Origin: an uncultured Bacteroidota bacterium
GTDB taxonomy: Bacteria > Bacteroidota > Bacteroidia > 2-12-FULL-35-15
Assembly: GCA_903911435.1 (NCBI GenBank)
Contig: CAIWDF010000202.1
Location: forward strand, 1-59,388
Length of the DNA: 59,388 nt
Direction: 5' to 3'
In this document: positions 1 to 59,388 of the stretch, one piece after another
Layout of the letters: each line of letters begins with the position of its first letter
Numbering within the stretch: position 1 is the stretch's first letter
The notes under the pieces: model-generated
What the model saw: the letters and a program-made list of their open reading frames with translations, nothing else
Databases searched by the model: none
What the model was told of the DNA's origin: nothing
Position numbers and translations under genes: made by a program

Positions 1-386
1 ACCAACATTCCTTTGATAATAAGTCTTGTTACATTGAAAAATCCTCCAAGATTAACTCCTAATACCGAGTTCCACTCTTCATTACTCATCCACATCAATA
101 ATTGATCTTTTTTAATACCAGCATTGTTCACTAGTACTTCTATATATTTGTCAGTGTTTTTTTCAATCCAAACTCCTAAGGTTGCTTCTACTTCAGACTG
201 GTCACCAACATTAAATTTCATCAATTCTCCATCGCTTCCTTTTTCACGAACCAAAGCAAGTGTTTTCTCTGCTTCTTGAACGTTTGATGTATAGTTAATT
301 ATTATAAAATGCCCCATTTCGGCAAGTTTGACACATATGGCGCGCCCGATACCTCTTGAACCTCCTGTTACTAATGCATATTTCAT
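1..386 (-). CDS. FabG-type 3-oxoacyl-ACP reductase (SDR family), 3' end outside window
   Basis: This is the N-terminal part (about 128 codons) of a short-chain dehydrogenase/reductase; the rest lies beyond base 1. Translating from the ATG at 386-384 gives MKYALVTGGSRGIGRAI, the TGxxxGxG cofactor motif, and NNAG at about residues 87-90, then the EW..V..VNLGG..N helix typical of FabG. The catalytic Ser and Tyr are not in the window. FabG-type enzymes reduce 3-oxoacyl-ACP with NADPH in the cytosol. The gene starts 22 bases after the ammonia-lyase stop, so the two probably share a transcript. In Bacteroidota flexirubin and aryl-polyene loci a FabG commonly sits next to this lyase, so a polyene-pathway ketoreductase is more likely than the housekeeping fatty-acid FabG. 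That assignment is inferred from context. Confidence 0.85.
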   Translation of the reverse strand, partial: MKYALVTGGSRGIGRAICVKLAEMGHFIIINYTSNVQEAEKTLALVREKGSDGELMKFNVGDQSEVEATLGVWIEKNTDKYIEVLVNNAGIKKDQLLMWMSNEEWNSVLGVNLGGFFNVTRLIIKGML

Positions 387-408
387 TTGAAATTTATTTT
401 TTGAATAA

Positions 409-1956
409 TTAATTGGTTAATATTTCCGGGCTATTTTTTTGAAGAAATAGTTTTATCTTTTCCAAGTCTTTGTAAAGTATACTATCTGTTTCAAATCGTG
501 CTTTGATGTCTCGAATTTGATGATAAATCTTTTGTGATTGAGAAGAAAGTTTAGTGTCAAAGCTCAATGCGTCTATCGCTTGAACAATACTTAATAATTC
601 GATTGCCATGACCTGATATGTGTTCTCAATTACCTTGCTTGTGATAAGTGCCGCATTGGTACCCATAGATACAATATCTTGATTATCGTTATTGTTTGGA
701 ATACTGTGAATATACATTGGATTTGAAAGCATTTGATTTTCGGCAGTAGTAGAAGTGGCCGTAAACTGAGCTGCTTGCATTCCAAGATTAAGACCTAGCT
801 TTCCAAGGTTGACAAATGGTGGTAATTTACCATTCAATTTGTCGTTCATCAAAAAATTCAGTTGACGCTCGGCAAGCATTGATAGCTTTGTAACAGCAAT
901 TTTGAGTTTATCCATTTCAAGGGCAACGTAGTCGCCATGAAAATTGCCTCCATGAAAAACATTGTTGTTTTCCTTATCTATAATCGGGTTGTCGTTCACG
1001 CTATTTACTTCATTTTGAATGACCGATTGAGTATAGTTTACTGTATCCCATATTGGGCCTAATATTTGAGGCACGCAACGAATTGAATAATATTCTTGAA
1101 CTTTGTCTTTGAAGACATCTACATCAGTGGTTTCTTTGCTGTATAAATGTTCCTCACGCTTACGAACTAGCTTGCTATCTCTCATTAAAGTATCCATAGT
1201 ATTAGCAATGGTTCGTTGCCCGCGGTGAGGTTTTACTTTATTAAGTTCTGTTGAAAAATGATCACTGTAAGATTCTACCAATTCAATAATCATCATGGAG
1301 GCAGAAATACTCCAATTGACAAGTTGGGTGGCATGCGAAACATTGACCATTGAAATTCCTGTCATAATACTTGTACCATTTATCAAGGCCAAACCTTCAC
1401 GCAAATGAATAGTGATTGGTTTTAATCCTAGTTCATTATATACATCTGCTGTTGGGCGAAGCTGCCCGTTATAGGTAACTTCTCCTTCGCCTATTAAATT
1501 CAGTGCTAGATGAGCCAGTTGAACCAAATCGCCACTTGCTCCTACACCACCATGTTCAAATATTTGTGGTGAAACATTATTATTGATTAAATCTTTAAGA
1601 AGAATTACAACTTCGGGATGGATACCCGAAAACCCTTGCATAAGTGAGCTGAGACGGCAAATCATTGCTGATTTGACTTCGACATTTGATAATAGTTTAC
1701 CAGCTCCAGTGCAATGACTTCGAATTAGGTTGTACTGCAAGTCGAGCTGATTGTTGTTACTGATTTTGTATTGAGCCATTGGGCCGAAACCAGTATTGAT
1801 TCCATAAATCAATTTATCTTTAGAGAAATCTTTCAAAAACTCATGACTTTGTCTTACTTTTTCAAGTGCTTTTTGATCGAGATCGATTAGTTCTCCATTG
1901 TAGAGAATGTTGTTAAAGTCCTGTAGAGTAAGCTCATTAGCTCCTATATATACCAT
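409..1956 (-). CDS. Aromatic amino acid ammonia-lyase, probable tyrosine ammonia-lyase of flexirubin type
   Basis: A 515-residue member of the HAL/PAL/TAL family, which removes ammonia from an aromatic amino acid by means of an MIO cofactor formed from Ala-Ser-Gly. ASG is at residues 140-142 within GGVGASGDLVQLAHLAL. The catalytic loop YGINTGFG is at 51-58, and QDIVSMG lies near the C-terminus. The selectivity positions read Ser-His (LIRSHCTG, residues 78-85), which in classical enzymes marks histidine as substrate. From memory, the characterised tyrosine ammonia-lyase of Flavobacterium johnsoniae has the same LIRSH context and is very similar along its length. With the adjacent FabG, I favour production of 4-coumarate as the starter of an aryl polyene. 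Histidine ammonia-lyase activity is the alternative. A promoter is visible at 2018-2048. Confidence 0.85.
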   Translation of the reverse strand: MVYIGANELTLQDFNNILYNGELIDLDQKALEKVRQSHEFLKDFSKDKLIYGINTGFGPMAQYKISNNNQLDLQYNLIRSHCTGAGKLLSNVEVKSAMICRLSSLMQGFSGIHPEVVILLKDLINNNVSPQIFEHGGVGASGDLVQLAHLALNLIGEGEVTYNGQLRPTADVYNELGLKPITIHLREGLALINGTSIMTGISMVNVSHATQLVNWSISASMMIIELVESYSDHFSTELNKVKPHRGQRTIANTMDTLMRDSKLVRKREEHLYSKETTDVDVFKDKVQEYYSIRCVPQILGPIWDTVNYTQSVIQNEVNSVNDNPIIDKENNNVFHGGNFHGDYVALEMDKLKIAVTKLSMLAERQLNFLMNDKLNGKLPPFVNLGKLGLNLGMQAAQFTATSTTAENQMLSNPMYIHSIPNNNDNQDIVSMGTNAALITSKVIENTYQVMAIELLSIVQAIDALSFDTKLSSQSQKIYHQIRDIKARFETDSILYKDLEKIKLFLQKNSPEILTN

Positions 1957-2017
1957 TTTATACTTATACTAATTCAAAAAAACTGATTAACTTGTTGTTT
2001 GTTTTCGAAAAGGGATG

Positions 2018-2048
2018 CAAAATTAAACCTTTATTCTTTACCACCAAA
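2018..2048 (-). promoter_or_regulatory. Promoter of the ammonia-lyase/fabG unit
   Basis: Read on the minus strand, TTTG (2048-2045), a 19-base spacer and TAATTTTG (2025-2018) match the Bacteroidota -33/-7 promoter pattern. The box lies about 60 bases upstream of the lyase start codon. Confidence 0.65.
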
Positions 2049-2077
2049 TTTAAGTTGTTTTTGTTTCTCCATTCAGG

Positions 2078-2093
2078 TATGACCAAAATCATA
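2078..2093. promoter_or_regulatory. Dyad TATGAC-N4-ATCATA between divergent lyase and desaturase genes
   Basis: TATGACCAAAATCATA is a near-perfect dyad (TATGA-N6-TCATA) lying between the two divergent promoters. It is built like the fdhD dyad at 45266-45281 (TATGAC-N4-GTCATA). The spacing suits a dimeric regulator of Crp/Fnr type, but the protein that binds it is unknown. Confidence 0.4.
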
Positions 2094-2135
2094 TTTCACA
2101 TCTCCTCGGTTTTCCAATTATTCCATTGCATTCAC

Positions 2136-2143
2136 TAATTTTG
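2136..2143 (+). promoter_or_regulatory. -7 box of the CrtI-like gene
   Basis: TAATTTTG matches the Bacteroidota TAnnTTTG box exactly and lies 66 bases before the start codon at 2210. No good -33 element is visible. Confidence 0.5.
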
Positions 2144-2209
2144 CCACCCAATATTAAACTTAATTATTAGATAATTGTTTACAAATATTAGATTAATTTT
2201 CCCAACAAA

Positions 2210-3682
2210 ATGATAAAAGAATTGAACAAATCGTGTGCTGTGGTGGGTTCGGGAGTGGCAGGCTTAGGTGCTGCCATACGAATGAGAAACAAAGGTTACA
2301 AAGTTACTATTTTTGAGAGTAATGGTTTTGCGGGTGGAAAAATCTCCTCGGAAACAAAAAATGGTTACCGATTCGATTATGGCCCTTCTGTTTTTACCTT
2401 GCCAATGATTGTGGACGAACTTTTTACACTTTCGGGGAAAGACCCAAGAGCTTATTTGAATTATGAACATATTAATCCTGTGTTTCGATATTTTTTTGAG
2501 GATGGTACGGTGTTCGACTCTCAACATGGACGAAAAGCTTATGCGAAATATATGGCTGAACGCACGATTGACTCGGAAGAAGCTATTTTGAAGTATCTGG
2601 AAAAAACAGAAATGGTGTATAACTTAACTGGCGAATTGTTTTTGATGAATTCGCTGCACAAGGCCAAGAATTATTTTACAAAGGCTGTGGCAAAAGGGTT
2701 GATTAATTTTGGAAAAATTGGAGCTTTTGACACGATGAACTCGGCTAACGAAAAAGCATTTAAGGATAAAAAAATGATTCAGCTTTTTAATAGGTATGCT
2801 ACTTATAATGGTTCGAGCCCTTATGTGGCACCTGCTACTCTGAATGTGATTCCTTATGTAGAGATTGATTTGGGGGCATATTATCCTGAAGGAGGTATGC
2901 ATAGCATTACTAAAAGTTTGGTGAAACTTGCTGAAGAAATTGGTGTTGATATTAAGCTATCAACACCTGTGAAGGAAATACTAGTGGATAAAAAGAAGGC
3001 AACAGGCATACGTTCGAAGCTTGGCCACCAATTGTATGATGTCATCATCAGTAATGCTGATGTTTACAATACTTATGAGAAGCTGATGCCTAAGGTGAAA
3101 AAGCCGAAGAAAACACTAAGTCAACCAAAATCTTCATCTGGTATTATTTTTTATTGGGGCATCAAAAAAGAATTCAAAGAGATGGATCTTCATAATATAT
3201 TTTTTGGAGACAATTATCCTGAAGAATTTGACACGATTATAAACAAACTTACGGTTTACAAAGACCCAACTGTCTATGTAAACGTGACTTCGAAGCTTAC
3301 TAAAACAGATGCTCCAGACGGTTGTGAGAATTGGTTTACTTTTGTGAATGTACCTTATAACAATGGTCAGGATTGGGATAAACTAGTGAATAATACACGT
3401 GAATACGTGATTACGAAGTTAAGTAGGATGCTAAAAACTGACATTCGACAATTGATAGAATGTGAGATGGTGATGGACCCAAGGACAATTGAAGAAAGAA
3501 CTTCATCGGCTTTCGGAGCTATTTACGGAAATGCATCGAATAGCATGTTTGCTGCTTTTCTGAGACATCCGAATTTTTCATCGGATATAAAAAATCTATA
3601 TTTCTGTGGTGGAAGTGTGCATCCTGGACCAGGAATTCCTCTTTGTTTACTTTCGGCTAAAATTGCAACTGACTTGATTTAG
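2210..3682 (+). CDS. CrtI/phytoene desaturase-type FAD-dependent oxidoreductase
   Basis: A 490-residue protein of normal length for the carotenoid desaturase family (CrtI, CrtD, CrtN and relatives). The N-terminal dinucleotide fold GSGVAGLGAAIRMR (about residues 13-26) is followed by an acidic residue ending strand 2 (TIFES) and by the family motif GGK...YRFDYGPS. The C-terminal FAD motif GGSVHPGPGIPL is intact. Family members desaturate or otherwise oxidise polyene chains at the membrane. It is divergent from the ammonia-lyase/fabG unit, so it may belong to the same pigment programme. No crtB or crtY lies in the window. The exact reaction, such as phytoene desaturation or 3,4-desaturation of a hydroxylated carotenoid, cannot be read from sequence alone. 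Confidence 0.85.
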   Translation: MIKELNKSCAVVGSGVAGLGAAIRMRNKGYKVTIFESNGFAGGKISSETKNGYRFDYGPSVFTLPMIVDELFTLSGKDPRAYLNYEHINPVFRYFFEDGTVFDSQHGRKAYAKYMAERTIDSEEAILKYLEKTEMVYNLTGELFLMNSLHKAKNYFTKAVAKGLINFGKIGAFDTMNSANEKAFKDKKMIQLFNRYATYNGSSPYVAPATLNVIPYVEIDLGAYYPEGGMHSITKSLVKLAEEIGVDIKLSTPVKEILVDKKKATGIRSKLGHQLYDVIISNADVYNTYEKLMPKVKKPKKTLSQPKSSSGIIFYWGIKKEFKEMDLHNIFFGDNYPEEFDTIINKLTVYKDPTVYVNVTSKLTKTDAPDGCENWFTFVNVPYNNGQDWDKLVNNTREYVITKLSRMLKTDIRQLIECEMVMDPRTIEERTSSAFGAIYGNASNSMFAAFLRHPNFSSDIKNLYFCGGSVHPGPGIPLCLLSAKIATDLI

Positions 3683-4003
3683 TTCTTGTTACTTTCGGGA
3701 AAAGTGTCTTTTTGCTCTGGAAAGGTATCTTTTAGGTTAAATAGGATTTTTGGAAATAAAAGTGTTGATAGATTTGTGTTGGAAGTTAAAAACGAGTTTG
3801 TTTGAGGCTTTTGGGGAATAGTGAGCAAGGAGATGAATGGGTATTGATTACATTCGAAAATACGTTTAGCCAAGTATTTGAGTTTTAAGACATACGATTG
3901 CGTTGTTTTAACGAAAATACGGAGTATGTACTCAATATAATGTTGAAATTTGGCATTACTATTAGCCAACAAAAGAAGAGTTTAAAACTAATAGTGGGAG
4001 AAC
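3683..4003. other. Gene-free spacer with a short 21-bp duplication
   Basis: I see no convincing gene here. Bases 3699-3719 and 3720-3740 are two adjacent, diverged 21-base units (gaaaRgtRtctttt at the same place in each), the same period as the larger arrays elsewhere in the window. The open frame on the minus strand has no recognisable content apart from the 7-residue echo KDTFPEQ/KDTFPES of this duplication. Confidence 0.5.
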
Positions 4004-4402
4004 ATGCTAACATTAGAACAAAGAAGAAATTTGAGCATACCTGCTACCCCAAATTTACCCATGGTTGATTTTGATAGAGAGGCAAATGTATTGATTATAA
4101 AAGGCCGCTCGTTTCCAGAAAACGCTACGATATTTTATTATCGTTTGTTCGAATGGGTAGATTATTATCTTTTGACTAAACCTGTTCACACTACTCTCAA
4201 TTTATCGTTTCAGTATTTACATACCGGCTCGGGAGTGCAAGTATATAACCTTATAAAACGCTTGCTAGAATCGGAACAAACAGGAAATACGGTTATAATA
4301 AATTGGTTTTATGAGGAAGACGATGAAGATTTGAGACAAGTTGGAATAGACTTTTCATCGGTATTGCGAAAACCTTTCAATTATAATATTTGCGAATTTT
4401 AA
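4004..4402 (+). CDS. SiaC-family (DUF1987) regulatory phosphoprotein
   Basis: A 132-residue soluble protein matching DUF1987/SiaC. It shows the early strand VDFDREANVLIIKG, the conserved SFPENATIFYYRLFEWV segment, the LNLSFQYLHTGSGVQVY segment that in SiaC proteins carries the phosphorylatable Ser/Thr (here Thr74 or the Ser two residues on), and an acidic C-terminal half with YEEDDED. In Pseudomonas aeruginosa SiaC is controlled by the SiaA phosphatase and SiaB kinase and acts on a diguanylate cyclase. No SiaA- or SiaB-like gene is adjacent, so the partner is unknown. The start ATG has GTGGGAG just upstream. Confidence 0.8.
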   Translation: MLTLEQRRNLSIPATPNLPMVDFDREANVLIIKGRSFPENATIFYYRLFEWVDYYLLTKPVHTTLNLSFQYLHTGSGVQVYNLIKRLLESEQTGNTVIINWFYEEDDEDLRQVGIDFSSVLRKPFNYNICEF

Positions 4403-4480
4403 TTTCAAATAATTATCGAAAGATGTGAAATTATGAAAGTAAAAAAGTAATTTGAATTCAAAAAAAAACATAACCTTCAC

Positions 4481-4518
4481 TATATTTGTAAATGGTAAAA
4501 TCCATTAGTTTATATTTG
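4481..4518 (+). promoter_or_regulatory. Tandem TATATTTG boxes upstream of accC
   Basis: Two identical TATATTTG boxes lie at 4481-4488 and 4511-4518. The TTTG of the first could serve as -33 element for the second (spacer 22). They lie 40-77 bases before the biotin carboxylase start and suggest one or two promoters. Confidence 0.45.
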
Positions 4519-4557
4519 TCGCTTTAAAAATGTTGACGAATACTGTAACTTAGTGAT

Positions 4558-6042
4558 ATGAAAAAAATATTAGTAGCCAATAGAGGAGAAATAGCCCAGC
4601 GAGTGATGCGCTCGTGCAGAGAGATGGGAATAAAAACGGTGGCCGTTTATTCAGAGGCGGATAGAAATGCTCCGTTTGTAAAATATGCTGACGAGGCTGT
4701 ATGTATAGGTCCTCCCCCATCGAACCAATCGTATTTATTGGGTGATAAAATTATAGAAGTGTGTAAGCAACTCGATGTTGATGGAATTCATCCAGGATAT
4801 GGTTTTTTATCGGAGAATGCTGACTTTGCTGAAGCTGTGAAAAAAGCAGGAATAACATTTATTGGTCCTTCGGCAGAAGCGATGAATATAATGGGCGATA
4901 AGTTATCGGCTAAGGCCGCTGCTAAAAAATATAAAATCCCAATGGTTCCAGGCTCAGAAGGAGCCATATCGAGTGTTAAGGAAGGAAAGGAAATCGCATT
5001 GGCCACTGGATTTCCGATACTGATAAAAGCTAGCGCAGGTGGAGGTGGAAAAGGAATGCGTATAGTTGAAAATAGCGAAGAATTTGAAGAACAAATGAAG
5101 TTGGCTGTGAGCGAAGCTACTTCAGCTTTCGGGAATGGTTCGGTTTTCATTGAACGATATGTGGCTGGTCCTAGACATATTGAGATTCAAATATTGGGTG
5201 ACACGCATGGTAATATCGTTTATCTTTTCGAGCGCGAATGTTCTATTCAGAGGAGACACCAAAAAGTGATTGAAGAAGCACCTTCTTCGGTTTTAACTCC
5301 AGAAATAAGAAAAGCAATGGGTGAATGTGCTGTGAATGTAGGAAAAGCTTGTGATTATGTAGGCGCTGGTACAGTGGAATTTTTGTTGGATGAGAATAAA
5401 AAATTTTATTTCCTAGAAATGAATACTCGATTGCAAGTTGAACACCCCGTAACAGAAATGATAACAGGAATTGATTTGGTGAAAGAGCAAATAAAAGTTG
5501 CACGAGGTGAAAAATTATCGTTTAAGCAAGAAGATTTGAAGATTCATGGTCATAGTATAGAAGTGCGTGTGTATGCTGAGGACCCAACTAATAATTTTTT
5601 ACCTGATATAGGGAAACTATTAACCTACAAACGTCCGCAAGGTTTGGGGGTGCGCGTGGATGATGGATTTGAGGAAGGTATGGACATCCCTATTTATTAT
5701 GATCCAATGATTTCGAAACTCATTTCGTTTGGTAAAGATCGTGAAGAAGCCATAAATAGGATGATACGTGCTATAGATGATTATAAAATAATAGGTGTGG
5801 AAACTACTTTGCCTTTCTGTAAGTTTGTGTTGAAGCATGAATCATTTACTTCTGGAAATTTTGACACCCATTTTATTAATCATTATTACAAACCAGAAAT
5901 GCTTGATGTGGGGGACGAAGATGAAGCAACGATAGCTGCTCTTGTGGGAGCGAAATTGATTTCGGAAAGTAAGAGTGCATCATTGTTAGCAGTAAAAAAC
6001 AATGAAGGAGAAGTGTTGAAATGGAAAACAAACCGACTTTAA
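4558..6042 (+). CDS. accC: Biotin carboxylase subunit of an acyl-CoA carboxylase
   Basis: A 494-residue ATP-grasp enzyme that carboxylates the biotin of a carrier protein using ATP and bicarbonate, the first half-reaction of acetyl- or propionyl-CoA carboxylase. The N-terminal MKKILVANRGEIAQRV, HPGYGFLSENADF (residues 78-90), the glycine-rich ATP loop KASAGGGGKGMRIV (157-170) and the catalytic EMNTRLQVEHPVTE segment are all intact. It is somewhat longer at the C-terminus than the 450-residue E. coli AccC. No biotin carrier or carboxyltransferase gene is adjacent, so whether it serves acetyl-CoA, propionyl-CoA or another acyl-CoA is open. Confidence 0.92.
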   Translation: MKKILVANRGEIAQRVMRSCREMGIKTVAVYSEADRNAPFVKYADEAVCIGPPPSNQSYLLGDKIIEVCKQLDVDGIHPGYGFLSENADFAEAVKKAGITFIGPSAEAMNIMGDKLSAKAAAKKYKIPMVPGSEGAISSVKEGKEIALATGFPILIKASAGGGGKGMRIVENSEEFEEQMKLAVSEATSAFGNGSVFIERYVAGPRHIEIQILGDTHGNIVYLFERECSIQRRHQKVIEEAPSSVLTPEIRKAMGECAVNVGKACDYVGAGTVEFLLDENKKFYFLEMNTRLQVEHPVTEMITGIDLVKEQIKVARGEKLSFKQEDLKIHGHSIEVRVYAEDPTNNFLPDIGKLLTYKRPQGLGVRVDDGFEEGMDIPIYYDPMISKLISFGKDREEAINRMIRAIDDYKIIGVETTLPFCKFVLKHESFTSGNFDTHFINHYYKPEMLDVGDEDEATIAALVGAKLISESKSASLLAVKNNEGEVLKWKTNRL

Positions 6043-6216
6043 TTGATGCATCAATTTATTACATTCGCTTTATTTAGAATAAACTTAAATTTTGAATAAG
6101 TATGTTGGTGGCTAAGTAATTGCTCTTCGTCAATAATATTTGTTGGCGCTTTAAATTATTTATACTTTCGGCAATCTCTAATATAAAACTTATTTCTAAC
6201 ATTTAAACAAAATCAG

Positions 6217-7857
6217 ATGAAAAAACTATTACTATCATTAGTTGTGTTAATTTCTGCAGTGTTTCACAACACAGTTGTCGCACAATTAAGTCAAGGAGGA
6301 ACTCCATTTAGTTTCAAGGTAAGTTCGAAACACTTGCAGGAAGTTAGCTACAAATTAATGCCGAGTTTCGATATGGAAGCATTACGGGCAGAGGACGCTG
6401 TAAACGACCAAAGCAAAGGCCCTTACCGCTTTGGTTACAATCATTATGTATCACTTAATCTTGACAATTCAGGTACATGGACAACGATGCCGAATGGTGA
6501 TAGACTTTGGCGACTTGGAGTAAAATCAACAGGAGCATTGACGATTAATTTGGCTTTTGACGATTGCTTTATACCAAAAGGAGCATCGATGTTTGTTTAT
6601 AATTCAACGAAAGACTTCGTGATAGGAGCTTTCACCGAACTAAATAATCAAAAGGATAACGCGTTTGCTACCGATTTGATAGGTGGAGATGCTGTAGTGA
6701 TAGAGTACTATGAGCCAGCTGCTGTTTCTCATCAAGGAAGAATCAGTTTATTTCGTGTAACTCATGGATATAGAGGAGTTGAAGATTATGCTGTTAAATC
6801 TTTTGGCAATTCAGGAAGCTGTCAGAAAAATGTAAATTGTCCTTTTGGTGCTAATTGGCAAGTGGAAAAAAGAGGAGTGGTTTGTTTAGTTGTTGGAGGA
6901 AGTGAATTTTGTTCGGGTTCATTGGTAAACGATGTACCACAAGATGGTAAGCCTTATGTCCTAACAGCGAACCATTGCTCTACAAGTAATGATTGGGCTC
7001 AATGGGTTTTTCGTTTTAATTGGGAAGCACCAGGATGTTCAAATCCATCTAGCTCACCTTCGTCTCAATCCTTAACAGGATCGACACTATGTGCACGAAA
7101 TAGCCCAAGCGATTTTTGTTTGGTTCAAATCACAGGAGGTTTGTCAGGAGGAACTGTTCCTGCTAATTATGGTGTATATTTCAACGGATGGTCTAATATT
7201 GACACTCCTGCTGACTCTGCATGGGGAATTCATCATCCAAGTGGTGATGTTAAAAAAATATCAGGAGCGGCAAATGCTTGTATAAATGGAACTTGGTCAG
7301 GAACACCAGCGAATAGCCATTGGCAAGTAGGACAGTGGACAACCGCTTGTACTGAGGGCGGTTCTTCTGGTTCTCCATTATTTGATCAAAACCATCGAAT
7401 AGTAGGTCAGTTGCATGGAGGTCCTTCTTATTGTGGAGCTCCTACTTCTAGCATGAATGATGTTTACGGGAAATTCTCCTTGTCATGGCTTGGTGGAGGT
7501 ACTAACGCAACTCAACTAAAACACTGGCTAGATCCAAATAGTACAGGAGTAACCACACTTAATGGATGGGGGCCAACGGTAGGCGTTGCTGAGAGTAATT
7601 CAACAAATACTTCTATCACTATTTATCCTAATCCAAGTAATGGAGAATTTAATATTGAAATTAAACAAAATGGCATGCAAAATGTTTTGGTAAAGGTATT
7701 AAATGTAGTTGGTCAAACCATACTTCTGAAGGCACTTTCAAATGCTAATTCTGGGGTATTTTCGATTGATTTAACGAATGAACCAAAAGGAATCTATTTT
7801 GCAGAAATTACAACAAGTACTGAAAAAACTGTTACGAAAATAACGATAGTAAAATAA
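6217..7857 (+). CDS. Secreted trypsin-like serine protease with type IX sorting domain
   Basis: A 546-residue exported protease. A signal peptide covers about residues 1-22 (ending VVAQ). A pro-region follows, then a chymotrypsin-fold domain resembling lysyl endopeptidase. The triad is visible as His253 in TANHC, Asp299 in PSDFCLVQI and Ser384 in GGSSGSPLF, and several paired Cys residues suggest disulfides. The last 75 or so residues, from ITIYPNPSNGEF to the end, are a type A C-terminal sorting domain, so the protein should cross the outer membrane through the type IX system and lose this tail. Substrate specificity (Lys or other) is not decided by what I can see. A strong terminator follows at 7861-7905. 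Confidence 0.9.
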   Translation: MKKLLLSLVVLISAVFHNTVVAQLSQGGTPFSFKVSSKHLQEVSYKLMPSFDMEALRAEDAVNDQSKGPYRFGYNHYVSLNLDNSGTWTTMPNGDRLWRLGVKSTGALTINLAFDDCFIPKGASMFVYNSTKDFVIGAFTELNNQKDNAFATDLIGGDAVVIEYYEPAAVSHQGRISLFRVTHGYRGVEDYAVKSFGNSGSCQKNVNCPFGANWQVEKRGVVCLVVGGSEFCSGSLVNDVPQDGKPYVLTANHCSTSNDWAQWVFRFNWEAPGCSNPSSSPSSQSLTGSTLCARNSPSDFCLVQITGGLSGGTVPANYGVYFNGWSNIDTPADSAWGIHHPSGDVKKISGAANACINGTWSGTPANSHWQVGQWTTACTEGGSSGSPLFDQNHRIVGQLHGGPSYCGAPTSSMNDVYGKFSLSWLGGGTNATQLKHWLDPNSTGVTTLNGWGPTVGVAESNSTNTSITIYPNPSNGEFNIEIKQNGMQNVLVKVLNVVGQTILLKALSNANSGVFSIDLTNEPKGIYFAEITTSTEKTVTKITIVK

Positions 7858-7860
7858 TGT

Positions 7861-7905
7861 TTTTGTAAACAAATCCCCATATTTTTCGGGGATTTGTTTA
7901 CAAAA
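7861..7905. terminator. Strong hairpin terminator after the secreted protease
   Basis: Perfect 18-base arms (7861-7878 and 7888-7905, starting TTTTGTAAAC and ending GTTTACAAAA) enclose a 9-base loop. The stem top is CCCC/GGGG and the flanks are T- and A-rich, so it can work in either direction. Confidence 0.85.
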
Positions 7906-7934
7906 AAGAAAAGCTTGAATAAAAATTATTGAGA

Positions 7935-8381
7935 ATGGCGATTGATAAAGATGATGTTGTGGATAATATACAACTTCCTAATATGAGCATAGAGCTTGAC
8001 AAACAGGGGATAGTTTATATTACATATGTGGAAGGTAGTATTATCGACATAGAAGAAAAGAAAGAAGAACGGGATGCTGTGATAAAAATAACAAAAGGAG
8101 TAAAACATCCAATTCTTTTTTTGTTTGAAAGCATGGTAACCATCACAAGAGCAGCTAAGGAGTATAGTGTCAAAGCGGAAGCGGAAACTCCTTATTTAGC
8201 AGTTGCTCTTTTAGCTGAAAATTTCGCACATGTTATCTCCGCGAATTTTTATTTAAGATTTTATAGTCCAAATGTACCAACTAAAGTTTTTAAAACTGAA
8301 GTTCAAGCAACCGATTGGTTATTATCAGAAGTTGCGAAATTCAAATCGAATAGCACAAACCTTTATATTTTACCACTCTAA
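7935..8381 (+). CDS. STAS/SEC14-like (DUF7793) protein
   Basis: A small soluble protein of 148 residues from the ATG at 7935; an in-frame TTG six bases earlier is less likely. It fits the Bacteroidota family annotated as STAS/SEC14-like or DUF7793: an N-terminal strand pair (IELDKQGIVYITYVEG), the HPILFLFESMVTITRAAKEYSVK core and a C-terminal FYSPNVPTKVFKTEVQATDWL segment. Family members are often described as regulators of unknown mechanism. It lies 32 bases before recQ and may be cotranscribed with it. There is no signal peptide or membrane segment. The family assignment is from memory of the pattern. Confidence 0.65.
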   Translation: MAIDKDDVVDNIQLPNMSIELDKQGIVYITYVEGSIIDIEEKKEERDAVIKITKGVKHPILFLFESMVTITRAAKEYSVKAEAETPYLAVALLAENFAHVISANFYLRFYSPNVPTKVFKTEVQATDWLLSEVAKFKSNSTNLYILPL

Positions 8382-8413
8382 ATAACATTTCGTAACTTCG
8401 TGAACTATTTGTT

Positions 8414-10321
8414 ATGTCAACTAGTCATGAAATATTAAACAAATACTGGGGATTCTCTTCTTTTAGACCTTTACAAGAGGATATTATAAATTCGGTATTA
8501 CTAGGAAAGGACTGTCTCGCTTTATTACCAACAGGTGGAGGTAAATCCATCTGTTTTCAAGTTCCTGCATTAATGATGGATGGTATTTGCATCGTGGTAT
8601 CACCATTAATTGCCCTGATGAAAGACCAAGTGGAGAATCTCACTTCACGAGGCATAAAAGCGATATCTATCAATTCATCCATGCACCGCCAAGAAATTGA
8701 TATTGCTTTGGACAATTGCGTTCATGGTAACATCAAATTTCTTTATCTTTCACCTGAGCGACTGGAAACGGAGATTGTGAAAGCACGTTTACTAAAAATG
8801 AAAGTATGCTTGGTTGCTATAGATGAATCGCATTGTATTTCGCAATGGGGGTATGATTTCCGACCAAGCTATTTGAAACTAGCTGAACTTAGAGAGTTGC
8901 TTCCAACAGTTCCTTTTCTTGCATTAACAGCTACAGCCAATAAAGAGGTGGTGATTGATATTCAAAAAAAGTTGCTCTTCAAAAAACAAAATGTCTTTCA
9001 AAAAAGTTATGAACGAACGAACATTGCATATGCGGTTCTTAATGTGGATGACAAACTTGCTCGACTATTGAAAATAGCGAATAATATTCAGGGTTCTGGT
9101 ATTGTTTACGTAAGAAACAGAAAAAAAACAAAAGACATAGCTAATTACCTAATAAGTCACCGAATTTCGGCAGATTTTTATCATGCAGGATTAGATACTA
9201 AAACACGTGACCAAAAGCAAAATGATTGGATAAATAACAAAACAAGGATAATTGTTTGTACTAATGCATTTGGAATGGGAATAGACAAACCAGACGTAAG
9301 GTTTGTGGTACACATGGATATTACCGACTCGATAGAAGCCTACTTTCAAGAAGCAGGAAGAGCCGGAAGAGATGAACGAAAAGCCTATGCAGTCATGCTT
9401 TTCAACTCATCTGACAAACTAGAATTACAACACAATGTCGAAATGGGCTTTCCTGACATTGAAGAAATAAAAAAAACCTATCAGGCATTAGCCAATTATT
9501 ACCAAATAGCTACAGGTGCTGGCGTAGGAGTAAAGTTTGATTTTGATTTATCATCCTTTTGTGATGCATATAAACTGCAAGCGATAACAACTCATAATTG
9601 TTTGAAATTTATTGAACGAGAAGGTTTCATTGCTCTTTCAGATTCATTTTTCCAACCAGCTAGATTTAAGATGGCTATGAATCGAGAGGATTTATACAAA
9701 TTTCAGATCACAAATGAATCGTATGATTTATTTATTAAACTTTTGCTCCGCTCCTATTCAGGCATTTTCGACAATTTTGTAAAAATCAACGAATATGATT
9801 TAGCTCGAAAAGCGAACTTAAGTCTTGAGAATCTTATTAAGCGGTTAAATTATCTTCACCAACATCAAGTCATCACCTACTTTCCTCACACCGAATTACC
9901 TCAACTCACATTCACACATGAAAGAATAGATGCAAAAGAGATAAGGATATCAAAAGAGAATTATTTCTTACTTATGAAAAGAGCGACCGAAAAGATGGAA
10001 GCAATTATTGCATATGCAGAAAGCTCTCACAAATGTAGAAGTCAGCTTCTATTGGCATATTTTGGGGAAAACAATGTGAGTCGATGTTTTCATTGTGATG
10101 TCTGTTTAGTAGAAAAAAGGAAAATTCTTCACACAGATGAGTACGAAAGAACTTCATTACAAATTAAACAATTACTATCTTTACATCCCTTAGACCTAAA
10201 AACACTTGTTGATTCGATAACCGACATTCACGAAGACAAAACGCTGCATACTATTCAACTCATGTACGATAACAAACTGCTAATTACAAACGAAGACAAT
10301 AAGATTTGTTTAAATGATTAA
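8414..10321 (+). CDS. recQ: ATP-dependent DNA helicase RecQ
   Basis: A 635-residue superfamily 2 helicase. It has the Q-motif region FRPLQEDII, Walker A TGGGKS at residues 40-45, DESH at 137-140 followed by CISQWGYDFRPSY, the helicase motif VI QEAGRAGRDE, and the RecQ zinc-binding cysteines (SHKC...RCFHCDVC) near residues 540-565. RecQ unwinds branched DNA in recombination and fork repair. The C-terminal 60 residues do not look like a typical HRDC domain, so this is the shorter Bacteroidota form. It starts 32 bases after the DUF7793 gene. Confidence 0.95.
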   Translation: MSTSHEILNKYWGFSSFRPLQEDIINSVLLGKDCLALLPTGGGKSICFQVPALMMDGICIVVSPLIALMKDQVENLTSRGIKAISINSSMHRQEIDIALDNCVHGNIKFLYLSPERLETEIVKARLLKMKVCLVAIDESHCISQWGYDFRPSYLKLAELRELLPTVPFLALTATANKEVVIDIQKKLLFKKQNVFQKSYERTNIAYAVLNVDDKLARLLKIANNIQGSGIVYVRNRKKTKDIANYLISHRISADFYHAGLDTKTRDQKQNDWINNKTRIIVCTNAFGMGIDKPDVRFVVHMDITDSIEAYFQEAGRAGRDERKAYAVMLFNSSDKLELQHNVEMGFPDIEEIKKTYQALANYYQIATGAGVGVKFDFDLSSFCDAYKLQAITTHNCLKFIEREGFIALSDSFFQPARFKMAMNREDLYKFQITNESYDLFIKLLLRSYSGIFDNFVKINEYDLARKANLSLENLIKRLNYLHQHQVITYFPHTELPQLTFTHERIDAKEIRISKENYFLLMKRATEKMEAIIAYAESSHKCRSQLLLAYFGENNVSRCFHCDVCLVEKRKILHTDEYERTSLQIKQLLSLHPLDLKTLVDSITDIHEDKTLHTIQLMYDNKLLITNEDNKICLND

Positions 10322-10646
10322 ATACTTCCATAAGTAACCTTTCATTAAAAATAAATTCATCTTACTGCTCAAGATATTTTCTTGAAACAGTTTTTAAGTC
10401 GTATCAAAATCCGAAAACATAGACGATTATTAGACAGTATTACTGAAACTTGAGGATTGACAATAATTTTTGTCACTCCCTGATATTTATCAGTTTTTAA
10501 AAGAAAGTGCGTATAATTCAAGTTAAGTAGAGAATAACTCTATAACTTTGCATCACCCAAAAAATATATGTTAGAGGCGAGCCTTTAAGCACGACCCATC
10601 TCCAGTCATATAGATCATAGTTACTACGATTTAAAACAGCAAACGC
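10322..10646. other. Spacer with two small dyads and a long leader before the kinase
   Basis: The spacer holds TGACAA-N6-TTGTCA (10458-10475) and CTGATA-TT-TATCAG followed by five T residues (10480-10498). The second may be a weak terminator. TAACTTTG at 10543-10550 is a good -7 box, which would leave a leader of about 90 bases before the kinase start. No gene is visible. Confidence 0.5.
10543..10550 (+). promoter_or_regulatory. -7 box of the hybrid PAS kinase gene
   Basis: TAACTTTG matches TAnnTTTG. No clear -33 box is visible. Confidence 0.45.
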
Positions 10647-13600
10647 ATGTTTGCACTATTGGATATGAAGACTAATAAAAAATTAAGTACATCCGAACAA
10701 ATTAGCAAGGAAAATATTGTTTTTTTTTCTGTAGATAATAATTACAATTACACCTCATTCAACAATAATTTAAAGTCATTGGTTAAAACACTTTTCCACT
10801 TTAATCTAAAAGCAGGAATGAGTGTTTTGGATTGTATTGAATTGCCTGAAGTGAGAGCAATAGCAAAGAAAAGCATAGACCGAGCACTACAAGGGGAACC
10901 TTATTCCGAAATACATTTTGAACACTTCACTAAAAATTATTTTGAAGTAATTTGGTTTCCGACCTATCAATCAAAAAAAATTGTTGGAGCATCTGCGTTC
11001 ATCCAAAACATTAATGAAAGGAAATATTTAGAAAAAACCATTGAAAGTAGTAAAGAGCGTTATCTGACTCTTGTTTCGAATCTTCATTTTGGTGTTCTTG
11101 TTCAAGGGCCTAATGCGGAAATTCTTATTAGTAACCCAAAAGCCTTAGAACTTTTGGGACTTACCGAAGATCAATTGCTAGGAAAAACATCATTCGACAC
11201 TGATTGGAATGTAATACACGAAGACGGAAGTCCTTATCCAGGTTCGACACACCCGGTGCCCCATTGCATCGCTACACGTCAGTCCGTAAGAAATGCTGTG
11301 ATGGGCGTTTATCGACCAACAACCCAAGACCGAGTTTGGTTAAAAGTAGATGCTGAACCTGTTTTCGATTCTTCAGGAAATGTGAAAGAAGTGATTTGTG
11401 CTTTTAAAGATATAACAGAACCTAAGAAACTTCGAGAATCGTTAAAAGAAAGTGAAGCCAACTTGAAACGAGCTCAAAAGATTGCCAAGATTGGAAGTTG
11501 GGAATGGAATCCGAAAAGCAATGAATTCAATCATTCTGATGGAATTTTGAATATTTTGGGTATTGAAGATGTTACCGCTATTAGAACACCTGAGTTATTG
11601 GTTTCAAATTTCGTTCATCCTGATGAACGTCAACTAGTGATGGAAGCGGGAACAAAAACGATGGAAACAGGAATGGGTTCTCCTATCGTCTATAGAATGT
11701 TAAGGGCTGATGGAAAATTAATTTGGGTAAGGGTAACTTCAGAATTAGAATTTCATTCTGGCGAACTCCAAAAGATATTTGGAACGACTCAAGATATCAC
11801 CGACCAAAAGAATACGGAACAACTAATTAAGGAAAGTGAAATAAAATATCGTGAATTAGTTGAAAACACACCAAGTGCCGTGGCTATTCATGTTAATGGT
11901 ATTGTTGTTTACATAAATAAACAAGCCGTTACCCTGCTCGGAGCTAAGTCAATTGATGATATTATTGGCAAACCAGTTCTCTCTGTTGTGCATCCTGATT
12001 CAAAAGAAGCGGTTATAAATAGAATTAGAACATTAGGTGAGCAAGTACAAGATTATTCATTTTTGGAAGAAAAGTTCATTCGATTTGACGGGACTGTAGT
12101 GGATGTGGAAGTAAAAGCGGTACCTATAATTTATGAAAACGAAGAAGCTGTATTAACCATAACCAATGACATATCGCAAAGAAAACAAGCTGAATACGCC
12201 ATAGCTGAAAGTCGAGCAAAATATATGGCACTTAGTGACGCCTCCTTCGATTCTATATTCCTCTCCGAAAAAGGAATTTGTTTCGAACAAAACAATATGG
12301 CAGAACTAATGTTTGGTTATACCTCCCAAGAAGCTATTGGTAAGTCGGGTGATAAATGGTTGATTCCTGAAGATAGAGAAATGGTAAGACGAAACATGTT
12401 AGCTGGTATTACAGAACCATACGAAGCCACAGCGTTAAGAAAGGATGGAACAACATTTCCTTGTTTGCTACACGGCAAGACGATGCCTTTTAAAGGAAGA
12501 GAAATTAGAGTAACTTCATTAAACGATATAACAGCTAGAAAATTTGCCGAAAAGGCTATAGTTGAAAGTGAACAAAAGTACAGAGAATTAGTAGTAAATT
12601 TCCCGGTAGGTATAGTTATTTATGTTAAAGGTATAATTGTCTTTGTAAATAAACAGATGCTCACCATACTAAAGGCAAAAAGCGAATTGGAATTAGTGGG
12701 TAAAAAGACTCTTTCTTTTGTTCATCCTGATTACATCGCAATAATGGCTGAAATAATGAATTCTGAGCCTTATGAAAATGTTGAATTATCCTCTATTGAG
12801 GAAAAACTCATTTGCATTGACCAAAGCACGGTAGAGGTTTTTGTGAAAACGATGCCTATCAAATTTGATGGAAAAGACGCTGTTCAATTAATAATAACAG
12901 ATATCTCAAAAAGCAAAAAAGATGAAGCTGAACTATTAAAACTGAATAGACTTTTAAATTTGAATAGTGAAATTAATGATGTAATATTAAGAACCAATAA
13001 TCGCGAAAAATTATTACAAGGAGTTTGTGATGCGGTGGTACTTCACAGCAAGTTTAGGATGATTTGGATTGGAAGTGTTGACAACACATCAGGTAACATT
13101 ATACCAAATACATGGGCTGGTTTCGAGGATGGATATCTAAAGGCGATTGGTCAACTAAGTGTAAAAAACATACCTCAAGGACAAGGACCAACTGGGAAAG
13201 CGATACGAGAAGGAAAAACGAGTGTTTGTAACGATATCGAGAATGACCCAATGATGAAACCTTGGAGACAGGAAGCTCTTAAGAGAAACTATCATTCTTC
13301 CATCGCTATACCTATTAAATATAGGAATACTTCATTAGGAATATTCACACTTTATTCGGAAGAAAAAAATTTTTTTGCAAATAAAGAAGAGATTGCGTTA
13401 CTTGAAAAGATTGCTGAGAACATAGCATTTTCATTGATGGCTATTTCTAATGAAGCAGAACGACTTCATGCAATGGAGGCGCTCAAACAAAGTGGAGAAC
13501 GTTACAAAACTCTATTTGATAAAGCTAGTGAAGGTATATTATTCCTCACTCCTGCTGGTAAAATAATTGGCCTTAATGAATCGTTTGCAAAAATGCATGG

Positions 13601-15248
13601 TTATAATATTGATGAACTCATTGACAAAAATCTTTTTGATATCGATACTCCTGAAACAGCAAAAATGCTTCCTATAAATTTAGCTAGTTTGGTGCCAGGG
13701 AAAGGTATAAAAATTGAAGTTGATCATATAAGAAAAGATGGATCTATAATTTCATTAGCTGTTTCATCAAGTCTAATCCTTGTGGGTAATCAACCCTATA
13801 TTCAAGCTTTTCATACAGATATCACTGAAAGAAAACAAGCTGAAAAATTAAATTCATTATCAAATAAAGTACTGCGACTACTAAATAGTAATGTGAACAC
13901 AAAAATAATGATTTCTCAATTACTCTCATCAATAAGAGAAGTAATTGGAGTGGATGCGGTAGCATTGAGATTGAAGGAAGGAGAAGATTACCCCTATTTT
14001 GCTCATCAAGGGTTTTCGAATGACTTTTTGAGCCATGAGAATTCTATTTTATCTAAGGATTTCGAAGGAAAAAATTGTTTGGATAAAAATGGTAAACCAA
14101 AATTAGAATGCACTTGTGGTTTTGTTATTTCAAACAATTCAAACAAAAAACATCCGCTACTTACCAAAGCAGGAAGCTTTTTTACGAACAATTCCTATAT
14201 CTTAATAGATTTACCAGCTGAATTAGATCCTCGATTTCGTCCAAGAAACAAATGTATTCATTATGGATATGGTTCGTTTGCCATAATCCCAATAAATGTA
14301 AATGATTTTACCATTGGTTTGTTACAACTCAATTTTAAGAAAACAGAAGCATTCACTTTGGAAATAATAAATGCTTTCGAAAGTATCTGTTTGAATATAG
14401 GTATTGAGTTAATGAGAAAAAAAGCAGAAGAAGAGCTTATTTTAGCAAATAAGGAACTTGCGATTCAAACAGAACAAAAAGTAAAGCATGCAGCCAAACT
14501 GATTATCGCCAATGAACTTGCTAAACAAAATGAAGAAAAAGCAAAACTTACTGATCAACTTTTGATTGCGAATAAAGAATTACATCAATACGCTTACATC
14601 GCTTCACACGATTTGCAGGAACCATTGAGGACAGTTTCGAATTATATGCAAATCTTTGAAGAGGACTATCAAGATAAATTGGACGAAAAAGGTAAAAAGT
14701 ACATTCGTTCGATTGACAAGGCTACGAAACGAATGAGTGCGCTCATTAAATCATTGTTAGACTTCTCTAGATTAGGGCAGAATAGTAAAGTAGTAACCGT
14801 TGATTTAAATAAATCGGTGAAAGATGTATTAGCTGATTTAAATACATTAATTACAAATTCGGGGGCAGAACTCAATGTGGGTAATATGCCCATAATGAAT
14901 GTATATGAAATTGAAATCAGGCAAGTATTCCAAAATCTCATTTCGAACGCAATTAAGTTCAGAAGGAAAGAAACCAAACCTATCGTATATTTATATGCAC
15001 AAGAGGAAAAAGGAATATGGAGATTCACGGTTGAAGACAATGGAATAGGAATCGATTCGGAACACTTTGAACGAATATTCGAAATCTTCCAACGCCTTCA
15101 TAAAAACGAAGACGAATTCGAAGGAAAGGGTATTGGTCTTGCTAATTGCAAAAAAATTATTCAACAACATCTAGGTGAAATATGGGTTGAATCTGAACTT
15201 GGTAAAGGAACTAAATTTCATTTTACAATTAATAATTTAAAATTATGA
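10647..15248 (+). CDS. Large multi-PAS/GAF sensor histidine kinase
   Basis: A 1533-residue cytoplasmic histidine kinase with no obvious membrane segment. In order I see a chain of PAS domains (about residues 1-755, six units, each ending in a DITERK/DISQRK-type motif), a GAF domain (about 770-915), a further PAS (925-1050), a second GAF (1060-1245), a charged coiled coil (1245-1300), HisKA with the H-box SHDLQEPLR (phospho-acceptor His1321), and the HATPase with N-box FQNLISNAIKF, DNGIGID and GKGIGLANC. Such proteins sense internal small-molecule, redox or light signals; which one cannot be read here. The stop codon overlaps the next gene's start (ATGA), so kinase and receiver are translationally coupled. 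A second in-frame ATG lies six codons downstream. Confidence 0.9.
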   Translation: MFALLDMKTNKKLSTSEQISKENIVFFSVDNNYNYTSFNNNLKSLVKTLFHFNLKAGMSVLDCIELPEVRAIAKKSIDRALQGEPYSEIHFEHFTKNYFEVIWFPTYQSKKIVGASAFIQNINERKYLEKTIESSKERYLTLVSNLHFGVLVQGPNAEILISNPKALELLGLTEDQLLGKTSFDTDWNVIHEDGSPYPGSTHPVPHCIATRQSVRNAVMGVYRPTTQDRVWLKVDAEPVFDSSGNVKEVICAFKDITEPKKLRESLKESEANLKRAQKIAKIGSWEWNPKSNEFNHSDGILNILGIEDVTAIRTPELLVSNFVHPDERQLVMEAGTKTMETGMGSPIVYRMLRADGKLIWVRVTSELEFHSGELQKIFGTTQDITDQKNTEQLIKESEIKYRELVENTPSAVAIHVNGIVVYINKQAVTLLGAKSIDDIIGKPVLSVVHPDSKEAVINRIRTLGEQVQDYSFLEEKFIRFDGTVVDVEVKAVPIIYENEEAVLTITNDISQRKQAEYAIAESRAKYMALSDASFDSIFLSEKGICFEQNNMAELMFGYTSQEAIGKSGDKWLIPEDREMVRRNMLAGITEPYEATALRKDGTTFPCLLHGKTMPFKGREIRVTSLNDITARKFAEKAIVESEQKYRELVVNFPVGIVIYVKGIIVFVNKQMLTILKAKSELELVGKKTLSFVHPDYIAIMAEIMNSEPYENVELSSIEEKLICIDQSTVEVFVKTMPIKFDGKDAVQLIITDISKSKKDEAELLKLNRLLNLNSEINDVILRTNNREKLLQGVCDAVVLHSKFRMIWIGSVDNTSGNIIPNTWAGFEDGYLKAIGQLSVKNIPQGQGPTGKAIREGKTSVCNDIENDPMMKPWRQEALKRNYHSSIAIPIKYRNTSLGIFTLYSEEKNFFANKEEIALLEKIAENIAFSLMAISNEAERLHAMEALKQSGERYKTLFDKASEGILFLTPAGKIIGLNESFAKMHGYNIDELIDKNLFDIDTPETAKMLPINLASLVPGKGIKIEVDHIRKDGSIISLAVSSSLILVGNQPYIQAFHTDITERKQAEKLNSLSNKVLRLLNSNVNTKIMISQLLSSIREVIGVDAVALRLKEGEDYPYFAHQGFSNDFLSHENSILSKDFEGKNCLDKNGKPKLECTCGFVISNNSNKKHPLLTKAGSFFTNNSYILIDLPAELDPRFRPRNKCIHYGYGSFAIIPINVNDFTIGLLQLNFKKTEAFTLEIINAFESICLNIGIELMRKKAEEELILANKELAIQTEQKVKHAAKLIIANELAKQNEEKAKLTDQLLIANKELHQYAYIASHDLQEPLRTVSNYMQIFEEDYQDKLDEKGKKYIRSIDKATKRMSALIKSLLDFSRLGQNSKVVTVDLNKSVKDVLADLNTLITNSGAELNVGNMPIMNVYEIEIRQVFQNLISNAIKFRRKETKPIVYLYAQEEKGIWRFTVEDNGIGIDSEHFERIFEIFQRLHKNEDEFEGKGIGLANCKKIIQQHLGEIWVESELGKGTKFHFTINNLKL

Positions 15249-15652
15249 AAACTGAACTAAAATGCATCCTTTTGATTGATGATAATGAAGATGACAATTT
15301 TTATCATGAAAGAGAAATAGGCAAGTACGATAGTACAATTAAAGTAATTTCGATGGAAATGTGCAAGGATGCACTTGAATGCTTGAAGGCTCATAAAGAT
15401 AACGTAAACGAATTACCTGACCTCATTTTTCTCGACATCAATCTTCCGTTAATGAATGGATGGGAATTTCTAAGACGTTATGTTGAGATTAAAAACGAGT
15501 TGAAGAAATTTGCAAAAGTTATTGTGTTAACCACCTCCGATAACCCTGACGATGTGGCTAAGTCGAAAGCATGGGATGTGGTAATTGATTATTACACCAA
15601 GCCTTTGACTAAAGAAAAGATGTCAGAAATTGTGCAAAAGCATTTTAATTAA
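15245..15652 (+). CDS. Single-domain response regulator
   Basis: A 135-residue stand-alone receiver domain. The acidic pocket is LLIDDNEDD (residues 9-17), the phospho-acceptor is Asp64 in LIFLDINLPLMNGW, the switch Thr is in VLTTSDNPDD, and the conserved Lys is in YYTKPL. There is no output domain, so it must act by protein contact or in a phosphorelay, like the small receivers usually paired with Bacteroidota PAS kinases. Its ATG overlaps the kinase stop by four bases, which makes that kinase the obvious phosphate donor. Confidence 0.92.
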   Translation: MKTELKCILLIDDNEDDNFYHEREIGKYDSTIKVISMEMCKDALECLKAHKDNVNELPDLIFLDINLPLMNGWEFLRRYVEIKNELKKFAKVIVLTTSDNPDDVAKSKAWDVVIDYYTKPLTKEKMSEIVQKHFN

Positions 15653-15703
15653 GAAAATGCGATTGTGATCAACTTGATTGTCTGTGTGAAATCGAGCTTT
15701 GAA

Positions 15704-16966
15704 TTAGTTTTTTCCTTCAAGTTCTTTTCGCAGTAGGTTTAGTGCGGCATTTGCGGTTTTTTGAATATTGCGCTCACGATGATTTCCGAACTGAAACTTC
15801 TCAGCTATAACTCTTTCGGGAGTGGCTAATGCTATCCACACGGTACCTACCGGTTTATCATTAGTGCCTCCTCCAGGCCCTGCAATACCAGATGCTGCTA
15901 TGGAATAATCGGTTTTGTATTTCTTTTGAATGGCTCGAGCCATTTGTTCGACCACAGGTTGACTCACAGCCCCTTGCTCATCAAGAATTTTTTGGGACAC
16001 ACCCAACTCCGTTTCTTTAATTTCGTAGGAATAAGAAATTACTGAACCAACATAATAATCAGAACTTCCAGGTACTTTGGTAATTAAATGCGATATATAA
16101 CCTCCTGTGCAACTTTCGGCAGTAGAAATGGTTTGATTCTTTGATTTCAGAAGCTTTCCTATGATTTGCTCAAGTGTTTCGTTTTCCTCACCAAATGTTT
16201 CGTAACCGTAGATGTATTCGGGAATTATCAATTTCAATTCCTCAATTTTACGCTCTACATTCACCATCAAGTTTTGTTGATTATTTCCTTTGGTACTCAA
16301 GCGAAGGCGAACCATTCCGGGTGCAGGTAAATAAGCAAGTTTGATATTCGCCTCTGCTAAACTATCTTCCCAATCGGTAAGTAAATCGGAAAGGTGCGAC
16401 TCGCCAATGCCTTGTGTGAGGACAGTTTTATGAAAAATGGAAGGGAATGAAAAACGTTGTTTCAACTTAGGAACAATTTGATTATTCATCAATGCTTTCA
16501 TTTCGTATGGAACTCCCGGCATGGATACATAAATCTTATTATCGACATCGAACCACATACAAGGTGCGGTGCCATTGTAGTTTCGTATTACTTCGCAGAT
16601 GGCAGGGACTTCGGCTTGCAATCGGTTAGTAGCCGTTACTTCTTTGCCATATTGAGCGAATAAGTTCACCACATCAGCATAAGCGTTTTCGTCAAAACGC
16701 ATGGTGGTATTGAAATATTCGCAAAGCGTTTTTTTTGTAATGTCGTCTTTGGTTGGTCCTAAGCCACCTGTGATTAGGATGATGTCAGCACGTGATTTAG
16801 CTTCGTTTAAGGCTTCGATGATGTGTTCGCGATTATCGGAAACAGAGGTAATCTGTTTTACGGATATGCCATTAAGATTGAGTAGTTGACCAATGAAGGC
16901 AGAGTTGGTATCTACAATTTGACCAATTAGAATTTCATCACCTATTGTAATTATTTCTGCGAACAT
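15704..16966 (-). CDS. cinA: CinA-like protein, competence/damage-inducible, NMN deamidase type
   Basis: A 420-residue two-domain protein of normal length. The N-terminal MoaB/MogA-like domain (about 1-170) carries IGDEILIGQIVDTN and ITGGLGPTKDD. The C-terminal PncC domain (about 255-420) carries TAESCTGGYISHLIT and SGIAGPGGGTNDKPVGTVW. Family members hydrolyse nicotinamide mononucleotide and ADP-ribose and recycle pyridine nucleotide by-products in the cytosol. It lies 49 bases downstream of the subtilase gene on the same strand and may be read from that transcript. Confidence 0.93.
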   Translation of the reverse strand: MFAEIITIGDEILIGQIVDTNSAFIGQLLNLNGISVKQITSVSDNREHIIEALNEAKSRADIILITGGLGPTKDDITKKTLCEYFNTTMRFDENAYADVVNLFAQYGKEVTATNRLQAEVPAICEVIRNYNGTAPCMWFDVDNKIYVSMPGVPYEMKALMNNQIVPKLKQRFSFPSIFHKTVLTQGIGESHLSDLLTDWEDSLAEANIKLAYLPAPGMVRLRLSTKGNNQQNLMVNVERKIEELKLIIPEYIYGYETFGEENETLEQIIGKLLKSKNQTISTAESCTGGYISHLITKVPGSSDYYVGSVISYSYEIKETELGVSQKILDEQGAVSQPVVEQMARAIQKKYKTDYSIAASGIAGPGGGTNDKPVGTVWIALATPERVIAEKFQFGNHRERNIQKTANAALNLLRKELEGKN

Positions 16967-17015
16967 AAGAGTTTATTATGGAACTATTTTTTGTGAGTTT
17001 ATAAAGTCAGAAACT

Positions 17016-18707
17016 TTATTGTTTAATTATCTTTTCGGTTATAACGGAATCCGTGGATGTTATCTTCAACAGATAGATTCCAGGTTCGATGGTAGAAAGT
17101 TCATCGATTGAAAACACGTTATTCGATGGCATTAATTTCCGTTCTTGTTTCAACACCGTTCTACCTGAAATATCGAAAAGTTCTACTTGAACATTTTGTT
17201 TGGCATCAGCATACAAAGAAATGGTGAAAGCGGAATGAAATGGATTGGGGAATACATGCAGAGAGGTAGAATTCGAGAAGGCCTCATGAATACCTACCAT
17301 AGAAGTAAGTATGGAGTCGGCTATGCAAAAGTTTGGAATACCATAGCCTTGAATGGTATCAGGAAATGTGTATTGGCTTGCACTCTGCATCACGGCATTG
17401 ATCACTTGAATGTTGTTAGCATTAGGATGTGCTTGCCACAAACAAGCTACCGCGCCTGCTGTAATGGGTGAAGAAAAAGAAGTTCCGCTTTCGTTCCAAA
17501 CATCTCCGAAAGGAGAAGCAACCACTGCATCTAGGCCACGAGCGCAAACGCTAGGTTTGATACGTCCATCATAGGTAGGACCACGAGAACTAAACCCTAC
17601 AATAAACCCAAGCGAATCGACAGCACCTACAGTTAAAATACTATCGGCATCAGCTGGTGCGGTGATTTTGTACCAAGGTGCTCCACCTGAATTACCTGCA
17701 CTGACCACTACTGCCATCCCTTTACGTGCGGCTAATGCTGCAGCTTTCGAAATGATAGTGGTTCGTCCATCCATATCGGAATAACTATGATTTTCGGCTG
17801 AGTTGGTCATGTTGATGGAATACCCTAATGAAGTATTGATGACGTCTACCCCCACACTATCGGCAAATTCGGCTGCTACTGCCCAATTGGTTTCTTCCTG
17901 CCAACTCTCGCTGTAATAAGCTTCGGTAACAAATAACCAAAAATGTGCCTTAGGTGCTGTGCCCACTATTCTTCCGGGAAGGTTACCAGCACTGCACGAA
18001 AGCGTATTCATACCATGAGATAAATTGATATCATCATCATGATACACGTAGGTATTATTGGTCACAAAATCGTAGGTTCCTAAAATTTGATTATTGGCAC
18101 GCAAGCTATCGAATGCAGCCAATGAATCAGCACGATAGAAACCATCGTCCATGTATGCAATGGTCATTCCTTGGCCTTGAAATCCTCTGTTGTGCATGCA
18201 ATCCATGCCGAGTTGGTGCGCTTGAGCCAAAGATGGGCCGTAATCAAACACATTGGACTGTATTGATTTTTCTATAGGTTGAACCGAAATTGGTTTTACC
18301 GATTTTGCTTCGTCCTTATATTTTGGTGATGTTGGTTTTGACGAAGGAGACGAAAGTAAAATTACTTTTTGTACACAATTCAAATTACGAATTTCATTCA
18401 TCACCATAGTATCGGCAGAGGAAACGTTCACCGCATTGAACCATTTGGATTGGTGCATTACCTTTACTCCAAGGGCTTTCACTTGGTTGATGTAATGCGG
18501 ATTGACAGGTAAATCGGTTTGCGAAATAGGAATGTGTTGTCGTTGTCTGCGTGTTAATGCTTTCTCCGAAAGGTAAGCGGAAGGCTTGGTTAACGAATAA
18601 GGACTATTATTTTTGTCTTTAAATACGACCCAATAAGTGGAAGTTTGCGAACTGATGGTATGGATGGAGAAACCTAGAACTAGGCTAAGTAGTATAATTT
18701 TTTTCAT
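17016..18707 (-). CDS. Secreted subtilisin-like (S8) protease with type IX sorting domain
   Basis: A 563-residue exported serine protease. The signal peptide covers about residues 1-20 (ending TISSQ). An inhibitor-type pro-region follows, then the S8 catalytic domain: Asp187 or Asp188 in IAYMDDGFY, His231 in LSHGMN, oxyanion Asn339 in SAGNSGG and Ser410 in ESGTSFSSP. The last 80 or so residues, from LHVFPNPFHSAF, are a type A sorting domain, so it should be released or anchored outside by the type IX system. It follows a lipoprotein gene with a 6-base gap and is probably translated from the same mRNA. Confidence 0.92.
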   Translation of the reverse strand: MKKIILLSLVLGFSIHTISSQTSTYWVVFKDKNNSPYSLTKPSAYLSEKALTRRQRQHIPISQTDLPVNPHYINQVKALGVKVMHQSKWFNAVNVSSADTMVMNEIRNLNCVQKVILLSSPSSKPTSPKYKDEAKSVKPISVQPIEKSIQSNVFDYGPSLAQAHQLGMDCMHNRGFQGQGMTIAYMDDGFYRADSLAAFDSLRANNQILGTYDFVTNNTYVYHDDDINLSHGMNTLSCSAGNLPGRIVGTAPKAHFWLFVTEAYYSESWQEETNWAVAAEFADSVGVDVINTSLGYSINMTNSAENHSYSDMDGRTTIISKAAALAARKGMAVVVSAGNSGGAPWYKITAPADADSILTVGAVDSLGFIVGFSSRGPTYDGRIKPSVCARGLDAVVASPFGDVWNESGTSFSSPITAGAVACLWQAHPNANNIQVINAVMQSASQYTFPDTIQGYGIPNFCIADSILTSMVGIHEAFSNSTSLHVFPNPFHSAFTISLYADAKQNVQVELFDISGRTVLKQERKLMPSNNVFSIDELSTIEPGIYLLKITSTDSVITEKIIKQ

Positions 18708-18713
18708 ATCTTT

Positions 18714-19514
18714 TTATTCAACACCGTAAGAATTTACCCACATGATGAGATGGATTCCTCCGGTGATGCGTTGCATAATTGGTTTTAAAATAAAGGCTGT
18801 TGTGGAATCGGAACCATAAGGATATTGAACCGAATTGCTCCATGCAGCATAAGGTTGCGATTGAATGTTGATTGATTCTTTTGAGACCAAGCCGACTTTG
18901 CGAGCATATCGCTCGGTGTATAACTGACGTTCGGTGATGATGTTTCCACCATCATCGTACTGTATTACTTGCAATACGGAGTCGAACTGAATGTTTCTTA
19001 TTTTTATAGATTGGTCGTAATACGAATAATAATAATCCATTTCTTGATTGTTATTCTGCGCATTGCCATTCCAAGTTTGATTGTCTTTTACAGGAAATGC
19101 GAGTTTGATGTAACGCATGTTTTCTTCTACCTTTTCGGCAGTGGAAGCGGTTCGGTTTTCGGCCCAAACGTTTCTTAATGTCCAAGGCATTTGACTATAA
19201 GCAATGGAGTCGTTGTGTAACTTAACGTAGCGCTCGAGACGAACGGTAGGCCTATTGAGATTATCAGAATAGATAGACTCAATTTTTTCTTTCAATTGAA
19301 ATTTAAAGGTATCGGCAGGTGCTAAGTGGGTATGTGAATTAAGGTTTGCATTGTCGTAATAAATGGAATCGACATCGTAAATGACATATCGACCCACATC
19401 GGTAGGAAAATAATTATACCCCATGTTGATACCAACTGGATTGTCTTTTTTGCACGACACCCAACCAACTACCATGAAACTAAATAAACAAATGCCAATG
19501 AAAGCGTTTCTCAT
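18714..19514 (-). CDS. Lipoprotein of unknown function
   Basis: A predicted lipoprotein of 266 residues if translation begins at the ATG at 19514-19512. A longer in-frame extension upstream has no signal-like sequence and is unlikely. From that start, the N-terminus is MRNAFIGICLFSFMVVGW followed by VSC, a lipobox with Cys lipidation and a KK charge. The rest is rich in Tyr, Asn and charged residues with repeated beta-strand-like stretches. I recognise no family. It is six bases upstream of the S8 protease, so it may be a partner or an independent envelope protein. Confidence 0.75.
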   Translation of the reverse strand: MRNAFIGICLFSFMVVGWVSCKKDNPVGINMGYNYFPTDVGRYVIYDVDSIYYDNANLNSHTHLAPADTFKFQLKEKIESIYSDNLNRPTVRLERYVKLHNDSIAYSQMPWTLRNVWAENRTASTAEKVEENMRYIKLAFPVKDNQTWNGNAQNNNQEMDYYYSYYDQSIKIRNIQFDSVLQVIQYDDGGNIITERQLYTERYARKVGLVSKESINIQSQPYAAWSNSVQYPYGSDSTTAFILKPIMQRITGGIHLIMWVNSYGVE

Positions 19515-19838
19515 TTTGATTAAAATTCGGATTGGTAAATTTAGATAATATAATTGAGATGGTTGGAATAATTTCGGCAAACTAGAGGTTTGTAGACGTG
19601 AGAATTTCTCACCGATAAGACACTAATGCCAAGAAACCCTAAGAAGTTTTTATTGATATTTGTTTTTTTATTCCGCATTTTGGAGGAAAGTTATCCAAAA
19701 TCTGGAAAAAGGAGTTGAAGTCATTTTTGCTTTTTATGACCAACCAACTCAAAAGCAATTGATTTTCTGTACAATAAAGACATTACTATGTTTCGAAACA
19801 AGGATAAAATTCTCGAAAAACCCATTACGGAACTTTTT
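19515..19838. other. Gene-free AT-rich spacer leading into the 21-bp array
   Basis: No gene is supported. The first 120 bases should hold the promoter of the lipoprotein-protease pair. From about 19790 the sequence begins to show TTCGAAA-type words that grow into the regular array starting at 19839. Confidence 0.5.
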
Positions 19839-20110
19839 GTGCGAAACATTTTATATTTCGTGTGAATGATTACTCTTTTCGTTCGAAACATTCGAACATT
19901 CACTCAAAATGTTTATTCTTTCGCTTCAAACATTATTTCATTCGCACGAAAAGTATATTCATTCACTCCAAAAATTATAAATTTCACTCCAAAAGTTTAA
20001 ACTTTCGCACGAAATGTCTAACATTTTGAGCGGATGAAATAACATTTTGAGTCAACGGAAACATTTTTTGCATCAAACATTTTACCTTTCGCACCAAATG
20101 TTCGAATTTT
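19839..20110. repeat. Degenerate tandem array, 21-bp period, about 13 units
   Basis: Successive units begin at 19859, 19880, 19901, 19922, 19943, 19964, 19985, 20006 and 20027, all exactly 21 bases apart; later units are 20-22 bases. A typical unit is CACTCCAAAAGTTTAAACTT plus T, and neighbours often read CGCACGAAA at the start. The join between units forms the dyad TTTCG-NN-CGAAA. Neither flank contains a gene reading into it. There are no unique spacers between units, so it is not CRISPR. The function is unknown. Confidence 0.8.
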
Positions 20111-20166
20111 GACTTTCTAGGTAATTTTATAGGTTTTTAAAGAAAAACACTTCCCATTTTAACCTT

Positions 20167-20208
20167 TTGATGAAGCCATTTTTTGATGAAGATAGTTTCT
20201 TGATGAAG
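20167..20208. repeat. Three copies of TTGATGAAG
   Basis: TTGATGAAG occurs at 20167-20175, 20183-20191 and 20200-20208, spaced 16-17 bases. It is a short direct repeat between the 21-bp array and the cold-shock gene terminator. Confidence 0.6.
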
Positions 20209-20277
20209 TGTTTTTTTTAAAACAAGTATTCTGTACGATTCCGTTTTCATCATCATTATCCACTTGATTGAATAAAA

Positions 20278-20310
20278 AAAAAGGCCGTTTCTTTTTAGAA
20301 ACAGCCTTTT
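20278..20310 (-). terminator. Terminator of the cold-shock gene
   Basis: The arms AAAGGC-c-GTTTC and GAAAC-a-GCCTTT pair with one C-A mismatch around a 6-base loop. A run of A residues on the plus strand becomes a U tract in the minus-strand transcript. It lies just after the stop codon of the cold-shock gene. Confidence 0.75.
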
Positions 20311-20328
20311 AGTGAAAATTAGGACTTA

Positions 20329-20520
20329 TTATGCTTTTTTTACGTTTATTGCGTTTAGACCTTTTTTTCCTTCGGATACTTCGTAGGTAACCTTGTCGCC
20401 TTCGTTAATTTTGTCAACCAAACCTGTGACGTGAACAAAAACTTCTTGGCCTGTTTCGTCATCTTTGATAAAACCAAAAGCCTTTGCTGAATTGAAAAAT
20501 TTTACTGTACCTGTTTTCAT
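20329..20520 (-). CDS. Cold-shock protein, CspA family
   Basis: A 63-residue single cold-shock domain, the usual length in Bacteroidota. RNP1 is KAFGFIKDD (residues 13-21) and RNP2 is VFVHVTGL (27-34). It binds single-stranded nucleic acid and acts as an RNA chaperone. It has its own promoter (20549-20580) and terminator (20278-20310), so it is monocistronic with a leader of only about 20-30 bases, not the long thermosensitive leader of E. coli cspA. Confidence 0.93.
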   Translation of the reverse strand: MKTGTVKFFNSAKAFGFIKDDETGQEVFVHVTGLVDKINEGDKVTYEVSEGKKGLNAINVKKA

Positions 20521-20548
20521 TGTTAAATATTTATTAGAAATTAGATGA

Positions 20549-20580
20549 CAAAAATAAAATAATATTTGACATCCATCAAA
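20549..20580 (-). promoter_or_regulatory. Promoter of the cold-shock gene
   Basis: On the minus strand, TTTG (20580-20577), a 20-base spacer and TATTTTTG (20556-20549) match the Bacteroidota consensus very well. Confidence 0.75.
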
Positions 20581-20652
20581 AATATTTTATTTACATCGTT
20601 TATTCCAACAGAATGAAAGTACAATACGGGCTGTTCGACTGACGACTAAAAC

Positions 20653-21321
20653 TTATACATAATGCCTCTCTCCGAACACCGAACTCCCCACACGAATCAT
20701 GGTACTGCCTTGTTCAATGGCCAGAGCATAATCGGAACTCATGCCCATGGAAATGATTTGAAGTTGAAAGTTCGCAGTTGAATGAGGTTTGATTTTATCA
20801 AAGAACATGGTCAAGGAATGGAATTCGTTTTTGATTTGTTCCTTATCATCCGTGTTGGTAGCCATTCCCATCACTCCTGTGACGCAAATGTTTTTTAGTT
20901 CAGTAAATTCTTTGGAATGCATTAATTGTTCAGCTTCTTCCATGCTCAATCCGAATTTAGTTTCTTCGTTAGCAATGTAAATTTGCAGCAAACAATTGAT
21001 GAATCGGTTATTCTTTAATGCTTGTTTGTTTATTTCCTGCAATAGTTTTAGGCTATCAACCGAGTGAATGAGGTGAACAAAAGGAGCAATAAATTTCACT
21101 TTGTTGGTTTGTAAATGACCAATCAGATGCCATTGAATATCCTTTGGCATCTGATGGTATTTTTCTTCCATCTCCTGAACTTTATTTTCTCCGAAAATGC
21201 GATGCCCAGCATTGTACACCTCCATAATTTTTTCAACAGGATGTGTTTTTGAAACCACCACCAAGGTTACTTCCTTCGGAAGAGACGATTGAATAGCAAG
21301 ATAATTCTCAGCGATACTCAT
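20653..21321 (-). CDS. YggS/PLPBP family pyridoxal phosphate-binding protein
   Basis: A 222-residue protein with the alanine-racemase N-terminal barrel fold. Lys25 in VVVSKTHPVE is the PLP lysine. FGENKVQEMEEK, HLIGHLQTNKVK and the SMGMSSDYALAIEQGSTMIRVG end are family signatures. Members have no known catalytic role and maintain PLP supply and amino acid balance in the cytosol. The gene is 48 bases downstream of the DUF1015 gene on the same strand. Confidence 0.93.
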   Translation of the reverse strand: MSIAENYLAIQSSLPKEVTLVVVSKTHPVEKIMEVYNAGHRIFGENKVQEMEEKYHQMPKDIQWHLIGHLQTNKVKFIAPFVHLIHSVDSLKLLQEINKQALKNNRFINCLLQIYIANEETKFGLSMEEAEQLMHSKEFTELKNICVTGVMGMATNTDDKEQIKNEFHSLTMFFDKIKPHSTANFQLQIISMGMSSDYALAIEQGSTMIRVGSSVFGERHYV

Positions 21322-21369
21322 TGTTTCAGGATATTAAACTACATTGGAACTCGCGCTCCAGTCAAGCAT

Positions 21370-22614
21370 CTATAATTTATGAATCACCAATCCGCTTCTT
21401 AGTTTTGGCTCAAACCAAGTGGTTTTAGGCGGCATGATGTTACCAGTATCGGCAATGTCAAACAATTGCTGCATCGACACTGGATAAAGTGCAAATGCCA
21501 CTTTCATTTCGCCACTATCCACACGTTTTTTCAATTCACCAAGTCCTCGTATTCCTCCAACAAAATCAATACGTTTGTCAGTTCTTAAATCTTTAATGCC
21601 TAATAAACTTTCAAGAATAAGATTAGAAAGGATGGTTACATCTAACACTCCGATAGGGTCGTTATCATTGTAAGTTCCAGGCTTTGCAGTCATCGAATAC
21701 CATTTGCCATCAATGTACATGCTGAAATTATGAAGTTTCACTGGCTTGTAGATTTCGCTGCCTTTATCTTCTACATCAAAAACAAGTTTTAATTTGGCAA
21801 GTAATTCTTCGGAACCAAGGTTATTCAAATCTTTCACCACACGGTTGTAATCAATAATGCTTAACTGATTTCCCGGAAAGTGTACAGCCAAAAAGTAATT
21901 GTACTCTTCAGTGCCATTATGATTTGGATTTTTTACTTTCTTTTCGTTTCCAACCAAAGCTGCTGCAGCAGTACGGTGATGCCCGTCAGCAACGTAAGTA
22001 TAAGGTACTTTAGCAAACAAATCAATCAATTGTTTGATGACAGCATCGTCATTCACCACCCAAAAATGGTGACCAAATCCATCATCTGCCGTGAAATCGT
22101 AATCTGCTTTCTTTGATTTTACAATGTTCTCAACAATATCGTCAATGGCTTTAACAGCAGGATAGGTAAAGAATACTGGCTCAATATTAGCATCGGTGGC
22201 ACGTACATGTTTCATGCGGTCTTCTTCTTTATCCGGACGAGTAAGTTCGTGTTTTTTGATGATGCCATTCATGTAATCGCTTACACCTGCTGCACCAACC
22301 AAACCATACTGTGTGCGTCCATTCATGGTTTGAGCATAAATATAAAGACATTCTTTATCTTCTTCTATCAACCAATCGTTTTTCTGAAATTTATCAAAAT
22401 TCTGTTTTGCTTTTATATACACTTGCTCATCGTGTTCGTCCATTGTTTCGGGCAAATCGATTTCGGGTTTGGTGATGTGAAGCAACGAAACCTCATTACC
22501 CTTTGCCTCTTCGCGAGCTTCTTTCGAATTTAATACATCGTATGGGCGTGATGCCAGTGCCTTTACAATTTCCTTTGGAGGACGGATACCTTTGAATGCT
22601 TTTAGAATTGCCAT
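21370..22614 (-). CDS. DUF1015 family protein next to serA
   Basis: A 414-residue DUF1015 protein of normal length. It shows the starting FKGIRPPKEIVKALASRPYDVL, LLHITKPEID, VADGHHRTAAA and the ending YPVSMQQLFDIAD...MPPKTTWFEPKLRSGLV. The biochemical function is not established. In many Bacteroidota and some other phyla it is linked to serine synthesis genes, as here with serA upstream. The spacer between the two is almost entirely a heptamer repeat (22621-22655). Confidence 0.88.
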   Translation of the reverse strand: MAILKAFKGIRPPKEIVKALASRPYDVLNSKEAREEAKGNEVSLLHITKPEIDLPETMDEHDEQVYIKAKQNFDKFQKNDWLIEEDKECLYIYAQTMNGRTQYGLVGAAGVSDYMNGIIKKHELTRPDKEEDRMKHVRATDANIEPVFFTYPAVKAIDDIVENIVKSKKADYDFTADDGFGHHFWVVNDDAVIKQLIDLFAKVPYTYVADGHHRTAAAALVGNEKKVKNPNHNGTEEYNYFLAVHFPGNQLSIIDYNRVVKDLNNLGSEELLAKLKLVFDVEDKGSEIYKPVKLHNFSMYIDGKWYSMTAKPGTYNDNDPIGVLDVTILSNLILESLLGIKDLRTDKRIDFVGGIRGLGELKKRVDSGEMKVAFALYPVSMQQLFDIADTGNIMPPKTTWFEPKLRSGLVIHKL

Positions 22615-22620
22615 TTTGTG

Positions 22621-22655
22621 TTAGTTGTTAGTTATTAGTTGATAGTTGTTAGTCA
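22621..22655. repeat. Heptamer array TTAGTTG, five units
   Basis: TTAGTTG, TTAGTTA, TTAGTTG, ATAGTTG and TTAGTCA follow without interruption from 22621 to 22655. They fill the 45-base gap between serA and the DUF1015 gene. Confidence 0.85.
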
Positions 22656-22659
22656 CTCG

Positions 22660-23580
22660 TTATTTATTTACTTGAAATGTTTTATCACCAGTGGTGATGA
22701 ATTTTACAATTTGCGATGCTGCAGCCAAACCTGCATTGATATTTGCTTCCGATGTTTCTGCTCCTTGTTTTTTAGGGGTGGAAAAATATCTGTTTTCGAA
22801 CTGCATCAATTCTGAATGATTGTCGGGAAGTATATCCGATACATATTTAAAATCGGGACGAGCTTCGAAAAATTGTTTTAGCCCTACTTCGTCAATCACT
22901 TCTTTTCTGGCAGTATTGATAACGGTTGCACCTTTCGGCATTTTAGAAAGCAAATCGAAATTGATTGATTTTTTTGTTTTCTCCGTTGCCGGAATATTTA
23001 ATGAAATGTATTGACAAGTGGAGTAAAGTTGCTCGATGCTATCGGCAGCAATAATGCCATCCTTTTCGATGGTTTCTTTTGTAACAAATGGGTCGAAAGC
23101 ATATACCTCCATTCCAAATCCACGAGCTATGCGGGCTACATTTCTGCCAACATTACCATTAGCATGAATGCCTAGTTTTTTACCTTTCAATTCGGTGCCC
23201 GAGCCTCCCTTGAAATTGGCTCTTGCCATAAACACTAATAAACCGAATGTTAATTCGGCAACAGCATTTGAGTTTTGGCCTGGTGTATTCATTGCCACAA
23301 TTCCTTTTTCGGTGCAGGCGACTAAATCGATATTATCAAAACCTGCCCCAGCACGAACAATAATTTTAAGTTTAGGTGCTGCTTCAATTACTGCTCGCGT
23401 AGCTTTGTCGCTGCGAATAATCATGGCATCAGCATCAGTCACTGCTTTTAAAAGTTCATTAGGGTCGGTATAGTTTTCGAGGAATACAGATTCGAAACCT
23501 GCTTCAGCAAATATTTTCCTTATTCCATCAGTAGCGGCAGCTGCAAATGGTTTTTCGGTAGCAATCAAAACTTTTGTCAT
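22660..23580 (-). CDS. serA: D-3-phosphoglycerate dehydrogenase (2-hydroxyacid dehydrogenase family)
   Basis: A 306-residue short-form SerA without an ACT domain, catalysing the first step of serine synthesis with NAD in the cytosol. NTPGQNSNAVAELTFG, VRAGAGFDNID and INTARKEVIDE (catalytic Arg) are visible. Two positions differ from the textbook family. The nucleotide loop reads HANGNVGRNVA, with Ala in place of the first Gly of GxGxxG. The usual catalytic His of TPHxG is Lys (STPKKQGAETSEA). From memory, Bacteroides SerA proteins share both features, so this is probably a lineage trait and not decay. Confidence 0.85.
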   Translation of the reverse strand: MTKVLIATEKPFAAAATDGIRKIFAEAGFESVFLENYTDPNELLKAVTDADAMIIRSDKATRAVIEAAPKLKIIVRAGAGFDNIDLVACTEKGIVAMNTPGQNSNAVAELTFGLLVFMARANFKGGSGTELKGKKLGIHANGNVGRNVARIARGFGMEVYAFDPFVTKETIEKDGIIAADSIEQLYSTCQYISLNIPATEKTKKSINFDLLSKMPKGATVINTARKEVIDEVGLKQFFEARPDFKYVSDILPDNHSELMQFENRYFSTPKKQGAETSEANINAGLAAASQIVKFITTGDKTFQVNK

Positions 23581-23646
23581 GGTATGTGATGTTAGAATAA
23601 ATTTTGGGAGTGCAATTTTAGTTATTATTTAAACACGAATGAGGTT

Positions 23647-25050
23647 TTACTTCTCATTCTTTTCAACAACCACATGGTAGTTGAGATTGAAACCAAGGCG
23701 CATTTCTTTGTTGGTAAAATGATTGGTGTCGCTTTCTATTTCCGATGAATAAAGCATTCCGCGAGGCGGCAAAGGTTCCAACTTTATCACCGTATCCCGA
23801 TGAATGGTTTTGTTGAGTTCAATCATATGGAGGTTGCGGCTATCGATGGCAGCTGCATATCGCGAAGTGACGAAGGATTGATTGACCAAATGAAAAATCG
23901 TGAATCCTAAAGCACAGACAATGCTTGCCCATTGAAGATAAACCAATCGCTTTTTGTTAAGCACACGCATGTGACCAACGTAAAAAGCAAGCATACAAAG
24001 GTAAACAGCTACCATGAACGATGCGAAGAGCCATACTCGAGCGGGGCCTGTTTCGACCATAAGGTAAGCAACAATAAAAAAGAAAACAAACAAGAAGCCA
24101 ATCAACCACGCGGTGATTTTGATGAAATATGACTTGAACGATTGAGAGAAAATGGCAAGGTCGTAGGCCTTTGAAACTTGACCAACCAATACAAAGGGAA
24201 CAGAGAATGCAAGAATATAGGGCAACTGAAGTGGAAGAAAAACAATAAACAATTTAACGAACGACTTGGCAACAATAAAAAAGGAATAGAAGAATCGGCT
24301 TGGTGGCAACAAGGTAGCTCTGGCATAGTTTCCGGGAGCCATCACCACAATGGCAAACGAAATACCCAAGACAATAAGAAATACAAACATCTTCCGGTTG
24401 AAGAACTGAGGAAGCAACAAGCGTGTATTGTTCGATTGACGATAATGATTGATGATGAACAATACCATGGCTAGGCCAATAACCGAAGTATATACTTCCG
24501 AACCGCCACCGACATAGATTGTACATACAATAAGGCCAAGGTAATTGAGTATGGTTTCATCGTCTTGCAACAAGAACGAAACACCCCAAAGCAGGGCGAC
24601 AATGCTAAGCAGATAATCGTTGAGGGCATTGTACCAAAACCATGATTCGCCTTTGTCGGTGCTGAGGAAAAACAACAAAGCAACGAATGAGGTGCTTGCT
24701 ATTCTTCGTTCGAAACGAGGAAGATAAAACTGGAGGTAATGGGATATTTCATCCAATGCACGATTGGCACCACTTATTAAAAGCACCAAGGTGAGCAAAG
24801 GGAAAAAGAAATACAATCGTTGGTTGTACTGGAAATACCTATAGATGACATCGCGCGAGAATTCGGAAACGTAACGACCGCACCACTCCATGTATTGATT
24901 TTTAACCCCGGTAAGTATTCCGAAGTTATTTACATTCCAGATGTACCAAAAATCATCGGTTGCTAGTCGGCTATTCCAACATAGCATTACCATTAAGGCA
25001 ATGAAAATGATAAGGGAAATGGATATAAGAATGGAATACCTTTTCGTCAT
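23647..25050 (-). CDS. Polytopic membrane protein, DUF6056-like
   Basis: A 467-residue integral membrane protein with roughly ten hydrophobic helices and a soluble C-terminal tail of about 60 residues. The N-terminal loop after helix 1 (SRLATDDFWYIWNVNNFG...WCGRYVSEF) resembles the DUF6056 and glycosyltransferase-C superfamily membrane proteins, in which an acidic DD pair in the first loop is typical. Function is unknown; a role in cell-surface glycan transfer is only a guess from fold. It lies 66 bases upstream of serA on the same strand. Confidence 0.65.
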   Translation of the reverse strand: MTKRYSILISISLIIFIALMVMLCWNSRLATDDFWYIWNVNNFGILTGVKNQYMEWCGRYVSEFSRDVIYRYFQYNQRLYFFFPLLTLVLLISGANRALDEISHYLQFYLPRFERRIASTSFVALLFFLSTDKGESWFWYNALNDYLLSIVALLWGVSFLLQDDETILNYLGLIVCTIYVGGGSEVYTSVIGLAMVLFIINHYRQSNNTRLLLPQFFNRKMFVFLIVLGISFAIVVMAPGNYARATLLPPSRFFYSFFIVAKSFVKLFIVFLPLQLPYILAFSVPFVLVGQVSKAYDLAIFSQSFKSYFIKITAWLIGFLFVFFFIVAYLMVETGPARVWLFASFMVAVYLCMLAFYVGHMRVLNKKRLVYLQWASIVCALGFTIFHLVNQSFVTSRYAAAIDSRNLHMIELNKTIHRDTVIKLEPLPPRGMLYSSEIESDTNHFTNKEMRLGFNLNYHVVVEKNEK

Positions 25051-25119
25051 GACGCATCAAAATTAAACATATTTTGATAAATATAAAACAAGAAGACAGG
25101 AAAAAACAAAGCTCCTCTC

Positions 25120-26526
25120 CTACTCGATTATCATTTTCTGCATTTGTTGCAATCCTTCGCCCGACAAACGAATCAAATAAATGCCTTTTGCCAAAGTGGG
25201 CAATTGCACCTGCTCGGCATACATACCATTGGTAGGTGGCACAGGATGATGATACACTTGTTTTCCTTCGGCAGTGTAAACATCGAGCATCAAATTTAAT
25301 CGAACGGAAGTGGTAAACGAATACATGAATTCGCCATTGCTCGGATTAGGAGTGATGGTGAAGTATTGAATCGCTGGCAAAGCCAATTCGGGCACGGCTA
25401 CAAAATCGCTCCGGGTATACCAGATAGGACTGGTGTAGATTTGATCGCCATCGGCCTGAAGGATGCGGGCGAAATAATAATAACTTGTTCCATTGGCGAT
25501 AGCGGGTGTATAATTGAGCGAAAGGCTAGAACTTACCGAGGTGAGGGCTGTAGGTGCTACTCCACTTCCAGGAATACCGTAAAAGATGGTGATGCTCGAA
25601 TTACTTTCGCCATCGGGGTCGATAACGGAAATGGATAGGTTGGGCGAGCCAGCCTCGGTGATGATTTGCCCCATGGTATGTCCGTTGGCTGTAAAACTGA
25701 TTTGTGCATTCCAATCGTCAGATGCATAGAAACGCATGGAACGATATGCATCCAGGATGGCGCTACGTGTAAGCGTATCGGCAAGTACTACGGTGCGGCC
25801 TTTTTGCGAACGACCGAAAACACTATAATGTGTATCGTGGTCCATGCCAATGCCAAGGTGATATCCCGCTTTTAGCGCATCGTAAAAACGAGTGAGGTAA
25901 TTGCCCGTAGAAGGGTCGCTGTAGAGGGTATCGGTACTAAAAGCAGGGCCGCTGCGAAAAGGAGTGCCAATGATGGCGCTATCGCTTACGGCATTGTAAG
26001 GAGAAGTATAAATGGCATTATAATCGGAATTGGTAGGGTGAGCGAAATAACCAAATGCTCCTGGATGATGGGCTATTTTGGCAAATAAACCCGTATAATC
26101 GGTTTGAGCATTAAAAATATCGTAATTGTTGGTTTCCCAACCGATGAGCGAATCGAAACCATAAACCACCACATGTCCTCCCGAAGCTATTTCGCCCCAC
26201 TCCATGCCATACAAACTTACAAAACTTCCTTCTTGATTGGCCGAATCGGCTTGACGTACGCCACGGTGATAATTGGCCAGTTGCATTCCTGCTCCCGAAT
26301 GGTTGTGCTCCGATATACCAAGGTAATCCATGTGCAAACTATGTTTGGCATATTCAAAATCCTCGTAAGGCATCGACATGAATGAAGTGAGGGAATCTTT
26401 ATTGCCATCGGAATAACCCGAATGTGCATGAATGGTTCCGAAATAATAATTGTATTGCGAAAAAGCTTGGAGCTGGATACTAGCAAAGGCGATGATGGCC
26501 AAAACTCTGACTTGGTTTAAATTCAT
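25120..26526 (-). CDS. Secreted PHP-domain metallohydrolase-like protein with type IX sorting domain
   Basis: A protein of 468 residues from the ATG at 26526-26524. A longer frame upstream reads through the heptamer repeats and is not credible. After a signal peptide (ending LQAFSQ) comes a PHP/CehA-McbA type domain with the metal-ligand motifs GTIHAHSGYSDG, ISEHNH and GMDHDTH. A beta-sandwich-like stretch follows, then a C-terminal type A sorting domain from FTITPNPSNGEF. PHP proteins are usually phosphoesterases; export by the type IX system suggests an extracellular role, perhaps phosphate release. Substrate unknown. Confidence 0.8.
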   Translation of the reverse strand: MNLNQVRVLAIIAFASIQLQAFSQYNYYFGTIHAHSGYSDGNKDSLTSFMSMPYEDFEYAKHSLHMDYLGISEHNHSGAGMQLANYHRGVRQADSANQEGSFVSLYGMEWGEIASGGHVVVYGFDSLIGWETNNYDIFNAQTDYTGLFAKIAHHPGAFGYFAHPTNSDYNAIYTSPYNAVSDSAIIGTPFRSGPAFSTDTLYSDPSTGNYLTRFYDALKAGYHLGIGMDHDTHYSVFGRSQKGRTVVLADTLTRSAILDAYRSMRFYASDDWNAQISFTANGHTMGQIITEAGSPNLSISVIDPDGESNSSITIFYGIPGSGVAPTALTSVSSSLSLNYTPAIANGTSYYYFARILQADGDQIYTSPIWYTRSDFVAVPELALPAIQYFTITPNPSNGEFMYSFTTSVRLNLMLDVYTAEGKQVYHHPVPPTNGMYAEQVQLPTLAKGIYLIRLSGEGLQQMQKMIIE

Positions 26527-26562
26527 GGGGCAAAGGTAGTAAAGTTTAATTGGTGATGAGTA

Positions 26563-26660
26563 GTAAATAGGCAATAGCGAATAGGCGATAGGGCTGGTAA
26601 GGGAATTCACCACGAAGACACGAGGACAGTCAATAGCTAATAGTTAATAGCGATTAGGGG
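26563..26660. repeat. Two heptamer blocks of NNAATAG type
   Basis: GCAATAG, CGAATAG and GCGATAG run at 26571-26591 after AAATAG. CAATAG, CTAATAG, TTAATAG and CGATTAG run at 26631-26657. Both blocks keep a 7-base period and the same orientation. Confidence 0.8.
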
Positions 26661-26700
26661 ATTTAAGGATTTTTTAGCATTCACGAGCCTTCGGAGTTCG

Positions 26701-26735
26701 CTATCCCCTATTCACTATTCGCTATCCGCTCTAGC
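26701..26735. repeat. Heptamer block in inverted orientation
   Basis: CTATCCC, CTATTCA, CTATTCG and CTATCCG run from 26701 to 26728 with decay beyond. They are the reverse complement of the NNAATAG blocks just upstream, so the two blocks could pair. Confidence 0.8.
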
Positions 26736-26870
26736 TCTATTTCACCTAATACAATATATATAGGTATCCTTTTGGCTTGAGGACGAAAAAAAGCTGTTGT
26801 GGGGTTAAAACTGGGTGTTTTACCAAAAAATTGCTTTTGCAATTTGACAAAAGCATAGGTCGGGGGTTTT

Positions 26871-27150
26871 GGATGACCATATGAACGAACTACGGATTTC
26901 CGAACATTATCCATATGACCATATGGGCTATCTGCGAAGTTCCGGACATCATCCATATGACCATATGAACGAGCTACGGATTTCCGGACATCATCCATAT
27001 GAACATATGAACGAACTACGGATTTCCGGACATGACCCATATGACCATATGAGCGAACTACGGATTTCCGGACATCATCCATATGACCATATGAACGAAC
27101 TCCGACATTTCGCAGGTGGCTTATACGGTCATATGACCCAATTTCGATTT
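26871..27150. repeat. Tandem array, 42-bp (2 x 21) period, about 6.5 units
   Basis: Units begin at 26871, 26913, 26955, 26997, 27039, 27081 and 27123, each 42 bases apart. A unit is ATATGACCATATGAACGAACT joined to ACGGATTTCCGGACATCATCC, so each half is 21 bases. The palindromes CATATG and TCCGGA recur at fixed places. Both strands stay open across the array and could encode a 14-residue repeat, but a stop-free unit whose length is a multiple of three does this automatically. No ribosome-binding site or family match supports a protein. Confidence 0.85.
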
Positions 27151-27428
27151 TTCGCGATTTTTCAAAATTTATCATCCAACCAAGCAATTTTTACATATTT
27201 GGTCTCCTTGGAACTTTTTGCAAATTGTAAAAATGGGAGAAGTGGGGAATCTTATTTTAGTGAATAGCCAAAAGTGATTAGGTAATAGGGAGTGCTTCGT
27301 GCCTTTCTGTCTTTTGCGGTAATTTTTTTGCAAAATTGAACAATTGCCCCCTATTCTTTGCCCAAAAATAAGAATAGTCGCTTGCTAGGGTATTGTTAAA
27401 AACGATAATTCGCCATTCATCCAAATAC
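27151..27428. other. Spacer between the 42-bp array and the DPP7 promoter
   Basis: No gene is visible. Bases 27261-27288 are a decayed heptamer block (TGAATAG, CCAAAAG, TGATTAG, GTAATAG). The rest is AT-rich sequence without recognisable elements. Confidence 0.6.
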
Positions 27429-27460
27429 TTGTGGTGATATGGGGTGGAATGTTATTTTTG
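27429..27460 (+). promoter_or_regulatory. Promoter of the DPP7-like gene
   Basis: TTG at 27429-27431, a 21-base spacer and TATTTTTG at 27453-27460 match the Bacteroidota pattern. The box lies 41 bases before the start codon. Confidence 0.65.
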
Positions 27461-27501
27461 TCGCCACTAAAAATTAAAAACAAAAACCTCAATTAATAAA
27501 A

Positions 27502-29658
27502 ATGAAAAAAATTGTACTTACCCTGTTTTCTATTGGCATACTTGCTAGCCCATTTGCCAAAGCTGACGAAGGCATGTGGTTGCCTATGCTCCTTAAAAAC
27601 AATTATGCCGAGATGCAACGCTTGGGACTAAAACTTACTGCCGAACAGCTGTATGATATCAATACGGCTAGTTTGAAAGATGCCATTGTTTGGTTCAATG
27701 GAGGTTGTACGGCCGAAATAGTGTCGGACAAAGGATTGTTGTTTACCAATCATCACTGCGGATATGGTGCCATTGCTAACCATAGCACCCCTTCCGATAA
27801 TATTTTGGACAATGGTTTTTGGGCAAAATCGTTTTCGGAAGAAAAAGAAAATGCCAACATGTGGGCATCGGTTTTGGTACGCATGGAAGATGTATCGGAC
27901 CGTGTGAACAAAGCCATAGCAGGTGTAGAAGCCAAGAAAGTGGATTCGGTGCGCGGAGTGGTGTTTAAAGCCATTCAAAAGGAAGCTACCGAAAAAACAA
28001 CCTACGAGGCTACTGTAAAATCGTTTTTTAAAGACAATGCCTATTATTTATTTGTGTTCGAAAAATTCACCGACATTCGTTTGGTGGCGACTCCTCCACA
28101 GTCGATTGGTAAGTTTGGTGGCGACACCGACAACTGGATGTGGCCGCGCCATACAGGCGATTTCTCCATTTTCCGTATTTATGCCAATAAAGACAATAAG
28201 CCAGCAACTTACTCGAAAGACAATGTGCCTTATACTCCAAAGAAATTTTTGAATGTATCCATCAAAGGCTTGCAAGAAGGCGATTATACCATGGTGTATG
28301 GTTTCCCTGGACGAACCAACCGCTACGAAACATCAATGGGAATACAAACAGCCATCGAAAAAACAAACCCTGCTACTGTCGATTTGCGCGACATCCGACT
28401 AAAAGCTTGGAAAGAGGAAATGACCAAGAGTGATAGCGTGAGACTTTTGTTATCGTCTCGCTATGCCAGCATTGCTAATTATTGGAAATACTATATTGGC
28501 CAAACCGAACAGCTAAAACGCTTGAAAGTGTTGGATGAAAAACAAGAAATGGAAAAACGTTTCAACCAATGGGCAAAAAACAAACCTGAGTATGCCAACA
28601 TACTTCAACACATACAAGATGCATATATTGATTATAACAAATATGCATTGCACCGTACCTACATCAACGAAGGAGTATTTGGAAGTGCCGTAGCAGGTTA
28701 TGCCTTGCGTTTTGGCGACCTTGAAAAAGCATTAAAAGCAGAAAAGCCTGATACAGCAGCTGTGAATAAAGCCGTAAGAAGTTTGAAAAAAGGAGTAGAT
28801 GATTTTTACAAAACCTTTAATGCCGTGTCGGAACAAAAAATATTGGCTTCGTTGGCCGAAATGTTCTACAAAAACATCCCTGCCGACCAACATCCAGCTT
28901 ATATGGCAGAGATATTGAAAAAGAACAAAGCAAAAACTACCAAAGAAACGTTTGAGAAATTTGCCGAAACGGTATTCAAAAAGAGTATGTTCATTCACAA
29001 AGCCGATGTGGAGAAATTCCTTGCCAACCCTACCTTGAAAGCTTTGCAAAAAGACCCAGCTTATGCTTATGCCTTAGCATTTTACACCAATTACACTACC
29101 AATATATTGCCACATTTAGATGCTTTTGCTACCATCAACACGGCCGAAGGAACTAAGTATGTAAAAGCATTGATGGAAATGAATCCTGAAAAGAAATTTT
29201 ATCCAGATGCCAATAGCACCCTTCGCTTGACGTATGGAAATGTAAAAGCGTATTCGCCAAAAGATGCGGTGGAATATAAATACTTCACCACCCTATCGGG
29301 AGTAATGGCAAAGGAAAACCCAGATGAATTTGAATTCAGGGTACCAGCTCGATTAAAGGAACTGTATAACAAAAAAGATTTCGGAATGTATGCCAGCAAA
29401 GATGGCGATATCAATGTTGGGTTTATAACCAACAACGACATCACTGGAGGAAACTCAGGTAGCCCGGTGATTAATGGCAATGGCGAACTAGTAGGTTTGG
29501 CATTCGATGGCAACTGGGAAGCCATGAGTGGCGACATTTATTTCGATAGCAAATACAAACGCACCATTTGTGTTGATGTTCGATATGTATTATTTATGAT
29601 TGACAAGTTTGGCGGAGCATCTAACCTCATCAGTGAAATGAACATTATAAAAGACTAG
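27502..29658 (+). CDS. S46 family dipeptidyl peptidase, DPP7 type
   Basis: A 718-residue periplasmic peptidase that removes dipeptides from the N-terminus of peptides. The signal peptide ends near residue 21 (PFAKADEGMW). The catalytic His lies in TNHHCGYGAI and the nucleophile is Ser652 in GGNSGSPV; the S46 helical insert lies between. Within the S1 pocket segment LVGLAFDGNWEAMSGD, residue 670 is Gly. In Porphyromonas gingivalis DPP7 this position is Gly, while DPP11 has Arg for Asp/Glu substrates. I therefore predict a preference for hydrophobic or small P1 residues. Monocistronic, with its own promoter (27429-27460) and terminator (29719-29746). Confidence 0.92.
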   Translation: MKKIVLTLFSIGILASPFAKADEGMWLPMLLKNNYAEMQRLGLKLTAEQLYDINTASLKDAIVWFNGGCTAEIVSDKGLLFTNHHCGYGAIANHSTPSDNILDNGFWAKSFSEEKENANMWASVLVRMEDVSDRVNKAIAGVEAKKVDSVRGVVFKAIQKEATEKTTYEATVKSFFKDNAYYLFVFEKFTDIRLVATPPQSIGKFGGDTDNWMWPRHTGDFSIFRIYANKDNKPATYSKDNVPYTPKKFLNVSIKGLQEGDYTMVYGFPGRTNRYETSMGIQTAIEKTNPATVDLRDIRLKAWKEEMTKSDSVRLLLSSRYASIANYWKYYIGQTEQLKRLKVLDEKQEMEKRFNQWAKNKPEYANILQHIQDAYIDYNKYALHRTYINEGVFGSAVAGYALRFGDLEKALKAEKPDTAAVNKAVRSLKKGVDDFYKTFNAVSEQKILASLAEMFYKNIPADQHPAYMAEILKKNKAKTTKETFEKFAETVFKKSMFIHKADVEKFLANPTLKALQKDPAYAYALAFYTNYTTNILPHLDAFATINTAEGTKYVKALMEMNPEKKFYPDANSTLRLTYGNVKAYSPKDAVEYKYFTTLSGVMAKENPDEFEFRVPARLKELYNKKDFGMYASKDGDINVGFITNNDITGGNSGSPVINGNGELVGLAFDGNWEAMSGDIYFDSKYKRTICVDVRYVLFMIDKFGGASNLISEMNIIKD

Positions 29659-29718
29659 CGCTTTAGTCCATCTCCACTCCTATTTTGGGCATAAGATAAG
29701 GCAGTACGCATTATAAGA

Positions 29719-29746
29719 AAGTCTCTGAGCAATCAGGGACTTTTTT
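29719..29746 (+). terminator. Terminator after the DPP7-like gene
   Basis: AAGTCTCTGA and TCAGGGACTT pair with one G-U wobble around GCAA and are followed by a T run. Confidence 0.75.
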
Positions 29747-29818
29747 GTTTGTGGATTTTTTGTTAATAAATTCTGATTTGTTAATAATCCAATAAAACAA
29801 ATTCCTGAATTCTTTTCT

Positions 29819-29826
29819 TATTTTTG
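29819..29826 (+). promoter_or_regulatory. -7 box upstream of the small secreted protein gene
   Basis: TATTTTTG matches the TAnnTTTG box 36 bases before the ATG at 29862. Confidence 0.45.
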
Positions 29827-29861
29827 TCCGCACAAAATTTATTTTGAATACAAACCAAAAG

Positions 29862-30227
29862 ATGATTGAAAACAAATTACTGAAACTAACACTCCTTATT
29901 ATTGGTATCTTTATCCAATCGAAAGTTGGGTTTTGCCAGCCTAAAGGGCAAGATCCAAAACCTACCGAGCACAATACGAGCGAAGCCGGTTTTGATAGAA
30001 CCTTAAAAAAAGGTGAAGAAGGCCATAGTTGGTCGTGGGGCACTTTAGGTCATGGTAGTTTTGACGAAGCCATTGAACTATTCAAAAATGATGAGTTCTT
30101 TAAACCTGAAAAAGAAGTGATGGTGTATAAAGAAGGAGTGGTGAAGTACAAAGTATTTACTTACGCAAAGATAAACTACGTAGAAGTTGACTACGGTTGG
30201 CGCTCATTTACCTACATCACTAAGTAA
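29862..30227 (+). CDS. Small secreted protein of unknown function
   Basis: A 121-residue protein from the ATG at 29862; an in-frame TTG 18 bases upstream is less likely. The N-terminus MIENKLLKLTLLIIGIFIQ...GFCQP is a signal peptide. The mature part begins with a polar, Pro/Lys-rich segment and ends with beta-strand-like, Tyr/Val-rich sequence (VKYKVFTYAKINYVEVDYGW). I recognise no family. It stands alone between two other transcription units. Confidence 0.65.
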   Translation: MIENKLLKLTLLIIGIFIQSKVGFCQPKGQDPKPTEHNTSEAGFDRTLKKGEEGHSWSWGTLGHGSFDEAIELFKNDEFFKPEKEVMVYKEGVVKYKVFTYAKINYVEVDYGWRSFTYITK

Positions 30228-30352
30228 TCCGAACATCTTCCTTGCCACACTTTTCGCTCCGTCATCCTATTGATGGTGAAAGTTTGATTCTTTTCAGTAA
30301 ATGAATTTAAGAGTATCTTAATTAAAATTATAGTTTTATTACCTCTTTTATT

Positions 30353-30360
30353 TATCTTTG
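30353..30360 (+). promoter_or_regulatory. -7 box upstream of the 358-residue secreted protein gene
   Basis: TATCTTTG matches TAnnTTTG 31 bases before the start codon at 30392. Confidence 0.45.
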
Positions 30361-30391
30361 AAACCTATTAAATATCAAAATCCATACTTAA

Positions 30392-31468
30392 ATGAAATCG
30401 ATTAGTATATCCTTTTTGGCATTTTTACTGTTACTTTCTCCAGTAATGATGCAGGCACAATGTTCTTGCAACGAATTAAAAAACGCCTTTTACTCCGAAA
30501 CCAAATTTGCTAATTCAGGCGATTATATAAAAGATGTTCGTTCCTTTTTTGGAACAAGAGCCTTTAGCGATTTCATAAAAACCAAGGAGAGTTCAAAAGG
30601 AGTTTATAAAGTAGCCATTCCGGTAGAAGGTGTAGCTGCCGAGAGTAGGGCAAATGAAAATTCTAATTTCACCGACTATGATGTGGTAAAAGAAAACATC
30701 ATCAACGGAAGCTCCAATTACTATAATATAGGATGGGCTAATTACATGGTTTCGGCCATTGTGAACGATGCTGCAGTGGATGCTTATTTTAAATGTGCTA
30801 ACAAATGTGCAAAAACAGGACTTTCCATCACCCTAGTTTCCAATAATGGAAATAAATTGGGTCTTTTACTTCGATACGAAGCTAATGGAGCCATCAAAGA
30901 TTCGAGAATAAAGAAAGTGATTGTGTATGGTGCCGAGGTGGTGAATCCTATCAATTTAAAAGAAAACACCTTGATTGATGCTGCAGGAAAAGTGATTGTA
31001 TTAAATAGGAAACCAGGAGAAGATTTGGTTATTTCGGTAAATATGCAAGATAATCAAGGAACAACTTATATCAATTACCCATCGAAGAATGCGATGGCTA
31101 AAAAAACTACCGAACAATGCAAAGGTGAATGGTTGAATGTGAACAACAATTACGACTCCCTGATGATTAATAGTTGGAACATTTGTTTGGAAGCAAGTAA
31201 GAAAGAAATAACCTCAGCAGGAAAAGATGCAACAGTAAATCCTAAATACAATAACCTTAAAAACATGATTTATGCCTTAACTGCCATAAAAGACTTAAAA
31301 AATCTTTTTGCCTCACTTCTCACTGATCCAAACAAAAACACACCCGAACTATTTCTTCAACAAGCTAAGTTAGAATCGTTGGAAACCCAATACAATACTG
31401 AGCGAACAGCGTTTCTTGGCAATAGCAATCTCATTAATCCTTGCAATACCTGCTACGATAAATATTAG
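30392..31468 (+). CDS. Secreted protein of unknown function
   Basis: A 358-residue protein with a clear signal peptide (SISFLAFLLLLSPVMMQAQ, cut before CSCNELK). Cysteines occur near the mature N-terminus (CSC), in the middle (CANKCAK) and at the end (PCNTCYDKY), which suggests disulfides in an exported protein. The middle third looks beta-rich and the C-terminal third helical. There is no sorting domain and no lipobox. I do not recognise the family; similar signal-CSCxEL starts are common in uncharacterised Bacteroidota secreted proteins. Confidence 0.7.
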   Translation: MKSISISFLAFLLLLSPVMMQAQCSCNELKNAFYSETKFANSGDYIKDVRSFFGTRAFSDFIKTKESSKGVYKVAIPVEGVAAESRANENSNFTDYDVVKENIINGSSNYYNIGWANYMVSAIVNDAAVDAYFKCANKCAKTGLSITLVSNNGNKLGLLLRYEANGAIKDSRIKKVIVYGAEVVNPINLKENTLIDAAGKVIVLNRKPGEDLVISVNMQDNQGTTYINYPSKNAMAKKTTEQCKGEWLNVNNNYDSLMINSWNICLEASKKEITSAGKDATVNPKYNNLKNMIYALTAIKDLKNLFASLLTDPNKNTPELFLQQAKLESLETQYNTERTAFLGNSNLINPCNTCYDKY

Positions 31469-31517
31469 GTAGGGTCGAAAAAGAAAGAATTGTTTTTCAA
31501 AGAATTATTAATCTTTT

Positions 31518-31548
31518 TTTGTCAGTTAGAGAAATAATGCGATATTTG
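31518..31548 (+). promoter_or_regulatory. Probable promoter of rpmB
   Basis: TTTG (31518-31521), a 19-base spacer and GATATTTG (31541-31548) resemble the Bacteroidota promoter, with the first base of the -7 box off consensus. Confidence 0.45.
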
Positions 31549-31592
31549 CACTCCCAAATTTTAAAAAACGAATAAATAAATAAGAAAACAAC

Positions 31593-31832
31593 ATGTCAAG
31601 AGTTTGTGAAATAACAGGAAAAAAAGCTATTGTAGGAAACAAAGTTTCTCACTCTAACACTAAAACCAAACGTAAGTTCAATGTAAACCTTAAAGTAAAA
31701 AAGTTCTTTTTACCTGAAGAAAAAAAATGGATTACACTTCGTTTATCTACATCGGCACTTCGTACTATCAACAAAAACGGTATTACAGCGGTGCTGAAAG
31801 AAGCTAGAGAACAAGGGTTTTTAAAAAAATAA
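31593..31832 (+). CDS. rpmB: Ribosomal protein L28
   Basis: A 79-residue L28, of normal length. The start MSRVCEITGKK, the basic KVSHSNTKTKRKFNVNLK stretch and LRLSTSALRTINKNG are diagnostic. It heads the rpmB-rpmG-DUF4295-ftsY string that is conserved in Bacteroidota. Confidence 0.97.
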   Translation: MSRVCEITGKKAIVGNKVSHSNTKTKRKFNVNLKVKKFFLPEEKKWITLRLSTSALRTINKNGITAVLKEAREQGFLKK

Positions 31833-31898
31833 GCAAGAATTTGGAATACGTTAGATCATAACTTATTTCACTTTAAATACATAATAAAATAAAACAAA

Positions 31899-32081
31899 AT
31901 GGCAAAAAAAGGCAATAGAATCCAGGTAATAATGGAGTGTACAGAGCACAAAGACAGTGGGAAACCAGGAACGTCTCGTTACATTACAACTAAAAACAAG
32001 AAAAACACAACAGAAAGATTGGAGTTGAAAAAATACAATCGAATTTTGAAAAAAGTAACTGTTCATAAAGAAATTAAATAA
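31899..32081 (+). CDS. rpmG: Ribosomal protein L33
   Basis: A 60-residue L33 with the typical [11 protein letters not shown] start, the [20 protein letters not shown] core and the C-terminal [10 protein letters not shown]. Only one Cys is present in the region where zinc-binding versions carry CxxC pairs, so this is the zinc-free type. It lies 66 bases after rpmB. Confidence 0.96.
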
Positions 32082-32164
32082 TCAATTTGAACCTTGGTTC
32101 GTTTGAAACATCAATAGAGATGTTATTAAACAATAAGATTTTCAAATTATCAAAATAAAACAAA

Positions 32165-32320
32165 ATGGCAAAGAAAGTAGTTGCAACATTAAAATCAGGT
32201 AAAGGAAAAGACTTTACAAAAGTTATTAAAATGACTAAATCACCAAAAACTGGTGCTTATACATTTAAAGAAGAGATTGTACATAACGATCACATCAAAG
32301 ATTTTTTAGCTAGTAAATAA
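32165..32320 (+). CDS. DUF4295 small basic protein
   Basis: A 51-residue protein translated directly from the sequence: start MAKKVVATLKSGKGKDFTKV and end NDHIKDFLASK. It matches the short basic DUF4295 family found almost only in Bacteroidota between rpmG and ftsY. The position with ribosomal genes suggests a ribosome-associated role, but no function is established. Confidence 0.88.
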   Translation: MAKKVVATLKSGKGKDFTKVIKMTKSPKTGAYTFKEEIVHNDHIKDFLASK

Positions 32321-32343
32321 TCAAGGCTATTACATCATAACAT

Positions 32344-32373
32344 AAAGGCTTCCTCAAAAAAGGGAGCTTTTAT
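32344..32373 (+). terminator. Weak hairpin between DUF4295 and ftsY
   Basis: AAAGGCTTCCT and AGGGAGCTTT pair with one bulge and one G-U pair, followed by TTAT. It may reduce but not abolish read-through to ftsY. Confidence 0.45.
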
Positions 32374-32438
32374 TGTTTAATCTCCTTGCATCATTCTAAT
32401 CAACATTATCTTCCAAATTATTAACCTTATTCTTTACA

Positions 32439-33392
32439 ATGGGTATCTTTAGTTTTTTCAGTAAAGAGAAAAAGGAATCTTTAAACAAAGGTCTTTTCCT
32501 AACCAAGCAAACCTTTTTCAGTAAGCTTGCCAATGCCATTTTGGGCAAAGCTACCGTGGATGATGAAGTCCTCGAAAACCTTGAAGAAATATTATTGACA
32601 TCAGACGTTGGGGTCGATACATCGCTTCGCATTATCGACCGCATCAAGAAAAGAGTGGCGCAAGAACGAAGAGTGGAGACTTCGAAACTAAACGAAATAC
32701 TGAGAGATGAAATAGCAGAGCTTCTTGTTTCAAATGGGTTAGAAGAAAAAGAAGACTTCTTCGTTCCAAGTGATAAAAAGCCATACATCATCATGGTGGT
32801 GGGGGTAAATGGCGTTGGAAAAACTACAACCATTGGTAAGTTGGCTTATCAATTTAAAAAATCGGGAAAGAAAGTGATGATAGGCGCTGCAGATACCTTT
32901 AGGGCTGCAGCTGTTGATCAAATAAAAATTTGGGGAGAACGTGTGGGTGTACCTATTGTATCGCAAGGTATGAATGCCGACCCTGCCTCTGTAGCCTTTG
33001 ATACCTTAAGCTCTGCCGTAACAAAAGATATCGATATTGTCATTATCGACACAGCCGGACGCTTGCACAACAAGGTGAACTTGATGAATGAGCTTACCAA
33101 GATAAAAAATGTGATGCAAAAAATTGTTCCTGATGCCCCCCACGAAATCCTTCTTGTTCTTGATGCTTCTACCGGTCAGAACGCTATAGAACAATGTAAA
33201 CAGTTCACTGCAGCCACTAATGTGAATGCTCTTGCCCTCACTAAACTAGATGGAACTGCCAAAGGCGGTGTAGCAATTGGTATTTCCGATTCGTTTCAAA
33301 TACCTGTAAAATACATTGGTGTTGGCGAAAAGATGGAAGACTTGCAGGTGTTTAATAAAAACGAGTTTGTTGATAGTTTGTTCAAGCAATAA
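32439..33392 (+). CDS. ftsY: Signal recognition particle receptor FtsY
   Basis: A 317-residue SRP GTPase. It has a short amphipathic N-terminus (MGIFSFFSKEKKESL) without the long acidic A domain of E. coli FtsY, the N domain, then the G domain with G1 GVNGVGKTTT (122-131), DTFRAAAVDQ, DTAGRLHN and TKLDGTAKGG. It docks SRP-ribosome complexes at the inner membrane. Convergent with the next gene, with stops 3 bases apart. Confidence 0.96.
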   Translation: MGIFSFFSKEKKESLNKGLFLTKQTFFSKLANAILGKATVDDEVLENLEEILLTSDVGVDTSLRIIDRIKKRVAQERRVETSKLNEILRDEIAELLVSNGLEEKEDFFVPSDKKPYIIMVVGVNGVGKTTTIGKLAYQFKKSGKKVMIGAADTFRAAAVDQIKIWGERVGVPIVSQGMNADPASVAFDTLSSAVTKDIDIVIIDTAGRLHNKVNLMNELTKIKNVMQKIVPDAPHEILLVLDASTGQNAIEQCKQFTAATNVNALALTKLDGTAKGGVAIGISDSFQIPVKYIGVGEKMEDLQVFNKNEFVDSLFKQ

Positions 33393-33395
33393 GCA

Positions 33396-34271
33396 TTACT
33401 GCATCAACATTACATCATCTTCTTTTATCAGTCTAAGTTTGGTCGAATGCTCCTGTTTATAGTCTGAAGAATTAATGATTCCATCCACCACCAAAACATA
33501 GTGGTAAGTGTCGTTGCTTCGGAGTATACTCATCAGAGATTGGTCATGATTCTTTAATTCTATCTCAACCGGCAGGCTAAAATGGGTTTTGGTATTTCCT
33601 TTAAAACTAAGCTCCTTAGTATAACTTCCTTTTACACTCGCGAATTTCTGGATTCGAATAGCATAACTCACCTTCTTAATCTTAAGGCTGAACACACTAT
33701 TGTTAACCACTTTTAGGCGAACCTCTGCCAAAATATCCTTTGACTCCAATTGCTTTTTGAATTTCACATCTTGAACCTCAATTTGAGGTGGTTCAGGAAT
33801 TTTTATCATCCCCGATTCAGCAATCGGTAGCTCCGCTTTACCAAAAAATGTAGAGTATTGGAGACTAAGATTGGTGAGGAAATTGGTACTATCTTTCCGT
33901 TCCCGTTCGTGTTTCATATCTGCCAAAATGTGGGTATATGGCACTTTGAATGAAAACTCGAAGGTGTCTTTATTGTATCGCTTAATCATCATACCCAACG
34001 CTTGCTTATTCTGAAAATAAATTTTATTCGAGAAGGAGATTTTATACTTCAAGGTATCCATCTTAATTGAAAGAAAAGTATTGTTTTTTGCAACCAATTT
34101 AGTGGTTACATAGGCAGTATCCTTCTTTACATCTGCGCTGATGTCGCTTATCTGTTCGATAGAAGGCATGAATAAAGGAATCACTTTATTTGGGAAAAGA
34201 AATAAGCATATACCTGCTACAAGAATGATAACGAGGGATGATACAACTAATAATTTTAATACTCTTAACAT
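33396..34271 (-). CDS. Membrane-anchored LEA type 2-like protein
   Basis: A 291-residue protein from the ATG at 34271-34269; a longer frame would overlap the upstream gene. One N-terminal membrane helix (VLKLLVVSSLVIILVAGICLF) is followed by an all-beta periplasmic part with two repeats that look like LEA14/WHy domains (ISADVKKDTAYVTTKLVAKNN and VQDVKFKKQLESKDILAEVRL). Such domains are tied to desiccation and envelope stress. It ends the ytxH-yqjE-unknown-LEA2 string with a 13-base gap, consistent with an envelope-stress unit. Confidence 0.65.
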   Translation of the reverse strand: MLRVLKLLVVSSLVIILVAGICLFLFPNKVIPLFMPSIEQISDISADVKKDTAYVTTKLVAKNNTFLSIKMDTLKYKISFSNKIYFQNKQALGMMIKRYNKDTFEFSFKVPYTHILADMKHERERKDSTNFLTNLSLQYSTFFGKAELPIAESGMIKIPEPPQIEVQDVKFKKQLESKDILAEVRLKVVNNSVFSLKIKKVSYAIRIQKFASVKGSYTKELSFKGNTKTHFSLPVEIELKNHDQSLMSILRSNDTYHYVLVVDGIINSSDYKQEHSTKLRLIKEDDVMLMQ

Positions 34272-34284
34272 AAATTGGGTTACT

Positions 34285-34623
34285 TTATTTCTTTTTAAAA
34301 CTATTAAACAATCGAACAATCATCACTTCACTTAGTTTAATCAATACTCCTGATAATTTATTTTTCCCATTCAAATCAAGTCCTAGAAATTTCTCAAAAA
34401 TGAATTCATTGGCAACGTCCATGATGGAATTAATTTTTGAATTCTGGCCAGCATCATAAGGTAAGAACTCTTCGGAGATAAGTTGACCAGAATGTTGTTT
34501 CACGAAATTTATTTTATTTTTCAACAAATTCTCTTGATACGAACACAACATTTTTAAACGCTGTTTTTCTTGTTGCAGCGATGCAAGATTGGTAATTTTT
34601 ATTGGTTCACTGTTCATCGCCAT
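34285..34623 (-). CDS. Small protein of unknown function in the ytxH-yqjE cluster
   Basis: About 112 residues from the ATG at 34623 (34617 is also possible); both lie just inside the end of the upstream gene. It is mostly helical, with an N-terminal coiled-coil stretch (LASLQQEKQRLKMLCSYQENLL) and no membrane segment. I recognise no family. Position and a 17-base overlap with the YqjE-like gene indicate cotranscription. Confidence 0.6.
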   Translation of the reverse strand: MAMNSEPIKITNLASLQQEKQRLKMLCSYQENLLKNKINFVKQHSGQLISEEFLPYDAGQNSKINSIMDVANEFIFEKFLGLDLNGKNKLSGVLIKLSEVMIVRLFNSFKKK

Positions 34624-34966
34624 CTTTATCAAAAAGTTGTTCAATCACATTATCGGCAATGTATTTCTCCAATAATTTTTTACGATTGAAGATTACAACT
34701 AACAGCAGTAAAACATAAATACCAAATATTATCAAAAATCCAAGAGCATTGCTATTAAGCAAGGATGCGAAGTAATATCCTCCGCTTATGCTGAGAAAAA
34801 AGAGTAGAAAAAAAACAAGAATGGTGATGACAATGGATGAAAATAATACAGCTGTAACCTTTGCTATTTTTTCGTAAGCACCAATTTTATACAATTGAAC
34901 TTTGGCCTCAAAATAAGCCATGACAAGCTGTTTGAGTTCTTCGAAAAAAGATGGTTCTTGGCTCAT
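34607..34966 (-). CDS. YqjE/holin-like membrane protein
   Basis: A 119-residue protein with an N-terminal amphipathic region, two closely spaced membrane helices (VTAVLFSSIVITILVFFLLF and ALGFLIIFGIYVLLLLVVIF) and a charged tail. This is the pattern of the phage_holin_3_6/YqjE family, usually found beside YtxH or YqjD proteins. Despite the family name nothing around it is phage-related. It starts 1 base after the ytxH-like gene stop. Confidence 0.75.
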   Translation of the reverse strand: MSQEPSFFEELKQLVMAYFEAKVQLYKIGAYEKIAKVTAVLFSSIVITILVFFLLFFLSISGGYYFASLLNSNALGFLIIFGIYVLLLLVVIFNRKKLLEKYIADNVIEQLFDKDGDEQ

Positions 34967-34967
34967 C

Positions 34968-35180
34968 TTATGAAGTTGGACTTTTGAAATGATCCTCTAC
35001 AGTAGTTTTCAGGTTATCAAGGTTGTTGGACAAATCATCTTTCAATTTTGATGCTCCTTCTTTGATATCATTTAAAATTTCATCTTTTTTATTTGAATTC
35101 ATGAAATAACCGATGGCAATTCCAATTGCGGCTCCAGCCAATGCTGCCAATATAATTTTCGAATTATTGTTCTCTTTCAT
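34968..35180 (-). CDS. YtxH-like small membrane protein
   Basis: A 70-residue protein with one Gly/Ala-rich membrane helix (IILAALAGAAIGIAIGYFM) and a helical charged tail (DIKEGASKLKDDL). This is the YtxH family, associated with general stress in Firmicutes and common in Bacteroidota. It is the first gene of the four-gene minus-strand unit and is divergent from rimO. Confidence 0.82.
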   Translation of the reverse strand: MKENNNSKIILAALAGAAIGIAIGYFMNSNKKDEILNDIKEGASKLKDDLSNNLDNLKTTVEDHFKSPTS

Positions 35181-35258
35181 AACCTAGCGGAATTATTGCT
35201 CACAAAATTACTATTATTTATCCAATAAGAAGATAAAAGATTTGTAGTTGTTTTGGCG

Positions 35259-35266
35259 TACTTTTG
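35259..35266 (+). promoter_or_regulatory. -7 box of rimO
   Basis: TACTTTTG matches TAnnTTTG 22 bases before the TTG start of rimO, implying a very short leader. Confidence 0.5.
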
Positions 35267-35288
35267 CCACGAATTAAAATAATTAACC

Positions 35289-36599
35289 TTGAAAACAAAA
35301 ACACTTAAAAAGAATAAAGTAAATGTGGTGACGCTGGGCTGTTCGAAAAACATTGTGGACAGTGAAGTATTGATGGGACAACTAAAGGCCAACAACTTTG
35401 ATGTGGAACATGAAAGCCTTAAGGACGACTCGAGCATTGTTATCATTAATACCTGCGGTTTTATTGATAATGCCAAACAAGAGAGTATTGATACCATCAT
35501 TCGCTATTCGGATGCGAAAACGGCTGGATTGGTTGACAAGGTATACGTTACTGGTTGTTTGAGCGAGCGCTATCGACCAGAACTAGAAAAAGAAATTCCG
35601 AACATTGATGGGTACTTTGGTACACGTGAATTGCCTCGTTTACTTAAAACCTTGAAAGCTGATTATAAGCGCGAGTTGATTGGAGAACGACTTTTAACCA
35701 CACCTCACCATTATTCGTATTTCAAAATATCCGAAGGATGCGACCGACCATGTTCGTTCTGTGCCATCCCCTTGATGCGTGGAGCACACGTTTCGAAATC
35801 GATAGAAGAACTGGTGAAAGAGGCCAAACACTTGGCGAAAAACGGCACCAAAGAATTGATATTAATTGCCCAAGACTTGACCTATTATGGATTGGATATT
35901 TATAAAAAAAGGAATCTTTCAGAGTTATTGAAACACCTATCAGATATTGATGGAATAGAATGGATACGCCTGCACTATGCCTTTCCGAGTGGGTTTCCAA
36001 TGGATATTTTGGATGTGATGCGCGAACAAAAAAACATTTGTAACTACCTCGATATGCCCTTGCAACACATTACTGATAACATGTTGAAGAGCATGCGCAG
36101 AGGCACTACCAAACAAAAAACAATTGACTTGGTAAATGAAATTAGAAACAAAGTTCCTGACATAGCCATCCGAACTACTCTAATAGCTGGATATCCGGGA
36201 GAAACTAAAAAAGATCATGAAGAAATGTTGGAATGGGTAAGTGCCACTCGATTCGAGCGACTTGGCATATTTGCCTACTCGCATGAAGAAAACACTTCGG
36301 CTTACCAACTAAAAGACAACGTTTCAGCTAAAACAAAACAAGCACGAACAGAAGCCGTGATGAATTTGCAACAAAACATTTCGCTCGAAATCAATCAGCA
36401 AAAAGTTGGAAAAACCTTTAAAGTTCTATTTGATAAAAAAGAAGGCGATTATTTTGTTGGGCGCACCGAATTCGATTCACCGGAAGTAGATAATGAGGTG
36501 CTAGTGAAGGCTAATAAGAGCAAAATAAGCATCGGAAGCTTTGCTAATGTAAAAATAACATCGGCTGAAGATTACGATTTGATTGGGGAAATCGTATAA
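35289..36599 (+). CDS. rimO: Ribosomal protein S12 methylthiotransferase RimO
   Basis: A 436-residue radical SAM enzyme that methylthiolates Asp of ribosomal protein S12. The N-terminal cluster cysteines are Cys18 (TLGCSKN), Cys56 (NTCGF) and Cys90 (VTGCLSERY). The radical SAM motif is Cys151, Cys155 and Cys158 (CDRPCSFC). The sequence CAIPLMRGAHVSK and the acidic C-terminal TRAM-like domain favour RimO over MiaB. No ATG precedes the first cysteine motif in frame, so the start is TTG at 35289. Confidence 0.93.
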   Translation: MKTKTLKKNKVNVVTLGCSKNIVDSEVLMGQLKANNFDVEHESLKDDSSIVIINTCGFIDNAKQESIDTIIRYSDAKTAGLVDKVYVTGCLSERYRPELEKEIPNIDGYFGTRELPRLLKTLKADYKRELIGERLLTTPHHYSYFKISEGCDRPCSFCAIPLMRGAHVSKSIEELVKEAKHLAKNGTKELILIAQDLTYYGLDIYKKRNLSELLKHLSDIDGIEWIRLHYAFPSGFPMDILDVMREQKNICNYLDMPLQHITDNMLKSMRRGTTKQKTIDLVNEIRNKVPDIAIRTTLIAGYPGETKKDHEEMLEWVSATRFERLGIFAYSHEENTSAYQLKDNVSAKTKQARTEAVMNLQQNISLEINQQKVGKTFKVLFDKKEGDYFVGRTEFDSPEVDNEVLVKANKSKISIGSFANVKITSAEDYDLIGEIV

Positions 36600-36623
36600 A
36601 ACAATGTTTTTTTTATTTATTTC

Positions 36624-36653
36624 TTGGTGGTATTGAAAATAAAACTATTTTTG
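36624..36653 (+). promoter_or_regulatory. Promoter of tRNA-Asp
   Basis: TTG at 36624-36626, a 19-base spacer and TATTTTTG at 36646-36653 match the consensus 28 bases before the mature tRNA end. Confidence 0.65.
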
Positions 36654-36681
36654 CACTCCAATTCTAACAAAAACAATTTTT

Positions 36682-36755
36682 GGATCGGTAGTTCAGCTGG
36701 TTAGAATGCTGCCCTGTCACGGCAGAGGTCGCGGGTTCGAGTCCCGTCCGGTCCG
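36682..36755 (+). tRNA. tRNA-Asp (GTC)
   Basis: A complete cloverleaf. The acceptor GGATCGG pairs with CCGGTCC (one T-G pair), the D-arm region is GTTCAGCTGGTTAGAAT, the anticodon loop CTGTCAC carries GTC, and the T-arm is GCGGGTTCGAGTCCCGT. The discriminator base is G and CCA is not encoded. It has its own promoter and terminator. Confidence 0.97.
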
Positions 36756-36770
36756 CAAAAATTAAAAAAG

Positions 36771-36803
36771 AAAGCCAAGGTTAATTGTAACCTTGGCTTT
36801 TTC
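36771..36803. terminator. Terminator after tRNA-Asp (copy 1 of a duplicated element)
   Basis: AAAGCCAAGGTTA (36771-36783) and TAACCTTGGCTTT (36788-36800) form a 13-base stem with an ATTG loop and a T run. A near copy lies at 39869-39901. Confidence 0.85.
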
Positions 36804-37030
36804 TATTTAGTGGTGTTTGATGTGGACTTCCTTCCTATTATTTATTATTAAAAATCATTTTTGATGTTGAAGTCCTTTTGATCGTTGTAAACATTAATAA
36901 TTTATTGTAAACACTCGATTTTTCACCCAAACCACCTCCTTTCTAAGCCAAATTCTCCCTCTAAAGGCCATTTTACCCCCCAATCTAAAAAAAAGAATCT
37001 CGATTTTATAGGGCTTTTGAAGGAATGTTG

Positions 37031-37257
37031 ATTATTCTATTCAGAATAATGATTATCCTAACCAGAGTAATGATTATTCTATCCAGAATAATGATAATCC
37101 TATCCAGAATAATGATTATCCTAACAAGAATGATGATTATTCTATCAAGGGTAACGATTATCTTAACAAGAGTAATGATTATCCTGACTAGAATCATGAT
37201 TATCCTAACATGAATAACCATTATCCTTAAATGAATAATGAATATTCTTAAATAGGA
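37031..37257. repeat. Tandem array, 21-bp period, about 10.8 units
   Basis: Units begin at 37031 and every 21 bases after it up to 37241, without a single length change. The consensus is ATTATYCTAWCCAGAATAAT plus G. Each good unit is itself a dyad, ATTATTCT paired with AGAATAAT around 4 bases. Both strands are open for 60-80 codons only because the period is a multiple of three; the product would be an implausible Ile/Arg heptad. There are no unique spacers, so this is not CRISPR. Confidence 0.85.
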
Positions 37258-37517
37258 CAAAAAAAGCCGAGTCTATTCAATAAACTGTGTCAAAATCTTA
37301 AATTTGACACGAAATGGAATCGGTAAAACGAATTCCTGTTTCAGAATTCATTCCCAAAAAATTGATTTATTATAGGAGCAAAAATGGGTATGTAAATCAA
37401 TTTACTTATTGATTTCAATATTCTGTGAATTAATTAATTTTTACTAAGAATTATGTAATAATTATGTTTTGAAAGCTCAGACCTTTGCTGCAAAGCAAAT
37501 ATTCAAAGTTTTAAAAA
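37258..37517. other. Spacer with two dyads before the MlaE-MlaD chimera
   Basis: GTGTCAAA-N8-TTTGACAC (37287-37310) is a perfect 8-base dyad. AAATTGATTTA (37359-37369) and TAAATCAATTT (37393-37403) are perfect 11-base inverted arms around 23 bases. No gene is visible. The box AGACCTTTGC is at 37479-37488. Confidence 0.6.
37479..37488 (+). promoter_or_regulatory. AGACCTTTGC box before the MlaE-MlaD chimera
   Basis: AGACCTTTGC lies 29 bases before the start codon. The identical decamer precedes the old-yellow-enzyme gene (38084-38093). It may be a -7 region variant (CCTTTG) or a shared regulator site. Confidence 0.4.
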
Positions 37518-37994
37518 ATGAAATCAAAGGCACTTCATTCTCTACTTGTTGAAACAGGTGAACTTTATGGGTTTGTAGTTCGTTTTTTAAAAGAAGGTTT
37601 TAAACCAAGGTATGAGTTTGCCGAAGTAATATCGGATGATTTCAGCAAAATGATAAAATACATTAAATCGGGAAAAGGTTCGATAGGGGCGATACTCAAA
37701 GACACTACATTTTCTCATTCACTCAAGCAAACTCTTTTTAACTTACATTCTATTAGCGATTCGGTATCCATAATCTCAAGCAACTTCATAACCATTTCTG
37801 AAAACTTGAAAAACGGGAAAGGTTCTATTGGCGGATTACTCAAGGACACTACAATAGTTCTTGATCTTCAAGAAAGCATGAAAAGTATAAGGTCAGGTGC
37901 AGCGGGATTCAATGAGAATATGGAAGCCTTGAAACATTCTTGGCCTTTCAAAAAATATTTTCGTAATCAACAATATATCCCAATAAAAAAATGA
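37518..37994 (+). CDS. Apparent in-frame chimera of MlaE N-terminus and MlaD C-terminal tail
   Basis: A 158-residue open frame made of two unlike parts. Residues 3-38 (ALHSLLVETGELYGFVVRF, then LKEGFKPRYEFAEV) resemble the N-terminus of Bacteroidota MlaE-type lipid-transport permeases. Residues from about 40 on carry two GKGSIG-[AG]-[IL]-LKDTT repeats and the ending GFNENMEALKHSWPFKKYF, typical of the C-terminal tail of MlaD/MCE proteins. In Bacteroidota the order is usually mlaE-mlaF-mlaD, so one in-frame deletion across that operon would give exactly this gene, with the junction near base 37635. Permease helices, ATPase and MCE domain are all missing, so it cannot transport lipid. A natural small protein with chance resemblance is the alternative. 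Confidence 0.55.
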   Translation: MKSKALHSLLVETGELYGFVVRFLKEGFKPRYEFAEVISDDFSKMIKYIKSGKGSIGAILKDTTFSHSLKQTLFNLHSISDSVSIISSNFITISENLKNGKGSIGGLLKDTTIVLDLQESMKSIRSGAAGFNENMEALKHSWPFKKYFRNQQYIPIKK

Positions 37995-38083
37995 TTCCGA
38001 TTTTCCATTTGTGATTAAGATTAAAGAGTGAGAATTATGTATATTATTTTCTAAGATGTACAACACTTACTCCTAAAAGTTTT

Positions 38084-38093
38084 AGACCTTTGC
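38084..38093 (+). promoter_or_regulatory. AGACCTTTGC box before the old-yellow-enzyme gene
   Basis: The same decamer as at 37479-37488, here 43 bases before the start codon. Confidence 0.4.
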
Positions 38094-38136
38094 AACATTA
38101 TTAAAAATTAAAATAAATATACTAAAAATCAAGAAA

Positions 38137-39234
38137 ATGAAATTATTAACACCAATTAAAATAGGGGAAACAAATTTATTTAATAGAATAGTAATGGCTC
38201 CAATGACTAGATGCAGAGCAATTGGAAATATTCCGAACGACTTGATGGCCGAATATTACGAACAACGAGCAAGTGCAGGATTAATTATAACGGAAGGTAC
38301 ATCTCCATCGGCTAATGGTCTAGGTTATGCTCGAATACCTGGAATATACAATAAAGAACAAGTGCAAGGCTGGAAAAAAGTTACTACTGCAGTTCATAAT
38401 AAGGAAGGAAAAATATGTATTCAAATAATGCATACAGGGCGCATAAGCCATCCGTTGAATATGCCTAAAGGAGCCGAAATACTTGCGCCTTCGGCAGTGA
38501 AAGCTTCTGGACAAATATGGACGGACGAAAAACAATTGCAGGACTTTGCTATACCTAAAGCAATGACTGCTGAAGACATCATTAATACAAAAGCAGAATT
38601 TGTTACTGCTGCTAAAAATGCTATAGAGGCTGGATTTGATGGAGTGGAATTGCATAGTGCGAATGGTTATTTGTTAGAACAATTTTTGTCACCCATAAGT
38701 AATATTCGCAAAGATGAATATGGGGTAAGTATTGAAAATCGTTGTCGATTTGTATTAGAAGTTGTAACTGCAGTGGCAGAAGCAATAGGGAAAGAAAAAA
38801 CAGGTATTCGATTGTCGCCTTATGGCGTTGCAAGCGATATGCCTCATTACCCTGAAATAGATGCAACGTATAACTATTTGTCAGAACAGCTTAATAAAAT
38901 TGATATTGCCTATATTCATTTGGTCGACCATTCGTCAATGGGTTCGCCCATTGTCCCATTAGAAATTAAACAGCGTATTCGAAGTAATTTTAAAAACACA
39001 ATTATTCTTTGTGGAGGTTATGATAAGATGAGAGCAGAAGAAGATATAAAAAGCGGTATCTGCCAATTGATTGGTTTTGGCCGACCATTTATTAATAATC
39101 CTGATTTTGTAGATCGATTGACACATAATTTGCCTTTGTCGGATAAACTTTCAGTTGATATGTTTTATTCCGCAAGTGAAGAAGGGTACACAGATTATCC
39201 AGTTTACAATGCTACAAAAAAGCAAACAGTTTAG
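38137..39234 (+). CDS. Old yellow enzyme family alkene reductase
   Basis: A 365-residue FMN-dependent ene-reductase of NemA/OYE type that reduces activated C=C bonds (enones, quinones, nitro compounds) with NAD(P)H in the cytosol. The N-terminal NRIVMAPMTRCRA carries the FMN Thr24. His173, Asn176 and Tyr178 in ELHSANGYLLEQF are the substrate-binding and proton-donor set. LIGFGRPFINNPD is the phosphate-binding end. The usual YGGS-ENR loop reads YGVSIENR, a small variation. It is 11 bases upstream of the SOUL gene, so they form a unit. Confidence 0.93.
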   Translation: MKLLTPIKIGETNLFNRIVMAPMTRCRAIGNIPNDLMAEYYEQRASAGLIITEGTSPSANGLGYARIPGIYNKEQVQGWKKVTTAVHNKEGKICIQIMHTGRISHPLNMPKGAEILAPSAVKASGQIWTDEKQLQDFAIPKAMTAEDIINTKAEFVTAAKNAIEAGFDGVELHSANGYLLEQFLSPISNIRKDEYGVSIENRCRFVLEVVTAVAEAIGKEKTGIRLSPYGVASDMPHYPEIDATYNYLSEQLNKIDIAYIHLVDHSSMGSPIVPLEIKQRIRSNFKNTIILCGGYDKMRAEEDIKSGICQLIGFGRPFINNPDFVDRLTHNLPLSDKLSVDMFYSASEEGYTDYPVYNATKKQTV

Positions 39235-39245
39235 TAAGTAGATGT

Positions 39246-39845
39246 ATGAAAATAGTCTTAATAGTAGCATGTATATTACTTGGACTATTTTTCGTATTTC
39301 AAATTTATATATCTATGGCAACAGCTAAATCAGAAACACAGGCTTACAAAGTAATTAAGGAAGAACAAGAGTTTGAAATTAGATATTATCCTTCGGCTAC
39401 AATTGCAACCATTACTTCGTCAGCTAGAACGTATAAAGAACTAGGAAGTACGGGCTTTAGTAAGCTGGCAGGGTATATTTTTGGTGGGAATAAAGAAAAT
39501 AAACAAATTGCAATGACTTCTCCTGTCCACATGGATATAAGTGATACAGGGTCGACTATGAGTTTTGTGATGCCTTCCAATTATACGAAAGACAATTTGC
39601 CATTGCCCAACAATAAGGATATAATTCTTAATACTACTCCAGATGAATATGTGGCTGCTATTAGGTTTGGTGGATTTGCATCAACTGAGCAGATTATTAA
39701 GCACACTGAAATACTAGAAAACGCTTTAAAAAAACACCACCTATTTTACTACGGACACTTCCGTTTTTTAGGATATAATCCACCTTTCCAATTATTAGGA
39801 AGAAGAAACGAAATTATTGTAGCAATAAATTGGAATTCAAAATAA
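39246..39845 (+). CDS. SOUL family heme-binding protein
   Basis: A 199-residue protein with an N-terminal hydrophobic segment (IVLIVACILLGLFFVFQI) that anchors or exports it, followed by a complete SOUL/HBP domain: YKVIKEEQEFEIRYYPSATIA, GFSKLAGYIFGGN, IAMTSPVHMD, MSFVMPSNY and FRFLGYNPPFQLL. SOUL proteins bind heme or tetrapyrroles; the role in bacteria is not settled. Cotranscription with an ene-reductase suggests handling of heme or an electrophilic compound, which is inference. A terminator follows at 39869. Confidence 0.9.
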   Translation: MKIVLIVACILLGLFFVFQIYISMATAKSETQAYKVIKEEQEFEIRYYPSATIATITSSARTYKELGSTGFSKLAGYIFGGNKENKQIAMTSPVHMDISDTGSTMSFVMPSNYTKDNLPLPNNKDIILNTTPDEYVAAIRFGGFASTEQIIKHTEILENALKKHHLFYYGHFRFLGYNPPFQLLGRRNEIIVAINWNSK

Positions 39846-39868
39846 ATCGTAGAATAAAATCACAAAAG

Positions 39869-39901
39869 AAAGCCAAGGTTAATAGTTAACCTTGGCTTTT
39901 T
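39869..39901. terminator. Terminator between SOUL and fdhA (copy 2 of a duplicated element)
   Basis: AAAGCCAAGGTTAA (39869-39882) and TTAACCTTGGCTTT (39886-39899) form a 14-base stem with loop TAG, flanked by A and T tracts so that it works for both convergent genes. The similarity to the tRNA-Asp terminator continues about 40 bases further. Confidence 0.85.
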
Positions 39902-39943
39902 CTATTGAATGATGTTTGGGTGTAGCTTCCCTCCTAATAATTA

Positions 39944-42664
39944 CTAATTGTTTTTGTACTGTCCTTTGCTTTTACGGATGGTTACCGCCACTATCTTGTA
40001 CTCAGGACACAAAGCTTCGCTGTCGTGTTCATCGCTGGTAATCATGTTCAGCATTAAATCAGGGAAATGGAAAGTAGTACTTAAAATTCCTGCTCTCACC
40101 TGGTCAGTTATTTTTGCTTTGATATCTACCTTGCCTCGTGGCGACTCCACACAAACCATGTCTCCATCGTTGATGAGATGTTTGGATGCATCTGCTGCAT
40201 TCATCATCAATACGTCTTCAGTAAGAATATCCACATTACCCGTTCTGCGGGTCATGGTGCCTGAGTTGTAATGTTCCAATTCTCTATTAGTAGTGAGTAT
40301 GTAAGGATATTCCTTGTCGTGAGTAGTGGTTTCGTTGCTTTCTTTATAATCGAAATAATGAAACTTTCCTTTTCCGCGATGGAATTTTTTCTTGTGAAGT
40401 ATTTGTGTATCGCCTCCACTTTTTAATACAGGCCATTGTTTTCCATTCTCTCCAAGGTCTTTCCATTTCACACCTGCAAAGAAAGGAACGATTTTAGAAA
40501 TCTCTTCGAGCATCGTATCGGGCTTAAACTCGGGTTGAGGGTATCCCATTTTGTTCATGATGTCGACCATGATTTCACCATCACTTTTGGTTCCCGATAG
40601 AGGTTCAACTACTTTCTGAACACGCTGAATTCTGCGCTCGGCATTGGTAAACGTGCCGCTCTTTTCGAGGAAGGATGCGCCTGGTAAAACAACAGTAGCA
40701 TATTTAGCGGTTTCGGTGATGAACAATTCTTGTAACACAAGCAATTCAAGATTTTCCATTGCTTCTATCACTTTCTTGGTGTTCGGGTCGGTTTGTACTA
40801 CATCTTCGCCCATCAACCAAAGTGCTTTCAACTTACCGTCAATAGAGGCTTCGAACATTTCAGGAATTTTTAATCCTTTGCTGAATGGTATTTTTGTTTG
40901 ATAGAATGAAGCATATTCCTTATTTATTTCAGGGTCGTACGAACTCATGTAACCTGCACCCAAGTGCGGTTGACAACCCATGTCGGCAGCGCCTTGCACA
41001 TTATTTTGTCCACGAAGGGGGTTCACCCCGACTCCTTTTCTTCCAATGTTTCCGGTAATCATAGCTAAATCGGAAATCAACATCACGGTGTACGAACCTT
41101 GAGAATGTTCGGTAACACCTAAACCATGAAAAGACATAGCACTGCCTGCTTTGGCATAAGCCAAGGCCGCTTGTTTTACCAAGTTTCTGTCTACACCTGT
41201 TATCAACTCCATAGCAGCAATGTCTGTTTTCAGAATCTGTGTGCGGAAATCGACATATCCTTCGGTGCGGCTATTGATAAATTCTTTTGCTTCTAAACCT
41301 TCGGAGATGATGAAATAAAGCATCATATTCAACAAGGCTACGTTGGTGCCCGGTTTCAATTGTAAGTGAATGGTGGCGTAACGTGCAAGCTCAGTCTTAC
41401 GAGGGTCAATAACGATAGTGGTTTTGCCCTTCATGGCAAACTGCTTGAGTTTAACTCCTGTTACAGGATGTGCATCGGTTGGGTTAGCACCAATAATCAT
41501 GATGCAATCCGTATGTTTAATGTCTTCTACCGAGTTGGTAGCAGCTCCTGTACCAAATGCTCTCTGCATACCATTAGCAGTAGGTGAGTGACAAACACGA
41601 GCGCAACAATCAATATTATTAGTACCAATTACAGCACGAATAAATTTCTGCATCAAGTAATTCTCTTCGTTGGTACAGCGTGCAGAAGAAATACCAGCAA
41701 TGGAATCGGCACCGTGCTTTTGTTTTATGGCTGTTAATTTTTCTGCAATAAAAGTATAGGCTTCGTCCCAAGTGGCTGGCTCCAACACCCCATTCCGTCT
41801 GATGAGAGGAGTTCGCAAACGATCGGGATGATTATAGAAAGAGAAGGCATACCGACCTTTAAGACAAGTGTGTCCTTGATTTACTTCGGCATTGTAAGGA
41901 GCCTGAATTGATTTTACTTTTCCGTTCAACACGGCAACATCAAGGTTGCAACCTACACCACAATAGGTACAAATGGTGCGAACTTTTTTATCAGCAACAA
42001 TCGATTTCGATTCGAACACATCGGAAATGGCGGAAGTAGGACAAGCCTGAGCACAAGCGCCACAGCTTACACAATCGGAATCGAAAAAAGATTTGTTATC
42101 ACTCTTTACGATATGACTGTCGAAACCACGACCAGCCATGGTAAGCACCATTTCACCCTGTACTTCATCACAAGCACGCACACAACGAAAACAATTGATG
42201 CACTTCGAAAAATCGGAAGTCATGTACGGATGACTCAAATCTTTTTTTCGGTCGAGATGTGTTTTGCCTTCGGGATAACGCACATCGCGCACTCCCACTT
42301 TAGCAGCAACAGTTTGCAATTCGCAATTATTGTTTACCTCGCAAGTAAGGCAATCTAGAGGATGGTCGGTGAGTACCAATTCAACAATGTTCTTACGCAA
42401 CTTGACAATGCGGTCGCTATGGGTATTGATAAACGAATTTGGAATAACGGGAGTGTGACAAGAAGCCATTGATTTAGCAGGGCCATTTGCTGTAAGCGCT
42501 ACATCCACGCTGCATACACGGCATGAACCAAAAGGGTCGAGGTTGGGTGCATCGCAAAGTGTAGGAACAAAATCGTTGCCTAAATGTCGTTTCACAAACT
42601 TAAGAATGGTTTCTCCTTCAATAATCGGATAGACTTTATCGTTGATGGTTGCAGTAAGTTCCAT
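39944..42664 (-). CDS. Formate dehydrogenase catalytic subunit (NAD-linked type)
   Basis: A 906-residue molybdenum or tungsten bis-MGD enzyme that oxidises formate to CO2. The N-terminal ferredoxin-like part carries a 2Fe-2S set (Cys37, Cys48, Cys51, Cys69), a His/Cys site (HPLDCLTCEVNNNC, 101-114) and two 4Fe-4S sets (155-165 and 198-208). The catalytic domain begins with CTYCGVGC (232-239). The position that is selenocysteine in E. coli FdhF is Cys358 (CCARVCHSP), so this is the Cys form. It is coded with a NuoE-NuoF fusion and FdhD, the arrangement of cytosolic NAD-dependent formate dehydrogenases, which feed formate electrons into NADH. Confidence 0.92.
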   Translation of the reverse strand: MELTATINDKVYPIIEGETILKFVKRHLGNDFVPTLCDAPNLDPFGSCRVCSVDVALTANGPAKSMASCHTPVIPNSFINTHSDRIVKLRKNIVELVLTDHPLDCLTCEVNNNCELQTVAAKVGVRDVRYPEGKTHLDRKKDLSHPYMTSDFSKCINCFRCVRACDEVQGEMVLTMAGRGFDSHIVKSDNKSFFDSDCVSCGACAQACPTSAISDVFESKSIVADKKVRTICTYCGVGCNLDVAVLNGKVKSIQAPYNAEVNQGHTCLKGRYAFSFYNHPDRLRTPLIRRNGVLEPATWDEAYTFIAEKLTAIKQKHGADSIAGISSARCTNEENYLMQKFIRAVIGTNNIDCCARVCHSPTANGMQRAFGTGAATNSVEDIKHTDCIMIIGANPTDAHPVTGVKLKQFAMKGKTTIVIDPRKTELARYATIHLQLKPGTNVALLNMMLYFIISEGLEAKEFINSRTEGYVDFRTQILKTDIAAMELITGVDRNLVKQAALAYAKAGSAMSFHGLGVTEHSQGSYTVMLISDLAMITGNIGRKGVGVNPLRGQNNVQGAADMGCQPHLGAGYMSSYDPEINKEYASFYQTKIPFSKGLKIPEMFEASIDGKLKALWLMGEDVVQTDPNTKKVIEAMENLELLVLQELFITETAKYATVVLPGASFLEKSGTFTNAERRIQRVQKVVEPLSGTKSDGEIMVDIMNKMGYPQPEFKPDTMLEEISKIVPFFAGVKWKDLGENGKQWPVLKSGGDTQILHKKKFHRGKGKFHYFDYKESNETTTHDKEYPYILTTNRELEHYNSGTMTRRTGNVDILTEDVLMMNAADASKHLINDGDMVCVESPRGKVDIKAKITDQVRAGILSTTFHFPDLMLNMITSDEHDSEALCPEYKIVAVTIRKSKGQYKNN

Positions 42665-42670
42665 GTTGGT

Positions 42671-44323
42671 TTATTTTTTAAAATAGGGTGATAATTCCGA
42701 CTCGAAATATTTCATTGCATTTTTTACAGGCAAAGGTAGTCCACCTCCGAGGGCACATAAAGAGCCTGTTTCGAGGGTTTCGAGTAAATCGTTCATTAAT
42801 GTAAGGTTGATTTTATAATCTTCGTTTTGTGCTTTCTCAATCATTTCGTAGCCACGTGTGGAGCCCAAACGACAAGGGAAACACTTACCACAGCTTTCGT
42901 GAGCAGTGAATTTAAACAAGTGTTCAATGTATTTTATCAACGGGAAATCTTCGGGAATACAAACGATGGAAGCATGACCCAAGAGGAAACCTTCGCGAGC
43001 AAAGGAATCGAAATCGATGGAAAGATTTTCGATTTTGCTGATTGGCACCAAGCCTCCAAGCGGACCTCCTATATGCATTGCTTTCACTGGTCTTCTGAAG
43101 CCTCCACCCAACTCGTGAATAACCACCGACAATGGTGTACCCATGTCGACTTCATAAATTCCGGGACGATGAAAATATCCATCCAACGAGATTAATTTTG
43201 TTCCTGTGGATTTGGCTGTGCCAATGGCCGCATAAGCCTTACCTCCGTTTTCATAAATGAAGGGAAGATTAGCCAAGGTCTCCACATTGTTTACCACCGT
43301 TGGTTTGTTGAACAAACCTTGCTGAGTAGGATAAGGAGGGCGAACACGCACTTCGGGCCTTTGCCCTTCGATAGAAGAAAGCAGAGCCGTTTCTTCTCCA
43401 CAGATATAAGCACCTTGAGCTTTTATTACTTTGAAATCAAAATTAAAACCCGAACCATTTATGTTTTCACCAAGCAGATTTTCTTTTCTCAATTGATCAA
43501 TACATGAGGAAATAATAGCCACCGACTCTGGGTATTCGCCACGGATATACACCACACCGCACGAAGCACCAGCCATGTAGCCAGCCATCATCATTCCCAT
43601 CAATAAAGCATGAGGACGATTCTCCATGATGTAGCGGTCGGAATAAGCTCCAGGGTCGCCTTCATCGGCATTGCAAACAATAAATTTAGAATCGGAAGTT
43701 GTATTTTTGCACGACTCTAATTTGAAAGCCATCGGGAAACCAGCTCCTCCCCTACCTCTCAGGCCTGATGCTTTTAGTTCGAGCAAAAGTTCATCCGGAG
43801 TTTTTTGAAGAAAGGTGGTGAAGGTTTTATAGTATTCTTTAACAGGCAATGTTGCTTTGGTGAGCACTGCTGTGCCTTTGCAAGCTACATTGTATTTTTC
43901 GACAGTGGTAACTCTGCCTTGTTTTATATTCTCAATGTTGTTGATGTCTGTTCCCGAAAAGTTTTTGCCATCCACATGAAAAGCTGAGTTCTCGTGGCAA
44001 CGACCAAGGCAACACATTTCGCCTATTTCATTTTCACTAAAATTCGCTGACAACTTCTTAAGCAATTCAGGTTGAGTTCCTGCAGTCATGCAAGCGCTGC
44101 CATTGCATATGTATGCTTTCTTTCCTTTGTTTTCGGGCTTTAGGAAATCGTAAAACGAAACCGTACCATGCACAGTGGATTTGCCCACCAAAAAATCAAG
44201 GTGAAGTTTGTCTAAGGTTTGTGCATCGGGTGTACCTGTTTCTGCTGCTGCATTGCCTAGCTCTTCAAACAAATTTTTGTTGATGCCTTTGCGGCCTAAT
44301 AGGTAACTTAAATTATTCGACAT
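42671..44323 (-). CDS. NuoE-NuoF fused diaphorase subunit of formate dehydrogenase
   Basis: A 550-residue protein. Residues 1-145 are a NuoE/HoxE-type 2Fe-2S thioredoxin-like domain (Cys73, Cys78, Cys104 or 105, Cys109). The rest is NuoF: GLRGRGGAGFPMAFKLE (NADH site), CNADEGDPGAYSDR (FMN), SLBB-like region and C-terminal 4Fe-4S SCGKCFPCRLGSTR. It passes electrons from FdhA to NAD+. FdsG and FdsB are separate genes in many bacteria; here they are one polypeptide. It is 6 bases upstream of fdhA and 3 bases downstream of fdhD. Confidence 0.9.
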   Translation of the reverse strand: MSNNLSYLLGRKGINKNLFEELGNAAAETGTPDAQTLDKLHLDFLVGKSTVHGTVSFYDFLKPENKGKKAYICNGSACMTAGTQPELLKKLSANFSENEIGEMCCLGRCHENSAFHVDGKNFSGTDINNIENIKQGRVTTVEKYNVACKGTAVLTKATLPVKEYYKTFTTFLQKTPDELLLELKASGLRGRGGAGFPMAFKLESCKNTTSDSKFIVCNADEGDPGAYSDRYIMENRPHALLMGMMMAGYMAGASCGVVYIRGEYPESVAIISSCIDQLRKENLLGENINGSGFNFDFKVIKAQGAYICGEETALLSSIEGQRPEVRVRPPYPTQQGLFNKPTVVNNVETLANLPFIYENGGKAYAAIGTAKSTGTKLISLDGYFHRPGIYEVDMGTPLSVVIHELGGGFRRPVKAMHIGGPLGGLVPISKIENLSIDFDSFAREGFLLGHASIVCIPEDFPLIKYIEHLFKFTAHESCGKCFPCRLGSTRGYEMIEKAQNEDYKINLTLMNDLLETLETGSLCALGGGLPLPVKNAMKYFESELSPYFKK

Positions 44324-44326
44324 GGA

Positions 44327-45154
44327 TTAAATATTTTGAACGATAGGGGTTTCAGTGCCAATGCCTGTTGCCACCTGTTCGGGATGAGAATAGATAGTGA
44401 ATTTAGAAGCTCGGCAAAACGCCATTAAGGTGATGCCTGCTTCGTGTGCCTGCTCAATGGCAAGCGAAGATGGTGCTGAAACAGCAGCCAGAAAAGGAAT
44501 GCCGGCAGCACGTGTTTTATTAATGATTTCGGAAGAGATGCGCCCACTAACGGTGAGGCAACGCGCATCGGCCAAACGACCACTATTGATGAGTTGACCA
44601 ATAACTTTATCAACTGCATTGTGTCGACCGATGTCTTCCTGAAGCGTGAGCATTACTCCATCAATGGTGAAAGCCCCTGCAGCATGGGTTCCTCCCGACT
44701 TATGAAAATCGGTTTGCCCTTGGCTTACTTGTTCGAACATCTTCGCAACCAATGCTGGTTGCAGTTGTTCGGTATGTTTCACCTTCAGATTGCTCACATC
44801 CTCTATCTCCGTTTTGCCACATATACCGCACGATGAAGCCGATATAACATTGCGGGTACCTACAAAATCTTTGCGGATTAAATGAGGTGCTACCTCGGCA
44901 TTGATGGATAAGATATGGCCTTGAGCGGTGGTGGATGTAACGCGAATAATAGGCGCTTGATGAAGATCTTTGTAAACGTTTTCGGTGAATAACAATCCTC
45001 TTACTAAGTTGGTTTCGTTGCAGGGAGTTTGCATGGTGACTGTAAATGGGGTGCCATTAACAGCAATGCTGAGGGCTACTTCAACAGAAATGGCATCATT
45101 GACGTTGGAAAATTGATTTCCATTGAATAATAATGCCGGGAATTGTTCTGTCAT
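44327..45154 (-). CDS. fdhD: FdhD sulfurtransferase for formate dehydrogenase
   Basis: A 275-residue protein that transfers sulfur to the molybdenum cofactor of formate dehydrogenase. The mobile sulfur-carrying loop SSCGICGK (Cys113 and Cys116 counted from a GTG four codons upstream) is intact. KSGGTHAAGAF, EDIGRHNAVDKVIG and SGRISSEIINKTRAAGIPF are family motifs. I chose the ATG at 45154-45152 over the upstream GTG. It is the first gene of the fdhD-fdhB-fdhA unit, with an operator-like dyad at 45266-45281. Confidence 0.92.
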   Translation of the reverse strand: MTEQFPALLFNGNQFSNVNDAISVEVALSIAVNGTPFTVTMQTPCNETNLVRGLLFTENVYKDLHQAPIIRVTSTTAQGHILSINAEVAPHLIRKDFVGTRNVISASSCGICGKTEIEDVSNLKVKHTEQLQPALVAKMFEQVSQGQTDFHKSGGTHAAGAFTIDGVMLTLQEDIGRHNAVDKVIGQLINSGRLADARCLTVSGRISSEIINKTRAAGIPFLAAVSAPSSLAIEQAHEAGITLMAFCRASKFTIYSHPEQVATGIGTETPIVQNI

Positions 45155-45184
45155 AGTTGTTATCACTTTCTACTCTTCCTCCTA

Positions 45185-45205
45185 CCCCTCTCCTACTGAG
45201 AGGGG
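45185..45205. repeat. Inverted repeat CCCCTCTC-N5-GAGAGGGG in the fdhD leader
   Basis: Perfect 8-base arms around CTACT. C/T-rich hairpins of this look are scattered between genes in many Bacteroidota genomes. In the fdhD transcript it lies about 30 bases before the start codon and could affect translation. Confidence 0.6.
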
Positions 45206-45265
45206 CAAGGATAAAAGAGGTATGATTTGAGTTTAGTTTGTTAACTAAGTTTTTTGGTTTTAAAA

Positions 45266-45297
45266 TATGACTTTCGTCATACTTCCGCACAAAAGTA
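45266..45297 (-). promoter_or_regulatory. fdhD promoter box with overlapping dyad TATGAC-N4-GTCATA
   Basis: On the minus strand, TACTTTTG (45297-45290) is a good -7 box. The perfect dyad TATGAC-TTTC-GTCATA (45266-45281) lies directly after it, over the expected transcription start. That place fits repression better than activation. The dyad resembles the one at 2078-2093. Confidence 0.5.
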
Positions 45298-45453
45298 CAA
45301 TTATTTGAATAATCCTAGCATAGGATTGAAAAAAAATATGAACTGGGAGAATAAATTAACAAAGATCAATTAGGTAAAAGAATGGAAATTCCTTTCTCAT
45401 AAGCCCTCTTTGCAAAATATGGGGAGGAAGCGGAGAGAAAAACTTGACAACAT

Positions 45454-45777
45454 TTAGGCTAATCCCAAGAGTGTTCTTCCATGGGGGCTAACAAATTCAG
45501 ATGACCAAATGGGTTCCCAAATCAATTCGATGGTGCTTTTAAAATTAGGAAATCGTTCGCTCAATATTGATCTTATATTTTCAGTAATCACATCGCCCAT
45601 TGGGCAACCTTTGTTTGATAGTGTCATTTGTATGTGAATACCAGAGGAGTGATCGTAATGTATTTTGTAAACCAAACCTAAATCAATAATGTTGATTGCT
45701 AATTCTGGGTCAATTACTTCTTTTAAAGTGTTGTAAACATTCAATTCTATATTATCTGCTTTGGTATATAATTCCAT
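45454..45777 (-). CDS. DUF59 (MIP18/PaaD-type) iron-sulfur assembly factor
   Basis: A 107-residue protein of the metal-sulfur cluster biosynthesis family. VYNTLKEVIDPELAINIIDLGLVY, the conserved Cys in SNKGCPMGDVI and the C-terminal LIWEPIWSSEFVSPHGR are diagnostic. Relatives such as SufT help assemble or deliver Fe-S clusters. It starts 11 bases downstream of the oxidase-like membrane gene and probably ends the DUF2249 unit. Confidence 0.88.
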   Translation of the reverse strand: MELYTKADNIELNVYNTLKEVIDPELAINIIDLGLVYKIHYDHSSGIHIQMTLSNKGCPMGDVITENIRSILSERFPNFKSTIELIWEPIWSSEFVSPHGRTLLGLA

Positions 45778-45788
45778 GATTACGAAGA

Positions 45789-47078
45789 TTAGGTGATGGT
45801 TGCATAAGCTGGTTTATGAACAAACATTTTGAAAATATTGATTACATAAAGGATAGCAGCTAATATTAATATAGAATTTGCGATAGTGATTAACAAAACT
45901 AATGATGAAATAATACCCGAAAGCAAGAGGATGTAACCGATAATAAAAACCACCATCTGATAACGCAGAAGTTTTTCGGAGAACAAATCTTTTGGAAGTG
46001 GTGTGCCTTTTTTGCCCGACATGTTTTGATATTTGTCGAGCCAAATGATGTAGGGTAAAGTTTTGAACGATTGTCCTAAAATTAGTAAACTGATAAATCC
46101 CATAAAAAAACTTGCTCCGTACACGAGTGTTATTTGCATTAAAAAAGGAGAGACTGGAAATAAATTTGATGTTGAAATCCATCCAAAAACAATAGGAAGA
46201 AAAACAAAAAGAACAGCAAGGAAGGTTTGTTTCATGCCTATATCGAGTGCTTTTCGAACTCTGGATTTGAATGATTTTATCACGGTGAACACATAAATTG
46301 CTATACCTATAATTGCTAAGCTAAAATAAATACCACCTCTATGAGTTTCATTAAAAATTAGTGCATCAACTAGAAAGGCAAGCAATGCTCCGTTGATAAT
46401 AAAATAGGAGTAATACAGTTTTTTAGTGTCCATGGCTGGTGATAATAAAAACATAGGGATAAGTTTGGAGGATACTCCGATGATTAAAAGGATGAACCAA
46501 CCGGCCATGCCGATGTGAGCATGAATTCGTAAATAAAATAATTGTTCTGCGGGCAAAAATGAAAAAGTAAAATTAAATGCCATAAGTGCTCCTAAGAAAA
46601 CGGTTAGCCAAAACCAGCCGGCAGCAGTGATTATAAATATTGCATGAATAGCTGGCCTTCCAGTGTTTCGAGCGGTAAATACGATGTTTAATAAAAGAAA
46701 GGAGGCTCCAGAAATTAATAATACAGCTGCTAGTTGCAGAGGAATACCGAGGGAGAATGTCCAAAAGGAATACACCAATACTATGATGCCAATAGCAAAG
46801 CTATAAAAAGTAATTTTGGCATAAACCATACTGTGCAAAGCTTTATCAAGTAAAATGGGCAACAACTGATGCAGTGAACCAAAAATAATCATGCTTGCCC
46901 ACCCCAAAGTGGCAATGTGAGTAATGGCTAATAATTTTGGACTAAAATAATGTCCTATAAAAGCATTGCTTGAAAAAAGCATAACAATGGTTAATACAAG
47001 GAATGAAACCACTCCAAAAGCATAAAAAGGAAGAACCGCACTAGCTGTTCTGGAGGAGTTTGTGTTGGAAGGCATCAT
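45789..47078 (-). CDS. Heme-copper oxidase subunit I-like/NnrS-like membrane protein
   Basis: A protein of 429 residues with about twelve membrane helices, starting at the ATG at 47078-47076, which overlaps the upstream DUF2249 stop as ATGA. Conserved His residues lie in helices: HIATLGWASMIIFGSLHQLLP and RIHAHIGMAGWF. These resemble heme-ligand patterns of cytochrome oxidase subunit I relatives and NnrS. I see no complete copper-B site of three His. Bacteroidota homologues often sit beside DUF2249 and Ric genes. A role in NO response or heme/copper handling is inferred from position. Confidence 0.65.
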   Translation of the reverse strand: MMPSNTNSSRTASAVLPFYAFGVVSFLVLTIVMLFSSNAFIGHYFSPKLLAITHIATLGWASMIIFGSLHQLLPILLDKALHSMVYAKITFYSFAIGIIVLVYSFWTFSLGIPLQLAAVLLISGASFLLLNIVFTARNTGRPAIHAIFIITAAGWFWLTVFLGALMAFNFTFSFLPAEQLFYLRIHAHIGMAGWFILLIIGVSSKLIPMFLLSPAMDTKKLYYSYFIINGALLAFLVDALIFNETHRGGIYFSLAIIGIAIYVFTVIKSFKSRVRKALDIGMKQTFLAVLFVFLPIVFGWISTSNLFPVSPFLMQITLVYGASFFMGFISLLILGQSFKTLPYIIWLDKYQNMSGKKGTPLPKDLFSEKLLRYQMVVFIIGYILLLSGIISSLVLLITIANSILILAAILYVINIFKMFVHKPAYATIT

Positions 47079-47686
47079 TTGTAAATAAGCAGTCTCACAT
47101 CGCCTTCGGCTACTTCGTTTATTTGCCAACGGAAGCCTCGTTCCTGAATTTCCGGAAGCAAAAACTGCGGTAGCTTTTTATGATGAACGTATAGTAACAT
47201 ATCGGCAGGCAACACATCAAGTTGGTTCAATATGGTGATCATGGGCAATGGCATTTCGAGTTGACGAACATCGATGGTAATTATCTTTTCTCCGAAACAT
47301 TTTACTTGTTGTTCGAATTCGACTATATTGCTTAGGTTTGGCAATGGTGATTCTGAAGTTTCTTTTGCCTCCAATCCTTCTCCTTGTTTTAAGTAGGTGA
47401 ATGTTAACTTTGGTTCTTGGCGAATGGTAAAATGGATGTAACCTTTTTTGTTAAGAATGGCAATGAGAGGGGCTGGCTCGAAAGTGTTAATCAATTTAAG
47501 TGTTTTGTCTTTTGGCATTTTGGCAAGAGTGTCCATTATTAAATTAAATGGATCTATTCCTTTCGCTAATCCTGCTCTCACATCGAGTTCTTCAGTCAGA
47601 TTCGGTGTTAAGAGTTTAACAAATTCGGGAAGTACTTTTTCTGACATAGTGTTATCTGCATTTATATTGTTACTGTTTAGCTCCAT
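47075..47686 (-). CDS. Double DUF2249 (TusA-like) protein
   Basis: A 203-residue protein with two DUF2249 domains. The first (about 35-105) starts LDVRAGLAKGIDPFNLIM and contains LINTFEPAPLIAIL. The second (about 130-203) starts ITIDVRQLEMPLPMITIL and ends in QINEVAEGDVRLLIY. DUF2249 resembles TusA sulfur carriers but the canonical CP dipeptide is absent in both copies. It is coupled to the membrane protein gene by a 4-base overlap and lies 51 bases downstream of ric, with a terminator between. Confidence 0.8.
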   Translation of the reverse strand: MELNSNNINADNTMSEKVLPEFVKLLTPNLTEELDVRAGLAKGIDPFNLIMDTLAKMPKDKTLKLINTFEPAPLIAILNKKGYIHFTIRQEPKLTFTYLKQGEGLEAKETSESPLPNLSNIVEFEQQVKCFGEKIITIDVRQLEMPLPMITILNQLDVLPADMLLYVHHKKLPQFLLPEIQERGFRWQINEVAEGDVRLLIYK

Positions 47687-47697
47687 CTTTTATAAAA

Positions 47698-47728
47698 GAA
47701 AAAACAGACCTTCGTTTGAAGGTCTGTT
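47698..47728 (-). terminator. Terminator of ric
   Basis: AACAGACCTTC (47703-47713) and GAAGGTCTGTT (47718-47728) form a perfect 11-base stem with a 4-base loop, followed in the minus-strand transcript by a long U-rich tract. Confidence 0.85.
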
Positions 47729-47737
47729 AGGGCTGTG

Positions 47738-48688
47738 TTACGAAAGTTGTTTTTCCATTTCGATTGCCTTCGGAAACAGAATGTTATTTTCGAGGTGGAT
47801 GTGCTGATGCAAATCGTCTTCAAACTCTTTTAGTTTGGCATACGATAATCTGAAAGTAGTACAAGCATCGTAAGGAGGCTCGTAACGATTGGACAACTCT
47901 GCTATTTCTTCCATTATATCGCCTGCAAGTTCATGTTCTTGTTCCATGACATAGATAGGATTTTGAACAGTACCAAAAGGTGAAGCTTGAATTTTTGATT
48001 TAGAGGCATTGGCGGCAGCTAGTTTTTTGATGTAAGGAAACAATATGTTTTCTTCCATACCAAGGTGAGAAATTAAATCATCGGCCACTTTTTCGAAAAG
48101 CTTTGCAATAGCAATGGCTTCGGGATGATTGGCACCATGCACTTTTGCTACTTTTTTAGTATATTCGCTGATAACAGGAATTGCTTTTTTGATGTAGTTG
48201 TGATGGGTGTTGGCCACATAATCGGCCAAAAAGCCAAGTTCCCAAGTATTAAAATCTTGTGATGGATTGGCCACAATGGTATCCACTTCCTTGAGTTCTT
48301 TTTCTATTTGAACCACATCCAACCCTTTGGTTTTGCAAGCTTCTGTAAGTGTTTTTTTACCACCGCAACAAAAGTCTAAACCATATTTTTTAAATATTTC
48401 GGCTTTGCGAAAATCTTTGGTTACTAATTCGCCAATGGTCGATTCTTTTTCGCCTTCGTTGAGTTTTGCAATTTTCACTTTCCACCATTCGGGGCCTTCT
48501 TCGAGGTATTCCCATGTAAAAATATTCCCGCGCTCACCCAATAATTGATAATACAGCGGTTTGGGGTCGTGGTCGTTGTGAATAATAAACCCTTCGCCAC
48601 TTTTGAGCAAATCGAAGTTTTCGAAAATAGTGGGGTGTTTGCGTCTTGGTTCGATGATGGTTACATCAATAATCTTTATTTGTTCCAT
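47738..48688 (-). CDS. ric: Di-iron iron-sulfur cluster repair protein Ric with N-terminal DUF2249
   Basis: A 316-residue fusion. Residues 1-75 are a DUF2249 domain (IEPRRKHPTIFENFDLLKSG...WEYLEEGPEWWKV). Residues 85-140 are the ScdA/DUF542 segment with the CC pair LDFCCGGKKTL (Cys107, Cys108). The rest is a hemerythrin-like four-helix domain with His/Glu ligands in THHNYIK, SHLGMEENILFP, EQEHELAGDIM and HQHIHLENNILFP. YtfE/ScdA proteins restore Fe-S clusters damaged by NO and release NO from iron. A Crp/Fnr-type operator and -7 box at 48770-48815 match those of nosZ. Confidence 0.92.
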   Translation of the reverse strand: MEQIKIIDVTIIEPRRKHPTIFENFDLLKSGEGFIIHNDHDPKPLYYQLLGERGNIFTWEYLEEGPEWWKVKIAKLNEGEKESTIGELVTKDFRKAEIFKKYGLDFCCGGKKTLTEACKTKGLDVVQIEKELKEVDTIVANPSQDFNTWELGFLADYVANTHHNYIKKAIPVISEYTKKVAKVHGANHPEAIAIAKLFEKVADDLISHLGMEENILFPYIKKLAAANASKSKIQASPFGTVQNPIYVMEQEHELAGDIMEEIAELSNRYEPPYDACTTFRLSYAKLKEFEDDLHQHIHLENNILFPKAIEMEKQLS

Positions 48689-48769
48689 TTATTGGTTATT
48701 TAGTTATGTAATTAAAAGGTTTGCAACAGGCATATCACTTTGTCTTAATTCTCCTTTTAATAATCTGGG

Positions 48770-48815
48770 CAAAGGTATACGCGACAATGCTCCGCAATTG
48801 TGATTAGAATCATAA
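48770..48815 (-). promoter_or_regulatory. ric promoter with Crp/Fnr-type operator
   Basis: On the minus strand the -7 box is TACCTTTG (48777-48770). The operator TTGTGATTAGAATCATAA (48798-48815) is a near-perfect dyad. Its centre (48806.5) is 29.5 bases from the first base of the box, the same as at the nosZ and fasciclin promoters, which places it near -42. Confidence 0.7.
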
Positions 48816-48912
48816 TGCGATTTAATTTAAAAATCATTCATTACAAAAGGGAAAGAGATATTTTAATTCGAAATTTTAATAAACGGAAGTTCAAGAAAAG
48901 AAAGTGAACGAT

Positions 48913-48958
48913 TTATGCGTGGAATCATAATTGGAGACAAAATGATGCTGTAGTATTG
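48913..48958 (+). promoter_or_regulatory. Fasciclin gene promoter with Crp/Fnr-type operator
   Basis: The operator TTATGCGTGGAATCATAA (48913-48930) is almost identical to the nosZ operator. The -7 box TAGTATTG (48951-48958) starts 29.5 bases from the dyad centre. TTG at 48931-48933 is a possible -33 element. The start codon follows 33 bases after the box. Confidence 0.7.
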
Positions 48959-48991
48959 AGGCTGTAAAAATAACTTAAAATAACTAATATT

Positions 48992-49564
48992 ATGAGAAAG
49001 ACATTAATTTATCTAACAATTTCGGGAACAGTACTTTTATCAGCATCATGTGGCTCTGGAGAGGAAAGTGAAGCCGCGAACAAAAATAATGAGGCTGTGG
49101 CACAAACACCTGTTGCTGGTCAGTCGGCAGTGGCCGATGATGTATCGGCAAAAAATATTGTACAAGTAGCAGTAGGAAGTAAAGATCATACCACTTTAGT
49201 GGCTGCTGTAAAAGCAGCTGAATTAGTAGATGTATTGAGCAACACGGGACCGTTTACGGTGTTTGCACCAACTAATGCAGCTTTTGAAAAATTGCCAGCA
49301 GGAACTGTAGAAGGTTTGTTGAAGCCGGAAAAGAAAGAAGCACTACAAGATATATTACAATATCATGTTTCGGTGGGAGTATATCAGGCAGATGCACTAC
49401 AAGATGGACAGGTGCTAGGTCAAGTGAATGGTAGCAATATTACAATAAGCAAAAAAGATGGTAAGATAATTGTGAATGGTAGCGCAACCGTTATTGCATC
49501 GATACAAACTAGCAATGGTGTGATACATGTAATAGATGGAGTATTGTTGCCTCCTAAGCAATAG
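48992..49564 (+). CDS. Fasciclin-domain lipoprotein
   Basis: A 190-residue lipoprotein with signal and lipobox LLSASCGSGE, a low-complexity linker and one FAS1 domain (about 55-190): VDVLSNTGPFTVFAPTNAAFEKLP, LKPEKKEALQDILQYHV and GVIHVIDGVLLP are the H1 and H2 motifs. FAS1 domains mediate adhesion or ligand binding outside the cytosol. Its promoter carries the same operator, with the same geometry, as nosZ and ric, so it probably belongs to their regulon. Its role there is unknown. Confidence 0.92.
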   Translation: MRKTLIYLTISGTVLLSASCGSGEESEAANKNNEAVAQTPVAGQSAVADDVSAKNIVQVAVGSKDHTTLVAAVKAAELVDVLSNTGPFTVFAPTNAAFEKLPAGTVEGLLKPEKKEALQDILQYHVSVGVYQADALQDGQVLGQVNGSNITISKKDGKIIVNGSATVIASIQTSNGVIHVIDGVLLPPKQ

Positions 49565-49585
49565 TATTAATCAAACTTATTAAAT

Positions 49586-49619
49586 AAAAAAAGCGTAAAC
49601 TTCTGTTTACGCTTTTTTT
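49586..49619. terminator. Bidirectional terminator between fasciclin and globin genes
   Basis: AAAAAAAGCGTAAAC (49586-49600) and GTTTACGCTTTTTTT (49605-49619) form a perfect 15-base stem with loop TTCT, with A and T tracts suited to both convergent transcripts. Confidence 0.9.
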
Positions 49620-49647
49620 ATTTAGTGAAACTTTAGAAGAATGATTG

Positions 49648-50019
49648 TTAGGCAATGATTTTGATTTGCATTACTGTGGAAATACTAATTGCACGTTGCT
49701 TGGCGAGTTCTGCATTAGGGCCTCGAAAGTTTTCGTCAACTGATTGAATAAATAATTTGTTCCACTGTTCAAAATGTTCTTTTCTCAACGGAGTAACGTA
49801 ACTTAGGTGACGATGAATGTTCATGTTATCGCGAGAATAAGTTCCAGTGTAAAAAAGGGCGTTTTCCCAAAAATCGAACATAACGGGCAAGTGTTTCTCC
49901 CAATTTACTTTGACCACATCGTTGAAAATATAACCAATAGTTTCATCTATTTTAACTTTCTCATAAAAAGCGATGATTAACTTTTCGATATCTCGTCTGT
50001 TTATTAAATCTTGTATCAT
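49648..50019 (-). CDS. Group III truncated hemoglobin
   Basis: A 123-residue single-domain globin. IEKLIIAFYEKVKIDETIGYIF, HLPVMFDFWENALFYTGTY and HRHLSYVTPLRKEHFEQWNKLF are typical of group III. The proximal heme His is most likely that of LRKEHFEQW. Such globins bind O2 or NO; in some bacteria they accompany NO and N2O metabolism. It is the last gene of nosL-nosD-nosF-nosY, 18 bases after nosY, which supports a role in NO handling during N2O respiration. Confidence 0.9.
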   Translation of the reverse strand: MIQDLINRRDIEKLIIAFYEKVKIDETIGYIFNDVVKVNWEKHLPVMFDFWENALFYTGTYSRDNMNIHRHLSYVTPLRKEHFEQWNKLFIQSVDENFRGPNAELAKQRAISISTVMQIKIIA

Positions 50020-50037
50020 AATAAATAAATTAATGTA

Positions 50038-50805
50038 CTATAAATCTTTTCTTTTGAAAACATAAAGAGAAAGCTGAAGCGGTACTAAAACCCAAATAAC
50101 CAAAGCAGACAATGCAACAAAAAAACCTAAATTGGTTCCAAAGAAATCTTTGAAAACAGCACCTGTATATCCCATTAAAGCAGAAACGTCCAATTGTAAT
50201 AAAATGATAATTCGACTAAGATCGACCGGATTGAAACCTGAAATAATTATCATGATTTTCTCAAGAGGATAATCTGCAAATTGAAAAAGCAAAAATAAGA
50301 TTAATCCATCAAATATTAAAGTAAAATATAGCCAGAGTAAAATAGCAAAACCAATTCCTTTGGCTTTGTCGCGAGTGAGGACTGAAGCAAAAAGCGCTAT
50401 GGCTACAAAAATGATAGAAAGAAGACAACCTGCAATGATCATCATGAGACCAGTAGGCGTAGGTTCGAAGCAAAGGAGAGGAATACCCACACCTAATAAA
50501 AAAGCCAGCGACAGAGAAACGGCTAAACCAGCGAAAAGACTAAGCCAAATTTGTTTTCGCTGTATCGGTTGACTAAGCAAAAGTTCGATGAATTCGGAGC
50601 TATTATAACAATAAATGGTGGAGAAAATGATGGACACCAAAGGAACAATAAATAAGATGAGATTAAGAAGGCTAAGCAAGCCTTTGGCCGTGTTGTCTTC
50701 GAGCGAGAAAACACTAAAAGATATAATGGACAAAATAATAGTGTATGCCAACACAATTTTGTTGCGAAGAATATCGATGATAACGTATTTTATAAGTTTA
50801 TTCAT
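50038..50805 (-). CDS. nosY: NosY, ABC transporter permease for NosZ copper-site assembly
   Basis: A 255-residue membrane protein with six hydrophobic helices, of ABC-2 permease type, with a normal NosY length. It forms with NosF and the periplasmic NosD the complex needed to build the CuZ centre of NosZ. Its ATG overlaps the end of nosF by 8 bases. The conserved segment SSEFIELLLSQPIQRKQIW after helix 2 is the coupling-helix region typical of NosY. Confidence 0.9.
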   Translation of the reverse strand: MNKLIKYVIIDILRNKIVLAYTIILSIISFSVFSLEDNTAKGLLSLLNLILFIVPLVSIIFSTIYCYNSSEFIELLLSQPIQRKQIWLSLFAGLAVSLSLAFLLGVGIPLLCFEPTPTGLMMIIAGCLLSIIFVAIALFASVLTRDKAKGIGFAILLWLYFTLIFDGLILFLLFQFADYPLEKIMIIISGFNPVDLSRIIILLQLDVSALMGYTGAVFKDFFGTNLGFFVALSALVIWVLVPLQLSLYVFKRKDL

Positions 50806-51517
50806 TCCTTTGTGCTTGTGTCATTAGTTTAGCAACTGCCTTTGAAAGTTTAGTTTCACTGGTATGCAATTTTAACTCTTCAATCGAATTGTGAAAAATA
50901 AGATTTCCATCTTGCATGTAAACAATTTGTGTGACGAGATCGTCTAATTCAGAAAGCACATGTGAAGTAATCAAAATGAGTTTTCCTTTTTGTTTCTCTT
51001 TGATGATTTTCTCTTTAAGGATTTCGGAAGCAAGCGGGTCGAGGCCAGCGGTAGGTTCGTCAAGAATGAGTACTTGAGAATTGAACAAAAATGCAAGTGC
51101 CGCAGAGACTTTTTGACGAGTACCTCCAGACAAGTTAGACATCCGCTTATCAAGCATGGTATTAAGCTGAAAACTATTTATTAATTCTAGGTCGAGCTCA
51201 ATTGATTCGTGCTTACGAATGTCCTTCATCATTTTTAATAAATGCCCAATGGTCATGTTGTCTGGATAGCGACCTATTTGGGGCATGTATCCTATTTGAG
51301 AACGGTATTTCCAATCATTAGAAATATTCTTACCGTTAAATAATATTTCGCCTGAGTCGGGAACAATTAAACCTAAGATGCTTTTAATTAAAGTTGTTTT
51401 GCCACTACCATTAGGTCCGATGAGTGCAATGCACTGACCAGAGGAACACTGCAAATTAATTTGGTTGAGAGCAATTAATTTGCCAAATTTTTTGGATATG
51501 TTCGAAGTTTGTATCAT
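50798..51517 (-). CDS. nosF: NosF, ABC transporter ATPase
   Basis: A 239-residue ATPase with Walker A GPNGSGKTT (about 34-42), Q-loop YMPQIGRYP, signature LSGGTRQK, Walker B VLILDEPTAGLDP and switch His in ITSHVLSEL. It powers the NosDFY complex. The start codon overlaps the nosD stop by four bases (ATGA), consistent with tight coupling. Confidence 0.93.
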   Translation of the reverse strand: MIQTSNISKKFGKLIALNQINLQCSSGQCIALIGPNGSGKTTLIKSILGLIVPDSGEILFNGKNISNDWKYRSQIGYMPQIGRYPDNMTIGHLLKMMKDIRKHESIELDLELINSFQLNTMLDKRMSNLSGGTRQKVSAALAFLFNSQVLILDEPTAGLDPLASEILKEKIIKEKQKGKLILITSHVLSELDDLVTQIVYMQDGNLIFHNSIEELKLHTSETKLSKAVAKLMTQAQRNE

Positions 51518-52761
51518 AGTTTGACAGGTTTCAAAAGCGGAGTTTCATCTTTAAGGTTTTCAGGAGTAAGCGAAGGAATCATTTTTTCGGTTTTATCGAG
51601 CAATGAAACCATGATGCTTCGAAACAAAATCATAGCTGGAGGATTTTTTTCGATAATCATCGAAAACATACTAATAGGACGATACGGAATATCCCCGATG
51701 TTGTCTTTGTTCAGATCGTAACCTTGGTATTTGTCCCAATAGTTGGCGTTGAAAGAATTAAGCACAAGGGTACCATTGGTACCCACATCAAATGTGTTTC
51801 CGAAAAAATTATTTTGAGTAATGGTAACATCCATGCAACTAGCTTGAATTTTGATTGCCCAGCCATTATTTTTGAAAATGTTTTTTTGCATTTGACACCT
51901 ACTAGCTCCTTCCATGTATATGCCCATCGTGTTCTCTGTAAATTTATTGTTGAAGATAAAAGAATCGGAAATTTCTTTCAAAAGAAGTCCATAAGCCGCA
52001 TCGCCCCAATTTTGTTCGAAGGTATTGTTAATCATCGTGACACCTTTTGTGAACATGACAGCAACTCCTGCGCCATTTTTTTTAAAGATATTGGTAATAT
52101 ATGTATCATTATTCGAAAACATAAAATGCAGTCCATAGCGGAGGTTAGCAATTGAAGTATTTCGCCAAATAATGGAATTGGTGACGAACTCGAAATATAT
52201 GCCATCGCGATGACCTGTTATCGTATTACCAATGATTTGCATGCTGTCTGATTTCCAACAATGAATGCCGTTACCGATTTCCTGTTCGGCTTGACCATAC
52301 GATTTAATTGTATTGTTTTTAATAATACAAGCTTTTCCGTTTTGCGTATAGATACCGAAGAAATTGTCATCAAGGATATTGTTTGATACAGTAACGTTAG
52401 AAACATTATAAATTTTAATTCCTGCAGGGTCAACCAGAGTACCTACTCCCGAATGTTGGATTTTAAAACCAGTAAAAAGCACCTGACTCGCACGGATAGA
52501 AACTACTTCATAAATGTGCTGTCCATCAATAATAGGATGGTTGATGCCAATGACGAAAAGTGGCTTGTCAATATTTAAATCATGTTCGAAATAAATGCCA
52601 GGTTGAACAAAAATGGTATCGAAGGGAGAAGCGTGAATAACAGCTTGGCGAATGGAATGAAAAGGAGTCTTTTGCCCTACATAAATGGTGGATGCTATTA
52701 AAGAAAAAGATGAAAAAACAAGGTTAAAAAAGTAAAGTAAAAATAGAATGACAAGTCGCAT
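51514..52761 (-). CDS. nosD: NosD, periplasmic copper-assembly protein
   Basis: A protein of 415 residues from the ATG at 52761-52759, which shares one base with the nosL stop codon. A 10-codon longer start would overlap nosL. A signal peptide is followed by parallel beta-helix (CASH) repeats with many NxI/NNxF turns (IKNNTIKSYGQ, IIGNTITGHRDGIYFEF, NNTFEQNWGDAAYGLLL), and the NYWDKYQGYDLN segment near the C-terminus is typical of NosD. It delivers copper to apo-NosZ together with NosL and the NosFY transporter. Confidence 0.93.
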   Translation of the reverse strand: MRLVILFLLYFFNLVFSSFSLIASTIYVGQKTPFHSIRQAVIHASPFDTIFVQPGIYFEHDLNIDKPLFVIGINHPIIDGQHIYEVVSIRASQVLFTGFKIQHSGVGTLVDPAGIKIYNVSNVTVSNNILDDNFFGIYTQNGKACIIKNNTIKSYGQAEQEIGNGIHCWKSDSMQIIGNTITGHRDGIYFEFVTNSIIWRNTSIANLRYGLHFMFSNNDTYITNIFKKNGAGVAVMFTKGVTMINNTFEQNWGDAAYGLLLKEISDSFIFNNKFTENTMGIYMEGASRCQMQKNIFKNNGWAIKIQASCMDVTITQNNFFGNTFDVGTNGTLVLNSFNANYWDKYQGYDLNKDNIGDIPYRPISMFSMIIEKNPPAMILFRSIMVSLLDKTEKMIPSLTPENLKDETPLLKPVKL

Positions 52762-53792
52762 TAGTAATTGAAATTGGCCAATTGACTCCAAAGAATTGTT
52801 TCGCCTTTCAATTTGTTTTTATAAAAAAGGAGAGAGTCTTTGTTGGCGAAAGCTATTATGTTTCCATTCATTGGGCTAGAAAGGGAATCGCTCTTGAGAA
52901 GTAAGCTGCTAGTTTGTTGAACAAGTAAATGAGGAGAGGAGAAATCGACAAAATAAAAATCTTTGATTTCGGTGCTGCCGATATTTTTTTCTTGTAGATA
53001 AGAAAGGAGACAATTTATTTCATCGAACTTAAAAACTTTTCCTTTTAGTGTTAGAATTTCGGCACCAAACTTTGGGTCACTGATTGTCATCTTACAAAAC
53101 TGACAATTATCGATACCTAGCTTTATGGGTTTTGGATTGGAGGAACAAGATGTTATTGAAAATAACAATACCATAACTAATGAAAAAGAAACGATAGTGT
53201 TCATTTTTATTAAAGATTTGTTCTTAAAAAAATCGAACACAGTAGCCATAAGTAAAAGTGCTCCGACAGAAATAAAAATCCAACCGCCAATATCGGGAAT
53301 GGAATACGCACCAAAATTTAACAGCTGTTTGAATCCAATAAGAGGAGGTTGATACGCCATACCTGGAACTATAATAGCTGCATCTGGATTTAGGTTGTGA
53401 CCATAATTGTATTCCCATTGCCAAAAATCAGCCATGGCAATGATTCCAAAACTAACGAAAGCAATGCATAACGCGTAGAGCAGTTTTCGATTGCGAAAAA
53501 AAGCAGTAAGGATAAAGAAAGCCGCGAATGCGATAATGATATATGGCAAAATGGTGAATTCCATAAAATCGTTCGCATGAAGGGTTTTCATACCAATGTA
53601 ATGATTGAGTCCATTGATGATGTCGACATTACCACCCAATTTGTTAGCGTAAATGAGCATGCGCAATCCTTCGGGATATTGAGGAGCATCGAGATCGATA
53701 CGCCACATGGGAACAAAAAGAACAATTACCAAAGAAACGCTGGAAAGGAGTAAACTGTATCTAATCCAATTTTGAAAAGGGTTAGCTTTCAT
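52761..53792 (-). CDS. nosL: Membrane domain fused to NosL copper chaperone
   Basis: A 343-residue open frame with two parts. Residues 1-190 hold about five membrane helices with periplasmic loops (GLNHYIGMKTLHANDFME, MADFWQWEYNYGHNLNP) and resemble the membrane protein that in other Bacteroidota lies as a separate gene before nosL. Residues 197-343 are a complete NosL: its own signal-like helix (MNTIVSFSLVMVLL) with lipobox SITSC (Cys216), then the copper motif CQFCKM (Cys230, Cys233, Met235) and a FDEINCLL segment. NosL carries Cu(I) to NosD and NosZ. The internal lipobox means the fusion may be cleaved, or NosL may start at Met197 (53204). Confidence 0.85.
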   Translation of the reverse strand: MKANPFQNWIRYSLLLSSVSLVIVLFVPMWRIDLDAPQYPEGLRMLIYANKLGGNVDIINGLNHYIGMKTLHANDFMEFTILPYIIIAFAAFFILTAFFRNRKLLYALCIAFVSFGIIAMADFWQWEYNYGHNLNPDAAIIVPGMAYQPPLIGFKQLLNFGAYSIPDIGGWIFISVGALLLMATVFDFFKNKSLIKMNTIVSFSLVMVLLFSITSCSSNPKPIKLGIDNCQFCKMTISDPKFGAEILTLKGKVFKFDEINCLLSYLQEKNIGSTEIKDFYFVDFSSPHLLVQQTSSLLLKSDSLSSPMNGNIIAFANKDSLLFYKNKLKGETILWSQLANFNY

Positions 53793-53823
53793 AGCAAACG
53801 GAAGGGTTAAGAATAGTGAAATA

Positions 53824-53917
53824 AAAAAGGGTGAGCAGAAACTATTATGAAAAAATCACAAACAATTTTTACTTTTTATAGAAAGCCAATCATAATAATC
53901 AATCGACTCACCCCTTT
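53824..53917 (-). terminator. Two-tier stem-loop between nosZ and nosL
   Basis: In the minus-strand transcript AAAGGGGTGAG (53917-53907) pairs with CTCACCCTTT (53835-53826), followed by a U-rich tail. Inside, the complementary words TATTATGA (53843-53850) and TCATAATA (53890-53897) form a second stem. It can act as partial terminator or processing site, giving more nosZ than nosLDFY message. Confidence 0.65.
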
Positions 53918-53925
53918 AGTAATAG

Positions 53926-55920
53926 TTATTTTTTGTTGGTTTCGCCAACTAAAGGCATATTTTTTCCTGTACTAAACATTAATGGCACATTGCTTCCTGC
54001 AGGAGAAACGCGAACGTATCCTTGCATTTCTTGATGTAAAGCACTACAGAAATCGGAACAATAGAAAGGAGAAATACCTACTTTATCTGGTGTCCATTTT
54101 AAGGTTTGTGTTTCGCCTGGCATCACAAGTAACTCGCCATTGGTAGCACCTTTGATAGCAAAGCCATGTGGCACATCCCAATCTTGTTCTAAGTTAGTAA
54201 CGTGGAAATACACTTCGTCTCCCATTTTAATACCTTCAATATTATCAGGAGTTAAATGCGAACGAATAGCTGTCATGTAAACATCAACACGGTTTTTATC
54301 TCTTACTACTTTTGTTGCTCCTTCACCCATTGAAACATAAGGGTTTTTATTCTCTTCAATTTTAAATATTTTAAGAGAATTGTTTTTGATAAGATCAGCA
54401 GGTACAATTTGTGCGTAATGAGGTTCTCCAATAGTAGGGAAATCCAAAATCATTTGCATTTTGTCTCCGCTTATATCAAATAATTGAGCCGATTGAGATA
54501 ATTCAGGACCTGTAGGTAAATAACGGTCTTTAGTAATTTTATCGTACGCAACTAAGTATTTTGCATTTGGAGTTTTTGTATCGCCACCAGCAACACATAA
54601 GTGACCTACAGAATAGAATGTTGGTACACGATCTACAACTTTCAAATCTTTAATATTCCATTTTACAACTTCCGATGAAACAAACATTGAAGTGTAAGCA
54701 TTTCCTTTATTATCAAATTCAGTATGTAGTGGTCCTAATCCTGGTTTTTTAACCTCACCGTATAATACCGATTCGTATTTAAGAACAGGAATACCATCGA
54801 AATCGCCAACAAAATCTTTGGCAGCAATTGCTTTAATTAATTTGTCGAAACTAAACACTGGAATAATTGCAGCTAACTTTCCGCTACCAACAATGTATTC
54901 ACCTGTAGGATTAACATCGCAACCATGAGGAGACTTAGGACATGGGAAGAAATAACAAATATCTTTCAACTCTTTTGCGTCAAGTACTGTAACCTCTGTT
55001 CTTATTTCAGAAGTTGCTGAGTGTGTTTTGTCGCTATATGTATTGTGAGCATATTTTACTGGCATCTTTTTGCCTTTACCTGCTTTCAAATATTCTTCAG
55101 CTTTTTTCCAATTTACAGCCATGATAAAATCTTTGTCTTTTTGAGAAGCATTCACTTCTAACAAGGTATTTGCTTGCTCAGTATTATAACAAGAGAAGAA
55201 AAACCAACCATGCGAAACACCTTTTCCTGCACGACTTAAATCGAAATTAACACCAGGACATTGAAGTTGAAAAGCGATATCCATTTTACCATCTTCTTTT
55301 CCTACACTGATGAAACTTAGGTATCCTTTAAAGTTTTGTTTGTAGGTATTGATTGGCACATCGCCTTTATCATTGTCGGCAGGAACACTGAAACGAGTAC
55401 CTGCAACAACGTATTCAGTATTTTCAGTAATAAATGGAGAAGAGTGATTACCTGCACTATTTGGTAATTCAATAATCTCTTCGGTTCTGAATGTTTTTAA
55501 ACTAATACGAGCAACACGTGGTGTGTTGTTAGCATTTCCAAACACCCAACGGCCATCATAATCTCCGTTTGTTTTTGATAATTGAACGTGGTGCAAATCG
55601 TCCCAAGGCACAAAACCATGAGATGTATTTAACATCGGTTTGGTTTCTTCTGAATAACCCCATCCTTTTTCGGGATCAACAGAAAAGACAGGCATCACAC
55701 GAAGTAAACGACCTGAAGGTAAACCATAAACACTCATTTGTCCGCTGAAACCTCCGCTTACAAAATTATAGAACTCGTCATACTTGCCAGGGGCAACGTA
55801 TACTTTGGATGCGGCATCACCGCTAACTGCATTGCTCACACTTTTTGGCTTGCACGAATTAAAACTCATGGCGACACCTATGATAGCCAAAGAGAGAATT
55901 GGAAACTTGTAATTTTTCAT
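53926..55920 (-). CDS. nosZ: Nitrous oxide reductase, clade II (Sec-exported) type
   Basis: A 664-residue copper enzyme reducing N2O to N2. The leader has no twin Arg and ends in FNSC (Cys23), so export is by Sec and the protein is probably a lipoprotein, as in clade II NosZ. The seven-bladed propeller carries CuZ ligand motifs such as DDLHHVQ and PHGCDVNPTGEY. The cupredoxin domain has the CuA set Cys621, Cys625, His629 and Met632 (CSDFCSALHQEM) plus an upstream His (DVPHGFAI). Length and motifs are complete. It follows the cytochrome c gene by 30 bases. Confidence 0.96.
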   Translation of the reverse strand: MKNYKFPILSLAIIGVAMSFNSCKPKSVSNAVSGDAASKVYVAPGKYDEFYNFVSGGFSGQMSVYGLPSGRLLRVMPVFSVDPEKGWGYSEETKPMLNTSHGFVPWDDLHHVQLSKTNGDYDGRWVFGNANNTPRVARISLKTFRTEEIIELPNSAGNHSSPFITENTEYVVAGTRFSVPADNDKGDVPINTYKQNFKGYLSFISVGKEDGKMDIAFQLQCPGVNFDLSRAGKGVSHGWFFFSCYNTEQANTLLEVNASQKDKDFIMAVNWKKAEEYLKAGKGKKMPVKYAHNTYSDKTHSATSEIRTEVTVLDAKELKDICYFFPCPKSPHGCDVNPTGEYIVGSGKLAAIIPVFSFDKLIKAIAAKDFVGDFDGIPVLKYESVLYGEVKKPGLGPLHTEFDNKGNAYTSMFVSSEVVKWNIKDLKVVDRVPTFYSVGHLCVAGGDTKTPNAKYLVAYDKITKDRYLPTGPELSQSAQLFDISGDKMQMILDFPTIGEPHYAQIVPADLIKNNSLKIFKIEENKNPYVSMGEGATKVVRDKNRVDVYMTAIRSHLTPDNIEGIKMGDEVYFHVTNLEQDWDVPHGFAIKGATNGELLVMPGETQTLKWTPDKVGISPFYCSDFCSALHQEMQGYVRVSPAGSNVPLMFSTGKNMPLVGETNKK

Positions 55921-55950
55921 TTTTATATAATTTATTGTTTGTAATTAGAA

Positions 55951-56436
55951 TTATTTAACCCCATCGTTTTTACGCATAAACTCGAGAACAGCACGTGCAG
56001 CTTCATCAGTTAAACTTTGATTTGGCATACGTACCAAGCAAATTTCTAACTGAGCTTGTGCTGCAGGATCCTTGTTAATCATTTCATCCGTATTCGTAAT
56101 AAAATTCATAATCCATGCTGGTTGATAACGAGAGGTAACGCCTTTCCAACCTGGACCAACTAATTTTTCTTCTGTAAGTTTGTGGCATGCCGAACACTTA
56201 ACATCAAAGGTATTTTTCTTTCCTTCCTCGGCCATTGTTTCATCCAATTTTTCGGGAACTGTAACATCTTTAAATTTACCTTCTCCTCTTTTAGGGTCGT
56301 ATTGTTCGACACCGCCAGCAGCAGGGCTTTCATTAACAGCAGCAGCAGATTGGGTAGATTCTGATTTGTCGCCACCACAAGCTGCAATAAATAGAGCAAT
56401 GGAAAACAAGGAGGAAATGGTAATTATTTTTTTCAT
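55951..56436 (-). CDS. Lipoprotein c-type cytochrome, probable electron donor to NosZ
   Basis: A 161-residue mono-heme cytochrome. The signal ends in the lipobox IAAC (Cys20). An acidic/Ala-rich linker is followed by a class I cytochrome c domain with CSACH (Cys81, Cys84, His85), LVGPGWKGV and the probable distal ligand Met137 in VRMPNQSL. It is the first gene of the cytochrome-nosZ unit and most likely carries electrons to NosZ in the periplasm. Promoter and operator are at 56484-56529. Confidence 0.92.
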   Translation of the reverse strand: MKKIITISSLFSIALFIAACGGDKSESTQSAAAVNESPAAGGVEQYDPKRGEGKFKDVTVPEKLDETMAEEGKKNTFDVKCSACHKLTEEKLVGPGWKGVTSRYQPAWIMNFITNTDEMINKDPAAQAQLEICLVRMPNQSLTDEAARAVLEFMRKNDGVK

Positions 56437-56483
56437 ATTGATTTAAGAATTTTGTTTGATTACTTTTTATTTTTTATCGGGAG

Positions 56484-56529
56484 CAATAATAGAAATGTTT
56501 AAAAACGTGATTTATGCGTACAATCATAA
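56484..56529 (-). promoter_or_regulatory. Cytochrome c-nosZ promoter with Crp/Fnr-type operator
   Basis: The operator TTATGCGTACAATCATAA is at 56512-56529 (centre 56520.5). The minus-strand -7 box TATTATTG is at 56491-56484, starting 29.5 bases from the centre. The same spacing occurs at ric and fasciclin. A regulator bound near -42 would be a class II activator. Confidence 0.7.
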
Positions 56530-56553
56530 TTGCGTGATTATTATTAATTTTAA

Positions 56554-56583
56554 TTTGTAACGATAATATAATTGATAAGTTTG
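56554..56583 (+). promoter_or_regulatory. Promoter of the Crp/Fnr regulator gene
   Basis: TTTG (56554-56557), an 18-base spacer and TAAGTTTG (56576-56583) match the consensus. The nosZ operator lies about 70 bases upstream of the expected start, so autoregulation is possible. Confidence 0.55.
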
Positions 56584-56712
56584 CAGTATTGTTCGAGCTA
56601 GGTGTTGCAATAAAAAAGAAATGACATCTGTATTCGAGAGATGGTTATGACTAAAAAAAGAACATTGAAAAACAGAAATACTATTTATCAACTTTTCAGC
56701 TAATCAACAAGT

Positions 56713-57306
56713 ATGATTGATATCAACGTGATGCTTGCCTGGGGTGCAAATTACAAGAAGTATAAAGCTGGTGAAATTATTTTTCAGGAAGGTGGTGTGT
56801 GCAATTTTTATTTTCAATTGACAGACGGAAGAGTGAGATGGGTGAATTATAATCTCGATGGGAAAGAGTTTATACAAAGTATTATTGAACCGAATGAAAG
56901 TTTTGGAGAGCTCCCTCTTTTTGACGATGGACCTTATGCTGCAACAGCCTTAACGGATACCGATTCGTTGATTTTGCGATTACCGAAAGAGCTTTTTGTT
57001 CAGCTGCTCAAAGAAAATCCTGAAATAAATTTCGAGTTCAGTAGAGTGCTGGCTCACCGTCAGCGATATGAATTCATGCTTTTGAAAACGATGGCTTTTG
57101 AAAATCCAGAAGAAAGAGTGTGGGCATTGCTTTGTTATTATAGAAACAAGCCATGCAATGTGTACAAAGACCCTTATCTTGTGGACTTAACTCGACAGCA
57201 AATTGCAAATATGACTGGACTAAGAGTGGAAACGGTGATACGCGAAATAAAACACATGTGCGACAAAGGGAAACTGAAGATAAGTCGTGGAAAAGTTTTC
57301 ATGTAA
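56713..57306 (+). CDS. Crp/Fnr family transcriptional regulator
   Basis: A 197-residue regulator with an N-terminal cyclic-nucleotide-type beta-roll (GEIIFQEGGVCNFYFQLTDGRV, SFGELPLF), a long dimer helix and a C-terminal winged helix (LTRQQIANMTGLRVETVIREI, 159-179). Glu173 and Arg177 in the recognition helix are the spacing that contacts TGA in Crp/Fnr half-sites. The N-terminal Cys cluster of FNR is absent, so it is not an FNR-type 4Fe-4S sensor; NO sensing through heme, as in DNR, is possible. It is divergent from cytochrome c-nosZ and is the obvious candidate for the shared operators. Confidence 0.9.
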   Translation: MIDINVMLAWGANYKKYKAGEIIFQEGGVCNFYFQLTDGRVRWVNYNLDGKEFIQSIIEPNESFGELPLFDDGPYAATALTDTDSLILRLPKELFVQLLKENPEINFEFSRVLAHRQRYEFMLLKTMAFENPEERVWALLCYYRNKPCNVYKDPYLVDLTRQQIANMTGLRVETVIREIKHMCDKGKLKISRGKVFM

Positions 57307-57360
57307 ACAATAAATTTAAATACCGCACATGACCCCAAGCGTGCAGGTAAAACAAAAATT

Positions 57361-58596
57361 ATGCAAACATCTGTGAGTAAATGGCTACGAATAGCCTTTT
57401 TAAATTTAAATATCGTGGCATTAATAGGCATAGTGCTGCGTTACAAAATTGTTTTCGCCTTGCCTATCGTTGATCAAAAGCATTTGCTTCATGGGCATTC
57501 GCATTTTGCTTTTACCGGCTGGATAAGCGAAGCACTGATGACCCTGATTGTGGCTTGGCTCTGCGAGAATGTGAGTAAAGACGCGCTTAAACGATATTAT
57601 TGGATTCTGTTGCTCAATCTGGTGGCTGCTTATGGTATGCTCATCACTTTCCCTATCGAAGGATATGGTTTGTTTTCAATTAGCTTTTCTACCATGTCTA
57701 TCATTATTTCATACTTCTTTGCCGTCATGGTTTGGAAGGATTTGAACAAGGTTGAATTCAGAACCAATAGTATATTGTGGTTTAAGGCAGGAGTGATTTT
57801 TAATGCACTATCTTCATTAGGTGCATTTTCGCTTGCTTTTATGATGGCGAAGCATATTATTCATCAAAATTGGTATTTGTCGGCAGTGTATTTCTTTCTG
57901 CATTTTCAGTACAATGGATGGTTTTATTTTGTGTGTATGGGCTTACTCATGGATGTACTGCGAAAAAACAACATTACTAGCAAATGGTTGGTGTGGGTGT
58001 TCTGGATATTTACCGGAGCCTGCATACCTGCTTACTTTTTGTCCACCTTGTGGATGGAATTACCCATGTGGGTGTATGGTATAGTGGTTCTTTCGGCCTT
58101 AGGCCAATTGGTAGGTTGGGGTATCATCGTGGCTACTGTTTTCAAACAATGGGATAAATGGAAAACGGGTGTATCTGGAATTGGCAGGTACTTAATCCTT
58201 TTGTCGGGCTTTGCGCTCAGTCTTAAACTCCTGTTGCAACTCGCATCTACCTACCCTAGCCTTGGCACCATAGCGTTTGGTTTCCATCCCGTAGTTATCG
58301 GTTATTTGCATTTGGTATTGCTGGGTGTTATCACCGTTTTTATTATTGGATATGTGGTACTAAAGCAATATCTGAAGATGAATAATTACTTTACACGAGG
58401 TATCATCATCTTTGTATCAGGCATTGTCTTCAACGAAGTATTGCTGATGATTCAAGGCGTTTCGTTTATGCAATATATAACTTTGCCTTATGTGGATGTA
58501 TTGCTATTTGTGGCTGCAATAGTGATGTTTGTGGGAGTACTTTTTATGGTGATAAGTCAAACAAAAGCCGATTCGAGAATAGGCAGTAGCGAATAG
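57361..58596 (+). CDS. Heme-copper oxidase subunit I-like membrane protein of unknown function
   Basis: A 411-residue protein with about twelve membrane helices. Conserved His residues sit at helix positions: HLLHGHSHFAFTGW (41-54), HFQYNGWFYF in the middle and GYLHLVLLGV later. The pattern recalls subunit I of oxidases or NO reductase relatives, but I cannot confirm a full set of heme and copper ligands. It follows the Crp/Fnr gene by 54 bases, so they are probably cotranscribed. The last six codons (SRIGSS region) and the stop lie inside a heptamer repeat, so the C-terminus has been set by that repeat. Confidence 0.65.
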   Translation: MQTSVSKWLRIAFLNLNIVALIGIVLRYKIVFALPIVDQKHLLHGHSHFAFTGWISEALMTLIVAWLCENVSKDALKRYYWILLLNLVAAYGMLITFPIEGYGLFSISFSTMSIIISYFFAVMVWKDLNKVEFRTNSILWFKAGVIFNALSSLGAFSLAFMMAKHIIHQNWYLSAVYFFLHFQYNGWFYFVCMGLLMDVLRKNNITSKWLVWVFWIFTGACIPAYFLSTLWMELPMWVYGIVVLSALGQLVGWGIIVATVFKQWDKWKTGVSGIGRYLILLSGFALSLKLLLQLASTYPSLGTIAFGFHPVVIGYLHLVLLGVITVFIIGYVVLKQYLKMNNYFTRGIIIFVSGIVFNEVLLMIQGVSFMQYITLPYVDVLLFVAAIVMFVGVLFMVISQTKADSRIGSSE

Positions 58597-58617
58597 GCAG
58601 TAGCGAATAGGTATTAA
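58576..58617. repeat. Heptamer array (CGAATAG/GCAGTAG) overlapping a gene end
   Basis: AGAATAG, GCAGTAG, CGAATAG, GCAGTAG and CGAATAG run from 58576 to 58610. The stop codon of the upstream gene is the TAG of the third unit. Confidence 0.85.
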
Positions 58618-58686
58618 GGAAATTTTGCAATTAAGCAGTTGGCAATTGTAAAAACGCAACAAAGAAAAATGCTGCAACTAGGTCAG

Positions 58687-58818
58687 AGATTTCTCACTTC
58701 GTTCGAAATGACAGTTGTTTTCAGGAGGGGGTTAAACAAAAAAAGGCGGCAAAGCCGCCTTTTTTTGTTCCTATTACTAACACATGAATAGTGTCATTTC
58801 GAACGAAGTGAGAAATCT
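58687..58818. repeat. Perfect 27-bp inverted repeat around a terminator
   Basis: The left arm 58687-58713 (AGATTTCTCACTTCGTTCGA...) and right arm 58792-58818 are exact reverse complements, 78 bases apart. The arm contains the palindrome TTCGAA. A similar word family (TCATTTCGA...GAGAAATCT) is scattered through many Bacteroidota genomes, so this may be a REP/MITE-like element. Confidence 0.85.
58738..58766. terminator. Bidirectional terminator inside the inverted repeat
   Basis: AAAAAAAGGCGGC (58738-58750) and GCCGCCTTTTTTT (58754-58766) form a 13-base stem with an AAA loop. It serves the convergent genes on either side. Confidence 0.9.
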
Positions 58819-58920
58819 ACAACAACCAGCAGGAAAGAAATTTGTTTGCCCTTAACGAATAGGCACTAAGTTACACTATGCATTCGTATATTCGTATTTC
58901 GTAAAGACACCAAGCACACC

Positions 58921-58982
58921 CTATTCGCTAATCGCTATTCACTATTAAGCACCCCCTATTGCCTAATCGCTATTCGCTATTG
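58921..58982. repeat. Heptamer array in inverted orientation
   Basis: CTATTCG, CTAATCG and CTATTCA, then after a short break CTATTGC, CTAATCG, CTATTCG and CTATTGC. They are reverse complements of the array at 58576-58610 and end six bases before the next gene's stop codon. Confidence 0.85.
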
Positions 58983-58988
58983 CCTGTA

Positions 58989-59388
58989 TTAATCCACAGT
59001 GCACGAAGTTACCACCGAGTATTCGCTTGTTACATCACCAATCACCACAGCTACCCGGAAATAATAACGCACATTCGACAAAAGCCCATCAACGGTAACA
59101 CTAGCTGTAGTCGAAAACTTGCAATAGTCCCAATTAGCTCCATCGCCTATAATGGTAGCATTTTGCCATATATAGGCAACCCGTTTCCGTCCGGTTGTTA
59201 CCTTTTTGCGCAAAGTCACGGTATTCGCTTCGGTGCCTTTTTTGGCGCTTATGTCGGCAATGATGGGTTTGCCTTTCTTTTTGGTTTGGTACTCGGTAGA
59301 GTCTACCATTTCTTTTGCCAAATCATCGGGCAGACCGATAATTTTGGTTTGAATGTACATCACCATCACCTTGTTGGCAATGTCGAAA
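58989..59388 (-). CDS. Fibronectin type III-like domain protein, 5' end outside window
   Basis: The frame stays open to the right edge, so only the last 132 codons are seen and the N-terminus is missing. The C-terminal 80 residues (RKRVAYIWQNATIIGDGANWDY..., TVDGLLSNVRYYFRVAVVIGDV) look like a fibronectin type III module. This resembles the C-terminal domain of small Bacteroidota proteins often annotated as fibronectin domain-containing, some of which lie beside integration hot spots. No function can be given. Confidence 0.6.
   Translation of the reverse strand, partial: FDIANKVMVMYIQTKIIGLPDDLAKEMVDSTEYQTKKKGKPIIADISAKKGTEANTVTLRKKVTTGRKRVAYIWQNATIIGDGANWDYCKFSTTASVTVDGLLSNVRYYFRVAVVIGDVTSEYSVVTSCTVD

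Follow-up and report, generated by a model that had tools for sequence, protein, structure and literature searches.

Behind rimO and a tRNA-Asp gene, in the chromosome of an uncultured Bacteroidota bacterium, there is a small open reading frame that appears to be put together from pieces of two genes of one operon, namely the start of the gene for the permease MlaE and the end of the gene for MlaD. This fusion ORF (hereafter, the scar) lies in a window of 59,388 nucleotides, which is the whole stretch of DNA that was analysed. Between 36 and 40 kb of the window no mlaF is present, the neighbours being rimO, the tRNA-Asp, and the OYE and SOUL genes. The main features are the following:

36682–36756, forward strand: tRNA-Asp (gtc), left neighbour of the block that contains the scar (ARAGORN); also found behind rimO in the relative G014.
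36758–36878, forward strand: left copy of an imperfect direct repeat with a terminator-like hairpin (AAAGCCAAGGTTA..TAACCTTGGCTTT).
37481–37488, forward strand: ACCTTTGC, a box resembling the Bacteroidota -7 promoter element, 29 nt before the ATG.
37518–37994, forward strand: the scar, 158 aa, ATG to TGA.
37518–37625, forward strand: mlaE' half, codons 1-36 of the permease gene; 69% identity to the MlaE of G014 and G012 (aa 1-42).
37626–37994, forward strand: 'mlaD half, the C-terminal helical tail from about Val206 of MlaD to the stop; 57-62% gapless identity to the MlaD of G012 and G014.
39856–39967, forward strand: right copy of the same direct repeat.

The first-pass annotation had described an intact frame here, whose first 38 residues were taken as the start of MlaE and the remainder as the GKGSIG-repeat tail of MlaD. 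The frame is indeed present as described. The MlaE origin stands as well, given that residues 1-42 are 69% identical to the MlaE N-terminus of both G014 and G012 (E 4e-16 and 2e-15, respectively, by direct alignment), but not the length of that part, as the codon alignment places the junction at residue 36. The assignment of the rest is borne out by both GKGSIG repeats (aa 52-57 and 100-105), which are part of the MlaD tail, and by the gapless match of residues 28-158 to the MlaD C-terminus of the same two operons (62% identity in G014 and 57% in G012; E 1e-52 and 8e-50). The MlaD half also aligns without any gap with 14 intact MlaD proteins, up to residue 151. In a search of 59 genomes (that of the host and those of its relatives), residues 27-153 hit ORFs of ~325-335 aa in their C-terminal part; residues 1-42, as a separate match, hit the start of ORFs of ~255 aa, which in G014, G012, G021, G009 and G003 are located on the same contig, ~2 kb further upstream. 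The ORFs matched by the two halves are MlaE and MlaD according to Pfam, with an ABC ATPase (MlaF) in between, and in G014, G012, G009, G021, G003 and G016 both halves match two genes of one operon; aligned separately, as had been proposed as a check, each half leads to Mla proteins of that one and the same operon.

The join lies after codon 36 (GAA, ...PRYEFAE; Glu36 of MlaE) and before GTA (Val37, VISDDFS...), the latter side aligning with VITGDLS of MlaD, at about its Val206. The frame is preserved across the junction, which is codon-clean and whose position is uncertain by 1-2 codons because the nearest relatives are divergent. What the MlaE half encodes is an N-terminal amphipathic (IF1-like) helix. 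The defining domains of both parent proteins are missing, and Pfam returned only sub-threshold matches for the scar: there is no match to PF02405 (MlaE permease), a domain that starts at residue 38 of the intact MlaE, past the 36 retained residues, and none to PF02470 (MCE), which spans residues 45-122 of the intact MlaD, all of them deleted. Furthermore, the highest 19-residue mean hydropathy is 0.99 in the scar, versus 2.1-2.2 in intact MlaD, and the scar has no transmembrane helix.

Could the ORF simply belong to an ordinary and widespread family of small proteins? Those sub-threshold Pfam matches are all that could be brought forward for such a family, and they lend it no support. The fused ORF was not found among 59 relatives, 36 genomes of the genus (the two sets overlap), 395 class-wide genomes and 80 genome-contig loci, which amounts to ~450 other Bacteroidota genomes searched. 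The close homologues of its C-terminal half are all full-length MlaD ORFs of ~320-350 aa; the exceptions are L014, truncated at a contig end, L048, where the frame is split, and some shorter and distant MCE-like ORFs with weak matches. Since the searches of relatives, genus and class gave no homologue with the fused architecture, the choice that had been left between a deletion scar and a widespread family falls on the scar, and the family has practically no probability left.

The operon that supplies both halves is found intact, as mlaE-mlaF-mlaD, in two genomes of the same genus, G014 (contig C166, equal to L113 9354-11846) and G012 (contig C347, equal to L114 8196-10696), so the suggested comparison with the mlaEFD genes of relatives has provided the parent. 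With respect to them, the missing stretch is ~2.0 kb long (~2,016 bp in G014 coordinates, 9723-11738 of L113). Comparison with these intact operons shows that a deletion of ~2.0 kb took mlaE from codon 37 onwards, the whole of mlaF, and mlaD up to about codon 205, joining the ends in frame. A short-repeat array (GGAACGGTTCCCACGG-like) is located directly behind mlaD in G014 (L113 8892-9353). The scar shares with the Bacteroidota mlaE-mlaF-mlaD operon the order and orientation of its genes, the MlaD tail with its GKGSIG repeats and the FNENMxAL...WPFKKYF end, and differs from it in lacking the MlaE permease domain, MlaF, and the transmembrane helix and MCE domain of MlaD, as well as in its chromosomal site. 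Sequence comparison thus supports the central proposal, namely that a deletion across mlaE-mlaF-mlaD gave rise to an in-frame mlaE'-'mlaD fusion.

In-frame deletion fusions between neighbouring genes join the start of the 5' gene, with its initiation site, to the 3' end of the downstream gene. The scar resembles other chimeric genes made by deletion in precisely this arrangement; unlike them in general, it has also changed its site and undergone accelerated change. No report of an MlaE-MlaD fusion was found in the literature, and the scar is a new example of this known kind of event. There is a further remnant within the genus: G028 carries on contig C51 (L145, ~4479-4802) a lone relic of the MlaD C-terminus (LNKSMENVKESSADFNENIEALKYSWHFKKYFKKQ), without mlaE or mlaF. 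It is comparable to the scar as a leftover of the MlaD C-terminus without the operon, and unlike it in that only the last ~50 residues are recognisable, no MlaE part is present and the frame is broken upstream. Together with the scar, the relic implies that remnants of this operon were left behind by its partial loss on at least two occasions within the genus. The G028 relic is preceded by a repeated non-coding region. Two other candidates were discarded as further scars, since in G031 the mlaE operon is split over two contig ends and in G032 it is cut at a contig start.

The host assembly has 4.19 Mb in 312 contigs and is 99.6% complete; apart from itself, the scar has no match in it at E<=1. 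Pfam searches found one MlaE, on contig C278 and with its own MlaF, and one MlaD, on contig C90, adjoining a gene that resembles an N-acetylmuramoyl-L-alanine amidase (sequence judged by eye). Neither of the two matches the scar; they represent a different Mla set. A second intact copy of the operon from which the scar derives was sought by genome searches and discarded. The deleted sequence is absent from the genome as far as the MlaE and MlaD domains are concerned, which were the ones searched. As there is no other match to the scar, and as C278 and C90 carry a different set, the second operon has been lost apart from the scar.

The position of the scar complicates the simplest course of events. 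The intact operons of G014 and G012 are flanked on one side by a patatin-phospholipase gene and on the other by a small gene, behind which come the genes for Usp, a Crp-type response regulator and a histidine kinase. On contig C1 of the host these flanking genes occur in unchanged order, with the patatin gene and the small gene 6 bp apart, versus ~3.2 kb in G014. At this empty site (L144 10603-10610, in G000:C1, G000 being the host), the last residues of the small gene, which encodes 130 aa, differ from those of its relatives, which suggests a deletion endpoint inside the end of that gene. The scar, for its part, is placed behind rimO and the tRNA-Asp, and the matching neighbourhood in G014 has no mla genes; neither its upstream nor its downstream non-coding flank shows homology to the flanks of the operon. 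Hence, of the single deletion across mlaE-mlaF-mlaD that had been put forward, the deletion itself stands, both halves coming from one operon, but not its character as a single event in place: an in-place deletion at the ancestral site is ruled out by the empty site on C1. With the usual site intact but empty and the scar elsewhere, a second rearrangement is needed, either a relocation or the loss of the old site after a second copy had been made. The fused piece would have changed place, or derived from a second copy, in an order of events that we can only infer.

The two repeat copies bracket a block of ~3.1 kb with the scar, the OYE gene and the SOUL gene, and their hairpin occurs only twice in the whole genome, both times here; the direct repeat pair may mark an insertion or duplication event. 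Just upstream of the scar, at 37029-37253, there is a 21-bp tandem array of ~9.5 copies plus a variant stretch (TGATTATCCTATCCAGAATAA), which is open in both directions as low-complexity ORFs and probably non-coding. Downstream, 38137-39845 is occupied by the gene for an OYE-type flavin oxidoreductase and then by that for a SOUL protein. The OYE gene is patchy in the class (~74% in distant families and in G004); in G083, too, an OYE gene has a SOUL fragment close by. One reading is that horizontal transfer brought in the block made up of repeat, array, scar, OYE, SOUL and second repeat, with insertion at the terminator of the tRNA-Asp, and that the operon in it was on arrival either complete or reduced to the fusion; this reading concerns the route only and is compatible with a decaying remnant. 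Besides the imperfect repeats around the block and the hairpin confined to them, the missing ortholog of OYE in the eight relatives tested, its patchiness and a tree position of the scar that is not settled among the clades of the genus point in this direction. Nonetheless, G014 and G012 are the closest genomes for both halves and, among those compared, the nearest for rimO and the flanking genes as well; the scar is present in 0 of the 5 OYE loci examined, and a placement as sister to L002/L003 or to G016 is rejected (AU 0.03). Altogether this makes the route a rather doubtful one. Two related ideas were dropped: third-position G+C fails to tell the scar apart from the native mla genes, and for integration at the 3' end of the tRNA-Asp the window offers no second copy of the tRNA end, even though the terminator region behind it is duplicated.

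Regarding the evolutionary rate, the two halves behave differently. In relative-rate comparisons with G014, with L003 as outgroup, the MlaD half has 25 changes unique to the scar versus 6 in G014 (chi2 11.65), while the MlaE half, of only 36 residues, has 3 versus 2 and is not accelerated. The MlaD half has evolved ~3 times faster than its intact relatives, and 13 of the 51 columns that are fixed in seven intact operons have changed in it. The ratio d(G000,G014)/d(G014,G012) is 5.1 for this half, versus 1.3-2.1 for rimO and the near neighbours of the operon, a comparison that is not perfectly clean because the farther flanking genes g836, g265 and g804 give high ratios too (4.7-22). The MlaD half is, then, under relaxed constraint. 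This is unexpected for pieces of a working operon and bears on another explanation, an assembly artefact in which the contig brings together the ends of an operon that is really intact. A draft as fragmented as this one, with 312 contigs, leaves room for such a join; however, the missing MlaE and MCE domains are nowhere else in an assembly that is 99.6% complete, and the pieces stand at a site unrelated to the usual one of the operon, with repeats and neighbours of their own, so that an artefact is very improbable. We consider it probable that the scar is the leftover of a second, Bacteroidota-type mlaE-mlaF-mlaD operon, deleted in frame, displaced or derived from a second copy, and likely decaying.

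Despite this acceleration, the 158 codons contain 0 stops and 0 frameshifts or indels. In neutral simulations the frame stays open in 20-31% of the runs, before indels are counted, and the replacements in the scar are milder than the simulated ones (P 0.01-0.03). For the scar branch, omega = 1 is likewise rejected under a branch codon model (LRT 11.1), with synonymous sites that are saturated and a branch that partly predates the deletion. The relaxation of constraint therefore need not amount to its complete loss. As for expression, the promoter-like box noticed in the first reading is genuinely of a kind that precedes genes in this genome: 6 of the 9 occurrences of ACCTTTGC in 79 kb are within 100 nt before an ATG (P ~1.5e-7), and the enrichment persists when the scar and its neighbour are left out (P 5e-5). 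With the box kept and no stop or frameshift, the 158-aa product may still be made.

What would such a product look like? The N-terminal ~30 residues of the E. coli MlaE make up IF1, an amphipathic helix that is located in the cytoplasmic leaflet and touches the transmembrane helices of MlaD (PMC7790496). The MlaE part retained in the scar corresponds in position to this interfacial helix of the E. coli MlaFEDB complex (PMC7790496), and its amphipathic moment is kept (1.32 in the scar versus 1.27 in the MlaE of G014); unlike that complex, the scar has no transport module, and the MlaD tail attached to its IF1 would be on the wrong side of the membrane. The predicted product would consist of the amphipathic N-terminal helix of MlaE followed by the helical tail of MlaD, which is normally periplasmic and which, having no transmembrane helix, would stay in the cytoplasm. 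Having neither the channel of MlaE nor the ATPase MlaF, and no MCE domain or transmembrane helix, any such product cannot transport lipid, and it most likely does nothing essential. The AlphaFold model consists of helices only, with a low confidence (pLDDT 48) that makes it too poor to interpret.

This leads to the alternative of a fusion retained as a new small protein, with a helix that binds the inner membrane and a cytoplasmic bundle derived from MlaD, for example modulating the remaining MlaEF/MlaD by competing for the contact between IF1 and MlaD. The open frame behind a promoter-like box, the mild replacements and the rejection of omega = 1 are in its favour, and so are the preserved amphipathic moment and the contact of IF1 with the MlaD transmembrane helices in E. 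coli (PMC7790496). It has to be reconciled, however, with a fusion that exists in one genome only, a strongly accelerated MlaD half that has lost 13 of the 51 fixed columns, a tail confined to the wrong compartment and a predicted structure of helices only at pLDDT 48, and we regard it as unlikely. The same holds for its fullest form, a gene born by deletion whose 158-aa protein is expressed and kept on the inner face of the inner membrane, with the MlaD tail in the cytoplasm, and affects the remaining Mla set, which we would call quite improbable. Retention as a new protein is therefore possible but less likely than slow decay, and a slowly decaying remnant, possibly still transcribed, is the likeliest reading of the scar.

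The loss suggests that, where there is another MlaEF/MlaD set, this second Mla operon can be done without. The scar is also a cleanly documented case of an in-frame fusion left when an operon was lost: intact relatives are available, the junction can be located and the change in evolutionary rate can be measured. It is a natural case for asking how long a fusion ORF that bears a promoter persists before it decays or is recruited. Should the ORF prove to be expressed and retained, it would exemplify how a bacterium can gain a new small protein through a deletion.
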